Shown here in pieces: positions 1-64,000 of a DNA stretch of 64,000 nt. The DNA lies in contig NZ_OZ060377.1 of the NCBI RefSeq assembly GCF_964059075.1, forward strand, positions 1 to 64,000, given 5' to 3'. The position numbers and the translations under genes are program-made. The DNA is from Buchnera aphidicola (Pterocallis alni). GTDB lineage: Bacteria; Pseudomonadota; Gammaproteobacteria; Enterobacterales; Enterobacteriaceae. Each line of letters starts with the position of its first letter. Position 1 is the first letter of the stretch. A model generated the notes under the pieces. It saw nothing but the letters and a program-made list of their open reading frames with translations, ran no database searches and was not told the DNA's origin.

Positions 1-99
1 TTATTAAATATTTTAGTTCTGTATAATGGTTTATTATTAAATATTTTAGTTCTGTATAATGGTTTATTATTAAATATTTTAGTTCTGTATAATGGTTTA
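1..99. repeat. Three tandem copies of a 33-bp repeat
   Basis: Three identical direct repeats lie at 1-33, 34-66 and 67-99; each begins TTATTAAATATTTTAG and ends GTATAATGGTTTA. The array starts at base 1, so the true copy number cannot be known from the window. It lies just upstream of mnmG, the place where oriC sits in E. coli. I see no DnaA box (TTATNCACA type) in or beside it. Each unit holds a TATAAT hexamer, which in DNA this AT-rich may be chance. It could be an origin-associated iteron-like array, or an assembly effect at the linearisation point. Confidence 0.9.
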
Positions 100-296
100 T
101 TATATATTATTTCTTGTTTTAAAATTTATTTTTTTTTTTAGAAATTTTTAAAAAAATTATATCATATTTATTTGAAAAGTCAATATAATTTGATTTTTTT
201 TTTTATTTTCTAAACAATTTAGAAAAATTTTTTATTGTATTAAATAATTAAATTTATCTAGTATGTTTATTAGATTTAATTAATAAAAGGTATTGT
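100..296. other. AT-rich leader before mnmG, expected origin region
   Basis: About 200 bases of almost pure A+T between the 33-bp repeats and mnmG. No gene, DnaA box or strong hairpin is visible. A ribosome binding site (AAAAGG, 285-290) precedes the mnmG start. In enteric bacteria oriC is next to mnmG, so this together with the repeats is the best origin candidate here, by position only. Confidence 0.4.
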
Positions 297-2189
297 ATGA
301 ATTGTAAATATAATTATTTTGATGTGATTGTAGTAGGTGGTGGGCATGCAGGTATTGAAGCTGCTTTAGCATCATCACGAATGGGTTATAAAATTTTGTT
401 ATTAACTCAATCAATGAATGATTTAGGAACCTTATCTTGTAATCCTGCTATTGGGGGAATTGGGAAAAGTCATTTGGTTAAAGAAATAGATGCGTTAGGT
501 GGTATGATGGCTATTGCAGCTGATTATTCTGGCATTCAGTTTCGTACTTTAAATGCTTCGAAAGGTCCTTCAGTTCGTTCGACCAGAGCACAGGTTGATC
601 GCACAATTTATAAAAAATTTGTTATTAATACTCTAATGAATCAAAAAAATATATTTCTTATTTTAGAAGAAGTACATGATTTAATTATAAAAAATGATAC
701 TATTTTAGGTGTACAAACAATAAATAATAATTTTTTTTACTCTTCTGCAGTAATATTAACAACTGGTACTTTTTTAGGTGGTAAAATCTATTTAGGTTTA
801 AAAAAATATTCTGGTGGTAGAATAAATGATAAATCATCTATTAAATTATCTGATAGGTTAAAAGAATTACCTTTAAAGATTGGAAGATTAAAAACAGGTA
901 CACCTCCTCGAATTGATATTCGTACTATTAATTTTCAACTTTTAACTAAACAATGTGGGGATTCTTTAGAATCAGTATTTTCTTTTATTGGTAATAAATA
1001 TCATCATCCTCCACAAATATCTTGTTATTTAACTCATACTAATGAAAAAACACATAATATTATTAAAAAAAATCTTCAATATAGTCCTATGTATTCCGGT
1101 ATTATATCTGGTATTGGTCCTAGATATTGTCCTTCTATTGAAGATAAGATTATCAGATTTCCAGACAAAAAATCTCATCAAATTTTTATTGAACCAGAGG
1201 GTTTGAATTGTATAGAAGTTTATCCAAATGGTATTTCAACAAGTTTACCTATTAATGTACAACAACAATTAGTTAATTCTATTAAAGGTTTAGAATATGC
1301 TAAGATTATTAAACCTGGTTATGCTGTAGAATATGATTTTATAGACCCTACTGGATTAAAGTTGACTTTAGAAAGTAAATTTGTTAGTGGATTATTTTTA
1401 GCTGGTCAAATTAATGGTACTACTGGGTATGAAGAGGCTGCTTCTCAAGGATTATTAGCAGGATTAAACGCTTCTTTATATGTTTCTAATATGGATGGTT
1501 GGTATCCAAGAAGAAATCAAGCTTATTTAGGTGTTTTGATTGATGATCTATGTACTAAAGGTACTAGTGAACCATATCGTATGTTTACAGCTAGAGCAGA
1601 ATACCGTTTATTATTAAGAGAAGATAATGCTGATTTAAGATTAACAAAAATTGCGAGAAATTTTGGATTAATTAATAATTTAAGGTGGGAAATATATAAT
1701 AAAAAAATTCTTAATATTCGTAAATTAAAAAAAAAAATAAAAGATTTTTTTATTTATCCTAATAGTCAAATTTCTAATGTACTGAATGATGTTTTTCATA
1801 TTAAAATACACAAGAAAACTTATATATCTGATGTAATTAAGCGTCCTGAAATGAATTTTTTAGACATTTTAAAATCAGAAATTTTTTCTATTTTTCATAC
1901 CAATTATGATGCATTATATGAAGTTATTACACAAATAAAATATCAAGGTTATATTTTAAAACAAAAAAAAGAAATTATTAAACATATAAAAAATGAACAT
2001 AGTATTTTACCTATTTCATTTGATTATAGTAAAATAATAGGATTATCCAATGAGGTAATTGTACAATTAAATTTATATCAACCGTATTCTATTGGGCAAG
2101 CTACTCGAATTCCAGGAATTACTCCCGCAGCAATATCTATTTTATTAATTTATTTTAAAAAACATCATCTATTAAATTATTGTATTTAA
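297..2189 (+). CDS. mnmG: tRNA uridine-5-carboxymethylaminomethyl modification enzyme MnmG (GidA)
   Basis: FAD-dependent subunit which, with MnmE (also encoded here at 15050), installs the cmnm5 group on the wobble uridine of several tRNAs. The 630-residue protein has the usual family length. An N-terminal dinucleotide-binding GGGHAG lies at about residues 14-19 and the family signature NPAIGGIGK at about 49-57; the C-terminus keeps the helical tail ([10 protein letters not shown]) that contacts MnmE. ATG follows AAAAGG by 6 bases. It is the first gene beside the presumed origin and is co-oriented with the atp operon downstream. Confidence 0.97.
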
Positions 2190-2293
2190 TGTTTTTGCTT
2201 TGATGAAAATATTTGTATAATAGGAAATTATTTTAGTATTTCATATTAAGACAAAAATATTTTATTTTTTTTTATACTGTGTTATTGTAATAG

Positions 2294-3127
<834 letters not shown>

Positions 3128-3133
3128 TGTTAA

Positions 3134-3406
<273 letters not shown>

Positions 3407-3458
3407 TAATATTGTTTTTTTGAATTATTGTATATTGATATGTAAGGATAAAGATTTT

Positions 3459-3932
3459 ATGGATTTAAATGCAACTATATTAGGTCAATGTATTTCTTTT
3501 ATTTTGTTTGTTTGGTTTTGTATGAAATATATTTGGCCGAAAATTATTTATGTTATCGAGTGTAGAAAAAAACAAATTATACAAATACATTCTAATTTAG
3601 AAAAAGTCAAACAAGATATAAAATTAGCGAAATTAAAATCATTAAATATTATTAAAAAGTCTAAAAAAAAAGCTGATTTAATTATACAAGATGCAGAACA
3701 GAATAAATATTTACTTTTAGAAGAAGCTAAAAGACATGCTCAAGAAGAAAGAAAACGTATTTTAGAATATACATTATCTGAAATTAATATACAAAAAGAA
3801 AAAATTAAAAATGAATTAATTGATCAAACGAATCATTTAGCTATTGAAATAGCTAATAAAATTATTAAGCATTCTTTTAAATATAAAGATTATGATGGTG
3901 ATTTTTTTAATAAATTAGTAAATAATTTTTAA
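3459..3932 (+). CDS. atpF: ATP synthase Fo subunit b
   Basis: Peripheral stalk subunit: one N-terminal membrane helix (about residues 5-25) followed by a long charged helix rich in Lys, Glu and Ala-poor drift. The start at 3459 is preferred because the protein then begins MDLNATILGQ, matching E. coli MNLNATILGQ, and has 157 residues (E. coli 156). A longer frame opening at 3390 would overlap the end of atpE and add 23 unconserved residues. An AAGGA ribosome binding site precedes the ATG. Confidence 0.95.
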   Translation: MDLNATILGQCISFILFVWFCMKYIWPKIIYVIECRKKQIIQIHSNLEKVKQDIKLAKLKSLNIIKKSKKKADLIIQDAEQNKYLLLEEAKRHAQEERKRILEYTLSEINIQKEKIKNELIDQTNHLAIEIANKIIKHSFKYKDYDGDFFNKLVNNF

Positions 3933-3951
3933 CTATGGGAGATAAAATTGA

Positions 3952-4488
3952 GTGCAACAAGATATAATGATTATATCTAGATCGTATGCTAAAGCTATAT
4001 TTGAATTTTCATTACAATATAATACTTGTAATGAATGGAAAATATTTCTTAAAAAATTTGATAACTTTGTGCATGATAAAAGAATGCAAATATTTTTTTA
4101 TGGTATTTATTCGGAAAAAACAATATTAAATTTATTTATAATATATGCTAAATGTAAAATTAATGTATATGAAAAAAATTTAATTAAATTATTAATTTTT
4201 TATAAAAGATTTAAAATTATAAAGTATATTTTTATGTTTTTTATGGAATTATATAATAATTATTTCAATATTATGAATATTGAAATAATTTTTTCTAGAA
4301 CAATCAGTATAAATAATATTAAGAAAATTTGTTTACTTTTACAAAATATATGTCATAAAAAAATTCATTTAACATATAAAATAAAACCATCTATTATTGA
4401 TGGAATAATAATTCGTTCTAATGATGTTATAATTGACGACTGTATTTTAAGTCGTATAAATGAATTATCTACCTATCTATTATCTTGA
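3952..4488 (+). CDS. atpH: ATP synthase F1 subunit delta
   Basis: Connects the F1 head to the b-subunit stalk. The N-terminal motif SRSYAKAIFEF and the C-terminal segment with GIIIRSNDVIIDDCILSRI match the OSCP/delta family ends; the middle is highly diverged. Length is 178 residues (E. coli 177). The start is GTG at 3952, about 8 bases after GGGAGAT; an in-frame ATG at 3967 is possible but would shorten the conserved N-terminus and has no good binding site. Confidence 0.92.
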   Translation: MQQDIMIISRSYAKAIFEFSLQYNTCNEWKIFLKKFDNFVHDKRMQIFFYGIYSEKTILNLFIIYAKCKINVYEKNLIKLLIFYKRFKIIKYIFMFFMELYNNYFNIMNIEIIFSRTISINNIKKICLLLQNICHKKIHLTYKIKPSIIDGIIIRSNDVIIDDCILSRINELSTYLLS

Positions 4489-4507
4489 GAGAGAAAATAA
4501 ATAAGAT

Positions 4508-6046
4508 ATGCAATTAAATTCTATTGAAATTAGTGAATTAATTAAACAAAGAATAAAGAAATTTAATGTTATAAAAAAAATATCTAATCAAGGAGTAATT
4601 ATTTCTGTCAGTGATGGTATTATACGTATTCATGGTATTAATCAAGCGATGTTAGGAGAAATGATTTTTATATCAGAAAACTTATATGCTTTAGCTTTAA
4701 ACTTAGAAAGAGATGTGATTAGTGCAGTAGTTATGGGTGTATATATCAATCTTGTTGAAGGGATGTTTGTTTATTCTACTGGTAGAATCCTCGAAGTTCC
4801 TGTTGGATTATGTCTCTTGGGTCGTGTTGTTAATGCTTTAGGTGAATCTATTGATGGCAAGAATAAAATTGTTCCGAAACAATTTTTTCCTATAGAACAA
4901 GATGCTCCAGGTGTAATTGAACGTATTTCTGTTTCTGAACCTATGCAAACAGGTTATAAAGCAATTGATGCTATGATTCCTATTGGTAGAGGTCAAAGAG
5001 AATTAATTATAGGGGATCGTCAAACTGGTAAAACAGCATTAGCAATAGATACAATTATTAATCAAAAACAATCGGGTATTTTTTGTATTTATGTAGCTAT
5101 TGGGCAAAAACAATCTACAATTTTACATATTATTAATAAGTTAGAACAGTATAATGCTTTATCTAATACTATTATAGTTGTTGCATCAGCTTCCGAATCT
5201 CCTGTAATGCAATATATTGCTCCTTATGCCGGTTGTGCCATGGGTGAATATTTTCGTGATCGTGGAGAAAATGCACTAATAGTATATGATGATTTATCAA
5301 AACATGCTATTGCATATCGCCAAATTTCTTTATTATTACGTAGACCTCCTGGAAGAGAAGCTTTTCCTGGTGATATTTTTTACCTCCATTCAAGGTTGTT
5401 AGAGAGAGCTTCAAGAATTAATGTAGAAAGTGTTAAAAAACGTACTAATGGATCAATATGTAATAAAACTGGTTCTTTAACTGCTATACCTATTATAGAA
5501 ACACAATCTGGAGATGTTTCTTCTTTTATACCTACAAATGTTATTTCTATTACTGATGGTCAAATTTTTTTAGAATCTAATTTGTTTAATAAAGGTATTC
5601 GTCCTGCTATTAATCCTGGTATATCAGTATCTAGAGTAGGTGGATCTGCACAAACTGATATTATTAAAAAACTATCTTCTAAAATTAGAACATCTTTAGC
5701 ACAATATCGTGAATTAGCTGTATTTTCTCAATTTTCCTCTGATTTAGATCAAATTACTAAAAAACAATTAAATCATGGGGAAAAAATTACTGAACTTTTA
5801 AAACAAAAACAATATTTTCCAATGTCTGTAGCAGAACAAGTATTAATTTTATTTTCAGCAGAATATGGTTTTATTGAGGATATTGCTTTAAATGATCTTC
5901 TTGTTTTTGAGCAAAAGATTATCAATTATTTTAATAAATATCATAGTGATTTAATAGAAGAAATTAATAATTGTATTAACTATAATGATATTTTGAAAAT
6001 GAAATTACAAAATAGTATAATTGAATTTAAAAAAAAATATTATTAA
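4508..6046 (+). CDS. atpA: ATP synthase F1 subunit alpha
   Basis: Non-catalytic nucleotide-binding subunit of F1, 512 residues against 513 in E. coli. The Walker A motif GDRQTGKTA lies near residue 170, and the alpha-family signature [13 protein letters not shown] is present. It is fifth in the operon order atpBEFHAGDC, 19 bases after atpH. No broken motif is seen. Confidence 0.98.
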
Positions 6047-6089
6047 GAAATAAAATATATATTTTATTAATATTGATTAAGGTTCTAAT

Positions 6090-6965
6090 ATGTCTAATAT
6101 TAGATTGATAAAGAATAAAATTGAAAGTATTATGAGTACAAAAAAAATTACACGTACTATGGAAATGATTGCCATTTCTAAAATGCGTAAAGCGAAAAGT
6201 AGATTATTATCTAGTCAACCATATTTAACTATTACTAAAAAAATATTTTTTAATATTATGCAAGCAAATTCTAAATATCAACATTTCATTTTTAAAAATA
6301 GAATAATTATTAAACATGTTGCGATTATAGTTATTTCTTCCAATAAAGGATTATGTGGAAATTTAAATAACCATATATTTCATGAAGTAGTTAATATGGT
6401 GCATGATTATAATATTAAAAATATTCAATGTAGTTTATATATTTTTGGTTTAAAAGGTTTTTTATTTTTTCGCAATAAGAATTTATTTTGTAAAAAAAAA
6501 TATATTAATCTTCATGAGGAAATTAAACATGATGAATTAGTAGATTTTGTTAATAATTTATTAAAAAAATATAAAAATACCAAAATTGATAAATTATTTA
6601 TATTAAATAATTTACTATATACAACAGCAGATAAAAAGATTAATATTTTACAATTATTGCCTATTTCTACACAAGATTTAAATAATCACACAAATCTTTA
6701 TTATAAAAAGTGGGATTATTTATATGAACCTGATTCTGTATTAGTCATTAATATATTATTAAAAAAATATATTTTATTTCAGATTTTTCAATGTATATTA
6801 GAAAATATCACATGTGAACAATCTACTCGTATGATAATTATGAAAAATGCTACAGAAAATAGCACATCTGTCATTCAAGAATTGAATCTTATATATAATA
6901 AAACACGTCAATTCAATATTACACAAGAATTAATTGAAATTATATCAGGATCTTCTGTAGTGTAG
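6090..6965 (+). CDS. atpG: ATP synthase F1 subunit gamma
   Basis: Central rotor shaft. The N-terminal coiled-coil start (KKITRTMEMIAISKMRKAK) and the C-terminal helix (TEQSTRM-like ATENSTSVIQELNLIYNKTRQ and ITQELIEIISG) are conserved; the central Rossmann-like domain is strongly diverged with many Lys, Asn and Ile. Length is 291 residues (E. coli 287). ATG at 6090 follows AAGG. Confidence 0.96.
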   Translation: MSNIRLIKNKIESIMSTKKITRTMEMIAISKMRKAKSRLLSSQPYLTITKKIFFNIMQANSKYQHFIFKNRIIIKHVAIIVISSNKGLCGNLNNHIFHEVVNMVHDYNIKNIQCSLYIFGLKGFLFFRNKNLFCKKKYINLHEEIKHDELVDFVNNLLKKYKNTKIDKLFILNNLLYTTADKKINILQLLPISTQDLNNHTNLYYKKWDYLYEPDSVLVINILLKKYILFQIFQCILENITCEQSTRMIIMKNATENSTSVIQELNLIYNKTRQFNITQELIEIISGSSVV

Positions 6966-6999
6966 TATAATATATATTAAATTTAGATTATGATATTAA

Positions 7000-8409
<1,410 letters not shown>

Positions 8410-8443
8410 TTTTTCCATTTAGTATATTGATATAGGGTATTTT

Positions 8444-8857
8444 ATGAAATGTTTTTTATATGTTGTAAATATTGAGAAATATGTTTTTCAAGGATATATG
8501 AAAAAAATTTTTGTACACGGTATTGAAGGTATGTTAAATATTTATCCTGGACATTCTCCTTTATTAACATTAATTAAACCAGGCCTTTTACATATTACGA
8601 CTGAAGATATGAATGATATTTTTTTTTATATATCTAATGGTATTTTAGAAGTACAACCTGATATAGTTCATGTATTATCTGATATTATTATTCATACAAA
8701 TGATTTAAATTATTTAAGTATGATTCGAGAAAAAAAAAAAATCATCAAAAAAATGGATTTGTGTACTTCTATTGTAGAAAAAAAATTTTTGAAAAATCAA
8801 TTATTACAAATTTCGCAAAAGATACGAATTAGTAAAATAATAAATAGTAAACCATAA
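8444..8857 (+). CDS. atpC: ATP synthase F1 subunit epsilon
   Basis: Last gene of the atp operon, 137 residues (E. coli 139). The N-terminal beta-sandwich motif GIEGMLNIYPGHSPLLT matches the family; the C-terminal helical hairpin has drifted to a lysine and isoleucine rich sequence. It regulates F1 in relatives. It ends 28 bases before the convergent gyrB stop, so no long terminator can lie between them. Confidence 0.94.
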   Translation: MKCFLYVVNIEKYVFQGYMKKIFVHGIEGMLNIYPGHSPLLTLIKPGLLHITTEDMNDIFFYISNGILEVQPDIVHVLSDIIIHTNDLNYLSMIREKKKIIKKMDLCTSIVEKKFLKNQLLQISQKIRISKIINSKP

Positions 8858-8885
8858 ATATAAATAAATATTATTTTATATTATA

Positions 8886-11321
<2,436 letters not shown>

Positions 11322-11392
11322 TTATATGTTGATATATTATTTGGAATTGAAAAAAAGTATTTATTTTTTTTATATTTTATCAATACTATATT

Positions 11393-12493
11393 TTATAAAA
11401 TTAGAGGCATGATAATATATAATGAATGAGCTTCTTGATTATTTTCTATATATATACTAGATTTATATTTTGATAATGAAATTTTTATAGTATCGTTTTT
11501 AATCATTTTAATAACATCTAATATGTAGTTAATATTTAATGTTAATTCTATAGGTGTATGATAATAATTGATTGAGAATTTTTCTCTTACTTGATCATTA
11601 TTTTCGTTATTTGTACTAATGGTACACTGTCCGTTATTAAGATATAATTTTATTCCTTGAAATTTTTTATGTACAAGTATAGAAGCTCTATTTAATGCTT
11701 GATATAGTAAATCACGGTTGATTTGTATAATAGTATGAAATTTTTTAATTAATAGATTTTTATAGTTTGGAAATTCGTTATCAATTAATTTACTTGATAT
11801 AATATATTGATTAATATAAAATTTTATTGTTTTTTTTCCAATGATGATGTGTAATACTTTATCAGTATTATCTAATAATTTTATTAATTCAAGAATTGTT
11901 TTTTTTGGTATAATTATTGTCGGAATGTTGTTTATTGTTGGGATTTTGATTTTAGATATTGCCATTCTATAGCCATCTGTTGCTACTGCATAAATTTTAT
12001 TTTTTTTAATTTTAATATATATTCCATTTAAGTAATTCCTAATATCTTGATTTGCAATACAAAAATGTGTATTATAAATAATATTTTTAAATTTTTGATG
12101 CGAGATATGAAAATTTATTGTTTCTTTTTCTTTTTTAAAAATAGGAAAATGTTTTGCATTAAAAATATTTAATATAAAATAAATATTTTTATAAAATATA
12201 CGGATATGATTATTATTAATAGAAACTTGAATTTCAGAATTATTAGGAAAGCTATGAATAATATGTAATAGTTTTTTCCCGGGTATCACTGCTTTTCCAT
12301 TTTGATATATTTTTATACATGTAATTTTTGTGATAAATTCTATTTCTAAGTTTGTACTGATTAAAAATACATTATTTTCTTTAATTATTAATAAAATATT
12401 ATTTATAATAGGTTTTTCATGATTAATAGAAATAATATGGTTTAATTTTTGTACTGGTTGTAGAAAATTTATTTTTTTTATTATAAAGTTCAT
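11393..12493 (-). CDS. dnaN: DNA polymerase III beta sliding clamp
   Basis: Ring-shaped processivity clamp, 366 residues, the exact length of the E. coli protein. Recognisable positions include VATDGYRMAIS in domain II and the C-terminal motif ending YIIMPLIL (E. coli ...YVVMPMRL), which forms the partner-binding pocket. The rest is heavily diverged but colinear. It lies upstream of gyrB, 95 bases away, on the same strand. The usual upstream partner dnaA is absent (see 12494-12796). Confidence 0.95.
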   Translation of the reverse strand: MNFIIKKINFLQPVQKLNHIISINHEKPIINNILLIIKENNVFLISTNLEIEFITKITCIKIYQNGKAVIPGKKLLHIIHSFPNNSEIQVSINNNHIRIFYKNIYFILNIFNAKHFPIFKKEKETINFHISHQKFKNIIYNTHFCIANQDIRNYLNGIYIKIKKNKIYAVATDGYRMAISKIKIPTINNIPTIIIPKKTILELIKLLDNTDKVLHIIIGKKTIKFYINQYIISSKLIDNEFPNYKNLLIKKFHTIIQINRDLLYQALNRASILVHKKFQGIKLYLNNGQCTISTNNENNDQVREKFSINYYHTPIELTLNINYILDVIKMIKNDTIKISLSKYKSSIYIENNQEAHSLYIIMPLIL

Positions 12494-12796
12494 TTTTCAA
12501 TAAATATACTATTAATTATTTTTTTAATCTTGGTATAATAATCATATTAATAAAAATTTTTTCAAAAAAAATTTATTTTATTATAAATATTTTTTTTTAA
12601 ATATGATATATTAATTTTTTATTTAATAAATATTTGTTTATATAATTAAATTTTAATATTTTTATATTATTTATGATATAAATAATATTTATGATATTAG
12701 AACATAAAAAAATTTTTATAAATTGTATATTATATTATTTTTTAATTATAACATTATTATTTATGAATAAATTTTATATTATAAGGGTGGAACAAT
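12494..12796. other. AT-only spacer where dnaA is expected
   Basis: About 300 bases between dnaN and rpmH. In E. coli and in the Buchnera order I know, dnaA (about 450 codons) lies here. I find no DnaA-like motif in any frame (no GVGKTHL-type Walker A, no C-terminal HTH signature) and no open frame of useful size. It must contain divergent promoters for dnaN and rpmH, but none stands out from the A+T background. Confidence 0.8.
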
Positions 12797-12940
12797 ATGA
12801 AACGTACCTTTCAACCATCTCGATTAAAAAGAAGTCGAGTACATGGATTTAGAAAGAGAATGTCTACTAAAAATGGTCGTAATATTATTGCACGTAGAAG
12901 AAATAAATTAAGAATTCGTTTAACTGTTGCTAGTTATTAA
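12797..12940 (+). CDS. rpmH: 50S ribosomal protein L34
   Basis: A 47-residue basic protein beginning [18 protein letters not shown] and ending [13 protein letters not shown], nearly identical in pattern to E. coli L34. A GGTGGAA binding site lies just before the ATG. It is the usual leader gene of rpmH-rnpA-yidC-mnmE. Its stop lies 7 bases before the preferred rnpA start. Confidence 0.97.
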
Positions 12941-12947
12941 TTTTACT

Positions 12948-13292
12948 ATGGATCGTAGGTTTTTTTTTAAAAAAAAAATGCGTTTATCAAATACAGATTT
13001 TATGAAATTGTTTAAAAAATCTACTAAATTTGAAAATAATCAATTAATTGTTTTGAGCTGTTTAAATAGTTTGTCTTTTGCGAGGTTAGGAATAATAGTT
13101 TCAAAAAAGGTTTCTAAACATGCATATAAACGTAATTTAATTAAAAGGATTATTAGAGAAAGTTTTAGATGTGTGAATTATAATTTATTATACATGGATT
13201 TCATTATAATAGTAAAATATATCGTTTCCAAGTTGGATAAAACCAGAATGCATAAAATATTTCAACATGTATGGATGCGTTATTGTAAGTAA
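12948..13292 (+). CDS. rnpA: Ribonuclease P protein component
   Basis: Protein cofactor that pairs with the RNase P RNA encoded at 62400-62752. The RNA-binding basic helix KHAYKRNLIKRIIRESFR is the family RNR motif; RLGIIVSKKV precedes it. The ATG at 12948 gives 114 residues beginning MDRRFFFKKK and fits the family N-terminus; an in-frame ATG at 12927 would overlap rpmH by 14 bases and add seven unconserved residues. Sequence outside the motif is poorly conserved. Confidence 0.92.
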   Translation: MDRRFFFKKKMRLSNTDFMKLFKKSTKFENNQLIVLSCLNSLSFARLGIIVSKKVSKHAYKRNLIKRIIRESFRCVNYNLLYMDFIIIVKYIVSKLDKTRMHKIFQHVWMRYCK

Positions 13293-13394
13293 TATTTTGA
13301 TATTTGTATATATTTTTTAATAATATTTAAATAAATTTTTAAAAAAATTTTCATGTGTTGTACAATGAAAAACAAATGACATAGAATATTTATA

Positions 13395-14996
13395 ATGATT
13401 TGGAAACGTATTTTTCTATTTTTTATATTTTCTTTATTTGCTTGTGTAATATGTAAAAGTATTTTTTTATATTATAGTGAATTAAATTCTGTGCAAATGC
13501 TTTTACAAAACAATGAAAATGTAAGGTATATTGCAAAACAATATAATCAAGATATTATTAATGTTAAAACCGATACTTTAGATGTTGTAATTAATTTACA
13601 TAATGGAGAGATTGAACAAACAAAATTATTAAAATATAAAAATAAATTAAGTAGTTTTAAAAAATTAACATTATTTAGTAAATATGATAACTCAGGATCT
13701 ATGCATAGTGGAATAGTTCAAAAAAATGATATAAATCATATACATATTAAGAATAAAATACATTTTTTTACTTATAAAAAATATTTTGAATTAATTAACG
13801 GGGAAAAGATATTATATGTTCCAATTTTTTCTAATCAAAATAATGGAATTCGTTTAATTAAAACTTTTGTTTTTAAAAAAGGTGCTTATGATATTGGAGT
13901 TGAATATAATATTAAAAATATGAGCTCAAAAAAAGAATCTTTTTATCTGGTTGGTTCGTTAAAACATCAAAATATGCCTTATAATATATTTCAGATGTTC
14001 AATAGGAATATTACCAAAGATAATTTTCATGATGTTGCATATTCTTGTGATAATTGTAAATATCATAAATTATCTTTTAATTCTATCTCAAATAAGAAAA
14101 ATTTATCTTTTCATTCATATACTGGATGGATTTCTATGATGCAAAAATATTTTACAATTGCATTCATATTAAATCATTCTATTCATAATACTATTCATAT
14201 TTATAAAAATCATGATAATCAAATAGTAATTGGATATAAGTCATCTGCTTTTACTATTTTACCACATCAGGAAAAAGTTTTAAGAACTACTTTATGGATT
14301 GGTCCAAAAATACAACAAGATATGTTATTAGTGGCACCTTCTTTAAATTTAACTGTAGATTATGGATTATTTTTTTGGCTATCTGAATTTTTTTTTAGAA
14401 TGTTAAATATTTTACATATATTATTAGGAAATTGGGGTTTTTCTATTATTTTTATTATATGTTTAGTACGTTTTATAACATATCCTTTAACTAAAATGCA
14501 ATATATTGCAACTGTTAAAACAAAAATGTTACAACCTACAGTAAATAATATAAAAGAAAAATTTAAAGGAGATAAGAAAAGAATTAATGCAGAAATATTA
14601 AAATTATATAATAAAAATAATATTAGTCCATTAGGTGGTTTAATTCCTATTTTAATTCAAATGCCTATTTTTCTATCTTTATATTATATGTTGGTTAATG
14701 CTGTTGAATTAAGACATGCTCCATTTATATTTTGGATTGATGATTTATCGAGTCCAGATCCTTTATGTATTTTACCAATTTTAATGGGAATTAGTGGTTT
14801 TTTAATACAAAGAACATTACCATCATACCATTATTCTAGTTCTTTAAAAGATATTATCATTAATTTTACCCCTCTAGTATTTACTTTATTTTTTTTATGG
14901 TTTCCTTCTGGTTTAGTACTTTATTATATTTTTAGTAACATCGTAACAATAATACAGCAGTTAATTATTTTTTATGATTTTAAAATAATAGACTAA
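13395..14996 (+). CDS. yidC: Membrane protein insertase YidC
   Basis: Inserts and folds inner-membrane proteins, notably Fo subunit c, with or without Sec. It has 533 residues (E. coli 548). The first helix (about residues 6-26) is followed by a large diverged periplasmic domain and then the conserved core: LGNWGFSIIFI, the arginine helix region VRFITYPLTKMQY, and PLGGLIPILIQMPIFLSLYYML. The order rnpA-yidC-mnmE matches enterics; the small gene yidD is not between rnpA and yidC. Confidence 0.96.
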   Translation: MIWKRIFLFFIFSLFACVICKSIFLYYSELNSVQMLLQNNENVRYIAKQYNQDIINVKTDTLDVVINLHNGEIEQTKLLKYKNKLSSFKKLTLFSKYDNSGSMHSGIVQKNDINHIHIKNKIHFFTYKKYFELINGEKILYVPIFSNQNNGIRLIKTFVFKKGAYDIGVEYNIKNMSSKKESFYLVGSLKHQNMPYNIFQMFNRNITKDNFHDVAYSCDNCKYHKLSFNSISNKKNLSFHSYTGWISMMQKYFTIAFILNHSIHNTIHIYKNHDNQIVIGYKSSAFTILPHQEKVLRTTLWIGPKIQQDMLLVAPSLNLTVDYGLFFWLSEFFFRMLNILHILLGNWGFSIIFIICLVRFITYPLTKMQYIATVKTKMLQPTVNNIKEKFKGDKKRINAEILKLYNKNNISPLGGLIPILIQMPIFLSLYYMLVNAVELRHAPFIFWIDDLSSPDPLCILPILMGISGFLIQRTLPSYHYSSSLKDIIINFTPLVFTLFFLWFPSGLVLYYIFSNIVTIIQQLIIFYDFKIID

Positions 14997-15049
14997 TATA
15001 ATATAACATTATTGATTATTTTTAAAAAAAATTATAATAAGTATATTAT

Positions 15050-16414
15050 ATGATTAATGATACTATTGTTGCACAAGCTACTCCTTACGGGCGATCAGGA
15101 GTAGGTATACTTAGAATATCGGGTTCTAAAGTTAAAAATATTGCTATGAAAATATTAGGGATTTTACCTAAACCAAGGTATGCTTCCTATTGTTCTTTTT
15201 TAGATAATAAAGGGTGTGTTATTGATATAGGGATAGCCTTATTTTTTCCAAAACCACATTCTTTGACTGGAGAAGATGTATTAGAATTGCAAGGACATGG
15301 TAATCCGATTATTTTAGATTTGCTTATTAAATCTATTTTATCTATTAACCATGTTCGGATTGCTCACCCTGGAGAGTTTTCTGAACGTGCTTTTTTAAAT
15401 GGTAAAATAGATTTAATACAAGCAGAATCTATCATGCAATTAATATCTGCTAACTCTGAAATAGGAGTTAAATCTTCTATTAGATCATTACAGGGTTTAT
15501 TTTCAAAACAGATTAAAAATTTAATTAGTAAAATTATTAATATTAGGTCTATTATAGAATTAATAATTAATTTTCCAGAAGAAGATATTGATTATAATCT
15601 AGATAAAATAGGAAAAGAATTATATAAAATTAAAGATCTTACAGATATTATTGATAACACAGCTAAATTAGGTTGTATATTATATGATGGTATTAAAGTT
15701 GTTTTAGTTGGTCCCTCTAATTCTGGAAAATCAAGTTTATTTAATAAATTATTATTTAATAATTCTGCTATAGTTACTAATATTGAAGGAACAACTCGTG
15801 ATTTATTACATGAAAGTATTTATATTGATGGTATGTTATTTACTTTAACTGATACAGCAGGTTTTCGATCTACTAATGATGTTATTGAGAAAATAGGAAT
15901 TAGAAAAACTTGGGAACAAATTAATATAGCTGATCATATTTTATTAATTATTGATGATAGTCTATTGTTTTCTCATAAACAAAAAATAATTTATAATTAT
16001 ATATCTCAGTTTCCCAAGAAAACGAGAGTGACAATATTATTTAATAAAATAGATATTTCTGGTAATAAATTAGGAATAAAAAAAAACGAATCAGGACATA
16101 CTTGTATTAACATTTCTACAAATACCGGAGTGGGTGTACAATTATTAAAAAAACATCTACAAGAATCGGCTATAGGCAAAGAAAATTATGATGTTGAACC
16201 TGTATTTTTAGCTCGTAATCGTCATATAAATATTTTAAGTTTAATAATAAAAAGATTAAATATTTGTATAAAACAATGGAATGTAAGTAAAAATATTGAA
16301 TTTTTATCAGCAGATTTACAAATTATACAAGATTTATTAAATACAATAGTTGGTGCAGTGACTTCGGATACTATATTAGATAATATTTTTTCTAATTTTT
16401 GTATTGGAAAATAA
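15050..16414 (+). CDS. mnmE: tRNA modification GTPase MnmE (TrmE)
   Basis: GTPase partner of MnmG for wobble-uridine modification. 454 residues, exactly the E. coli length. The N-terminal folate-binding region has RISGSKV; the G domain shows GPSNSGKSS (G1), TTRDL (G2), DTAG (G3) and NKID (G4); the C-terminus ends CIGK, the invariant family tail with the essential cysteine. Intact by all visible motifs. Together with mnmG at the other end of this region, the whole complex is retained. Confidence 0.97.
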   Translation: MINDTIVAQATPYGRSGVGILRISGSKVKNIAMKILGILPKPRYASYCSFLDNKGCVIDIGIALFFPKPHSLTGEDVLELQGHGNPIILDLLIKSILSINHVRIAHPGEFSERAFLNGKIDLIQAESIMQLISANSEIGVKSSIRSLQGLFSKQIKNLISKIINIRSIIELIINFPEEDIDYNLDKIGKELYKIKDLTDIIDNTAKLGCILYDGIKVVLVGPSNSGKSSLFNKLLFNNSAIVTNIEGTTRDLLHESIYIDGMLFTLTDTAGFRSTNDVIEKIGIRKTWEQINIADHILLIIDDSLLFSHKQKIIYNYISQFPKKTRVTILFNKIDISGNKLGIKKNESGHTCINISTNTGVGVQLLKKHLQESAIGKENYDVEPVFLARNRHINILSLIIKRLNICIKQWNVSKNIEFLSADLQIIQDLLNTIVGAVTSDTILDNIFSNFCIGK

Positions 16415-16439
16415 TTTTTTATAGGAAAACAATATATTA

Positions 16440-16512
16440 TGCCCGAAGGCGGAATTGAACCACCGACACGGGGATTTTCAGTCCCCTGCTCTACCGACTG
16501 AGCTATTCGGGC
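16440..16512 (-). tRNA. pheT-like: tRNA-Phe (anticodon GAA)
   Basis: Read on the minus strand, it begins GCCCGAATAGCTCAG and has an anticodon loop CTGAAAA with a 5-bp GGGGA/TCCCC stem, and a TGGTTCAATTCC T-arm. The discriminator is A, and CCA is not encoded (the next bases are TAA). The acceptor pairs GCCCGAA with TTCGGGC. The symbol is by similarity only. Confidence 0.96.
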
Positions 16513-16637
16513 ATAGTTACTAATATTAAAACATATAATCTTATTTTATGTCAAATATTTTATGAAATAAATTGTTTATATGCATTAGTTTTATAAGATT
16601 ATTGAATTAATTAATTATATTATGCTTATTATTTATT

Positions 16638-16664
16638 CTTGAATATTTTTATATATATCCATAT
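16638..16664 (+). promoter_or_regulatory. Sigma-32-type heat-shock promoter of groESL
   Basis: A perfect CTTGAA -35 element (16638-16643), a 13-base spacer, then ATCCAT plus ATA (16657-16665) resembling the sigma-32 -10 consensus CCCCATNTA with the first two C's lost. It lies about 110 bases before the groES start and points toward it. rpoH, encoding sigma-32, is at 22120. No better sigma-70 site is evident in the stretch. Confidence 0.65.
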
Positions 16665-16774
16665 AATTAAAAATGTACTTCAATAGAACGTTTTTTTGCT
16701 TGCAATAAATTAATTTTTATCAAATATTGTTTTTAAAGAAATTCATGTATAATGAATTTGCGAGGTATTATAAT

Positions 16775-17068
16775 ATGAAAATTCGTCCTTTGCATGATAG
16801 AATCATTGTAAAAAAACAAGAGGTAGAAGCAAAATCAGCGGGTGGTATTGTTTTAACTGGTTCGGCAGCTGGTAAATCAACTCGTGGAATAGTTCTTGCT
16901 ATTGGTAATGGTCGCATTTTAGATAATGGAAAAATTCGAGCATTAGATGTAAAAATTGGCGATGTAGTGATTTTTAATGAAGGCTATGGTGCGAAAACAG
17001 AGAAAATTGATAATGAAGAAGTATTAATTTTAACAGAAAGTGATATATTAGCAATTGTTGAAAATTAA
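16775..17068 (+). CDS. groS: Co-chaperonin GroES
   Basis: 97-residue heptameric lid of the chaperonin, beginning [14 protein letters not shown] like E. coli MNIRPLHDRVIVKR. The mobile loop [15 protein letters not shown] and the roof loop with GNGRILDNG are intact. The start at 16775 is chosen over an upstream TTG frame at 16727 on homology; GAGGT lies 10 bases before it. It is the first gene of the groESL operon, with groEL 52 bases downstream. Confidence 0.97.
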
Positions 17069-17108
17069 TGTATTTTTATTATATGATAACAATATCTTTA
17101 TATTTTAA

Positions 17109-18764
<1,656 letters not shown>

Positions 18765-18781
18765 GGTTATATTAATTTTAT

Positions 18782-18851
18782 CTCGGATGACGAGGTATAT
18801 ATTAATAATTACCCCGAAAAATTTTTCCTTTGGTGTAGGGGTAATTATTAA
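18782..18851. terminator. Paired hairpins between groEL and efp
   Basis: A small stem CTCG-GATGA-CGAG (18782-18794) is followed by a perfect 14-bp inverted repeat: TTAATAATTACCCC at 18802-18815 and its complement at 18838-18851. The 22-base loop contains the self-complementary GAAAAATTTTTC. The two runs of four G/C pairs are striking in DNA this AT-rich. It begins 17 bases after the groEL stop and ends 39 before the efp start. Likely a groESL terminator or mRNA-stabilising end; a leader role for efp is possible. Confidence 0.65.
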
Positions 18852-18889
18852 AATATATTTATTATTAATGAAATGTGAATAAAATTTTT

Positions 18890-19468
18890 ATGAATATGTA
18901 TTATAGTAATGATTTTAAAGTAGGATTGAAAATCCTATTTGAAAAAAAACCATTTTGTATAGAGTCAGTAGAATTTGTTAAACCAGGGAAAGGAAGAGCT
19001 TTCTCTAGAGTCAAATTGAGAAATTTATTGAATAATCAATTAATAGAAAAAACATTTCGTACTACAGATTATTTATTGAGTGCTGATGTTATAGATGTAA
19101 AATTAACGTATATTTATCATGATAGTCAATATTGGTATTTTATGGATCCGGTGTATTTTAATCAATTTGTATTAAATAAGTTTATTATGGGGGAGAAATA
19201 CAAATGGATTATAGAAGGAAAGAATTACTTAATTACTTTATGGAATAATCTTCCAATATCAATTATATTAGATAATTTTGTTGTTTTTAAAGTTATTAGT
19301 ATTCTTTCAGAAAAAGAGTTAAGTAATAATTTATTTATTGATAATAAATATAATTTTTGTAAATTACATACTGGAACAATATTAAAAGTACCAGTATTTA
19401 TTAAAATTGGAGATATGATTAAAGTAGACACTAGAACAGGGGAGTATGATTCTCGATTTAAAAAATAG
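18890..19468 (+). CDS. efp: Translation elongation factor P
   Basis: Relieves ribosome stalling at proline runs. The modifiable lysine sits in the domain I loop FVKPGKGRAFSRV. The C-terminal motif IKVDTRTGEYDSRFKK matches E. coli IKVDTRSGEYVSRVK. The ATG at 18890 is preferred (MNMYYSNDFK aligns with MATYYSNDFR); a GTG at 18875 is in frame but adds five residues. 192 residues. The middle is strongly diverged. Its stop lies one base from the convergent dnaC stop. Confidence 0.95.
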   Translation: MNMYYSNDFKVGLKILFEKKPFCIESVEFVKPGKGRAFSRVKLRNLLNNQLIEKTFRTTDYLLSADVIDVKLTYIYHDSQYWYFMDPVYFNQFVLNKFIMGEKYKWIIEGKNYLITLWNNLPISIILDNFVVFKVISILSEKELSNNLFIDNKYNFCKLHTGTILKVPVFIKIGDMIKVDTRTGEYDSRFKK

Positions 19469-19469
19469 A

Positions 19470-20192
19470 TTATGATGAATAATATTTTCTATAACTCTTC
19501 CAATTGAAATGTAACCATAGTGTATTTTTTAAATTAATTCTATCCATAATTCTCCTTCCTAACAATTGATAAATTGATTGAGTATTTAAATTAGATAGTA
19601 TACCAGTTGATTTATTAGAAGAGTATCTTTTATCTATAATTTGATGTAGTATCATTTTTTCATATTGTGATTTAGTTTGTATTCCAATTTCATCTAATAT
19701 TAGTAAATCAATATTACTAAGGTAATGGATAAATTTTTTTTCTGTTATTTTATTATTTGTATTTTTAAATGTAGATTTTATTTTTAACATTAATTCTGAT
19801 ATTGTGATAATACATACTTTTTTTTTTTGTGATATTAAATATTTTGCTATAGCTGTTGCAAGATGATTTTTACCTGTTCCGGGTAGACCTAAAAATACAA
19901 AGTTGGATTGATTTTTATTAAAATTTTTTGCATATTGTATAGATTTATTTAATACATATTTTTGTTCTTTATATTTTAAGTTATAATTACGAAATGAACA
20001 ATTTATATGTAATGTTTGAATGCCAGAGTTTTTGATAAGATTGTTTTTTTTTATTGTATTGTTTTTTTGAATAATATTTTTAGATGATAACTGCCCTTGT
20101 TGTTGATTCCATTTTAGTAACTCTGTATCTTTAGTAAATTTGGGTTTTATATGATGTGGGATAATTTTTTTTAATCTTTTTAATATATACAT
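19470..20192 (-). CDS. dnaC: DnaB helicase loader DnaC
   Basis: AAA+ ATPase that loads the replicative helicase DnaB. 240 residues (E. coli 245). Walker A GLPGTGKNH at about 102-110, Walker B LLILDEIG, and the arginine-bearing GRRIMDRI (sensor/arginine finger region) are intact. The N-terminal DnaB-binding part retains RLKKIIPHHIKPKF. Keeping the loader while dnaA is not at its normal locus is notable. It forms a minus-strand pair with rsmD, 58 bases apart. Confidence 0.95.
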   Translation of the reverse strand: MYILKRLKKIIPHHIKPKFTKDTELLKWNQQQGQLSSKNIIQKNNTIKKNNLIKNSGIQTLHINCSFRNYNLKYKEQKYVLNKSIQYAKNFNKNQSNFVFLGLPGTGKNHLATAIAKYLISQKKKVCIITISELMLKIKSTFKNTNNKITEKKFIHYLSNIDLLILDEIGIQTKSQYEKMILHQIIDKRYSSNKSTGILSNLNTQSIYQLLGRRIMDRINLKNTLWLHFNWKSYRKYYSS

Positions 20193-20250
20193 ATTATTTA
20201 TATTTTATGAAGACGAAATATGAATTATATTATATTATTTTTTAATAATG

Positions 20251-20829
20251 TTATTTATTGATCAAATATATGGAAAAATTAATATTTTTTGTGTTTTTAT
20301 TTTTATATAGAGTCCAATTTGGTGGATATTGAATATTATTTTTTTTATATGTCTCAATATATATATATCCATTTTTTTTAAGTAAATTGTTTTTATTAAT
20401 TAAATAAATGGTTTTTTGTAGAATATTTGCATGATAAGGTGGATCTATAAAAATAATATCATATTGATATTGATTTTTTTTTAACCACATTAATGTATTC
20501 GTATGAATAATATGTATATTTTTTATATTTAATCTAGTAATATTTTTTTTTAGATGTCGTATAATGTAATAGTTTTTTTCTAATGAAACAACATATTTTG
20601 CATACCTTGATATTGCTTCAATACTAATTGATCCACTTCCAGCAAAACAATCTAAGCATTTGGCATTATGTACTTTATTTGATACCCAATTAAATAATGT
20701 TTCTCGAATTCGATGTAGTGTTGGTTTTAATTTGTTACTTTGAACAATATTAATTATTTGACCTTTTAAATATCCAGATATTATTTTAGTACTATTTTTT
20801 TTTTTGCTTTTTATATTATTAATTTTCAT
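20251..20829 (-). CDS. rsmD: 16S rRNA (guanine-966-N2)-methyltransferase RsmD
   Basis: SAM-dependent methyltransferase for G966 of 16S rRNA. Visible motifs: LDCFAGSGSISIEAISR (SAM site) and the catalytic IFIDPPYH (DPPY class). The family N-terminus IISGYLKGQII and RIRETLFNWV are present. The start at 20829 gives 192 residues and matches the family N-terminus; an upstream ATG at 20910 adds 27 residues and would overlap ftsY head to head. Start choice is uncertain. Confidence 0.92.
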   Translation of the reverse strand: MKINNIKSKKKNSTKIISGYLKGQIINIVQSNKLKPTLHRIRETLFNWVSNKVHNAKCLDCFAGSGSISIEAISRYAKYVVSLEKNYYIIRHLKKNITRLNIKNIHIIHTNTLMWLKKNQYQYDIIFIDPPYHANILQKTIYLINKNNLLKKNGYIYIETYKKNNIQYPPNWTLYKNKNTKNINFSIYLINK

Positions 20830-20895
20830 TAATTCATTATTATCTTTTATGATTGTAGTACATATTGTGTTTTTAAAATTTTTAGGAATTGTATT

Positions 20896-21984
20896 TTGTG
20901 TACAAAACATAGTATAGTATATTTTTTAAATCAAAAAAGTAATGATACTTTATATTTTCCTATTAATTCATTAAATGATATCAAGAAATACGATAATAAT
21001 TTTATCATACCAGGTAATTCGGAAATTAAATTCGTAAAAAACATTTTTGTAAATAATTACTTTAGCTCTATAAGTTTAATAAAAAATTTTCAAACAAAAT
21101 TGTTACAAAAGAAAAAAAATTTTTTTGGTAAAATAAAAAATTTTTTTTTAAAAAATAAAATTGATGATATTTTTTTTCAAAAATTAGAAAAAAATTTATT
21201 AATGTATGATTTTGGTTTAGAAACAACTAATAAAATTGTTAATCATCTAATATGGAAATATAAAAATAATTTTTTTAAAAATGAAAGTGATGTGTATTGT
21301 GAATTAAAAAAATTTTTATTATCAATATTAAATATACCATCCTCAAAGATATCAAATATAACAACCGATTATCCTTATATTATTTTTGTTACAGGAGTGA
21401 ATGGAGTTGGTAAAACAACTACTATTGCTAAATTAGCATATTTATATAAAAATATGGGGAAATCAGTAGTGTTATGTGCTAGTGATACTTTTAGAGCTGC
21501 TGCAATTGAGCAATTGAAGATATTAGGGGAACAAATTTCAGTACCAGTAGTGACTGGTGTTTATGGAACTGATCCATCAGCTGTTATTTTTGATGCTATA
21601 CAATATGTACAGTCTAGAAATTATGATATTTTATTAATTGATACTGCTGGTCGTTTACATAATCAATTACACTTGATGGAAGAATTAAAGAAAAATTTAA
21701 GTGTAATTAAGAAACAAGTATTATATGCCCCTCATGAAATACTATTAGTGTTAGATTCTTGTAATGGTCAAAATTCTTTTGTACAAACAAAATTATTTTA
21801 TAAATATTTAGGGGAAATTCATGGTTTAGTATTAACTAAATTAGATAGTACTGCAAAAGGAGGAGTAATTTTTTCTATATCAGATAAATTATCTATTCCA
21901 ATAAAATATATAGGTGTAGGAGAAAATTTAATCGATTTATATTTATTTGATCCTCAAAAGTTTATACTAGATATTTTTCCTTAA
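20896..21984 (+). CDS. ftsY: Signal recognition particle receptor FtsY
   Basis: GTPase receptor for SRP at the inner membrane. The NG domain is intact: GVNGVGKTTTIAKLA (G1), DTFRAAAIEQL (G2), DTAGR (G3) and TKLDSTAKGG (G4). 362 residues against 497 in E. coli because the acidic N-terminal A domain is mostly gone. The start is uncertain: the open frame begins at a TTG (20896) with no clear binding site, and the first conserved residues appear only around residue 90. Confidence 0.94.
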   Translation: MCTKHSIVYFLNQKSNDTLYFPINSLNDIKKYDNNFIIPGNSEIKFVKNIFVNNYFSSISLIKNFQTKLLQKKKNFFGKIKNFFLKNKIDDIFFQKLEKNLLMYDFGLETTNKIVNHLIWKYKNNFFKNESDVYCELKKFLLSILNIPSSKISNITTDYPYIIFVTGVNGVGKTTTIAKLAYLYKNMGKSVVLCASDTFRAAAIEQLKILGEQISVPVVTGVYGTDPSAVIFDAIQYVQSRNYDILLIDTAGRLHNQLHLMEELKKNLSVIKKQVLYAPHEILLVLDSCNGQNSFVQTKLFYKYLGEIHGLVLTKLDSTAKGGVIFSISDKLSIPIKYIGVGENLIDLYLFDPQKFILDIFP

Positions 21985-22119
21985 ATACTTAGTATTATTT
22001 TATTTTTTAATTTTTTTTTATTGTATAATATTTTTTTTACATAAATGGTATTATGATATATTCTATTTGGTTAAGTATAGATGAGCACTTGAAAAAGTAT
22101 TAATTTTATAAGGAAAGAA

Positions 22120-22965
22120 ATGTTTTATAATATACAATGTTTAAAAAAAATTTTTTTAAAAGATGTATCATCTTATATACGTAGTGTTAATGCATTTAGT
22201 ATATTATCTGATGTAGAAGAAAAAATATTAGCTAAAAGAGTATATTATCACTCTGATGTTTTTGCTGCTCGCCATCTTGTTATATCACATTTACGATTTG
22301 TTGTACATATTACTCGTACTTATTCTGGTTATGGTTTACCTCGGTCAGATTTAATACAGGAAGGAAATATTGGATTAATGAAATCTATTTTTCGTTTTAA
22401 TCCAAATATTAATGTTCGTTTTATATCATTTGCTGTATATTGGATTAAATCAGAAATTCATGAGTATATATTAAAAAATTGGAGAATGATTAAAATTGCT
22501 ACTACCAAATCACATAGAAAATTATTTTTTAATTTAAAAAAAAAAAAAACACACATAGGATGGTTTAATGAACATGAAGTAAAATTAGTAGCGAAATCAT
22601 TAGGTGTAACTAATTATGATGTCAAGAATATGGAATCAAGAATGTTATCGCAAGATATTAGTTTATTTTCGATTTCTAATGTAGAAAAAGATGGTATACA
22701 AGAAAGGAATGTTAAGGATTATAAATCAGATTTTTCGATGTATTTTGAATTATATAATTGGGATAAATATAGTTTAGATAAATTAAATAATGCAATATTA
22801 GATTTAGATCCTAGAAGTCGTTACATTGTACGATGTAGATGGTTATATTGTAAAAAAAAAATTAAATTAGAAATCCTTGCAAAAAATTATGGTCTTTCTT
22901 CTGAGAGAGTTAGGCAAATTGAACAAAGAGCAATAAAAAAATTAAAATTGCAATATAAATTGTGA
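22120..22965 (+). CDS. rpoH: RNA polymerase heat-shock sigma factor sigma-32
   Basis: 281 residues (E. coli 284). Region 2 shows HLRFVVHITRTYSGYGLP and [13 protein letters not shown]; the RpoH box KLFFNLKKKKTHIGWF is specific to sigma-32; region 4.2 ends in LSSERVRQIEQRAIKKLK. A 14-base A run (22536-22549) lies in the RpoH box codons. AAGGAAAG precedes the ATG. It is one of only two sigma factors in the window, and the groESL promoter here fits its recognition pattern. Confidence 0.97.
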   Translation: MFYNIQCLKKIFLKDVSSYIRSVNAFSILSDVEEKILAKRVYYHSDVFAARHLVISHLRFVVHITRTYSGYGLPRSDLIQEGNIGLMKSIFRFNPNINVRFISFAVYWIKSEIHEYILKNWRMIKIATTKSHRKLFFNLKKKKTHIGWFNEHEVKLVAKSLGVTNYDVKNMESRMLSQDISLFSISNVEKDGIQERNVKDYKSDFSMYFELYNWDKYSLDKLNNAILDLDPRSRYIVRCRWLYCKKKIKLEILAKNYGLSSERVRQIEQRAIKKLKLQYKL

Positions 22966-23287
22966 ATGTGTTAGAAAAAAGTTAATCGTTATTTTATTTA
23001 TACATCGAGATAGTTATTTTTTTATTTTTATCAATGCTATTGTATATATTATGTAATTTATATAATTATATTTTTTAAATATTTCAATATTTAATTATAT
23101 CATATTATATTAATTAAATGTTATATTATATAATAGAATGATATTTTTTATTTTGGAATATATTATATAAATTATTAATGTTTAATAATAGTATAAATAT
23201 TTTTATGATTTTTATATAATTAATAAAAAACATTATATAATTTGATCATGTAGATCATAATATTTATTGAATATTTAGGATGTATTT
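22966..23287. other. AT-rich spacer between rpoH and metE
   Basis: About 320 bases without a gene. The only structure I see is a small inverted repeat TGATC-N5-GATCA (23243-23257), just before metE, which could be chance or an operator relic. Probably eroded gene space plus the metE promoter. Confidence 0.4.
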
Positions 23288-25558
23288 ATGACTATTTTTA
23301 ATCACACGTTAGGATTTCCTAGAATTGGTGCACATCGAGAATTAAAATATGCTCAGGAAAGTTATTGGTCTGGTATGATTTCACAAGAGCAAATATTAAA
23401 AATAGGATCAAAATTACGTTTTAAACACTGGAAACAACAACACGATTTAGGAATTAATTTTATTCCTGTTGGTGATTTTGCTTGGTATGATCATGTTTTA
23501 TCAACTAGTATGTTAATAGGAAATATCCCAACAAGACATCGTACTGCAAATGGTTCTATAGATTTAGACACTTTATTTTATATAGCAAGAGGAATTGCTC
23601 CGAAAAAAAAACCTGTTTTAGCATCTGAAATGACTAAATGGTTTAATACAAATTATCATTATATTGTACCGGAATTTATTGAAAAACAAAATTTTAATTT
23701 ATCTTGGTTTCAACTGTTTGATGAGATTGATGAAGCGTTAAGTTTAGGTTATAATGTTAAACCTGTGTTATTAGGTCCGTTAACTTATTTATGGTTAGGA
23801 AAAGTTAAAGGTAAAAATTTTAATAAATTAGATTTGTTAAGTAAATTAATTATTGTATATAAAAAGATATTATTAAAAATTAAGAATAAGGGTATTAAAT
23901 GGATTCAAATTGATGAGCCTATTCTATCTCTTGAATTACCTACTCCATGGTTACATGCATTTCAAGTAACTTATAAAGTTTTATCTAATTATAGTAAAGT
24001 ATTATTAACTACTTTTTTTGATAGCATTAATCATAATTTAAAGACTATTGTTAAATTACCAGTACATGGTATACATATTGATACAGTAGATGGTAAATAT
24101 AATTTATTTGATTTAAATAATGCTATACCAGAAGATTGGGTATTATCTTTAGGTGTTATTAATGGCCGTAATATTTGGAAAGCAGATTTAAATCATTTGT
24201 TTAATATGATTTATCCTATTACTAAATTAAGAAAAAATGTTTGGATTGGTTCTTCTTGTTCTTTATTACATTGTCCGGTTGATTTAGATCTTGAAACAGA
24301 TATAACTGTAGAAGTGAAAAATTGGTTTTCTTTTGCTTTACAAAAATGTTATGAATTAAATTTATTAACTACTGCTTTAAATAGTAATAAACCGAATATT
24401 TTAAATTCTTGGAGTAATTTATTATATACTCATAATTATTCTAATGCAGTACATAATGAGAGTGTTAAAAATTCATTAGACAAGATTACTCATACTGATA
24501 CTATTAGAAATTCTGAATACATGCATCGTGCTAAATTACAGAAGAATAAATTTAATTTTCCTATTTTACCAACTACTACAATAGGTTCTTTCCCCCAAAC
24601 TAGTGATATTAGAAAGTTACGTATTGATTATAAAAGTGGTAAAATTACTTCTTGTGACTATAAGAATTATATTAAAGAACATATCAAAAAAGTCATATCT
24701 GAACAAGAGTTACTAGATATTGATGTTTTAGTACATGGGGAATGCGAACGAAATGATATGGTTGAATATTTTGGAGAAAATTTAAATGGATTTGTATTTA
24801 CACGTAGTGGATGGGTACAGAGTTATGGTTCTAGATGCGTTAAGCCACCTATTATTATTGGCGATGTGTATAGATCGAATCCAATTACTATAGAATGGTT
24901 AAAATATGCACAGTCTTTAACTAATAAGCCAGTTAAGGCTATGTTAACTGGCCCAGTGACTATTTTATTATGGTCTTTTTTGAGAGAAGATTTATCAAAA
25001 AAAAATATCTCTCAACAAATTGCTTTAGCTTTACGGGAAGAAGTATTACATTTAGAGAAAGAAGGGATTCATATTATCCAAATTGACGAACCAGCTCTAA
25101 GAGAAGGGTTACCATTAAGAAAATCAGACTGGGATGAATATTTATTATGGTCTACTGAATCTTTTAGATTATCTTCTTCTGGAGTAAATGATACTACTCA
25201 AATTCATACACATATGTGTTATTGTGAATTTCAAGATATTATGCATGCTATTGTAAAATTAGATGCTGATGTAATTACTATTGAAACCGCTAGATCGGAT
25301 ATGGAGTTATTAGAATTTTTTAAAAAATTTAAGTATCCAAATGAAATTGGTCCAGGAGTATACGATATACATTCTCCTAACATTCCAAGTGTTGAGGAAA
25401 TTGAAAAATTATTAGAAGTGGCTATTCAGTATATTCCGATACAGCGTTTATGGGTGAACCCTGATTGTGGATTAAAAACACGTAGTTGGGAAGAAACTAA
25501 ATTATCTTTACATAATATGATGATTGCAACAAAAAATATTAGAAAAAAATATAGTTAA
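23288..25558 (+). CDS. metE: Cobalamin-independent methionine synthase
   Basis: Transfers the methyl group of 5-methyltetrahydrofolate to homocysteine as the last step of methionine synthesis; the methyl donor comes from MetF (40156). 756 residues (E. coli 753). The zinc ligands are visible in HTHMCYCEF and NPDCGLKTR, with [15 protein letters not shown] and the proton donor region between. The N-terminal half starts [17 protein letters not shown]. It stands alone and ends at a shared hairpin with purH. Confidence 0.98.
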
Positions 25559-25568
25559 TAATATTTTT

Positions 25569-25597
25569 AACAAAAGGGATGTTATTTCCCTTTTGTT
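25569..25597. terminator. Bidirectional hairpin between metE and purH
   Basis: Perfect 11-bp inverted repeat: AACAAAAGGGA (25569-25579) and TCCCTTTTGTT (25587-25597) with a 7-base loop. It starts 11 bases after the metE stop and ends 24 bases from the purH stop, so it can serve both convergent genes. The arms carry A and T tracts on both sides, as expected for a two-way intrinsic terminator. Confidence 0.85.
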
Positions 25598-25621
25598 GTA
25601 TATTAAGTAATTTTTATATAT

Positions 25622-27205
25622 TTAATGTTTAAATATTCTTTGATTGGTAAAAATCATGCACAAATTATAATCATTTGCTGCTTGTATTACCTCATTATCT
25701 CTAATTGATCCACCTGGTTGTATGATACAGGATATATTTTTTATATATGATATTTCATCAATACTGTCTCTAAAAGGAAAAAAAGCATCAGATGCGATAG
25801 TTATTTTTTTATTTTTTAAATTTAATATTTTTTTATTATTAAAATATTTTTTATTAGCTATTTTTACAGATTCTATTCTATTTGTTTGCCCGGAACCAAT
25901 ACTAATCGTATTTAATTCATTACTATATACAATAGCGTTTGATTTGACAAATTTAACTATATTCCATGCAAATAATGCGTGTTGTATTTCTAATTGTGTT
26001 GGTTTTTTTTCACTGACTACTAACCATGTTTTGGGATTACTATTATTGATATTGGATTCTTGTATTAGTAAACTATGATTAATACTTTTTATTTCTATAT
26101 TAGAAATATATTTTTTATTATATAATTTACAAATTAATAATTTTATTTTTTTATTTTGTTGTATGATAGATAAGGCTTCTTGAGTGATTTGTGGTCCAAT
26201 AATTACTTCTACAAATTGATTTTTTATAATTTGTAATATGGTTATTTTATCAATTAATTTATTAAAGCCAATAATTCCACCAAATGCTGAAATTGGATCA
26301 GTTCTATAAGCATATAGATACGCATTAAGTATATTAGATGATGTAGATACTCCACAAGGGTTTCCATGTTTTATTATTACACAACTTGGATCATTAAATT
26401 GGTTTACACATTCATATGCTATATAAGCATCATATATATTATTATAAGATAATTTTTTTCCATTGAATTGTTGGATAGATTCAAAACAATTGTTATTGTG
26501 ATTATATTGTTCGGGTATATAAAGAGCTGCTTTTTGGTTTGGATTTTCTCCATATTTTAGGTTTTGTTGTTTTGTATATGTTAAATATAGTTTTTTAGGG
26601 AATATATAATTTTGATCATTTTGATCATATTTTTTTTTGTTTAAGTATTTTATTATAGAAATATCATATTGAGTAGTATATTCAAATGCTTTAATAGCCA
26701 GTTTTAATTTTTTTTTTTTACTTACATATCCATTAATATTTATTTCATTTAATACATCTTGATAATCATGGTAATCAACTATAACAATAGTATTTTTATA
26801 ATTTTTAGCTGCTGCTCTTACCATAGCTGGTCCTCCAATATCAATATTATTAGAGATATTGGCATGATTTTTTGTATTAATTGGATAAAAATTTACTATA
26901 ACTAAATCAATTAAAGTCATATTATATTTTTGAATAGTATGAATATCTTTTTCTTTATTTCCTAATATTCCTCCAAAAATTTTTGGGTGTATAGTTTTAA
27001 TTTTTCCATTCATAATTTCTGGATATTGAGTCAGTTCTGAAATATTATTGACTTGAATATCATGATTTTTCAATTCTAAAGCTGTATTGGTAGTAGAAAA
27101 TATTTTAATATTATTTTTTAATAACCCTCTTGCTAATATATCAATATTTTTTTTATTAAAAACACTAATAATAGCATTTTTAATATATTTTTTTTTTATT
27201 GTCAT
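25622..27205 (-). CDS. purH: Bifunctional AICAR transformylase / IMP cyclohydrolase
   Basis: Catalyses the last two steps of IMP synthesis and also recycles AICAR made during histidine synthesis. The cyclohydrolase domain has MNGKIKTIHPKIFGGILG and IDIGGPAMVRAAAKN; the transformylase domain has KYGENPNQKAA and the catalytic KHGNPCGV. Start at 27205 gives 527 residues (E. coli 529) and the expected N-terminus; a longer frame to 27265 adds 20 unconserved residues. No purD is adjacent. Confidence 0.97.
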   Translation of the reverse strand: MTIKKKYIKNAIISVFNKKNIDILARGLLKNNIKIFSTTNTALELKNHDIQVNNISELTQYPEIMNGKIKTIHPKIFGGILGNKEKDIHTIQKYNMTLIDLVIVNFYPINTKNHANISNNIDIGGPAMVRAAAKNYKNTIVIVDYHDYQDVLNEININGYVSKKKKLKLAIKAFEYTTQYDISIIKYLNKKKYDQNDQNYIFPKKLYLTYTKQQNLKYGENPNQKAALYIPEQYNHNNNCFESIQQFNGKKLSYNNIYDAYIAYECVNQFNDPSCVIIKHGNPCGVSTSSNILNAYLYAYRTDPISAFGGIIGFNKLIDKITILQIIKNQFVEVIIGPQITQEALSIIQQNKKIKLLICKLYNKKYISNIEIKSINHSLLIQESNINNSNPKTWLVVSEKKPTQLEIQHALFAWNIVKFVKSNAIVYSNELNTISIGSGQTNRIESVKIANKKYFNNKKILNLKNKKITIASDAFFPFRDSIDEISYIKNISCIIQPGGSIRDNEVIQAANDYNLCMIFTNQRIFKH

Positions 27206-27387
27206 ATTATACTCATGAAAATTATATTTTAAATATAAATTGTCTTTTTTGTGAGCACATGACATGATTTTTTCAATATGAGTATGTTTTCTTTGTCAGT
27301 ATTTATTTTTTTATTCATGGTATAATACCAAATACGAATATATTTACTATCAACGTATTATATGAAAATATTTTCATGAGGTTTTAC

Positions 27388-27903
27388 GTGGACAAAAAAA
27401 TTGAAAAAACCATATATGCTTCTCGTTGGTTAATGTTTCCCGTATATTTTGGGTTATCTTTAGGTTTTGTACTATTAACTTTAAAATTTTTTCAGCAAGC
27501 TGTTTCTATTATACCAGAAGTGTTCATGATGTCTGAATCTGGTTTGGTTTTAGTTGTATTATCGTTAATTGATATTGCTTTAGTAGGTGGATTATTAGTT
27601 ATGGTCATGTTTTCAGGTTATGAAAATTTTATTTCTAGAATGGATGTTAATGATAATAAAGAGCGTTTAAGTTGGATGGGTACAATGGATGTTAATTCGA
27701 TAAAAAATAAAGTGTCTTCTTCTATTGTTGCGATTTCTTCTGTACATTTATTAAGATTATTTATGGAAGCAGAAAAAGTGTTAGATGATAAAATTATGTG
27801 GTGTGTTGTTATTCATTTAACATTTGTAATTTCTGCATTTGGAATGTCTTATATTGATAAAATGTATAAAAAAAACATAAAAAATATATATATTATAAAA
27901 TAA
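27388..27903 (+). CDS. yqhA: UPF0114 membrane protein YqhA
   Basis: Small inner-membrane protein of unknown function with four hydrophobic segments; the block [17 protein letters not shown] is almost identical to E. coli YqhA. The start is GTG at 27388, six bases after GAGG, giving 14 residues before the ASRW block just as in E. coli; the ATG at 27376 has no binding site. 171 residues. In Buchnera I know this gene from leucine-type plasmids beside repA genes; here it is between purH and rpoC on apparent chromosome. Confidence 0.93.
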
Positions 27904-28003
27904 TATTCTATATATGAAAAATATTTTTTATTTAAATTAATATCTTAAATATTATCATAATATGTATTATTATATATATTATATATATTAATATAAATAA
28001 TAA

Positions 28004-31000
28004 TTATATATTTTTCTTTATATGATTATCATTTTTATTTTTTAATTTTTTTTTTATTTTTTTATTTTGTTTATTATTTATTTTTGATTTTGTTGTGTGA
28101 TAAATATATCCTGTCCCGGCCGGTATTAATCTTCCAACTATTACATTTTCCTTTAATCCTCGTAAATGATCATGTTTTCCTGATACGGCAGCTTCTGTTA
28201 ATACTCTAGTAGTTTCTTGAAATGAAGCAGCAGATATAAATGATTCAGTTGCTAAAGATGCTTTTGTAATACCTAATAAATTGTGTGAAAATGTAGCTTG
28301 TTTTTGATTTAATTTTTTGAGTTTTTTGTTTTGTGTTTTGATTCGTGAGTATTCTACTTGTTCTCCAATTAAAAAATTAGAATTCCCTGGATCTACAATA
28401 GTTACTTTCCTCAACATTTGTTTGACAATAACTTCAATATGTTTGTCATTAATTTTTACTCCTTGTAATCTATATACTTCTTGTACTTCACGTACTATAA
28501 ATTCTGTTACAGGTCCTATTCCTCTTAATCTTAATATATCATGTGGTGATTCTAATCCTTCTGATATTATATCTCCTTTTTCTACTTTTTCTCCTTCAAA
28601 AACATTAAATTGTCTATATTTTGGTATCATTTCTTCATATATTTCTTGTTTTTTGTTATTAGGAGTGATAATTAATCTTATTTTCCCTTTTGTCTCTTTT
28701 CCAAATGTAATAGTTCCACTAATTTCTGCAAGAATTGCAACTTCTTTAGAAAAACGAGCCTCAAATAAATCTGCTACTCTTGGTAATCCCCCGGTAATGT
28801 CTTTAGTTCCTCCTGTACTTTGTGATATTCTTGCAATTATATCTCCGGAATGGATTTTTGCTCCATTATGAAATTGTATTATTGATTGACCTGGTAAAAA
28901 ATATTGAGCTGGAATATTTGTATCTGGTATGCACACTTCATTTCCATTAGAATCTACTATATATATTGTAGGTCTTAATTCTTTCCCTGTATTTGTACGT
29001 TCTGATGTATCTAGTACGACTATGGATGATAAACCAGTTAATGAATCGTGTTTTTTAATGATATTTTGGCTTTCTATCATATCTGTATATTTTATATATC
29101 CACTGACTTCAGTAATAATTGGAATAGTATGTGGATCCCATGTGACTAATGTTTCTCCTATATTGACTTGTTCTCCTTCTATTTTTTTTAATGTAGATCC
29201 ATAAGGTATTTTATGTTTTTCTTTTATTTTACCAAATTGGTCTATTATATGTAATTGCATTTTTTTTGATATAACAATTTTTTTATTATATTGGTTAATA
29301 ACAAATTTAGAGTTATTAAATTGTATAATTCCTGTATTTTTTGTGATAATACTAGATTCAGAAACTGATCGAGAAGCAGCTCCACCGATATGAAATGTAC
29401 GCATAGTTAATTGTGTTCCAGGTTCTCCGATAGATTGTGCTGCTATTACCCCAACTGCTTCTCCCTTATTGATTAATTTTCCTTTTGATAGATCTACCCC
29501 GTAGCAGTATGCACATACTCCAAAGTTTGTTTCACAATTTACTACTGATCGTACCTTAACAGAGTCTATAGCATGTTTTTTTAACATGTTATATTGTTCT
29601 TCATTAATTAATGTATTTTTTTGTATTAATATTTTTTGAGAATTAGGGTATAAAATATTTTCTGATGTTACTCGTCCTATAATTCTTTCTTGTAATGATT
29701 CTTTAACATTACTTCCTTCTATAATTGGATTCATGATAATCCCATTTTTAGTTCCACAATTGTATTCTGTGATTACTAAATCTTGAGCAATATCAACCAG
29801 TCTTCTAGTTAAATAACCAGAATTTGCTGTTTTTAATGCAGTATCTGCTAATCCTTTTCTAGCCCCATGAGTAGAAATAAAGTATTGTAATACATTTAAT
29901 CCTTCTCTAAAATTTGCTGTAATTGGTGTTTCTATAATAGATCCATCAGGTTTAGCCATCAAACCACGCATACCACCTAATTGTCTTATTTGAGCTGCAG
30001 AACCTCGCGCTCCAGAGTCCGCCATCATAAATATATTATTAAATGATTTTTGTGTTTTTATGTTGTTTTGATTGTTTTCTATATTTTCTATAGATAAAGT
30101 TTGCATCATTAATTTGGATAGTTCTTCATTAGTATTAGACCATATATCTATTATTTTATTATATCTTTCTCCATCTGTAACTAGCCCTAATTGAAATTGT
30201 TCTTGTATTTTAGATACTTTTTTTTCTGATTCGGTAATAATAACATTTTTTTGCTTTGGTATGATCATATCTTCAATCCCCACTGATGTTCCAGATAATG
30301 TAGAGTATTTAAAACCAGTATACATAATTTGATCTGCAAACAATACTGTTGCTTCGATACCCAAATTTTGTGCTATAAAGTTTAATATATTTAAAATATT
30401 TTGTTTTTTTAATGTAGTATTAAACATTTTAAATGGTAATCCTTGAGGGGTGATTAACCATAATATTGCTCTTCCAACACTAGTTTTTATTACTGTTTCT
30501 TTTGCTATAAACTCATTTTTTTTATTTTTCATGTATTCTGTAATTTTTACGTGTACTAAAGAATGTAAATCGACTAAATCCAACTGGTATGCTTTTTCTG
30601 CTTCTTTGGGATTTTTAAAAATCATACCTTCTCCCTTTCCATTGATTTTAGTGCGTGTCATATAATATATACCTAGTACAACGTCTTGTGAAGGTGCAAT
30701 AATAGGTTCACCATTTGCTGGAGATAATATATTACTTGTAGACATCATTAAAGTACGTGCTTCTAATTGTGATTCGTTCGTTAGAGGTATGTGTACAGCC
30801 ATTTGATCTCCATCAAAGTCTGCATTATATGCTGCACATACTAATGGGTGTAGTTGAATAGATTTTCCTTCTATTAATATAGGTTCAAAAGCTTGTATAC
30901 CTAATCTATGTAATGTGGGTGCTCTATTCAATAGAATAGGATGATTATATACAATGTCTTCTAATATATCCCATACAATTGCTTCTTCTTTTTCGACTAT

Positions 31001-32197
31001 TTTTTTTGCTGTTTTAATTGTTGTGGCAAATCCTTTAATTTCCAATTGTCCATATATAAATGGTTTAAATAATTCTAATGCCATTTTTTTTGGTAATCCA
31101 CATTGGTGTAATTTTAAATAAGGGCCTACAGTAATGACTGAACGTCCAGAATAGTCTACTCTTTTACCAAGTAAATTTTGCCTAAATCTACCTTGTTTTC
31201 CTTTTATCATATCTGCAAGAGATTTCAGTGGTCTTTTATTTGATCCTACAATTGCTTTTCCTCTTCTTCCATTATCTAATAATGCATCTACTGCTTCTTG
31301 TAGCATTCTTTTTTCATTTCTGATAATTATATCTGGAGCAAATAATTCTAATAATCTTTTTAATCTATTGTTTCTATTTATGACTCTTCTATATAGGTCG
31401 TTGAGATCTGAAGTAGCAAATCTACCTCCATCTAATGGTACTAGTGGTCTTAAATCAGGTGGTAAAATTGGTAAAATAGTTAAAATCATCCATTCTGGTT
31501 TATTTTTAGATACGATAAAAGATTCTATAATTTTTATTCTTTTAATGATTTTTTTTTTTTTAGTTATAGAATGTACTTCTTGTAATGTAGTATGTAATTT
31601 TTCATGTTGCTCAGATAAATCAATTTCTTTTAATAATAATTGAATTGCTTCAGCTCCCATTTTAGCTATAAATTCATCACCAAATTCTTGGAAAGCATTT
31701 AAATATTCTTCTTCTGTTAATATTTGTTTTTTTTCTAAGTTTGTTAAACCGGGTTCGAGTACTATATATGATTCAAAATATAATATTTTTTCTATGTCTT
31801 TTAATGGCATATTTAATAGTAAACTAATTTTTGATGGTAATGATTTTAAAAACCAAATATGGGCAGTAGGGGCTGCAAGTTCTATATGCCCCATTCTATC
31901 TCTTCGTACTCGACTTTGTGTAACTTCTACTCCGCATTTTTCACAAATTACTCCTCTATGTTTTAATCTTTTATATTTTCCGCATAAACATTCATAATCT
32001 TTTGTTGGTCCAAAAATTTTTGAGCAAAATAATCCATCTCTTTCTGGTTTAAATGTTCTATAGTTTATAGTTTCTGGTTTTTTAACTTCTCCATATGACC
32101 ATGATTTAATAGTTTCAGGAGATGCTAATCCTATTTTAATTGAATTAAATTCCTTATGTTTATTATTGTGTTTAAGAAAATCAATTAAATCTTTCAT
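28004..32197 (-). CDS. rpoC: RNA polymerase subunit beta'
   Basis: Large catalytic subunit, 1397 residues (E. coli 1407). The N-terminal zinc motif [20 protein letters not shown], the catalytic NADFDGD, the bridge helix region [19 protein letters not shown], the second zinc cluster and the trigger loop [17 protein letters not shown] segment ([15 protein letters not shown]) are all present. The second of two in-frame ATGs (32197) is preferred because it lies 7 bases after GAGG and matches MKDLL of E. coli. The C-terminal tail is replaced by a lysine/asparagine rich run. Confidence 0.98.
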
Positions 32198-32272
32198 TAA
32201 TAACCTCATAATGTAGAAATTTTTTATTATAAATTTATAAAAAATATTTGTGTGTTAGATGGATAAATTTAA

Positions 32273-35200
32273 TTATTCATTAAATTCTATATTAATCCCT
32301 AGTGACCGAATTTCTCTTAATAATACATTAAATGATTCGGGCATCCCTGGATTCATTTGGTATTTTCCTTTAATAATGTTTTTATATATTTTAGTTCTTC
32401 CATTGACATCATCTGATTTTACAGTTAACATTTCTTGAAGTGTATATGCCGCTCCGTATGCTTCTAATGCCCATACTTCCATTTCTCCAAATCTTTGTCC
32501 TCCAAATTGTGCTTTTCCTCCTAATGGTTGTTGGGTAATTAAACTATATGATCCAGTTGATCGAGCGTGCATTTTATCATCAACTAAATGATTTAATTTC
32601 AACATATACATATATCCTACTGTAATAGGTCTTTCAAATTTTTTACCTGTTTGTCCATCAAATAATTCTATTTGTCCTGATGCAGGTATTCCGGATAGTG
32701 TTAATAAATCTTTAATTTCTTGTTCATTAGCACCATCAAAAACTGGTGATGCGATTGGTAATCCATTTTTATAATTTTTTGCTAATGTCAGAATTTCTTG
32801 ATCAGAAAAATTATTAAAATTAATATTTTGTGTTATATTATTTCCTAAATTAAATGCTTTTTGTATAAATGATCTTATATGTGATATTTGTTTTTTTCTT
32901 TTTAGCATTTTATTAATTTTGTTTCCTAAACCTTTTGCAGCCATTCCTAAATGTGTTTCTAATATTTGACCAATGTTCATACGAGACGGAACTCCTAATG
33001 GATTAAGGACGATATCAATTGGTATTCCGTATTTATCATATGGCATATCTTCTATGGGATTTATTTTTGATATTACTCCTTTATTTCCGTGTCTTCCTGC
33101 TATTTTATCTCCAGTTTGAACTTGTCTTTTTACTGCTATGAATACTTTAATTGTTTTTAAAACTCCTGGAGATAAGTCGTCTCCTTGGACAATTTTCTTT
33201 TTTTTAAAATCTACTTTTTTTTCAAATTGTTTTTTTAAAATTGTGTATTTTTGAAAAATTTCACATAACTGGTTAGATATTTTATGATTATATAAGTTTA
33301 TTTTGTGCCATTGTTCTTGCTGTATACTTTTAAGGTGATTTTCAGAAATACCTAATTGTATTAAAATATTTTTAGATCTTTCGAATAAATGCCATTTAAA
33401 TATTTTAAATTCTTTTATAAGTTCTGTTTTTATTTTCTTAATTTGCATATTTTCTATTGCTAATGTTCTTGTGTCTTTTTCCACACCTTCTCTAGTAAAT
33501 ATTTGAACGTCAATGACTGTTCCTGATATTCCACTCGGTACTCTAAGTGAAGAGTCTTTTATATCAGATGCTTTATCTCCAAAAATAGCGCGTAATAATT
33601 TTTCTTCAGGAGTTAATTGATTTTCATTTTTAGGTGTGACTTTACCTACTAATATATCCCCTTCTGTTATTTCTGCCCCGATATACACAATACCTGATTC
33701 ATCTAATTTGGATAATGATGATTCTGTGATACTTGGTATATCAGCAGTGATTTCTTCAGGTCCTAATTTCGTGTCTTTAGCAATGCAGGATAATTCTTGG
33801 ATGTGAATGGTAGTAAATTGATCGTTTTGTATAATTTTTTCAGAAATTAATATAGAATCTTCAAAATTATATCCATTCCAAGACATAAATGCTACTCTTA
33901 GATTTTGCCCTAAAGCTAATTCTCCTAAATCTGTTGCTGGTCCATCTGCTAATACGTCATTTTTGTTTACTTGTTCACCTAAATTAATACATGGCATTTG
34001 ATTAATACAAGTATTTTGATTCGATCGAGTATACTTTATTAAGTTATAAATATCAATGCCTGCTTCTGCTGTATGTAATTCTGATTTATTTACTTTAATA
34101 ATAATTCTGGAAGCGTCAATGTATTGTACTATTCCTCCTCTTTTAGCTAGTATGGTAACACCAGAATCTGTTGCTACCGCTCTTTCCATACCTGTCCCTA
34201 CTAATGGTTTTTCTGTTTTTAGCATAGGTACAGCTTGTCTTTGCATATTAGCTCCCATTAAAGATCGGTTAGCATCATCGTGTTCTAAGAATGGGATTAG
34301 AGAAGCTCCTACAGAAACTATTTGTTGAGCTGAAATATCTATGTAATTTACTTGATTTTTGTTAAATAAATTTGATTCTCCTTTATATCTACATACTACT
34401 GAATCATGTATAAAAGATTGTTTTTTATCAATATGTATATTAGCTTGTGCAATAATATTGTTATATTCTTGGTTGGTGGTGAGATAATGAACAGTATCTG
34501 TTAATACTCCATTGTTAACTTTGCGATATGGTGTTTCTAAAAAACCATATTTATTTATTTTAGAATATATTGCTAATGAATTAATTAATCCAATATTTGG
34601 TCCTTCAGGTGTTTCTATTGGGCAAATTCTTCCATAGTGTGTAGGATGTACATCTCGTACTTCAAAACCAGCTCTTTCTCTTGTTAAACCCCCTAAACCT
34701 AACGCAGAAATACGTCTTTTGTGTGTAATTTCAGATAGAGGATTATTTTGATCCATGAATTGTGATAATTGACTAGAGGTAAAAAATTCTTTAATAATTG
34801 CTGAAATAGGTTTTGCATTGATAACATCTTGGGGCATAATAGTATCTAAATCCCCTAAAGAGAGTCTTTCTCGAATGGTTTTTTCTACCCTAATAAGTCC
34901 TATTTTAAATTGATTTTCTAGCATTTCTCCTACTGATCTAATTCTTCTATTTCCTAAGTTATCAATATCATCGATTGTATCTTTACCATTACGGATATCG
35001 AGTAATTTTTTTATTACATCTAAAATATCTTTTTTACTTAATACATTTTCTCCTGTGGGTTTGTTTCTAGATAATGAGTAATTGAATTTCATTCTCCCTA
35101 CCGGTGATAAATCATATCTTTCTTGTGAAAAGAATAGATTTGCAAAGAAATTTTCTGACGATTCTTTAGTTGGTGGTTCACCTGGTTTCATAATACGGTA

Positions 35201-36295
35201 TATTTCGATTAATGCACTAGTTTGATCAGATGTAGTATCTATTTCTAATGTATCAGAAATATACGATCCGCAATTTTTATCGTTAGTGTAAATAGTTTCT
35301 ATGTATTTAATATTGTTTTTTTGAATTTTTTGAATGTGTTCAAAAGTAATTTTTGTATTAGTTAATATAATAGGTTTTTTATTTTTAAGATTAATGTAAT
35401 CTTTATATACAACTTTATTAATTAAATATTTGGCATTTACTTCAATAAATTCTATTTTATTTTTTTGGAAATGTTTGATATGATGAGAAGTAAATTTTTC
35501 TCCTTTGTTCATATATAAAATATTATTAATATATATATTACATTGTGCTGTTTCGTGTATTAGATTTTCAGAATTAATTTGAATATATATTTTTTTATTA
35601 ATAAATTTATATATATTTTTTTGGTAAAAAATATCTAAAATATTTTTCTTGTTATAACCTAAAGCGTATAGCATTGTTGTAACTGGAATTTTTCTACGTC
35701 TGTCGATACGTGTGAATAAATGATCTTTATGGTCAAATTCAAAATCAATCCAAGAACCTCTATATGGTATAATTCTTGCGTTATATAAAATTTTTCCTGA
35801 TGAGTGATTTTTACCTTTATCGCTGTCGAATAAGACTCCTGGACTACGATGTAGTTGAGATACTACAACCCTTTCTGTACCATTGATAATAAATGTTCCA
35901 TTATTTGTCATTAATGGAATTTCACCCATGTATACTTCTTGTTCTTTAATATTTTTAATACGAAAATTATTGTTTTTATTTTCATAAACGATTAATCTTA
36001 ATTTAACTCTTAATGATGCTGAATAAGTTGCTCCTCGAATTTGACAGTCTCTTGCGTTAAATAATGGACTTCCTAACCTATAAGTAATGTATCTTAATTC
36101 CGCATTATCGTGATAATTTTTAATGGGAAATATTGCTTTTAAAATAGATTCTATTCCTTTTTGTTCTTTTTTATCTTTTTTTATAAACTGCTTAAAAGAA
36201 TCTATTTGAATAGAAAGAAGATATGGAATATACATTATTTTTGCATATTTGCCAAAATCTTTACGAATTCTCTTTCTTTCAGTCTTAGAGTACAC
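32273..36295 (-). CDS. rpoB: RNA polymerase subunit beta
   Basis: 1340 residues (E. coli 1342). Landmarks include the rifampicin-region block [41 protein letters not shown], and the C-terminal [21 protein letters not shown]. The start is GTG at 36295 behind AGGA, giving [16 protein letters not shown], equivalent to E. coli [17 protein letters not shown]. The region corresponding to residues about 200-350 is the most diverged. It is separated from rplL by an attenuator-like hairpin. Confidence 0.98.
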
Positions 36296-36466
36296 TATAA
36301 AGTTCCTAAAACAGGCTGAAATATATCTTTTATAAATTTATAAAAAATATATTAATTGTATGAAATAATTTAGATTATTATATTATATATATTATAATTT
36401 ATAGATTTATAAAATATAAATTATATAATTTTTATTTTTTATGTTAAACAAAAAATCATTTATTTT

Positions 36467-36489
36467 GCTGGTGAATTATTATCACCAGC
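36467..36489 (-). terminator. Attenuator-like hairpin between rplL and rpoB
   Basis: Perfect 8-bp stem GCTGGTGA / TCACCAGC with a 7-base loop, read on the minus strand about 50 bases after the rplL stop and followed by a T-rich stretch. In E. coli the rplL-rpoB spacer holds a partial terminator that lowers rpoBC expression relative to the ribosomal genes; position and strand agree. It is the only GC-rich island in the 243-base spacer. Confidence 0.7.
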
Positions 36490-36538
36490 TTATATGTGAA
36501 TACATGATGTTAATAATTACAAGGGGTTCAAAATAGTT

Positions 36539-36907
36539 TTATTTCATTTCCACTATAGCGCCAATTTTTTCTAAAGTATCTTTTAAAGATTCAGCATCTT
36601 TTTTGTTCATTTTTTCTTTTAATATTGTTGGAGTTGATTCTACTAGATCTTTAGATTCTTTTAAACCTAAGCCAGTAGCACTACGTACAGCTTTTATAAC
36701 AGCTATTTTATTTTTTCCTATTTCTTTTAGAAATATATCAAATTCTGTTTTTTCTTCTTTTTTTTCTTGTTCTAGGTTTTGATTTGGTATATTGATAGGT
36801 GTAGCAGAAACGCCAAATTTTTTTTCCATGTTGGAAATGAGTTCAACGACTTCCATGACAGACATATTTGATATTGCTTCTAATATCTGTTCCTTTGTAA
36901 TTGACAT
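36539..36907 (-). CDS. rplL: 50S ribosomal protein L7/L12
   Basis: Stalk protein that recruits translation GTPases. 122 residues (E. coli 121). The N-terminal dimerisation part, a hinge rich in Glu, Lys and Gln instead of Ala, and the C-terminal [24 protein letters not shown] block are clear. The alanine-rich hinge has been replaced by charged residues, as expected under AT pressure. It lies 54 bases after rplJ in the rplKAJL-rpoBC order. Confidence 0.97.
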
Positions 36908-36961
36908 AATAAAATTATCCTAATAACAATTCACATTATTTTCAGTAAATTGTGTTATATA

Positions 36962-37459
36962 TTATTTATTTTTTTTATTGTTATTTATTGATAATAAAAT
37001 ATTTAATATTTTTCTGATTGTTGCATTATGTATTGTTATCATGAATCTTATTATAGCTTCTTGATAAGTTGGTAAATTTGATAAGTCATTAATTTCTTTT
37101 ATAGATAATATTTTTTTATTATAACATGCTGTGATAATTTTAAAATTTTTGTTTTTTTTAGAAAATTGTGTAAATAATTTTATAGCACTTTCTGGTGTTT
37201 GTATTGAAAATCCAATTAGTATTGGTCCTTTTAATTGTTTATTTAAACATTCTATATTAGTGTTATTAATTGCTATTTTTAATAATGTATTTTTAATCAT
37301 ATATATTATTACATCATTTTTACGACTATTTTTACGTAATTGGTTTAACAAATTAGAACAAATATTTTTTGGGTTTGCGATAATTGCTGAAACAGAAGAT
37401 TTAGATATTTTACTTATTTTATTAATAATATTTTTTTTACTTTGTACATTTAAAGCCAT
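36962..37459 (-). CDS. rplJ: 50S ribosomal protein L10
   Basis: Anchors the L7/L12 dimers to 23S rRNA and in relatives represses its own operon by binding the rplJ leader. 165 residues, same as E. coli. It begins MALNVQSKKNIINKI; KGPILIGFS and NLPTYQEAIIRFM match family positions. The leader to rplA is only 69 bases, much shorter than the regulated E. coli leader. Confidence 0.95.
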   Translation of the reverse strand: MALNVQSKKNIINKISKISKSSVSAIIANPKNICSNLLNQLRKNSRKNDVIIYMIKNTLLKIAINNTNIECLNKQLKGPILIGFSIQTPESAIKLFTQFSKKNKNFKIITACYNKKILSIKEINDLSNLPTYQEAIIRFMITIHNATIRKILNILLSINNNKKNK

Positions 37460-37528
37460 TATTATTTTCCTGGATATAATTAATTACTTATTATAATATC
37501 TAATGATATGTATTTTCAGAACAGATAT

Positions 37529-38227
37529 TTATGTTTCATATATACTATTTATTTTAATTATAATACCGCAACCCATGGTAGTTGATAATATTAATTTTTT
37601 TATAAAAATACCTTTTGATGTAGATGGTTTTAATTTTTTAAGTTCTATTAATAATTGTATAATATTTTCTTTTAATTGTTGATTTGTAAAATTTATTTTT
37701 CCAATAGCAGTATTGAGAATACCATTTTTATCATTTTTATATGTTATTTGTCCTTTTTTTGCATTTTTTACTGCTTCTTTAATATTTGAAGTTATTGTTC
37801 CTGTTTTAGGGTTTGGCATTAATCCTTTTGGTCCTAAAATAGGTCCTAATTTACTTACTATATGCATAGTATCTGGAGATGATATAATGATATCAAAAAT
37901 TTTTTTTTTATTTTTAAAATAGTGAATTATTTCTGCTCCTCCAGCAATTTCTGCTCCATACTTTTTTGCTATTTTTATATTTTCACCTTGTGTAAATACT
38001 GCTATTTTTATTTTTTTACCAGTTCCGTTGGGTAATATTGTAGATCCTCTAATGTTTTGATCAGTTTTTTTTGGATTAATACCTAAATGAATAGATACAT
38101 CTACACTTTCAGTAAATTTGGTACTTTGAAATTTTTTTAATAAATTAAGAGCAGAATTAATCGTATATTCTTTATGAAGATTTATTTCTTTTTTAATTTG
38201 TTTTATTTTTTTTGATATTTTTGGCAT
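37529..38227 (-). CDS. rplA: 50S ribosomal protein L1
   Basis: L1 stalk protein that contacts E-site tRNA. 232 residues (E. coli 234). GAEIAGGAEII and GPILGPKGLMPNPKTGT are diagnostic. In E. coli L1 also represses rplKA translation. It starts immediately after the rplK stop (TAA then ATG with no gap), so the two are probably translationally coupled. Confidence 0.97.
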   Translation of the reverse strand: MPKISKKIKQIKKEINLHKEYTINSALNLLKKFQSTKFTESVDVSIHLGINPKKTDQNIRGSTILPNGTGKKIKIAVFTQGENIKIAKKYGAEIAGGAEIIHYFKNKKKIFDIIISSPDTMHIVSKLGPILGPKGLMPNPKTGTITSNIKEAVKNAKKGQITYKNDKNGILNTAIGKINFTNQQLKENIIQLLIELKKLKPSTSKGIFIKKLILSTTMGCGIIIKINSIYET

Positions 38228-38656
38228 TTATTCCTCTATTTTTATACCTATAGAATAAGCTGTTCCTTTAATTGATGATTTTATTTTTTCAATATTTGAT
38301 CCTGTCATATCTACTTTTTTCATTTTAGCTATTTCTTCTATTTCTTTTGTAGTAATAGTACCAACTATTTCTTTCTTTGGTTTACTAGAACCTTTTTGTA
38401 TTTTAGAGTATTTTTTTAATAAAAAAGATACTGGAGGTGTTTTTTGAATAAATGTAAATGTTCGATCTTGATATACAGTAATAATAACTGGAATTGGTAT
38501 TCCTTTTTCTAAATTTTCAGTAGATTTATTAAATGATTTACAAAATTCTACAATATTAATTCCTTTTTGTCCTAAAGCTGGTCCAATAGGGGGGCTTGGG
38601 TTTGCCATACCAGCAGGAATTTGTAATTTAATATATGATTGTATTTTTTTATTCAT
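38228..38656 (-). CDS. rplK: 50S ribosomal protein L11
   Basis: Component of the GTPase-associated centre, 142 residues (E. coli 142). [25 protein letters not shown] and the C-terminal [10 protein letters not shown] are clear. First ribosomal gene after nusG, 45 bases away. Directly abuts rplA. Confidence 0.97.
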
Positions 38657-38701
38657 AAATTCTCTTGTTAATATAAAATTATTTGATATATTTTTAAATA
38701 T

Positions 38702-39250
38702 TTAGGTATTTTTTTCAATTTGATTAAAATTTAATTCTAATAAAGTTGATCTTCCAAATATTAATACTGAAATTTTTAATCTATTTTTATTATAATCTAT
38801 TTGTTCTACTGTTCCCTGAAAACCAGAAAATGGACCGTTATTAATTCTTATTCTTTCTCCTATATTAAATAATATTTTCGGTCGAGTTTGGTTTCCAATT
38901 TTATTTAATTTATTAATTATTTTATTGATTATTTTTTTGTGCATTGTTTTTGGTCTTTCTGATATTCCTCCAATAAATCCTATTATTTTGGGTGTATTGC
39001 GTATTAATTGCCAACTTTTTTCATTCATATACATATTAATTAAAATATAACCTGGGAAAAATTTACATTGGCTTGTTTTTTTTTTTCCATTTTTAATTTC
39101 TAATACTTTTTCACTGGGTACTATTATTTCTCCAAAATATTGTATTAAATTACTATTTTTTATATTTTTTTGTATTTTTTTTACTATTTGATTTTCTTGT
39201 CCGGATAAGGTTTGCAAAATATACCAATTTTTTTTTATAATATCGTACAT
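38702..39250 (-). CDS. nusG: Transcription antitermination factor NusG
   Basis: Binds RNA polymerase and couples it to the leading ribosome or Rho. 182 residues (E. coli 181). The NGN domain shows WYILQTLSGQE and CKFFPGYILINM; the KOW domain shows GERIRINNGPFSGFQGTVE and IFGRSTLLEL. It lies 10 bases downstream of secE, as in E. coli. Confidence 0.96.
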   Translation of the reverse strand: MYDIIKKNWYILQTLSGQENQIVKKIQKNIKNSNLIQYFGEIIVPSEKVLEIKNGKKKTSQCKFFPGYILINMYMNEKSWQLIRNTPKIIGFIGGISERPKTMHKKIINKIINKLNKIGNQTRPKILFNIGERIRINNGPFSGFQGTVEQIDYNKNRLKISVLIFGRSTLLELNFNQIEKNT

Positions 39251-39260
39251 TTTAAAACCT

Positions 39261-39506
39261 TTAATTAATTAAGTGGGATATAATATATAATATTATTTTA
39301 TCTAAAGTAAATAATGCAATAGATATTAATGTACTAATTATTAGTATAATTATTGTAATTTGTATTGTTTCTTTTTTTTTTGGATATGTGATAGTTTTGA
39401 TTTCTGATTTAATTTTTTTTTTGCAGAAGATAATTTTTTTTTTAAGTATTTTTATATATTGAATAAAAATAATCAGTGGTTTGAATTTATATAGTATTTT
39501 TAGCAT
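39261..39506 (-). CDS. secE: Preprotein translocase subunit SecE
   Basis: Clamp subunit of SecYEG. Only 81 residues against 127 in E. coli: the two N-terminal membrane helices are missing, leaving the amphipathic helix with EIKTITYPKKKET (E. coli EVRKVIWPTRQET) and one transmembrane helix. This is the minimal SecE form found in many bacteria and should suffice. The N-terminal 35 residues are basic and not clearly related to the lost helices. Confidence 0.9.
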   Translation of the reverse strand: MLKILYKFKPLIIFIQYIKILKKKIIFCKKKIKSEIKTITYPKKKETIQITIIILIISTLISIALFTLDKIILYIISHLIN

Positions 39507-39641
39507 TTTTTATATAGGAATTGATTGTTAAGTATTATTTATTTATAATGTAGCATTTTTATTTTTTATATATTATTTAATAATAAAATGTAACAGTTAT
39601 ATTACGTGATTAGTATAATGAAAATATTTTTAATACTTGTG

Positions 39642-39715
39642 TGCTGATACCCAGAGTTGAACTGGGGACCTCACCCTTACCAAGGGTGTGCTCTACCTAA
39701 CTGAGCCATATCAGC
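39642..39715 (-). tRNA. thrT: tRNA-Thr (anticodon GGT)
   Basis: Minus-strand tRNA starting GCTGATATGGCTCAG with anticodon loop CTTGGTAAG and the T-arm CCCCAGTTCAACTCTGGG; discriminator A. It is last of four tRNAs in the E. coli order thrU-tyrU-glyT-thrT, but tufB does not follow. CCA is not encoded. Confidence 0.96.
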
Positions 39716-39723
39716 TCTATTTT

Positions 39724-39795
39724 AGCGGGCAGTGGGAATCGAACCCACATTATAAGCTTGGAAGGCTAATGTAATAACCATTATACCATGCCCGC
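39724..39795 (-). tRNA. glyT: tRNA-Gly (anticodon TCC)
   Basis: Minus-strand tRNA beginning GCGGGCATGGTATAATGG, with anticodon loop CTTCCAA, T-arm TGGGTTCGATTCCCA and discriminator T as in E. coli glyT. CCA is not encoded. Eight bases separate it from thrT. Confidence 0.96.
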
Positions 39796-39804
39796 TTGAT
39801 ATTA

Positions 39805-39887
39805 TGGTGGAGGAAGGATTCGAACCTTCGAAGTCAATAGACGACAGATTTACAGTCTGCTCCCTTTAGCCACTCGGGAACTCCACC
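39805..39887 (-). tRNA. tyrU: tRNA-Tyr (anticodon GTA)
   Basis: Class II tRNA on the minus strand starting GGTGGAGTTCCCGAG; anticodon loop CTGTAAA; a long variable arm (GTCTATTGACTTC) as expected for tRNA-Tyr; T-arm AGGTTCGAATCCT. Discriminator A, and CCA not encoded. Confidence 0.96.
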
Positions 39888-39894
39888 TTATTTT

Positions 39895-39967
<73 letters not shown>

Positions 39968-40155
39968 TATAATTTAATACTATTCTTTTATATATTACTG
40001 TTAGATTATGAATTATGCAACATGAAATTTAAAAAATTTTTTAAAATATAGTTTAATCTTATAAGATATAATATATTTTTTTTAAAATGTATAAATTTTT
40101 ATTTTTAACATTTATAATATAGAAAACTATAAAATAATGGGAATTGAGAGTATTT

Positions 40156-41052
40156 ATGAATTTTTTATGTGATATTTTAGGTAATATAAAAGAAAATTTA
40201 TCTATGTTCCGAAATGACATAAATGTTTCTTTTGAATTTTTCCCACCAAAGTCTGTTGATTATGTAAATAGTAATTTTTTAAATTCAATTGAAAAATTAA
40301 GTGTTTTTCATCCTAAGTTTATTTCTATTACATGTACTGCTAATTTAGATAGTATACATGATTATACTGCGCAAGCAATAAAAAATATTCCTACAAGATT
40401 AAATTTAAATATTGCTCCTCATATTATTTATGTTAATTCTAATAAAAAAAAAATACAAGATTTAGCTCGTATGTATTGGAATAATGGAATTAAAAATATT
40501 ATTGCTCTTAGGGGGGATATACAAAAAAATAATACTAGTACTCAATTATATGCTTCAGAGTTAATTTTATTATTAAAACAAGTTGCTGATTTTGATATTT
40601 CTGTTGCTGCATATCCTGAAGTGCATCCTACATGTCACAATTCTTATATTGATATAATTAATTTAAAAAATAAAATTAATTGTGGAGCCAATCGCGCAAT
40701 TACACAATTTTTTTTTAATGTAGATCATTACCTGAGATTTAGAGATCGTTGTTTTTGTGTGGGTATAGATAAAGAAATTATTCCCGGTATATTACCTATT
40801 ACTAATTTTCAACAAATACAAAAGTTTACTAATATGACTAATGTAAACCTTCCGAAATGGATATGTAATCTTTTTTCAAAAATAGAGTGTGATGAAGTTA
40901 ATATTAGTAAAATGTTTGGCTTATTAATTTGTCTTGATATGGTAAATCAATTATATAAAGAAGGTATTAGGGATTTTCATTTTTATACTTTGAATCAATT
41001 TGATATTGTTTATACTCTATGTTGTTACTTAGGTTTAAGTGTTCAAAAATAA
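40156..41052 (+). CDS. metF: 5,10-methylenetetrahydrofolate reductase
   Basis: FAD enzyme that makes 5-methyltetrahydrofolate, the methyl donor for MetE (23288). FEFFPPKS with the catalytic glutamate, IIALRGDIQ, VAAYPEVHP and ANRAITQFFFNV are conserved. The ATG at 40156 yields 298 residues (E. coli 296); a TTG at 40144 is in frame but lies ahead of the GAGAG binding site. Solo gene; metL/metB are not near. Confidence 0.96.
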   Translation: MNFLCDILGNIKENLSMFRNDINVSFEFFPPKSVDYVNSNFLNSIEKLSVFHPKFISITCTANLDSIHDYTAQAIKNIPTRLNLNIAPHIIYVNSNKKKIQDLARMYWNNGIKNIIALRGDIQKNNTSTQLYASELILLLKQVADFDISVAAYPEVHPTCHNSYIDIINLKNKINCGANRAITQFFFNVDHYLRFRDRCFCVGIDKEIIPGILPITNFQQIQKFTNMTNVNLPKWICNLFSKIECDEVNISKMFGLLICLDMVNQLYKEGIRDFHFYTLNQFDIVYTLCCYLGLSVQK

Positions 41053-41381
41053 TTTTTTTATATTTTATAAATATAATTATATAAAATAAATAGATATGAA
41101 GGAATGGTTATTATTTTACATTGATATTTGTATTATAAAATATGTTTTATATCAGTATAGATTTTTTATAAAATAGGTAAATATTTATAATGAACATTTT
41201 GTAATCATATTTGTCATTTTTTTACATATATAATATGTTTAATATATCATATAATATAAAATATATTTTTTGGAACAATAGAACATTATGGATTTTGTAT
41301 ATATGTAAATTCGTACAATGTTTAAAAAATATTTTTCTTAATAGATATACATTAAAATAAACTTAATAATGGAAATAAAAA
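41053..41381. other. AT-rich spacer before argG
   Basis: About 330 bases with no gene or clear remnant. In the Buchnera order I know argE, argC and argB lie between metF and argG; nothing here resembles them. Probably degraded gene space plus the argGH promoter, which I cannot pinpoint. Confidence 0.45.
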
Positions 41382-42596
41382 ATGATATTATTAAAAAATA
41401 GAAAGATAGTTGTTTTAGCTTATTCAGGTGGTTTAGATACTTCTGCAATTATACCATGGATTAAAGAACATTATTCTTTAGATGTAATAGCATTTGTCGC
41501 TAATATTGGACAATCTAAGTCTGATCTATTCGGTATTGAAGAAAAAGCTATACAATCAGGTGCAAAAAAATGTTATGTTATTGATTTAAGAGAAAAATTT
41601 ATTAAAAATTATATTTTACCTGTTTTAAGTACTGGTGCATTATATGAAGGTAATTATTTACTAGGAACAGCCATGGCTAGACCTATTATTGCTAAGGAAC
41701 AAATTAAATTAGCTTTAAAAATTCAAGCACGTGCAATATGTCATGGAGCAACGGGAAAAGGAAATGATCAAGTTCGTTTTGAGACGGCATATGCGGCATT
41801 ATGTCCAGAATTAAAAGTGATTTCACCTTGGAGAGAGTGGAAATTTTCTTCTCGAGAAGATTTAATTAAGTATTTGCATCAAAAAAACATTCCAACTACT
41901 GCTACAATTAAAAAAATATATAGTAGGGATGAAAATATTTGGCATATTTCTACAGAAGGAGGGATTTTAGAAAATCCTTGGAATCAAGCTAGTAAAGATT
42001 GTTGGGTGTGGACAACTGATCCCTTGAATGCTCCTAATATAGAAGAGTATGTGAATATATCTTTTAAAGAAGGATATCCTATTTCTGTAAATCATAATAA
42101 ATTAAATGTATTAGAAATTTTGCAATTATTAAATAAAATTGGTTCTAAACATGGAGTTGGTCGTATTGATATTGTTGAAAATAGGTTAATTGGAATGAAG
42201 TCTAGAGGTTGTTATGAAACCCCAGGAGGTACTATTTTAATGAAAGCGATGCGAGCTATAGAGGAGTTAGTACTAGATAGAAATAGTTTTCAATGGAGAG
42301 AACAACTTGCATTGTATATGTCTAATTTAGTATATAATGGATTATGGTTTTCTCCAATGCGTAAATCTATACAAAATGCTGCAAGTATATTTTTTAAAAT
42401 GTTAACTGGAACAGTAGTATTAAAATTATATAAAGGAAATATTACTGTGATCCAAAAAAAATCTGATAATTCTTTATATTCAGAAGAATTTGCTACTTTT
42501 GGAAAAGATAGTGTATATAATCATCAAGATGCTCAAGGTTTTATCAATTTATTTTCTTTATCTTCTAAAATTAGATATTTAAATAATAAGAAATGA
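41382..42596 (+). CDS. argG: Argininosuccinate synthase
   Basis: Joins citrulline and aspartate with ATP cleavage. The N-type ATP pyrophosphatase loop AYSGGLDTS is at about residues 13-21, and GATGKGNDQVRFE plus STEGGILENPW are conserved. 404 residues: the short form rather than the longer 447-residue E. coli form. With argH it makes the last two steps of arginine synthesis; the earlier arg genes are not in the window. Confidence 0.97.
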   Translation: MILLKNRKIVVLAYSGGLDTSAIIPWIKEHYSLDVIAFVANIGQSKSDLFGIEEKAIQSGAKKCYVIDLREKFIKNYILPVLSTGALYEGNYLLGTAMARPIIAKEQIKLALKIQARAICHGATGKGNDQVRFETAYAALCPELKVISPWREWKFSSREDLIKYLHQKNIPTTATIKKIYSRDENIWHISTEGGILENPWNQASKDCWVWTTDPLNAPNIEEYVNISFKEGYPISVNHNKLNVLEILQLLNKIGSKHGVGRIDIVENRLIGMKSRGCYETPGGTILMKAMRAIEELVLDRNSFQWREQLALYMSNLVYNGLWFSPMRKSIQNAASIFFKMLTGTVVLKLYKGNITVIQKKSDNSLYSEEFATFGKDSVYNHQDAQGFINLFSLSSKIRYLNNKK

Positions 42597-42680
42597 TATT
42601 TGTGCATAATTTATTATAATATTTATACTATGTTGTAATATTTTTATAATTATATTTTAATTTTATAAGGTGTTTTATTT

Positions 42681-44066
42681 ATGAATATTGATAATAAATT
42701 ATGGGGTGGTAGATTTTTAAAAAAATCAAATCAGTTATTTACTAAATTTAATTGTTCATTAAAAATTGATTATCATTTAGTGGAACAAGATATCTTTGGA
42801 TCTATTGCTTGGTCGAAGTCGTTATTAGAATGTAATGTATTAACTACTAAAGAACAAAAAAAAATTGAACTAGCATTATGTATTTTAAAACAAGATGTTA
42901 AAAAAAATAAAGAGAAAATTCTAAATAGTACTTCAGAAGATATTCATAGTTGGGTTGAATCTCAATTAGTAGATATGATTGGACCGTTAGGTAAGAAATT
43001 ACACACTGGGCGTAGTCGTAATGACCAAGTAACAACAGATTTAAAGTTATGGTGTAAAGATACAATTCCAAATATATTATTTTCTTTAAAAAAGATACAA
43101 TGTGATTTACTTAGAAAAGCAGAATTGTTATATGATTGTATTATGCCTGGTTATACACATTTACAACAAGCACAACCAATTACTTTTGGATATTGGTGTT
43201 TAGCTTATCTACACATGTTTAAGAGAGATACAAATAGATTGTTAGATAGTTTAAAAAGGTTAGATGTTAGTCCTTTAGGATCAGGTGCTTTATCAGGAAC
43301 TTTTTGTTCTATTGACCGTGATGCATTAGCTAAGAGAATGAATTTTAACAGTTCTACTGAAAATAGTTTAGATGCTGTTTCTGATAGAGATTATGTTTTG
43401 GAATTATTATCTGTGGCTTCTATTAGTATGATACATTTATCTAGATTTTCTGAAGATATAATATTTTTTAATTCTGTTGAATGTAATTTTATAGAATTAT
43501 CTGATTCTATTACTTCTGGTTCTTCTTTAATGCCCCAAAAAAAAAATCCTGATGCTTTAGAATTGATTCGAGGCAAAACAGGTAGAGTACATGGTTACTT
43601 GTTAAGTATGTTAACTATATTAAAAGGTTTACCTTTATCATATAATAAGGATATGCAGGAAGACAAATATCTTTTATTTTCTGCTATGAATATTTGGATG
43701 AATTGTTTAAATATTACTATTTTAGTATTAAGAAATATGATAGTTAATAAATCCATATGTTTACACTCTGCTAAGAAGGGTTATTCTAATGCTACCGAAA
43801 TAGCAGATTATTTAGTTAATAAAGGTGTTTCTTTTAGAGAAGCACATTTTATTGCAGGTAAAATTGTTTTAGAAGCAATAAATCAAAAATGTGCTTTAGA
43901 AGAATTAAATATTTCCACTTTTAAGAAATATCATTTTATTTTTGAAGAAGATATATATAACAAGTTAAGTTTAAATTCTTGTTTGAATAGTAAAAATTCT
44001 AAGGGAGGTGTTTCTTTAAGACAAATTTTACAGTCTATATATAATATTAAAAAAGAATTATATTAA
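42681..44066 (+). CDS. argH: Argininosuccinate lyase
   Basis: Splits argininosuccinate to arginine and fumarate. 461 residues (E. coli 457). The fumarase-superfamily signature [12 protein letters not shown] is intact, with the substrate motif [13 protein letters not shown] and [14 protein letters not shown] precedes the ATG. It ends in front of an intrinsic terminator and is convergent with rpoD. Confidence 0.97.
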
Positions 44067-44113
44067 TTTAGATCATTAAGTAAATATTTTCAAATTTATA
44101 AAAATTGTTAGAT

Positions 44114-44147
44114 AAGCTTCCTAATATTCATTTAAGAAGCTTTTTTT
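44114..44147 (+). terminator. Intrinsic terminator after argH
   Basis: Inverted repeat AAGCTTC (44114-44120) / GAAGCTT (44136-44142) with a 15-base loop, directly followed by a T run, about 50 bases after the argH stop. The orientation fits argH; on the other strand it could also slow rpoD transcripts ending at 44175. Confidence 0.7.
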
Positions 44148-44174
44148 ATTATTTTAATATAATGGTGATATTAA

Positions 44175-45956
44175 CTAATCATCTAAAAAATTTTTTAATA
44201 TTTCAGATCGACTAGGATGTCTTAATTTTTTTAAAGCTTTAGCTTCAATTTGTCTAATTCTTTCTCTGGTAACTGAAAATTTTTTTCCTACTTCTTCTAA
44301 AGTATGATCACTGTTCATATCAATTCCAAATCGCATTTTTAATACTTCTTCTTCTCTTGGAGTCAATTCAGATAAAATAACTTTAGTTATTTTTCTTAAG
44401 CTTTCTAAAGTTGCAGAATTAATTGGTAATTCTAAACTGACATCTTCTATAAAATCACTTAATTGAGAATCTTCGTCATCTCCTACAGGAGTTTCCATAG
44501 AAATTGGTTCTTTAGATATTTTTAGTACTTTTCTAATTTTTTCTTCTGGCATTAACATGCGAGTTGATAATTCTTCTGGTGTGGGTTCTCTTCCAATTTC
44601 TTGTAAAATTTGTCTTGATATTCTATTTAGTTTATTAATTGTTTCAATCATATGTACAGGGATTCTAATTGTTCTAGCTTGATCAGCTATGGATCGTGTA
44701 ATTGCTTGTCTTATCCACCATGTTGCATAAGTTGAAAATTTATATCCTCGTTTATATTCAAATTTATCTACTGCTTTCATTAATCCAATATTTCCTTCTT
44801 GAATTAAATCTAAAAATTGCAATCCTCTATTAGTATATTTTTTTGCTATAGAAATAACTAGTCTTAAATTAGCTTCAATCATATTTCTTTTTGCATTTTT
44901 TGTTTTTGATTCTCCTAATAAAATTGATTTATTAATTTTTTTTATTTCACTGATACTTAATCCAGTTTCTTTTTCAATTTGTTTTAATTGTTGTGTAATT
45001 GTGATGATAGTATTTTGTACTTTATATAAATTTCTATTCCATATGGTGTTCATTTTTTTTAATTTATTTAACCATTTTTTATTATTTTCATTTCCAATAA
45101 ATACTTCCATAAATATTTTTTTTGGTATTTTACAATCAACAGTACATAATTGCATAATTTTTCTTTCTTTTTTTCTGATTCGATAAATTATGTTACGCAT
45201 ATTATTAATGATATTTTCATATTGTTTAGGTACTAATTTGAAACTTTTAAATATTTTAGATAATTTTTCTATTTCAATGATTGCATCTTTATGTGATCTT
45301 TTTTTTTTATCTATTATATAAACAGTTTTTAAGTATTGTTGTTTTAATTGTTGAAATTTTTCTTTAACTAATTCTAAATCTATATTATTTTCTGCAGATT
45401 TTTTTTTCTTATTTTTTTTTTTATCAAGTATGTCTTCTAATGTATTGGGTGGTTTTTCAATCACAAAACCTGCTATTACATCTGATAATCTTATTTGTCC
45501 TGATTGAATTCGAGAATATTGGTTAAGGAGATAAACAATAGATTCTGGGTATTGTGAAATAGATAATTGTACTTGATTAATTCCTTCTTCTATTTCCTTC
45601 GCTATATTGATTTCACCTTGTCTGGTTAATAGTTCTACTGTTCCCATTTCTCGCATATACATGCGTATTGGATCTACTGTGCGTCCTAATTCTGTTCCTG
45701 TATTTGATATTTGTGTTTCATTATTCAGTTCTTTGTCTTGTATATCTGTATATTTTTTGTTTGCTATTTTTATAGTTCTTTTTTTTTCTATTATTTTAAT
45801 ATCCATTGTACGAAGGATATGAATAATATTTTTTAATTTACTTGTATCAATAATTTTCTTTTTTATTAACTTGTTGATATCAGCATATGTTAAATATCCT
45901 TGATTTTGACCACGTTCTATTAAAATATCTATTTGAAAACTAGCATTTTTTTTCAT
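44175..45956 (-). CDS. rpoD: RNA polymerase primary sigma factor sigma-70
   Basis: 593 residues (E. coli 613). Region 1.1 is recognisable at the N-terminus, the non-conserved region is present but lysine rich, region 2 has [21 protein letters not shown] split by drift only slightly ([12 protein letters not shown]), and region 4.2 has [20 protein letters not shown]. It is the last gene of the rpsU-dnaG-rpoD macromolecular synthesis operon, with all three in E. coli order. Confidence 0.98.
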
Positions 45957-46022
45957 AATTATTCCTGTTTTAATTATATAAATAGATGAATATCATCTAA
46001 CATTTATTATATAATTTTATTA

Positions 46023-47780
46023 TTATATATGTGATTTTTTTGATAATTGTTGATTAATTTTCCATAATATTTTTTTTTCTGTGATATTTAAACCATAATA
46101 ACGATCTTTATGAATTAAAGTATTATATTTTTTTTCTAAAGCTATTTGATATATTTTTTTAATTAAATGAATAAATACAATTTTTTTTTTTTTAGTATCA
46201 ATCATATTATTCCAACTTGCTAATTTGTTAATTATATTAAGTTTTTTTTTTTTTGTTCTATAAAATTCAAGAATTTGTCCAGTATTAATATGATTATATT
46301 GTTTACATAGTGAAAATATTTCCATAAATAATGATAGTCCGGGTATATGCATTTTTTTAAATTCGTAAATAGAACATGGAATAATTTGATGTAGGTTTGG
46401 TTTTTGTAAAATTAAACTTATTAATATACGCATATTAGTTGGTTTAATATCTAATATATTATAATGATAGTATTTTTTTTCTTGAAACAGTTTATTTAAT
46501 TCATAATGATCTATAATTCCAATTTGTATTCCTAATTTTTTTTTTAGATGCATTCTGATAAATTTGTCAGGTATTTTGTTAATTAGTGGTATAGCTTTTT
46601 TGATTAATTGTATTTTTTTGTATATAGAATCTATTTTATTTTTTTGATTTATTATATTCATTAAAAAAAAATCGAATATATTGACGGAATTTTTTATCCT
46701 TTTTTTAAATTTTTTTGTTCCCTCTTTATGTATAATGCTATCGGGGTCTTCTCCTTGAGGTAAAAAAATAAATTTTATACTTCTATAGTTTATAAGGTAT
46801 GATAATGCTATTTTCAAAGTTCTCCAAGCTGCTTTGATTCCTGCTACATCTCCATCATAACAATATATAATATTATCAGTTTTTTGAAATAGTACTTTAA
46901 TTTGATTCTTTGTAGTTATCGTACCTAATGATGATACTGTATCTTTAATATTATATTGTACTAATGATATAACATCAAAATATCCTTCTACTACTAGTAT
47001 ATATTTTATTTTATTTTTTTTTTGATAAATTTGGTAAATTCCGTATAAAATATTACTTTTATTAAAAATATATGTATTAGAAGAGTTAATATATTTTGGA
47101 TTATTAGCATTGATGGTTCTTCCCCCTAAAGCGATAATTTTACCATATTTATTTTGTATAGGAAAAATAATTCTATTTTTAAATCTTTCATATTGTGTAT
47201 TGTTTGTATTGTTATATAGTATACCTAATTTTATTAAACTATAAATATATTTTTTATTTTTTTTGATTATCGGGTTTGATAATAAAGTATTTATTTGTGC
47301 AAATCCAATTTGAAAATATTTAATCATTGCATTGTTTATTTTTCTTTTTTTTAAGTATTTTTGTGCTATGTGAGAGTTTTTATTTTGTAAGTTAAAGTAA
47401 TATAATTTTGATGCTATTTCTATAATTTTATATAATTTTTTTTTTTTACAGTATTGTTGTTGAATCTTTTCATTAAAAAATTTGTATGGTATGTGAATAT
47501 TAAATACATTAGAAATTGTTTGAATACTATCTAAAAATGATGATTGGTTGTATTTCATTAAGAAATCTATTATATTTCCGTGCGCATTACATCCAAAACA
47601 ATGAAAATATTGTTTATTTTCATTAATAGAAAAAGAAGGTGTTTTTTCATTATGAAAAGGGCAAATACTATAGTAATTTTTTCCTATTTTTTGTAATTTA
47701 ATATACATTTCAATTAATTGAACAATATTTGTTTGATCTAGTATGTTTTTTATAATATCTGGAGGTATGAAATAATTCAT
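46023..47780 (-). CDS. dnaG: DNA primase
   Basis: Makes RNA primers at the fork. 585 residues (E. coli 581). The CHC2 zinc finger (CPFHNEKTPSF ... FHCFGC, about residues 40-64), the RNA polymerase basic motif, and TOPRIM motifs VVEGYFDVISL and YDGDVAG are intact. The C-terminal DnaB-interacting domain is present but hardly conserved. It lies between rpsU and rpoD; a hairpin precedes it. Confidence 0.96.
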   Translation of the reverse strand: MNYFIPPDIIKNILDQTNIVQLIEMYIKLQKIGKNYYSICPFHNEKTPSFSINENKQYFHCFGCNAHGNIIDFLMKYNQSSFLDSIQTISNVFNIHIPYKFFNEKIQQQYCKKKKLYKIIEIASKLYYFNLQNKNSHIAQKYLKKRKINNAMIKYFQIGFAQINTLLSNPIIKKNKKYIYSLIKLGILYNNTNNTQYERFKNRIIFPIQNKYGKIIALGGRTINANNPKYINSSNTYIFNKSNILYGIYQIYQKKNKIKYILVVEGYFDVISLVQYNIKDTVSSLGTITTKNQIKVLFQKTDNIIYCYDGDVAGIKAAWRTLKIALSYLINYRSIKFIFLPQGEDPDSIIHKEGTKKFKKRIKNSVNIFDFFLMNIINQKNKIDSIYKKIQLIKKAIPLINKIPDKFIRMHLKKKLGIQIGIIDHYELNKLFQEKKYYHYNILDIKPTNMRILISLILQKPNLHQIIPCSIYEFKKMHIPGLSLFMEIFSLCKQYNHINTGQILEFYRTKKKKLNIINKLASWNNMIDTKKKKIVFIHLIKKIYQIALEKKYNTLIHKDRYYGLNITEKKILWKINQQLSKKSHI

Positions 47781-47810
47781 AATTTTATTATTTATATATA
47801 TATGTAAAGT

Positions 47811-47837
47811 GACCGTGCTGAAAATATTAGTACGGTC
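47811..47837 (-). terminator. Hairpin between rpsU and dnaG
   Basis: Inverted repeat GACCGTGCT / AGTACGGTC (8 of 9 pairs, the remaining one G-T type) with a 9-base loop, 33 bases after the rpsU stop. In E. coli a partial terminator at this place makes rpsU mRNA more abundant than dnaG mRNA. The following sequence on the minus strand is only weakly T-rich, consistent with a leaky terminator. Confidence 0.65.
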
Positions 47838-47869
47838 TCAAGTTAATATTTTATATTCTTGAATGTGTT

Positions 47870-48085
47870 TTAATACATTTTGATACGTTTAGTATTTTCT
47901 CTTAAAATTTTTTTAGATAATCTTTTAACAGCTGATGCTTTTGCTCTTTTTCGTTGTGTGGTTGGTTTTTCATAAAATTCTCTTCTTCTCATTTCCGATA
48001 GTATACCGGATTTTTCACACGCTCGTTTAAATCTTCTTAATGCAACATCAAATGGTTCATTTTCTCTTAATTTAATTATTGGCAT
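47870..48085 (-). CDS. rpsU: 30S ribosomal protein S21
   Basis: 71 residues, exactly the E. coli length; [15 protein letters not shown] and [21 protein letters not shown] are nearly identical. The start at 48085 gives MPIIKLREN; an upstream ATG at 48100 would add five residues unknown in the family. First gene of rpsU-dnaG-rpoD and divergent from tsaD by about 100 bases. Confidence 0.97.
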
Positions 48086-48187
48086 ATTATATTTTCTCAT
48101 TATTGAAAACAGTTTAATATATAATTAATTATATATTATATAATTCTTTTATTATAAATATTTAAATATATTATTTTTTTTGTATAT

Positions 48188-49189
48188 ATGCGTATATTAG
48201 GAATTGAAACTTCATTTGATGATACAGGAGTGGCAGTTTATGATAGTGATTCAGGTTTATTAATAAATGAATTATATAGTCAGTCGATGCATAATCAATA
48301 TGGAGGAGTGGTACCTGAATTAGCTGCTCGAGATCATGTAAACAAATTAGCTCCTTTAATATTTAGTATTATGGAAAATAAAAAAATATCTTTTAATACT
48401 ATTAATGCTATTGCTTATACAGCCGGTCCTGGTTTAGCTGGTTCTTTGCTTGTTGGTGCTGCGCTAAGCTGTTCTTTAGCTTATTCTTGTGGTATTCCTG
48501 TAATACCAATTAATCATATGGAAGGACATTTATTATCTCCTAGGTTAACGAATAATATTTTTAATTTTCCAGTGGTGGTATTATTAATTTCAGGTAAACA
48601 TACGCAATTAATTTTTGCTAGTAAATTTGGAAAATATGATTTATTAGGTGAAACTTTAGATGATGCTGTAGGAGAGGTTTTTGATAAGATTGCTAAGGCT
48701 TTAAATTTAGGTTATCCAGGAGGATCAAAATTATCGCATTTTGCTAAAAATGGAAGAGGTGGAACATTTCGTTTTCCAACACCAATGAAATATAGTAATA
48801 ATTTTAATTTTAGTTTTTCTGGTATTAAAACATTTACTTTAAATTTAATTAATAAAAATTTTGGTGATATTAATATATGTTATGATATTGCTTATGGTTT
48901 TGAACATGCTATTGTAGATGTATTAATTTATAAATGTCACCAAGCATTAAAAAAAATGGGAGTCAATAGATTAGTGATTGCTGGGGGGGTAAGTGCTAAT
49001 ATGACATTAATAACAAAAATGAAAGATATGTTAAAATTACATAATGGAATCTTGTATGTTCCTGACCCCATTTTTTGTACTGATAATGCTGCTATGATTG
49101 CGTATGCTGGTATGTTACGTTTTAAAAAAAAAAAATATACTAATATAGATATTATGGTAAATCCGAATTGGGTAATTACAGATATTTAA
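48188..49189 (+). CDS. tsaD: tRNA threonylcarbamoyladenosine transferase TsaD
   Basis: Catalytic subunit for t6A37 formation in tRNAs reading ANN codons. 333 residues (E. coli 337). The metal-binding HMEGH gives His110 and His114; LGIETSFDDTGVAVYD and AGGVSANMTL (AGGV motif of the ASKHA fold) are intact. Partners TsaB, TsaC and TsaE are not in the window. Divergent from rpsU as in E. coli. Confidence 0.97.
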   Translation: MRILGIETSFDDTGVAVYDSDSGLLINELYSQSMHNQYGGVVPELAARDHVNKLAPLIFSIMENKKISFNTINAIAYTAGPGLAGSLLVGAALSCSLAYSCGIPVIPINHMEGHLLSPRLTNNIFNFPVVVLLISGKHTQLIFASKFGKYDLLGETLDDAVGEVFDKIAKALNLGYPGGSKLSHFAKNGRGGTFRFPTPMKYSNNFNFSFSGIKTFTLNLINKNFGDINICYDIAYGFEHAIVDVLIYKCHQALKKMGVNRLVIAGGVSANMTLITKMKDMLKLHNGILYVPDPIFCTDNAAMIAYAGMLRFKKKKYTNIDIMVNPNWVITDI

Positions 49190-49212
49190 TGTAAATATGA
49201 AATTATTATATT

Positions 49213-49845
49213 TTATTGTAAATATAATATTAAATCTTCAATTGTTATTATTGGCATTTTATATAATTTAGAAAACTGTATGATTTCTTTATTTTTAGAC
49301 ATGGTACCATTTTTATTTGTTAATTCACAAATAACACTCATAGGTTTGTATCCAGCTAAAATCATTAATGTAATAGATGCTTCTGTGTGCCCCGGTCTGG
49401 ATAATATCCCGTTTTGATGTGCACATAATGGAAAAATATGTCCAGGTCGATTTAGATCTTGTGGTATTACTGTTTCAGAAGTAGCTGTTTGGATAGTTTT
49501 TAATCTGTCTTGTGCAGATACACCACTAGAAACTCCTTGGGCAGATTCAATACTAACAGTAAAACCTGTTTGGTATTTACTGGTATTGTTTTTTACCATC
49601 ATAGGTAAATGTAATTGTTTTCTTTTTAATTCTGTAATACATAAACATATTATTCCGCTACCATATCGGATTGATAATGCCATTTGCCGTACTGTCATGT
49701 TTTCACAACAAAATACTAAATCGCCTTCATTTTCACGATTTTTATTATCTATAATGATAATTCCTTTATTTTTTTTTAATGAATATATTGCTTGTTTAAT
49801 TCTGTTTTTATAATTTCCATATTTTGATAATATTTTTTTATTCAT
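49213..49845 (-). CDS. ribB: 3,4-dihydroxy-2-butanone 4-phosphate synthase
   Basis: Makes the four-carbon precursor of riboflavin from ribulose 5-phosphate, a provisioning function for the host. 210 residues (E. coli 217). DNKNRENEGDLVF holds the metal-binding acidic residues, and DLNRPGHIFPL and GHTEASI are conserved. ATG 49845 lies behind AAAGG; a GTG two codons earlier is less likely. No FMN riboswitch is visible in the upstream spacer. Confidence 0.96.
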   Translation of the reverse strand: MNKKILSKYGNYKNRIKQAIYSLKKNKGIIIIDNKNRENEGDLVFCCENMTVRQMALSIRYGSGIICLCITELKRKQLHLPMMVKNNTSKYQTGFTVSIESAQGVSSGVSAQDRLKTIQTATSETVIPQDLNRPGHIFPLCAHQNGILSRPGHTEASITLMILAGYKPMSVICELTNKNGTMSKNKEIIQFSKLYKMPIITIEDLILYLQ

Positions 49846-50002
49846 AAACACCTTTCATTATTAATGCATATCATGTTAATAATGTACTAATTTACAGTAT
49901 TGGACATATTTTTTATATATATTATTAAAATACTTATTATTCTATAATTGGTTATTTCATATTTTGTTTGTATAAGTATATTTTAAAGAAAATATTATAT
50001 TT

Positions 50003-50028
50003 CACGGTACTAAAAGACTAGCACCGTG
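50003..50028 (-). terminator. Hairpin after crr
   Basis: Inverted repeat CACGGTACT / AGCACCGTG (8 of 9 pairs) with an 8-base loop, beginning 14 bases after the crr stop on the minus strand. It lies at the end of the ptsHI-crr operon and before ribB on the same strand, so it probably terminates pts transcripts. No strong T run follows. Confidence 0.65.
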
Positions 50029-50041
50029 TGTTATATGTTAT

Positions 50042-50536
50042 TTATTTTATAACTTCCATTATTATTGTTTTTCCAGATATGGTAGTTCCTGAATATTTTT
50101 TAATTTTTTTTACTTGATCCATATTAGATATAACAATAGGTGTTATTGTAGATTTTGCATACTTTTGTAAAAATTTTAAGTCGTACTCGATAATTGTTTC
50201 GCCCATCGTAATATTCTGATTATCTTGAGCTATTTGTTTAAATCCTTTTCCTTTTAGTAATACTGTATCAATGCCAAAATGTACAAATAATTCAATTCCA
50301 TCTTTGGTCATGATGGAAAAAGCATGCATGGTTTTAAATATTATTCCAATTTTTCCTGTGATGGGAGCTACGATTCTTTTTCCGTTAGGTTGAATAGCTA
50401 TTCCATCACCTACTATTCTTTCAGAAAATACTTTATCTGGTACAGAATCAAGCGTGACAATTGTTCCTGATATTGGTGCTATGATATTTGTTTTTTGTTG
50501 TGGTGTTTTTTTGAAAAAATTATATAATATATTCAT
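50042..50536 (-). CDS. crr: Glucose-specific PTS enzyme IIA
   Basis: Soluble phosphocarrier from HPr to the glucose permease. 164 residues (E. coli 169). The active His86 lies in IELFVHFGID and the helper His71 in TMHAFS, matching E. coli His90 and His75. The APISGTIVTLDSVPDKVFSE block is conserved. Third gene of ptsH-ptsI-crr. With most regulators lost, its role is probably only sugar uptake. Confidence 0.96.
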   Translation of the reverse strand: MNILYNFFKKTPQQKTNIIAPISGTIVTLDSVPDKVFSERIVGDGIAIQPNGKRIVAPITGKIGIIFKTMHAFSIMTKDGIELFVHFGIDTVLLKGKGFKQIAQDNQNITMGETIIEYDLKFLQKYAKSTITPIVISNMDQVKKIKKYSGTTISGKTIIMEVIK

Positions 50537-50580
50537 AATATATGATTCATTTGTATATTAATAATAGATTTTTATACATT

Positions 50581-52296
50581 TTATTGTTTTATAAAATCAT
50601 TAATAGTTTTTATTATTTGTGTTGATGTTTTTTGGGATAGTACTAATTTTGCTAATTTTTGTGCATATTTAAATTTATTTTCTCTAATAATTTGTTTTAT
50701 TTCTGGAATTGATGATGGATTCATACTAAATTCATTTAATCCCATACCTAATAGTAAAATAGTAGCTTGTGTATTACTGGCTAATTCACCACACATACCA
50801 GTCCATTTATTGTGTGCATGAGAATTATTAATTACTTTTTGAATTAATTTTAAAACTGATGGACTCATGGGATTATATAGGTGAGATATTAAATCATTTC
50901 CTCTGTCTACTGCCAAGGTATATTGTGTTAAATCATTTGTTCCAATACTAAAAAAGTCTACTTCTTGTATTAATAGATTAGAAATAATGGCAGATGCTGG
51001 TGTTTCTATCATTATTCCTACTTGGATATTTTTATCAAATAATATTTTTTTTTTTTTTAGATTATATTTTATTTTTTCTATTTCTATTTTTAATTTTTGT
51101 ATTTCTTCTAAAGAAATAATCATAGGAAATAATATTTTTAGTTTTCCAAAAATAGATGCTCTAAGAATTGCTGTTAATTGTGTATGCAAAATTTCTTTTT
51201 TCGTCATACTAATTCTAATAGCTCTACAACCAAGGAATGGGTTTTCTTCTTTTGGTAGATTTAAGTATGGAAGATTTTTATCTCCTCCTATATCCATTGT
51301 TCTAATAATGATAGATTTGTTTTTCATTATTAGTGCTGCTTGTTTGTATGCTTGAAACTGTTCTTCTTCTGTAGGTAATGTATTGCGTTGCATAAATAAA
51401 AATTCTGTACGATATAATCCAATGGATTCTGCTCCGTATTTTTGAGCGTTATTTATATCGTTTATATTACTTACATTTGCACTAATTGTTATTTTGTGAT
51501 TATCTATAGTAATAGCATGGAATTTTTTTAATTTACATAATTCTTTTTTTTTTAATTCGTATTGTATTTTTTTTTTTTTAAATATTTTAATATTCTCTTG
51601 ATTTGGATTGATTAATATTTTGTTTTTAATACCATCAAGGATGACATAATCTCCTTTTTTTACTTTTTTTGTAATGTTTCCTGTTCCCACAATAGCAGGA
51701 ATTTCTAATGATCTTGCTATAATAGAAGTATGAGATGTTTCTCCTCCTAAATCTGTAATAAAACCTAAAATATATTTAAAATTTATTTGAGCAGTTTCGG
51801 ATGGAGTTAATTCTTTAGTTATTATTATTACTTTTTTTTTTATATTTTGTAAATCTATATTTTGTAAGTTTAATAAATTTTTTAATAATCTATCTTGTAT
51901 ATCTTGCATATCTATAATTCTATTTTTTAGATATGTATCATTTATTTTATTCATTTGTTGGATTTGTTCAGAAAAAATTTTGTGAATTGCAAAATCTGCT
52001 GTATGAAGATTGTTTTTTATAAAAAAAATTATTTCTTTTTCTAATTCAATATCTTCTAATATCATAATATGTCCGTAGAAGATATTATTGGTTTTTTTAT
52101 TTAATATAGTATTTGATTTTTCTTGAATTGTTTTTAGTTGTTTAATTGTTTTATTTTTTGCATGAAGAAATTTTGTTATTTCTTGATGAATATTTTTTTG
52201 TATTATTTTTTTTGGATTTATTGTAATCGGTTCTTTTTTTAATAGAAATGTTTCTCCGTAAGCAATACCTGTAGATGCTAAAATACCTGCAATCAT
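50581..52296 (-). CDS. ptsI: PTS enzyme I (phosphoenolpyruvate-protein phosphotransferase)
   Basis: Starts the PTS cascade by taking phosphate from PEP. 571 residues (E. coli 575). The phosphorylated histidine falls at residue 189 in GGETSHTSI, as in E. coli, and the C-terminal GMCGELASN keeps the proton-donating cysteine; MIETPASA and DFFSIGTNDLTQY are intact. It sits between ptsH (105 bases upstream) and crr. Confidence 0.97.
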   Translation of the reverse strand: MIAGILASTGIAYGETFLLKKEPITINPKKIIQKNIHQEITKFLHAKNKTIKQLKTIQEKSNTILNKKTNNIFYGHIMILEDIELEKEIIFFIKNNLHTADFAIHKIFSEQIQQMNKINDTYLKNRIIDMQDIQDRLLKNLLNLQNIDLQNIKKKVIIITKELTPSETAQINFKYILGFITDLGGETSHTSIIARSLEIPAIVGTGNITKKVKKGDYVILDGIKNKILINPNQENIKIFKKKKIQYELKKKELCKLKKFHAITIDNHKITISANVSNINDINNAQKYGAESIGLYRTEFLFMQRNTLPTEEEQFQAYKQAALIMKNKSIIIRTMDIGGDKNLPYLNLPKEENPFLGCRAIRISMTKKEILHTQLTAILRASIFGKLKILFPMIISLEEIQKLKIEIEKIKYNLKKKKILFDKNIQVGIMIETPASAIISNLLIQEVDFFSIGTNDLTQYTLAVDRGNDLISHLYNPMSPSVLKLIQKVINNSHAHNKWTGMCGELASNTQATILLLGMGLNEFSMNPSSIPEIKQIIRENKFKYAQKLAKLVLSQKTSTQIIKTINDFIKQ

Positions 52297-52401
52297 AATA
52301 TTACCTTTAATTTGAGTATTATTTTGTTTTTTAATATGTTTATATTATTAAAATAGAATTTATTAATATATTTATATAATAAATATTTTATGATACATGA
52401 A

Positions 52402-52659
52402 TTATTTCATTTGTGAAATAAATTGTATAATTTTTTCTACAGTTTCTTGTTCATCTTCTCCATTGGCAGATATCGTAATAATGGAGTCTTTAGAAATTCC
52501 TAATGTTTGTAGTTGGAATAAACTTTTTCCATTTACTGTCTTGTCGTTATATGTAATGTTAATTTCTGACTTAAATTGTTGAGCATATTTTATTAATTGT
52601 GCTGCTGGTCTAATATGTAAACCATGTTTACAATTAATTTTGATTTTTTTTTGAAACAT
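52402..52659 (-). CDS. ptsH: PTS phosphocarrier protein HPr
   Basis: 85 residues, as in E. coli. The active His15 lies in CKHGLHIRPAA and Ser46 in VNGKSLFQL. It transfers phosphate from enzyme I to enzyme IIA. First gene of ptsHI-crr; the spacer to ligA (52660-52885) holds the divergent promoters but none is distinct. Confidence 0.97.
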   Translation of the reverse strand: MFQKKIKINCKHGLHIRPAAQLIKYAQQFKSEINITYNDKTVNGKSLFQLQTLGISKDSIITISANGEDEQETVEKIIQFISQMK

Positions 52660-52885
52660 TTTTATTTTTCTTAATATAATTATTTAGTTTTTAATATACC
52701 ATTATTATGGTATTTTTTTAAATATTTTTACAATTTTAGTATTTTGATAATGATGTTATTTAATTGATTTTTTATCAATTTGGTTTTGTGATACTATATA
52801 TGTATTTTTTATAATTATTGCAATAGTATTTTTTTGATTTTATATAATTAAAATAATATTTAATCAATATCTTGTTATACATTGT

Positions 52886-54907
52886 ATGAAAAAAAAAAAA
52901 AAAATTTTTTCTATATTACAAAAAATTATTAGTTATCATGATTATTTGTATTATGTTTTAGATCACCCTTTAATTTCAGATGTAGAATATGATTTTTTAG
53001 TAAGTAAATTAAATAAAAAAAAAAAAAATAATTTTTTATTTGTTAAAAATATAAGAAATGATTATGACCGTGATAAATTATTGCAACAATTAAAATGGGG
53101 TAATCATTTATATCCTATGTTATCATTAAAAAGTATTTTTCAAATCAATAGTTTTTTAAATTTTTATAATAAGATAACAGAAAGATTAAATCATTATAAA
53201 AAAATAAATTTTTTTTGTGATGTTAAATTTGATGGATTAGCATTAAGTTTATTATATAGAAAAGGATTTTTAGTTCGTGCTTTAACTAGAGGGGATGGAA
53301 TATGTGGAGAGGATGTGACTGAAAATGCTAGAATGATACAAAATATTCCTCAATATTTATTAGGTGATGATTACCCGGAATTATTAGAAGTACGAGGTGA
53401 AGTATGTATGTTAAAACAAGATTTTAATAGATTAAATTTATCTCTTAAAAAAAAAAAAAAAAAAACATTTTCTAATTCTAGAAATGCTGCTGCAGGTTCT
53501 ATACGACAAAAAAATCCTATAGTTACTAAAAAAAGAAAATTATTTTTTTATTGTTATAGTGGTTATATTTTTGATAATACTTTGATTATGTATAATCATT
53601 CAGATCAATTAAAATATTTACACCAATGTGGTTTTCATATAAGTAAATATATTTTATTATCTTGCGATTGCAAATCTATATTAGATTTTTATTACTTTAT
53701 TGAAAAAATTCGTAATCTTCTTGCCTTTCATATTGATGGTATTGTAATTAAATTAGATTCAATAGAATTACAACAATTAATAGGTTATAATACTAAATTT
53801 CCTAAATGGGCTATTGCTATAAAATTTATTTCTAAAGAATCGAAAACTCAATTAATATCAGTGCATTATCAAATTGGGAGAACAGGCATTGTTACTCCTG
53901 TAGGGTATGTAAAACCTGTTATATTATCTGGTGTGATTATTAAAAAAGTTTCTTTATATAATAAAAATGAACTGAATAAACTAGATTTACATATGTATGA
54001 TACTGTATTAATAAAACGAGTAGGTGATGTTATACCTAGAATATGTTCTGTTTTTATAAAAAAAAGATTACATAATACTAACAAGATTTGTTTTCCTCAA
54101 TATTGTACTTCATGTAATTCATTACTACAATATAATAATAATACAAATATTATACAATGTATTGCTGGGGAAAATTGCATATCGCAATGTGTGAAAAATA
54201 TTGAACATTTTTTTTCTAAAGAAGCTTTATATGTACAAGGATTGGGTTATAAAATTATTAAAAAATTATTTGATAATAAATATATTAAAAATGTTTTAGA
54301 TTGTTTTAAATTAGATGTGATAATTTTATCTAAATTAAAATTTTTAGGGTATCAATCTGCTATTAAATTAGTTTATGAAATTGAAAAATGTAAGCATACT
54401 ACTTTAGGTAGATTTATTTATGCTTTAGGTATTGATTCTATTGGTTTAGAGAATGCTACTTTTATTGCTGATTATTTTGGTTCTATAAAAAAAATTATGA
54501 ATTGTAGTATACATGAATTAAGAGATATTAGAAATATTGGTTCTATTACTGCTAATAATTTTTTACATTTTATTAGAAATAATAAAAAAAAATTATATAT
54601 TAATCAATTAATTAATGAAATTGGAATTACTTTTCTTAACAAAATAAAAATTGTACACCAGGAAAAAAGTATATTTTTTTTAAATAAAAAAATTGTTTTA
54701 ACTGGTAAATTTTTAAATTGGTCTAGGAAAGAAATCACTACTCATATAGTTCATTTGGGTGGTATCGTGTGTAGTAGTGTATCTAGTAGAATTAATTATT
54801 TAATAGTTGGTCAAAATCCTGGATCTAAAATACAAAAAGCATTAAAATATAATGTTAAGATTATAAAAGAATCTGAAATATTAGATTTAATATTGAAAAA
54901 AAAATAA
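52886..54907 (+). CDS. ligA: NAD-dependent DNA ligase
   Basis: Seals nicks in replication and repair. 673 residues (E. coli 671). The adenylated lysine is in CDVKFDGLALSLL; ALTRGDGICGEDVT, SRNAAAGSIRQ and the C-terminal BRCT domain (VLTGKFLNWSRKEI ... VGQNPGSK) are present. The zinc-finger cysteines C...C...C...C (CTSC, C, CIS-type) are visible near residues 411-433. Three long A runs sit inside the gene: 16 A at 52889-52904, 14 at 53015-53028 and 19 at 53447-53465, coding poly-lysine. Frames stay open through all of them. Confidence 0.96.
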   Translation: MKKKKKIFSILQKIISYHDYLYYVLDHPLISDVEYDFLVSKLNKKKKNNFLFVKNIRNDYDRDKLLQQLKWGNHLYPMLSLKSIFQINSFLNFYNKITERLNHYKKINFFCDVKFDGLALSLLYRKGFLVRALTRGDGICGEDVTENARMIQNIPQYLLGDDYPELLEVRGEVCMLKQDFNRLNLSLKKKKKKTFSNSRNAAAGSIRQKNPIVTKKRKLFFYCYSGYIFDNTLIMYNHSDQLKYLHQCGFHISKYILLSCDCKSILDFYYFIEKIRNLLAFHIDGIVIKLDSIELQQLIGYNTKFPKWAIAIKFISKESKTQLISVHYQIGRTGIVTPVGYVKPVILSGVIIKKVSLYNKNELNKLDLHMYDTVLIKRVGDVIPRICSVFIKKRLHNTNKICFPQYCTSCNSLLQYNNNTNIIQCIAGENCISQCVKNIEHFFSKEALYVQGLGYKIIKKLFDNKYIKNVLDCFKLDVIILSKLKFLGYQSAIKLVYEIEKCKHTTLGRFIYALGIDSIGLENATFIADYFGSIKKIMNCSIHELRDIRNIGSITANNFLHFIRNNKKKLYINQLINEIGITFLNKIKIVHQEKSIFFLNKKIVLTGKFLNWSRKEITTHIVHLGGIVCSSVSSRINYLIVGQNPGSKIQKALKYNVKIIKESEILDLILKKK

Positions 54908-54919
54908 TTTTAATATTGG

Positions 54920-54992
54920 TGGGTCGTGCAGGATTTGAACCTGCGACCAATTGATTAAAAGTCAACTGCTCTACCAACTGAGCTAACGACCC
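54920..54992 (-). tRNA. lysT-like: tRNA-Lys (anticodon TTT)
   Basis: Minus-strand tRNA starting GGGTCGTTAGCTCAG with anticodon loop CTTTTAA and T-arm GCAGGTTCAAATCCTGC. The discriminator A is followed by CCA on the minus strand (54917-54919), so unlike most tRNAs here its 3' CCA is encoded, possibly by chance. Adjacent to tRNA-Val as in enteric valT-lysW type clusters. Confidence 0.96.
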
Positions 54993-55003
54993 AATGTTTA
55001 TCA

Positions 55004-55076
55004 TGGGTAATGACGGATTTGAACCGCCGACTTCCTCCGTGTAAAGGAGGCGCTCTACCAACTGAGCTAATCACCC
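55004..55076 (-). tRNA. valT-like: tRNA-Val (anticodon TAC)
   Basis: Minus-strand tRNA starting GGGTGATTAGCTCAG with anticodon loop TTTACAC and T-arm GGCGGTTCAAATCCGTC. Discriminator A; CCA not encoded. It is the first of a two-tRNA unit and lies divergent from gltX, as in E. coli where valU-lysV lies by gltX. Confidence 0.96.
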
Positions 55077-55235
55077 GTAATATTATACTACTTATACTAT
55101 TGTAAGTATCAAAAAAAACTAGTCAACACTTTTTTTAATAAAAATTTTTATATGTTTGTTTTTAATAACATAACAACTAAAGAATAATTTGATTTATATT
55201 AAGATTATAACATTGATTTAAGGAAAATATAAAAT

Positions 55236-56645
55236 ATGCATATTAAAACTAGATTTGCTCCTAGCTCGAGTGGGTTATTACATATAGGTAATATACGTAC
55301 AGCGTTATATTCTTGGTTATTTGCTAAAAAACATGGCGGTTCTTTTGTTTTAAGAATAGAAGATACCGATATAAATCGTTCTAATATTCACTTTATACAT
55401 GATATTATTAAAACATTAAATTGGTTAGGTATACATTGGGATTGTGGTCCATATTTACAAAGTGAAAGATTATTAATTTATAAAGAAAAAATTGATTCGA
55501 TGTTAGATTCAGGTCATGCATATAAATGTTATTGTTCTGTAGAACGTTTAGAGAAATTACGTTTGTATCAAATATCTCAAGGTCAGAAACCTCAATATGA
55601 TAGAGTATGTAGAAATAGTAAAGTACAGAGTATTGGAAAAGATTATGTGATAAGATTTAAAAATCCATTATCTGGTCAAGTATGTTTTCATGATCAAATT
55701 AGAGGTAAAATAATATTTAATAATTTGGAATTAGATGATTTAATTATTCAACGTAGAAATGGTATGCCTACGTATAATTTTTGTGTGGTAATTGATGATT
55801 TATTAATGGGTATTACTCATGTTATAAGAGGAGAAGATCATATTAACAATACTCCTAGACAAATTAATATTTTAACATCTTTACATGCTTTTATTCCACA
55901 TTATGCGCATGTTTCTATGGTAATTGATCATGATAAGAATAATTTATCTAAAAGAAAAAGTGCAATGAGTATTTTAAAATATAAAAATAGTGGTTTTTTA
56001 AAAGAAGCAATTTTAAATTATGTATTAAAATTAGGTTGGTCATATGGTGATAGAGAAATTTTTAATATTTTAGAGATGAAAAAATTATTTTCTATAAGAA
56101 ATATTAATAAATCAGCTAGTGAGTTTAATTTTAATAAGTTACTTTGGTTTAATAATTATTATTTAAATAATTTACCGATTAATGATTATTTAATTAATAT
56201 TTTTAAAAAACGTTTAATACATGATAAAATTTTTTACAAAAATGGTCCTAAATTATCTAGTATTATCAGTTTATTAAGAAGTAGATGTAATACTATCAAT
56301 GAAATGTCTATTCAATCATTATTTTTTTTCACCAGAATAAAATATTTTCATAATAATTTAATTAAAAAATATTGTATTAAGGAGAATATATTGTTATTAA
56401 GTATAATTTATAAAAATTTATTTTTTATAAAAAATTGGAGTGCTGAAAATATTATTTTGATACTAAAAAAAATATCTATTAAATATAACTGTTTAATTAA
56501 AAACATATGTATGCCGGTAAGAATTGCAATTACTGGAATGGAGAACACTCCCAGTATTAATCATATTGTTGAAATTATAGGTAAAAAAGAATCATTAATT
56601 AGAATAAGAATTTTTTATTCTTTTATTAAAAAGAATTTTTTTTAA
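55236..56645 (+). CDS. gltX: Glutamyl-tRNA synthetase
   Basis: Class I synthetase, 469 residues (E. coli 471). The HIGH-type motif is APSSSGLLHIGNIRTAL and the KMSKS-type motif is NLSKRKSA; RIEDTDINRS is conserved. The zinc-binding region CYCSVERLEKL keeps Cys residues. The C-terminal anticodon-binding part is poorly conserved. AAGGAAAA precedes the ATG. Confidence 0.97.
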   Translation: MHIKTRFAPSSSGLLHIGNIRTALYSWLFAKKHGGSFVLRIEDTDINRSNIHFIHDIIKTLNWLGIHWDCGPYLQSERLLIYKEKIDSMLDSGHAYKCYCSVERLEKLRLYQISQGQKPQYDRVCRNSKVQSIGKDYVIRFKNPLSGQVCFHDQIRGKIIFNNLELDDLIIQRRNGMPTYNFCVVIDDLLMGITHVIRGEDHINNTPRQINILTSLHAFIPHYAHVSMVIDHDKNNLSKRKSAMSILKYKNSGFLKEAILNYVLKLGWSYGDREIFNILEMKKLFSIRNINKSASEFNFNKLLWFNNYYLNNLPINDYLINIFKKRLIHDKIFYKNGPKLSSIISLLRSRCNTINEMSIQSLFFFTRIKYFHNNLIKKYCIKENILLLSIIYKNLFFIKNWSAENIILILKKISIKYNCLIKNICMPVRIAITGMENTPSINHIVEIIGKKESLIRIRIFYSFIKKNFF

Positions 56646-56905
56646 GATAATATATTTTGTACAATATTATTTAATTTTTTATTTACATTATTTTATAAAT
56701 ATTTTGTAATATAATAATATTTTATTACTTGATATATTAAAATATATAATATTATTTTTGTGTATTAATAGTACTTAATTTAAATTTTATATGTTATAAA
56801 GTTGTAAAAATTTTTTTATTATTTTTTAACTGTTTATATGATTTTTTTATAAAATATTTTATTACGATAGTATAAAATTATTTTTTTTATAAGTAGGAAA
56901 ATAAC

Positions 56906-57619
56906 ATGAGTATAAATTCTATCAAAGATAGTAATACAGAATCAGAGATGAAAAATTATAACTTTAATAATTCATTTTTTAAAAATTTTAGTATGTATTT
57001 TATGGTTTTATTTTTTATTATTTTGATAGTAATATTACGTATTTTTTATTTTCCGAATATTAAATATCAATTAATTTGTAATAATTTATCACATAATGAT
57101 AGTATGTTAATTATATCACATTTATCGGATATGAAAATTGCTTATCGATATAATATGGATACTAGAGAGTTATCTGTTCCAGAAAAGAATATCAGTCAAG
57201 TAAATAATATGTTATTATTAGAGGGATTACCTAGAGATAATAATATTGGTTTTGAGTTATTTGATAAAGATCAATTTGGAATGAGTCAATATAATACCAA
57301 TATAAATTATCAGAGAGCTTTAGAGGGTGAATTAATTAGATTAATTCAAAAAATTCATTTTGTTAAATTTGTTACATTACATATAGTAATTCCTAATTCT
57401 TCTATTTTTATGCAGGATCAAATATCTCCTTCTGTTTCAGTAGTATTAGGATGTAAAGATGGAAAAGTTTTAAGTTCGGAACAATGTTTTGCTATTCTGA
57501 ATTTAATTCGTGCTAGTATTCCAAATCTTCGTTTAGAAAATATAGTGATATTAGATGAAAATGGAAATTATTTAAATCATGTAAATAATGATCATAATAA
57601 TATTAGTATTACGAAATAA
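56906..57619 (+). CDS. fliF: Truncated flagellar MS-ring protein FliF (RBM1-RBM2 only)
   Basis: MS-ring protein of the flagellar basal body. Only 237 residues instead of about 550. It keeps the N-terminal membrane helix (about residues 27-49) and the two ring-building motifs: LSDMKIAYRYN, LLLEGLPRDNNIGFELFDKDQFG, NYQRALEGELIRLIQ and IVILDENGNYLNH. It stops just where RBM2 ends, so RBM3, the second membrane helix and the FliG-binding tail are missing. This size matches the SctJ/YscJ-like part of the family. The remaining frame is clean. It could be functional or a relic; GGAAAATAAC precedes the ATG. Confidence 0.88.
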   Translation: MSINSIKDSNTESEMKNYNFNNSFFKNFSMYFMVLFFIILIVILRIFYFPNIKYQLICNNLSHNDSMLIISHLSDMKIAYRYNMDTRELSVPEKNISQVNNMLLLEGLPRDNNIGFELFDKDQFGMSQYNTNINYQRALEGELIRLIQKIHFVKFVTLHIVIPNSSIFMQDQISPSVSVVLGCKDGKVLSSEQCFAILNLIRASIPNLRLENIVILDENGNYLNHVNNDHNNISITK

Positions 57620-58936
57620 TAATATTTTTTAATTTTTTCAGAGTAAATTATGATATTTAAATGGAATATTGATAAAAATATTTTTTATATAAAATATATA
57701 AATATAATCTTTTTATTGTTTTAAGGATATAAAAAGTGATATATATAAATATTAATAATATAATAGTATCATTATTAATGTAAAAAAATTTTAAATATGT
57801 TTATATTTAATAATACATTAAATATTTTTATAATAAAATAATATTATTTTATAATATAATAGATTGTATTTAATTTATTATCATTTATTAAACATATTTT
57901 TATATTTTTATTATCAAAATAAAATGTAATTTTAAATTAACGAAATATTGATAATGTTATTATGATACTTGAAATAATTTACAGTATTTTATTTATTTTT
58001 TTATACATATTTTATTATTTATATATTTTAAATAATATTTTTATTTTTTTATATTCTATATTCTATAATATAATATATTGAAATTTCATTTAAGTATAGG
58101 TACACGCAATAATTTCATAGCTATAATTGTATATATTACTATATGTAGAATTAATAAAATTTTTTTATAAAAGATAAATGTATTTTATGTTATAGAATAA
58201 AAACATATTATTTTAATTAATTTTTATGAATTTATATAAATATTATATTTTATATTATTAAATTATAATTATAATATAAATTATTAAATATATTATTTTG
58301 TAATAGTTAAAATATATATTTTATATTATCTCAATATTTTTTATAATATATTTTATTAATTTATATAACTATATATAAATTTTTATATTGTATATTATAT
58401 ACGAATATTTATTTCTAATAATGAAAATAATCAATTTTTATAACATCATATTTTCATAATTGATATTTTGTATAATACGATAGTTGATATAATATTTATA
58501 ATATATTGTTCATTTTTAATGTTATATATTATTTTTTTATATTTATATAGATTATTAATACAAGATTGAATTTTATTATTTTTTTGATTTACATAATTAT
58601 TTTAAATTAATATAAATGTTTTATAGTTTATATAAACATTTTAATACTATTATTTATTTAATTATGGTATACATTTAGTATGTTATTTCATATATAGTTA
58701 TGTTAATATTTTATTATACTAATATGATTTTGTTAAATATATAGATATTAAAACTAACCATTTTATATAATAATATTATCACAATTTCATAATTTAAAAG
58801 ATTTGAATGAATATTTGATGATTGATTAAATGGATTAATATGATTATGTTAATTGCAAATGATTTATTTACATATTGTATTTAAAATTAAATTATTTATT
58901 AATATTTAATTGATTTTATATATTACGGAAGTAAAT
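57620..58936. other. Eroded flagellar region between fliF and fliP
   Basis: About 1.3 kb of nearly pure A+T without any open frame of 60 codons or a recognisable motif. In Buchnera with more complete flagellar sets, the rest of fliF and fliG, fliH, fliI, fliJ, fliK, fliM and fliN lie here. I could not find FliG, FliI Walker or FliM/N motifs in any frame. It looks like gene space degraded beyond recognition. The fliPQR promoter must lie near its right end. Confidence 0.75.
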
Positions 58937-59671
58937 ATGTTAATGAAATTATTTATATTTTTTGTATTATTGATGCATAGTGTGAATGTAAATGCGTCCG
59001 AGTTACCTAATTTTTTAAGTTATAGTATATTGAATAATATAAATATGTATACTTTGTTTCATCAAAAAATATTTTTTATTGTTTTTTTATCTTTTTTCCC
59101 AGTTTTAATTTTATTAACAACAAGTTTTACTAGAATTATTATTATTTTAAGTTTGTTAAGAAATGCATTAGGAATACCATATTTACCTCCTAATCAAATT
59201 TTATTTAGTATGTCAATTTTTTTAACTTTTTTTATCATGAGCCCAACAATAGATAAAATTTATAAAGAATCATATTTACCATTACATGAAAATAAAATTC
59301 AAATCAATGAAGCTGTTATCAAAGGTATAAAACCAATGCATGATTTTATGTTACATCAAACAAGGAAATCTGATTTGTTATTATTTTATAATTTATCGCA
59401 TATTAAAAATACATGTTACAAAAATAATGTTCCTTTAATTATATTAATTCCAGCATTTATCACTAGTGAATTAAAAACAGCATTTCAAATTGGATTTACT
59501 ATTTTTATACCTTTTTTAATAATAGATTTAGTAGTTTCAAGTGTTTTAATTGCTTTAGGGATGATGATGGTGCCTCCATCTACTGTAGCTCTTCCTTTTA
59601 AATTAATATTATTTGTATTAATTGATGGTTGGAAATTAATCTTTTCTTCTTTAGTGGAAAGTTTTTATTAA
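58937..59671 (+). CDS. fliP: Flagellar type III export gate protein FliP
   Basis: Core of the export gate pore with FliQ and FliR. 244 residues (E. coli 245). It starts with a signal-peptide-like segment ([20 protein letters not shown]); [42 protein letters not shown] and [20 protein letters not shown] are diagnostic. The ATG at 58937 is 5 bases after GGAAG and preferred to a TTG at 58910. The frame is intact with better motif preservation than most proteins here. Confidence 0.96.
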
Positions 59672-59707
59672 ATTAAATAATATATAATTTATTAAATGAG
59701 ATGATTT

Positions 59708-59989
59708 ATGAGTAATGAATTGATATCAAATATATTTTTTGAATCTATTAAAGTCATGATAATGTTTTCAGCTCCATTATTATTATCTATTTTATTTACT
59801 GGTTTAACGGTAAGTATTTTACAAACAATTACTCAAATCAATGAATACACATTATCTTTTATTTTAAAGGTTATATCAATATTTTTAGTTTTTATGTTTT
59901 TTGGATCTTGGATAGTGCATATAATTGCTGATTATATGATTCATGTCATTAAAATTATTCCTTCATTGGTTTTTTATGTTCATATATAA
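59708..59989 (+). CDS. fliQ: Flagellar export gate protein FliQ
   Basis: Two-helix gate subunit, 93 residues (E. coli 89). FTGLTVSILQTITQINEYTLSFILK matches the family across its polar loop. ATG at 59708 follows GAGATG. It lies 36 bases after fliP and its end overlaps the fliR start by 14 bases or more. Confidence 0.95.
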   Translation: MSNELISNIFFESIKVMIMFSAPLLLSILFTGLTVSILQTITQINEYTLSFILKVISIFLVFMFFGSWIVHIIADYMIHVIKIIPSLVFYVHI

Positions 59990-60749
59990 ACCATTTCTTT
60001 TAGATTGGAATGCGTTGGTTATTGTAATATTTAGAATTTTTTCAACTATATATATAGTTTCTATATTTGGTGATACTATAGTAGATATTAAAATTAAATT
60101 TTTTTTATCTATATGTATTGCATTATTAATTTTTCCTTTTATTTCATATCATCAAGTTATATTATTATCAATTTTAGGTGTATTAATTTTTATTAAACAA
60201 ATATTTATTGGTTTTTTTATAGGATGGTTAATTAATGTAATATTATCTATAACTATTGTGATGGGTGAAATAATTAGTTTACAAATTGGTTTATCATGTA
60301 TCAATTCATTAAATCTTAGTATTTATATGAATATTTCTACTATATCAAGTTTATTAAACATGTTATTATTGTTATTATTTTTATCAATGAATGGTCATTT
60401 ATTAATTATTTATTTGATTGCTAAAAGTTTTGATTTTATACCAATCAATGATTTTTTATTTAACATACATTATTTATTTTCTTTTATTCAAATTTTTAAC
60501 AAAGTATTTATTTTTGGCGTAATATTATCTTTACCTATCATTATTATTGTATTTTTATTGAATATATTAATTGGTTTTTTAAGTAAAATGTCTTATCCAA
60601 TGTCAGTATTTTATATTGGATTTCCAATTAGTGTTTTATTAAGTATGATGATTTTATTATTTTCTAATGCAATTATTATAAATTCATTAATATATTTAAT
60701 AAAGTATTTATTAAATTTTTTATTATATAGTCTTCGTACTTATAAATAA
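59976..60749 (+). CDS. fliR: Flagellar export gate protein FliR
   Basis: Third core subunit of the export gate, 257 residues from this start (E. coli 261). GEIISLQIGLSCINSLN (E. coli GEIIGLQMGLSFATFVD), LLFLSMNGHLLIIYLIAKSF and FLSKMSYPMSVFYIGFPISV are clear, with at least six membrane segments. The ATG at 59976 overlaps fliQ by 14 bases; an ATG at 59943 is also in frame. The family N-terminus is short, so the later start is favoured. Confidence 0.94.
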   Translation: MFIYKPFLLDWNALVIVIFRIFSTIYIVSIFGDTIVDIKIKFFLSICIALLIFPFISYHQVILLSILGVLIFIKQIFIGFFIGWLINVILSITIVMGEIISLQIGLSCINSLNLSIYMNISTISSLLNMLLLLLFLSMNGHLLIIYLIAKSFDFIPINDFLFNIHYLFSFIQIFNKVFIFGVILSLPIIIIVFLLNILIGFLSKMSYPMSVFYIGFPISVLLSMMILLFSNAIIINSLIYLIKYLLNFLLYSLRTYK

Positions 60750-60758
60750 TAAGAATAT

Positions 60759-60827
60759 TATATGATATATTTATATATTTATTAATTAAAATTTATAATA
60801 TATATAAATATAAAAATATATCATATA
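60759..60827. terminator. AT-rich inverted repeat between fliR and rpmG
   Basis: Perfect 14-bp inverted repeat TTATATGATATATT-type: arms 60759-60772 and 60814-60827 with a 41-base AT loop. It lies between the convergent fliR and rpmG ends, so it could end both transcripts. Only two G/C pairs in the stem, so strength is doubtful. Confidence 0.4.
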
Positions 60828-60844
60828 TATCTTAGATATAAATG

Positions 60845-61012
60845 CTATTTAATTTTTGCTTCATTATATAATATATGTTTTCTAATTTTAGGATCGTATT
60901 TTTTTAAATGCATTTTTTTTTGATTAGATTTTTTATTTTTTGTTGTTGTATAATAATGTTTAGAGCCAGAAGAAGATACGAGTTTTATTTTTTCTCTTTT
61001 ACTTTTAGCCAT
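60845..61012 (-). CDS. rpmG: 50S ribosomal protein L33
   Basis: 55 residues, exactly E. coli length, too short for most frame scans. It begins [20 protein letters not shown] and ends [12 protein letters not shown], closely matching E. coli L33. The start overlaps the rpmB stop by 8 bases (ATGGCTAA), which implies translational coupling. A zinc-free form: no CxxC pairs are present. Confidence 0.96.
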
Positions 61013-61232
61013 TTTTATTTCCTTTTTTTATAAAATATTCAATTCCTTTTTTATCAATTATTCTTATTCCTTTTGTTGAAACTTTTAATTTAATAAATTT
61101 TTGGATTTTTGAATGCCAAAATTTTTTATATTGTAAATTAGGTAAAAACTTTTTTTTTGTTGCATTCATAGCATGTGATCTATTATTTCCAAACATAGAT
61201 TTTTTTTTAGTGATAGTACAAATATTAGACAT
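61005..61232 (-). CDS. rpmB: 50S ribosomal protein L28
   Basis: 75 residues (E. coli 78). Starts [27 protein letters not shown], equivalent to E. coli [27 protein letters not shown]. GAGGT lies 6 bases before ATG. In E. coli rpmB-rpmG is one operon; the order and overlap here agree. The two reading frames share 8 bases. Confidence 0.96.
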
Positions 61233-61326
61233 ATATACCTCGTATATTAAATTTAATGGAATTTGAATTATGTATCATGATATTTATTTTATTTTATGGT
61301 CAAATAGATATTGTATTTAACATGAA

Positions 61327-61857
61327 TTATTTTTTAGAGTATTGATAAATTGATTTTTGTATTTCTTGTTTAGCAGATTGTACATCTTCAAAACCAATAA
61401 TTTTAACCCATTTTTTTTTTTCTAAGTCTTTATAATGTTTAAAAAAATGTATAATTTTATCTTTTTGAAATGTTGGTAAATTGTGTATATCGTTAATGTT
61501 GTTATAATTTATACATATATTATTGTGTGGTAGAGCAATAATTTTATTATCTACTCCAGATTCATCAATCATTTTTAATATACCAATTGGTTTACATTGT
61601 ATCACGCATCCTGGTTGTAATGATTCTGAAATAGGAATTAATACATCTAACGGATCTCCATCATCAGATAACGTATTATTAATATAACCATAATTACATG
61701 GATAGATCATTGCGGTAGGTATAAGACGATCAACAAATAATATTTGTGTATTTTTATTAATTTCATATTTGATAGAATGTGTATTATTTGGTATTTCAAT
61801 AATCACATATATATCTTCTGGTATATTTTTTCCAGATGGAATATATTTTAGGTTCAT
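61327..61857 (-). CDS. ppa: Inorganic pyrophosphatase
   Basis: Hydrolyses pyrophosphate from biosynthetic reactions. 176 residues, the E. coli length. YIPSGKNIPEDIYVIIEIP and the metal-binding DDGDPLDVLI are intact; FVDRLIPTAMIYPCNYGYI is conserved. Upstream spacer is 540 bases, long for this genome. Confidence 0.97.
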   Translation of the reverse strand: MNLKYIPSGKNIPEDIYVIIEIPNNTHSIKYEINKNTQILFVDRLIPTAMIYPCNYGYINNTLSDDGDPLDVLIPISESLQPGCVIQCKPIGILKMIDESGVDNKIIALPHNNICINYNNINDIHNLPTFQKDKIIHFFKHYKDLEKKKWVKIIGFEDVQSAKQEIQKSIYQYSKK

Positions 61858-62399
61858 AGAATATCAATTTCATTATAAAATAAATAATATTATTAATATA
61901 TTATATTATAATTATGTTAAATGAAAATATTTTTTATCTTATATATTATATTATACAGTATATTAATTGCTTGATAAATCAATTTATTAAATTAAATATA
62001 TTGATATATATTAAAATATTTTGAATAATTTTTTAATATCTTCTTGATATAATGATATTATTGATTTTTGTGTATATCACATGATTAATTTTTTATGGAA
62101 TAAAGAGATACATCTTGATATATATTTTATATAATCGTGATATGTGTATCAAGTATATATTTAAATATTTTAATTTTTATGAAAATATATTAAATATTTT
62201 TAAACAATTAATTTTAAAATTTATTAAATATTAATGACTTGATTTTATAAAATTTTATTATGATATTTTTATATATTTATATTTTATATATTGTTTTTAT
62301 ATAATATGATAATATTCAATATATTTTCTATGTATGTATTTAAAGTATTTAAGTGTTACATTTATTATTTCCATCTATATAATACAAATCTTAATGTAT
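61858..62399. other. Long AT-rich spacer between ppa and rnpB
   Basis: About 540 bases without a gene. I see no long open frame, tRNA-like fold or strong hairpin. A short inverted repeat CTTGATA ... TATCAAG (about 62113-62150) is the only structure. In relatives additional genes lie near here, so this is probably eroded gene space plus the ppa promoter. Confidence 0.45.
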
Positions 62400-62752
62400 G
62401 TATTTTTTGACCTATAAGCCGGGTTCTGTTGTTAAACAGTCATTTATCTAGGCTAATAATTGCTTATTAGCTCAATCGGTTTACCCAGATTATTAAATAC
62501 GAGCAGTATTATTAATCTTATTTAACCTTTCTCCAGGTGGAGTTTACCATGCTACATTTATTACTAAATGTACGGTGCGCTCTTAACACACCTTTTCACC
62601 CTTACTATTTATTAAAATTTATTAATAAAAGCGGTATATTTTCTGTTGCACTGGTCGTCATAAATTGCCCAGATGTTATCTGGCACCTTGCTCTATGGAG
62701 CCCGGACTTTCCTCTGTTAATTATTTAATTATCAGCGACTGTTTGGTCAAAT
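62400..62752 (-). ncRNA. rnpB: RNase P RNA (M1 RNA, bacterial type A)
   Basis: Catalytic RNA that trims tRNA 5' ends; protein partner rnpA is at 12948. Minus strand: the 5' region has GACCAAACAGTC and the universally conserved GAGGAAAGTCCGGGCTCC; then CAAGGTGCCAG, AGAGCGCACCG, GTAAACTCCACCTGGAG, GCCTAGATAAATGACTG and the terminal CAGAACCCGGCTTATAGGTC are all colinear with E. coli M1. About 353 bases (E. coli 377); ends are estimated to within a few bases. It lies 17 bases from the rsmI stop. Confidence 0.96.
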
Positions 62753-62769
62753 ATATAATAATATATTTT

Positions 62770-63624
62770 TTATTTTTTGTCATGTTGAAATTGATTAATA
62801 GTATATTTATATAAATCATTTTTCTTTATTTTAAAAATTTTAGATATTAATTCTATTGATTTTTTCATAGAAAGATATTTAATTAAAAGATGAAGTGTTT
62901 TTTTTATTTTCGAGGATATGATTTTTTTTTTTTTTTTCTTATGTTTAATTAGCAGTGTTATTTCTCCCTTTTGTCTACATGGATCTTTTTGTAACCATGT
63001 TAATATTTGTATTGATGTCCCATATTTAATTTTTTCCCATTTTTTTGTTATTTCTTTTGCGAACACAATTTTTCTTTTACTTCCTAAAATATTTGTGATA
63101 TCATTAAGGGTATGAATGATTCTATGACAAGATTCGTATAATATAACAGTTGTTTGTTTATTTTTTATTTTTTTAAGAAAATTAATACGTGTGTTTTTTT
63201 TTTTTGGTATAAATCCTGCATAATAAAATGTATTACTTGATAGTCCTGAGGCGCTTAATGCGGTAATTGCTGCGCATGGTCCAGGAATTGGTATTACGGT
63301 TATATTTTCTTTATGACATGTATGGACTAATTCGTATCCTGGATCATTAATAACAGGTGTTCCAGCATTAGAAACTAATGCAATTGTTTTAGTTTTTAAC
63401 AAACTAATGATTTTTTGAGTTTGGTTATTTTCATTATATTTATGAAAAGATATAATAGTATTTTTTATTTTTAATATTTTTAATAAATTATTTGTATATT
63501 TTGTATTTTCAGCTATGATTAAATGCACTGTTTTTAGTATATTTAGTGCTCTATCACTGATATCTTGTATATTTCCTATCGGTGTGGGTACTATATATAG
63601 TATTCCTATATTTTTATTATTCAT
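62770..63624 (-). CDS. rsmI: 16S rRNA (cytidine-1402-2'-O)-methyltransferase RsmI
   Basis: 284 residues (E. coli 286). LYIVPTPIGNIQDISDRAL, GTPVINDPGYELV and PIPGPCAAITALSASGL are typical. Two normally conserved aspartates are asparagine here: AEDTRHT reads AENTKYT and VSDAGTP reads VSNAGTP; both are single G-to-A class changes. A 16-base T run (62922-62937) codes a lysine block near the C-terminal domain. May be less active or relaxed; the frame is open throughout. Confidence 0.93.
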   Translation of the reverse strand: MNNKNIGILYIVPTPIGNIQDISDRALNILKTVHLIIAENTKYTNNLLKILKIKNTIISFHKYNENNQTQKIISLLKTKTIALVSNAGTPVINDPGYELVHTCHKENITVIPIPGPCAAITALSASGLSSNTFYYAGFIPKKKNTRINFLKKIKNKQTTVILYESCHRIIHTLNDITNILGSKRKIVFAKEITKKWEKIKYGTSIQILTWLQKDPCRQKGEITLLIKHKKKKKKIISSKIKKTLHLLIKYLSMKKSIELISKIFKIKKNDLYKYTINQFQHDKK

Positions 63625-63769
63625 ATTTTATTATATTAATAATTTATATTAATTATAGTATATAAATTTTAAAAAGTATTTTAATATAATAAGAAAATAA
63701 TTAATAATATTAATTTTATTATGATAATTACATATTTATAGTACTAATGTATATGAAGGTATGATAATA

Positions 63770-64000
63770 GTGAAAAGAGTAGTAATTACTGGTATAGGTA
63801 TTATATCTAGCATAGGTAATGATAAATTATCAGTACTTAATTCTTTGCAAGCTTTAAAATCAGGTATTACTTTTTCCAAAAGTATGCAAGATTTTGGTAT
63901 GAGAAGTAATGTATGTGGAAATATTTTGTTACCGGAAAAAAAAATGCATCGTTCAAATATAAAATTTATGAGTGATGCTTCATTATATGCATATTTATCG
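63770..64000 (+). CDS. fabB: Beta-ketoacyl-ACP synthase I, N-terminal part (runs off the window)
   Basis: Condensing enzyme of fatty-acid elongation. 77 codons are present: VKRVVITGIGIISSIGN is in register with E. coli MKRAVITGLGIVSSIGN, and FMSDASLYAYLS with FMSDASIYAFLS. GTG at 63770 is chosen because GAAGG (63755-63759) gives normal spacing; an ATG three codons earlier sits directly on that site. The catalytic Cys-His-His lie beyond the window. Confidence 0.93.
   Translation, partial: MKRVVITGIGIISSIGNDKLSVLNSLQALKSGITFSKSMQDFGMRSNVCGNILLPEKKMHRSNIKFMSDASLYAYLS

Follow-up and report, generated by a model that had tools for sequence, protein, structure and literature searches.

The gene dnaA, which starts DNA copying in almost all bacteria, has been lost from the chromosome studied here, and we regard this as near certain. 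Because dnaA is lost, initiation should run without DnaA. From a single minimum of cumulative GC skew near der/mnmG and a maximum about half-way round the genome, we infer that most replication still begins at the old oriC locus or close to it and proceeds bidirectionally. The window, i.e., the whole stretch of DNA that was analysed, comprises 64,000 bases (positions 1-64000 of a single 421,582-bp contig). Its genome, G000, was compared with relatives having the der/mnmG arrangement. Of the genomes examined, 26 share this arrangement: the 11 that make up the window's genus here (g1, G000-G010), G000 included, plus 15 more.

The order gyrB-dnaN-[dnaA]-rpmH is kept on both sides of the former dnaA position, as the earlier note had described, and the slot is exactly 303 bp long with a GC content of 7.3%, against 23.6% for the whole genome (Table 1). 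The slot lacks a DnaA motif, as the same note had stated: nine DnaA queries (E. coli and eight relatives) showed no similarity to positions 12494-12796 at E ≤ 1. A promoter scan of the slot returned fewer promoter-like sites than were found in shuffles and was given no weight. Among the slots of 14 dnaA-less genomes, the sole candidate for a DnaA remnant was a match in G003 (E 0.81), which was taken as chance. In E. coli, recF sits between gyrB and dnaN; here, the E. coli recF query was unmatched in the genome and no recF lies between these two genes.

Table 1. Features of the window and its genome, and tandem arrays in the der-mnmG spacer of the window's genome (G000) and its relatives. Several contigs end inside arrays, leaving the junctions unclosed, so that the copy numbers given are either minimum values or uncertain.
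Feature	Position	Strand	Basis or description
der-mnmG spacer, window part (predicted origin)	1..296	.	bases 1-103 are a perfect tandem array, 33 bp x 3.1
der-mnmG spacer, other half	genome 421399-421582 (opposite contig end, outside the window)		array, 31 bp x 5.9
mnmG, gene to the right of the predicted origin spacer	297..2189	+	NCBIfam name and E. coli match
gyrB	8886..11297	-	NCBIfam name
dnaN (beta clamp), left flank of slot	11393..12493	-	NCBIfam TIGR00663 and synteny
former dnaA slot	12494..12796	.	303 bp, 7.3% GC, without DnaA similarity or detectable remnant
rpmH (L34), right flank of slot	12797..12940	+	reading frame; 73% identity to E. coli RpmH
rnpA	12927-13292	+	NCBIfam name
dnaC helicase loader, intact	19470..20192	-	NCBIfam; equivalents of E. 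coli E176/K178 are K and Q
dnaG primase	46023..47780	-	E. coli query, 37% over 581 aa
array, G000			31 bp x 5.9 plus 33 bp x 3.1
array, G002			37 bp x 3.9
array, G003			37 bp x 6.5
array, G006			91 bp, two blocks
array, G007			35 bp x 99.8 (~100 copies without mismatch, 3.5 kb), at GC-skew minimum
array, G008			94 bp x 3.1
array, G100 (dnaA present)			83 bp x 3.9
array, G136 (dnaA present)			20 bp x 11.5

Searches of the whole genome gave the same result. The DnaA C-terminal domain (PF08299) had no match at E ≤ 10, PF00308 and TIGR00362 matched DnaC only (TIGR00362 below its cut-off), and the best tblastn match of E. coli DnaA had an E-value of 9.2. With the DnaA proteins of eight relatives, the best matches were DnaC (E 5e-4) and a site at 257.4 kb (E 0.009). 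The latter, resembling DnaA domain I (E 0.009 and 0.047), was rejected as chance because it crosses the stop codon between two neighbouring frames, which we take to be minC and minD. In a positive control with the E. coli DnaA query, all six dnaA-bearing Buchnera-like relatives tested showed a DnaA in the slot, with 38-60% identity. The suspicion of the earlier note that dnaA is lost genome-wide was thereby upheld, as the tblastn and profile check (two Pfam models, one NCBIfam model and nine DnaA proteins) gave no dnaA elsewhere.

That a dnaA was overlooked because it lies on a plasmid that was not assembled, or within a gap of the assembly, is in our estimation extremely improbable. The completeness of 96% leaves some room for it, as do contig ends lying inside repeats, so that the junction is not closed. 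However, the slot is closed and syntenic: in all dnaA-less Buchnera-like genomes but one (13 of 14) it measures 109-551 bp, and dnaA was found in none of the 11 genomes of the genus. A leucine plasmid is common in Buchnera. Here leuABCD is chromosomal (genome 251488-256240) and no IncFII-type RepA was found, so a plasmid of this usual type is probably absent and is not expected as a carrier.

The gene order iscS-iscU-fdx-der/mnmG-atp-gyrB-dnaN-rpmH-rnpA-yidC-mnmE-groEL-efp-dnaC (iscS, iscU and fdx named by reading frames), the genome size and a tree of five proteins (LG+F+R4) place the genome, on sequence grounds, among Buchnera-like aphid symbionts. The DnaA C-terminal domain was detected in 169 of 198 genomes of the family sample and in 0 of 11 of the genus; among the other 15 Buchnera-like genomes it was present in 12 and missing in G040, G062 and G109. 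Slot length ranged from 126 to 551 bp in the genus and was 265 bp in G062 and 109 bp in G109. The 1487-bp slot of G040 contains no frame longer than 49 aa and no DnaA match, which has the appearance of advanced decay. The longest DnaA frame reaches only 223-368 aa in four of the 12 dnaA-bearing genomes (G119, G136, G168, G173); dnaA may thus be in decay in these as well, with further losses under way. The genus forms one clade in the tree (support 100), perhaps joined by G109 (59), and G040 and G062 form another with the dnaA-bearing G101 (95). These positions indicate that dnaA was lost at least twice in the Buchnera-like group. According to a 2015 paper, Buchnera retained dnaA (PMC4389277). 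No report of dnaA loss in Buchnera was found in the literature searched, and the loss may already be in print.

The cumulative GC skew of the window's genome has one minimum, at 417,918 of 421,582 and hence 3.7 kb short of the end of the contig, and a single maximum at 195,940. The minimum lies at 422,430 of 422,485 in G007, within the array, at 1 (detrended 431,040) of 434,704 in G003, and at 426,139 of 431,406 in G004, where the skew was computed less 5.4 kb of the genome. Maxima were found about half-way round in the window's genome, G007 and G003, with skew amplitudes of 6527, 5431 and 5431, respectively, versus maxima of 2058, 1856 and 2058 in 2000 block shuffles per genome. Cumulative skew, which had been named in the earlier note as the way to place the origin, thus puts it no more than about 4 kb away from der/mnmG. 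From the skew alone, one fixed bidirectional origin at this place is likely.

DnaA boxes are gone from this locus. The motif TTWTNCACA occurs 70 times across the genome and 0 times in the 598-bp der-mnmG spacer, in agreement with the initial observation that no DnaA box lies near mnmG. TTATMCACA boxes were found in the spacers of seven of 12 dnaA-bearing relatives, usually two and ~55 bp apart, versus one of 14 dnaA-less genomes; the single exception is G040, whose dnaA slot remains long. Four dnaA-bearing genomes (G173, G054, G136, G101) have no TTATMCACA in the spacer, and G168 has a weaker match only. Among the features of an enterobacterial oriC, the window's spacer therefore retains the position beside mnmG but not the DnaA boxes.

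The skew also bears on the proposal that there is no dedicated origin and that initiation is dispersed, at breaks or R-loops anywhere, the skew being a relic that predates the loss of dnaA. Recombination and restart genes are gone, which would leave such sites little constrained. We nevertheless consider dispersed initiation distinctly improbable. The skew is strong, and in G000, G003, G004 and G007 its minima lie at the contig junction or no further than ~5.3 kb from it. Furthermore, the GyrB of the other species is 66-70% identical to that of the window, and because the species have diverged so far, a relic should have faded.

Strong, near-perfect tandem arrays are present in the der-mnmG spacer of six of the 11 genomes of the genus (G000, G002, G003, G006, G007, G008). 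They are absent in G004 and G009 and degenerate in G001 and G010 (the truncated spacer of G005 was left out). The 33-bp and 31-bp arrays of the window's genome run right up to the two ends of the contig, whose circular junction is therefore probably not closed. Within the genus, the arrays are confined by tree position to the eight-species G000 subclade, and G004 and G009 have none; they are therefore probably younger than the loss of dnaA. They cannot serve as a hallmark of that loss: the dnaA-bearing G100 and G136 have strong ones, and the dnaA-less G004 and G009 have none. Two further impressions were abandoned. A likeness by eye of the repeat units of G000, G003 and G007 received no support from comparison. 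Counted by eye, the + strand of the 31-bp unit contains 10 G but not a single C, a bias that would favour an R-loop towards mnmG; it was dropped as evidence, as the G007 unit is unbiased.

The arrays themselves might constitute a new, iteron-like origin, opened by a putative binding protein of the symbiont or imported from the host. All six lie in the same spacer, from which DnaA boxes have disappeared, and they are the sole arrays scoring ≥120 in the whole of G003 and G007 (the window's genome has one other site, scoring 122). Moreover, the units are alike in G001, G002, G003 and G010, with pairwise z of 3.5 to 16.8 for five of six pairs (G002-G010, −0.2). Between subclades, however, the units are unrelated (G000-G007, z 0.2; G003-G007, z −0.5); G000 and G003 do share a match (z 2.9), but it falls outside the arrays. 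G004 has two similarly scoring arrays elsewhere, and IncFII-type RepA (PF02387), the only Rep family searched, was found in 0 of 11 genomes. Together with the missing or degenerate arrays in four species of the genus and the strong ones in two of 12 dnaA-bearing genomes, these results make an iteron-like origin unlikely.

E. coli queries matched dnaB, dnaC, dnaG, ssb, dnaN, dnaE, dnaQ, gyrB and rho in the window's genome; ruvB gave only an 86-residue match (E 2e-5). In addition, polA was matched over its N-terminal part only (genome 304928-305698), and mfd is shortened, without its N-terminal third (genome 222010-224199). The tblastn matches of PriA and RecG at ~222.5-223.7 kb fall on mfd and were discarded. 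The queries detected no dnaA, hda, seqA, dam, recA, recBCD, recF, recG, fis, HU/IHF, rep, uvrD or topA, and no priA, priB, priC, dnaT, rnhA or rnhB, although short PriB-like proteins could escape tblastn. For Dam, SeqA, Hda, Fis and IHF (ihfA query left out), the best E-value was 0.8 or worse. The genes rep and uvrD are present in G003 and G007.

Among 45 small genomes, HU/IHF (PF00216) was found in 22 and the PriA domain (PF17764) in 20, the PriA-positive set including three genomes with short frames only (G040, G133, G173); both were found in 0 of 11 genomes of the genus. RNase HI was present in 31 of the 45 and missing in all 11 of the genus, G086, G109 and G168, and RNase HII had no match in the window's genome. 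Among Buchnera-like genomes, RNase HI was absent from 12 of 14 without dnaA versus one of 12 with it. In each of the dnaA-bearing relatives G129 and G202, the RNase HI match is divided between two frames, which may reflect decay of rnhA. TopA was found in five of the 45 small genomes; its loss was set aside as uninformative because it is missing in the other 40. In these searches, none of the partners that normally recruit DnaC-DnaB to DNA was detected, yet DnaC is maintained.

For initiation itself, we tentatively favour, at somewhat less than even probability, an R-loop or bubble at der/mnmG as a preferred fixed origin, with a self-sufficient DnaC loading DnaB, because this is the simplest reading that uses only the genes left. 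Transcription would open the AT-rich, divergently transcribed der/mnmG spacer into an R-loop or a bubble, and the opening would persist unprocessed because RNase HI and HII are gone. DnaC, needing no recruiter, would load DnaB on the exposed strand, after which DnaG and Pol III would build forks. Such a process would resemble E. coli constitutive stable DNA replication but would dispense with RecA and PriA and use one preferred site. Inactivation of rnhA is reported to permit DnaA-independent initiation at R-loops in E. coli (PMC13220808; PMC4631800). Stable replication there is described as requiring PriA and RecA (PMC4631800; PMC13220808), and rnhA recB is reported inviable (PMC4631800). RecA, PriA and recBCD are all missing here, which counts against the mechanism, so it would have to be a stripped-down variant. 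Also against it, the dnaA-less Buchnera-like G040 and G062 keep RNase HI, and the non-Buchnera G016, G017, G094 and G110 are without dnaA and PriA yet keep it. The association with RNase HI may represent one or two events, because 11 of the genomes share one ancestor, perhaps with G109 (support 59). The mechanism is offered as a hypothesis, and shared ancestry weakens the correlations.

Alternatively, the host or a co-resident symbiont might supply an initiating factor, the loss of dnaA handing control of replication to the aphid. Host supply has been proposed in print for dnaA-less insect symbionts (PMC4389277; PMC8611330); for the present case we consider it quite unlikely.

DnaC loading by itself, as in the mechanism that we favour, directs attention to the sequence of this protein. 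DnaC was retained, as originally noted, and occurs in 11 of 11 genomes of the genus (frames with ≥225 aligned residues), 26 of 26 Buchnera-like genomes and 30 of the 45 small genomes. Among the 12 dnaA-less genomes of the latter set that are not Buchnera-like, only G133 had a DnaC match. The window's DnaC matched NF005931 best among NCBIfam models, at 302.6 bits (below the 357-bit cut-off). It keeps the equivalents of K112, D169, E170 and R220, from the P-loop, the Walker B acidic pair and a conserved arginine. In E. coli, dnaC809 is E176G; the double allele dnaC809,820 also carries K178N and suppresses the loss of priA with no need for PriC or Rep (PMC539235). In 20 DnaC sequences from outside the genus, residue 176 is E in 18 and Q in two, and residue 178 is R in 18, K in one and N in one. 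Within the genus, residue 176 is K, A, H or Q in four of 11 and E in six of 11, and residue 178 is Q or L in two. Departures from E at 176 and K or R at 178 occur in eight of 20 sequences from PriA-less genomes versus 0 of 11 from PriA-bearing ones (p = 0.028, ancestry ignored), and by our reading of the tree they would amount to about seven separate events. Relaxed constraint alone could explain residue 176, because 22 of 78 columns that are invariant elsewhere vary in the genus, seven of the 22 in at least four species.

A more extensive scenario, which we think rather unlikely, describes a recruiter-free minimal system. After the loss of dnaA, priA, recA and rnhA, DnaC would have evolved self-loading via parallel changes at 176 and 178, acting at a fixed, transcription-opened origin beside mnmG whose boxes were replaced by fast-turnover arrays.

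Initiation mechanisms without dnaA have been called unclear (PMC4389277), and the genus offers a natural test of bacterial replication without DnaA. New here are the fixed skew origin, the loss of boxes, the arrays, the loss of PriA, RNase HI and HU/IHF with DnaC kept, and the changes at DnaC 176/178. The genomes form a graded series, from those with dnaA and boxes, through G040 and G062, which have lost dnaA and keep PriA matches and RNase HI, to the genus of the window, without dnaA, PriA and RNase HI yet with DnaC and a skew origin. Two predictions are an R-loop at der/mnmG and a role of DnaC 176/178 as a natural PriA bypass.

Insect endosymbionts reported to lack dnaA include Blochmannia of Camponotus, Wigglesworthia, Baumannia, Blattabacterium, Carsonella and Sulcia (PMC4389277). 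As in these, dnaA was lost genome-wide from a reduced chromosome; unlike them, the present genome belongs to a Buchnera-like lineage, said to have retained the gene (PMC4389277). In Blochmannia, the skew is reported to set the origin beside mnmG, with DnaA boxes at background level, and likewise here. The comparison with Blochmannia drawn in the earlier note applies to dnaA, and also to priA and recA, all reported missing there, and so holds in part. DnaC is kept in 11 of 11 genomes here, whereas 11 of the 12 dnaA-less small genomes that are not Buchnera-like had no match. The oriC with two DnaA boxes that PMC4389277 cites for Buchnera occupies the same der-mnmG locus; in contrast, the window's spacer has no boxes, and tandem arrays occur in six of 11 genomes of the genus. 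A direct-repeat array at the predicted origin (31 bp x 5.9 and 33 bp x 3.1) is a likeness to iteron origins. The window's DnaC is changed at both positions, 176 and 178, that the E. coli suppressor alleles dnaC809 and dnaC809,820 affect, and its genome gave no match to PriA, PriC or Rep; the residues are K and Q rather than G and N, and most relatives keep E176. With E. coli constitutive stable DNA replication (rnhA, oriK), the genome shares a cell without RNase HI and, as inferred here, replication without DnaA. It differs in missing RecA and PriA, and its skew indicates one preferred bidirectional origin in place of several oriK sites.
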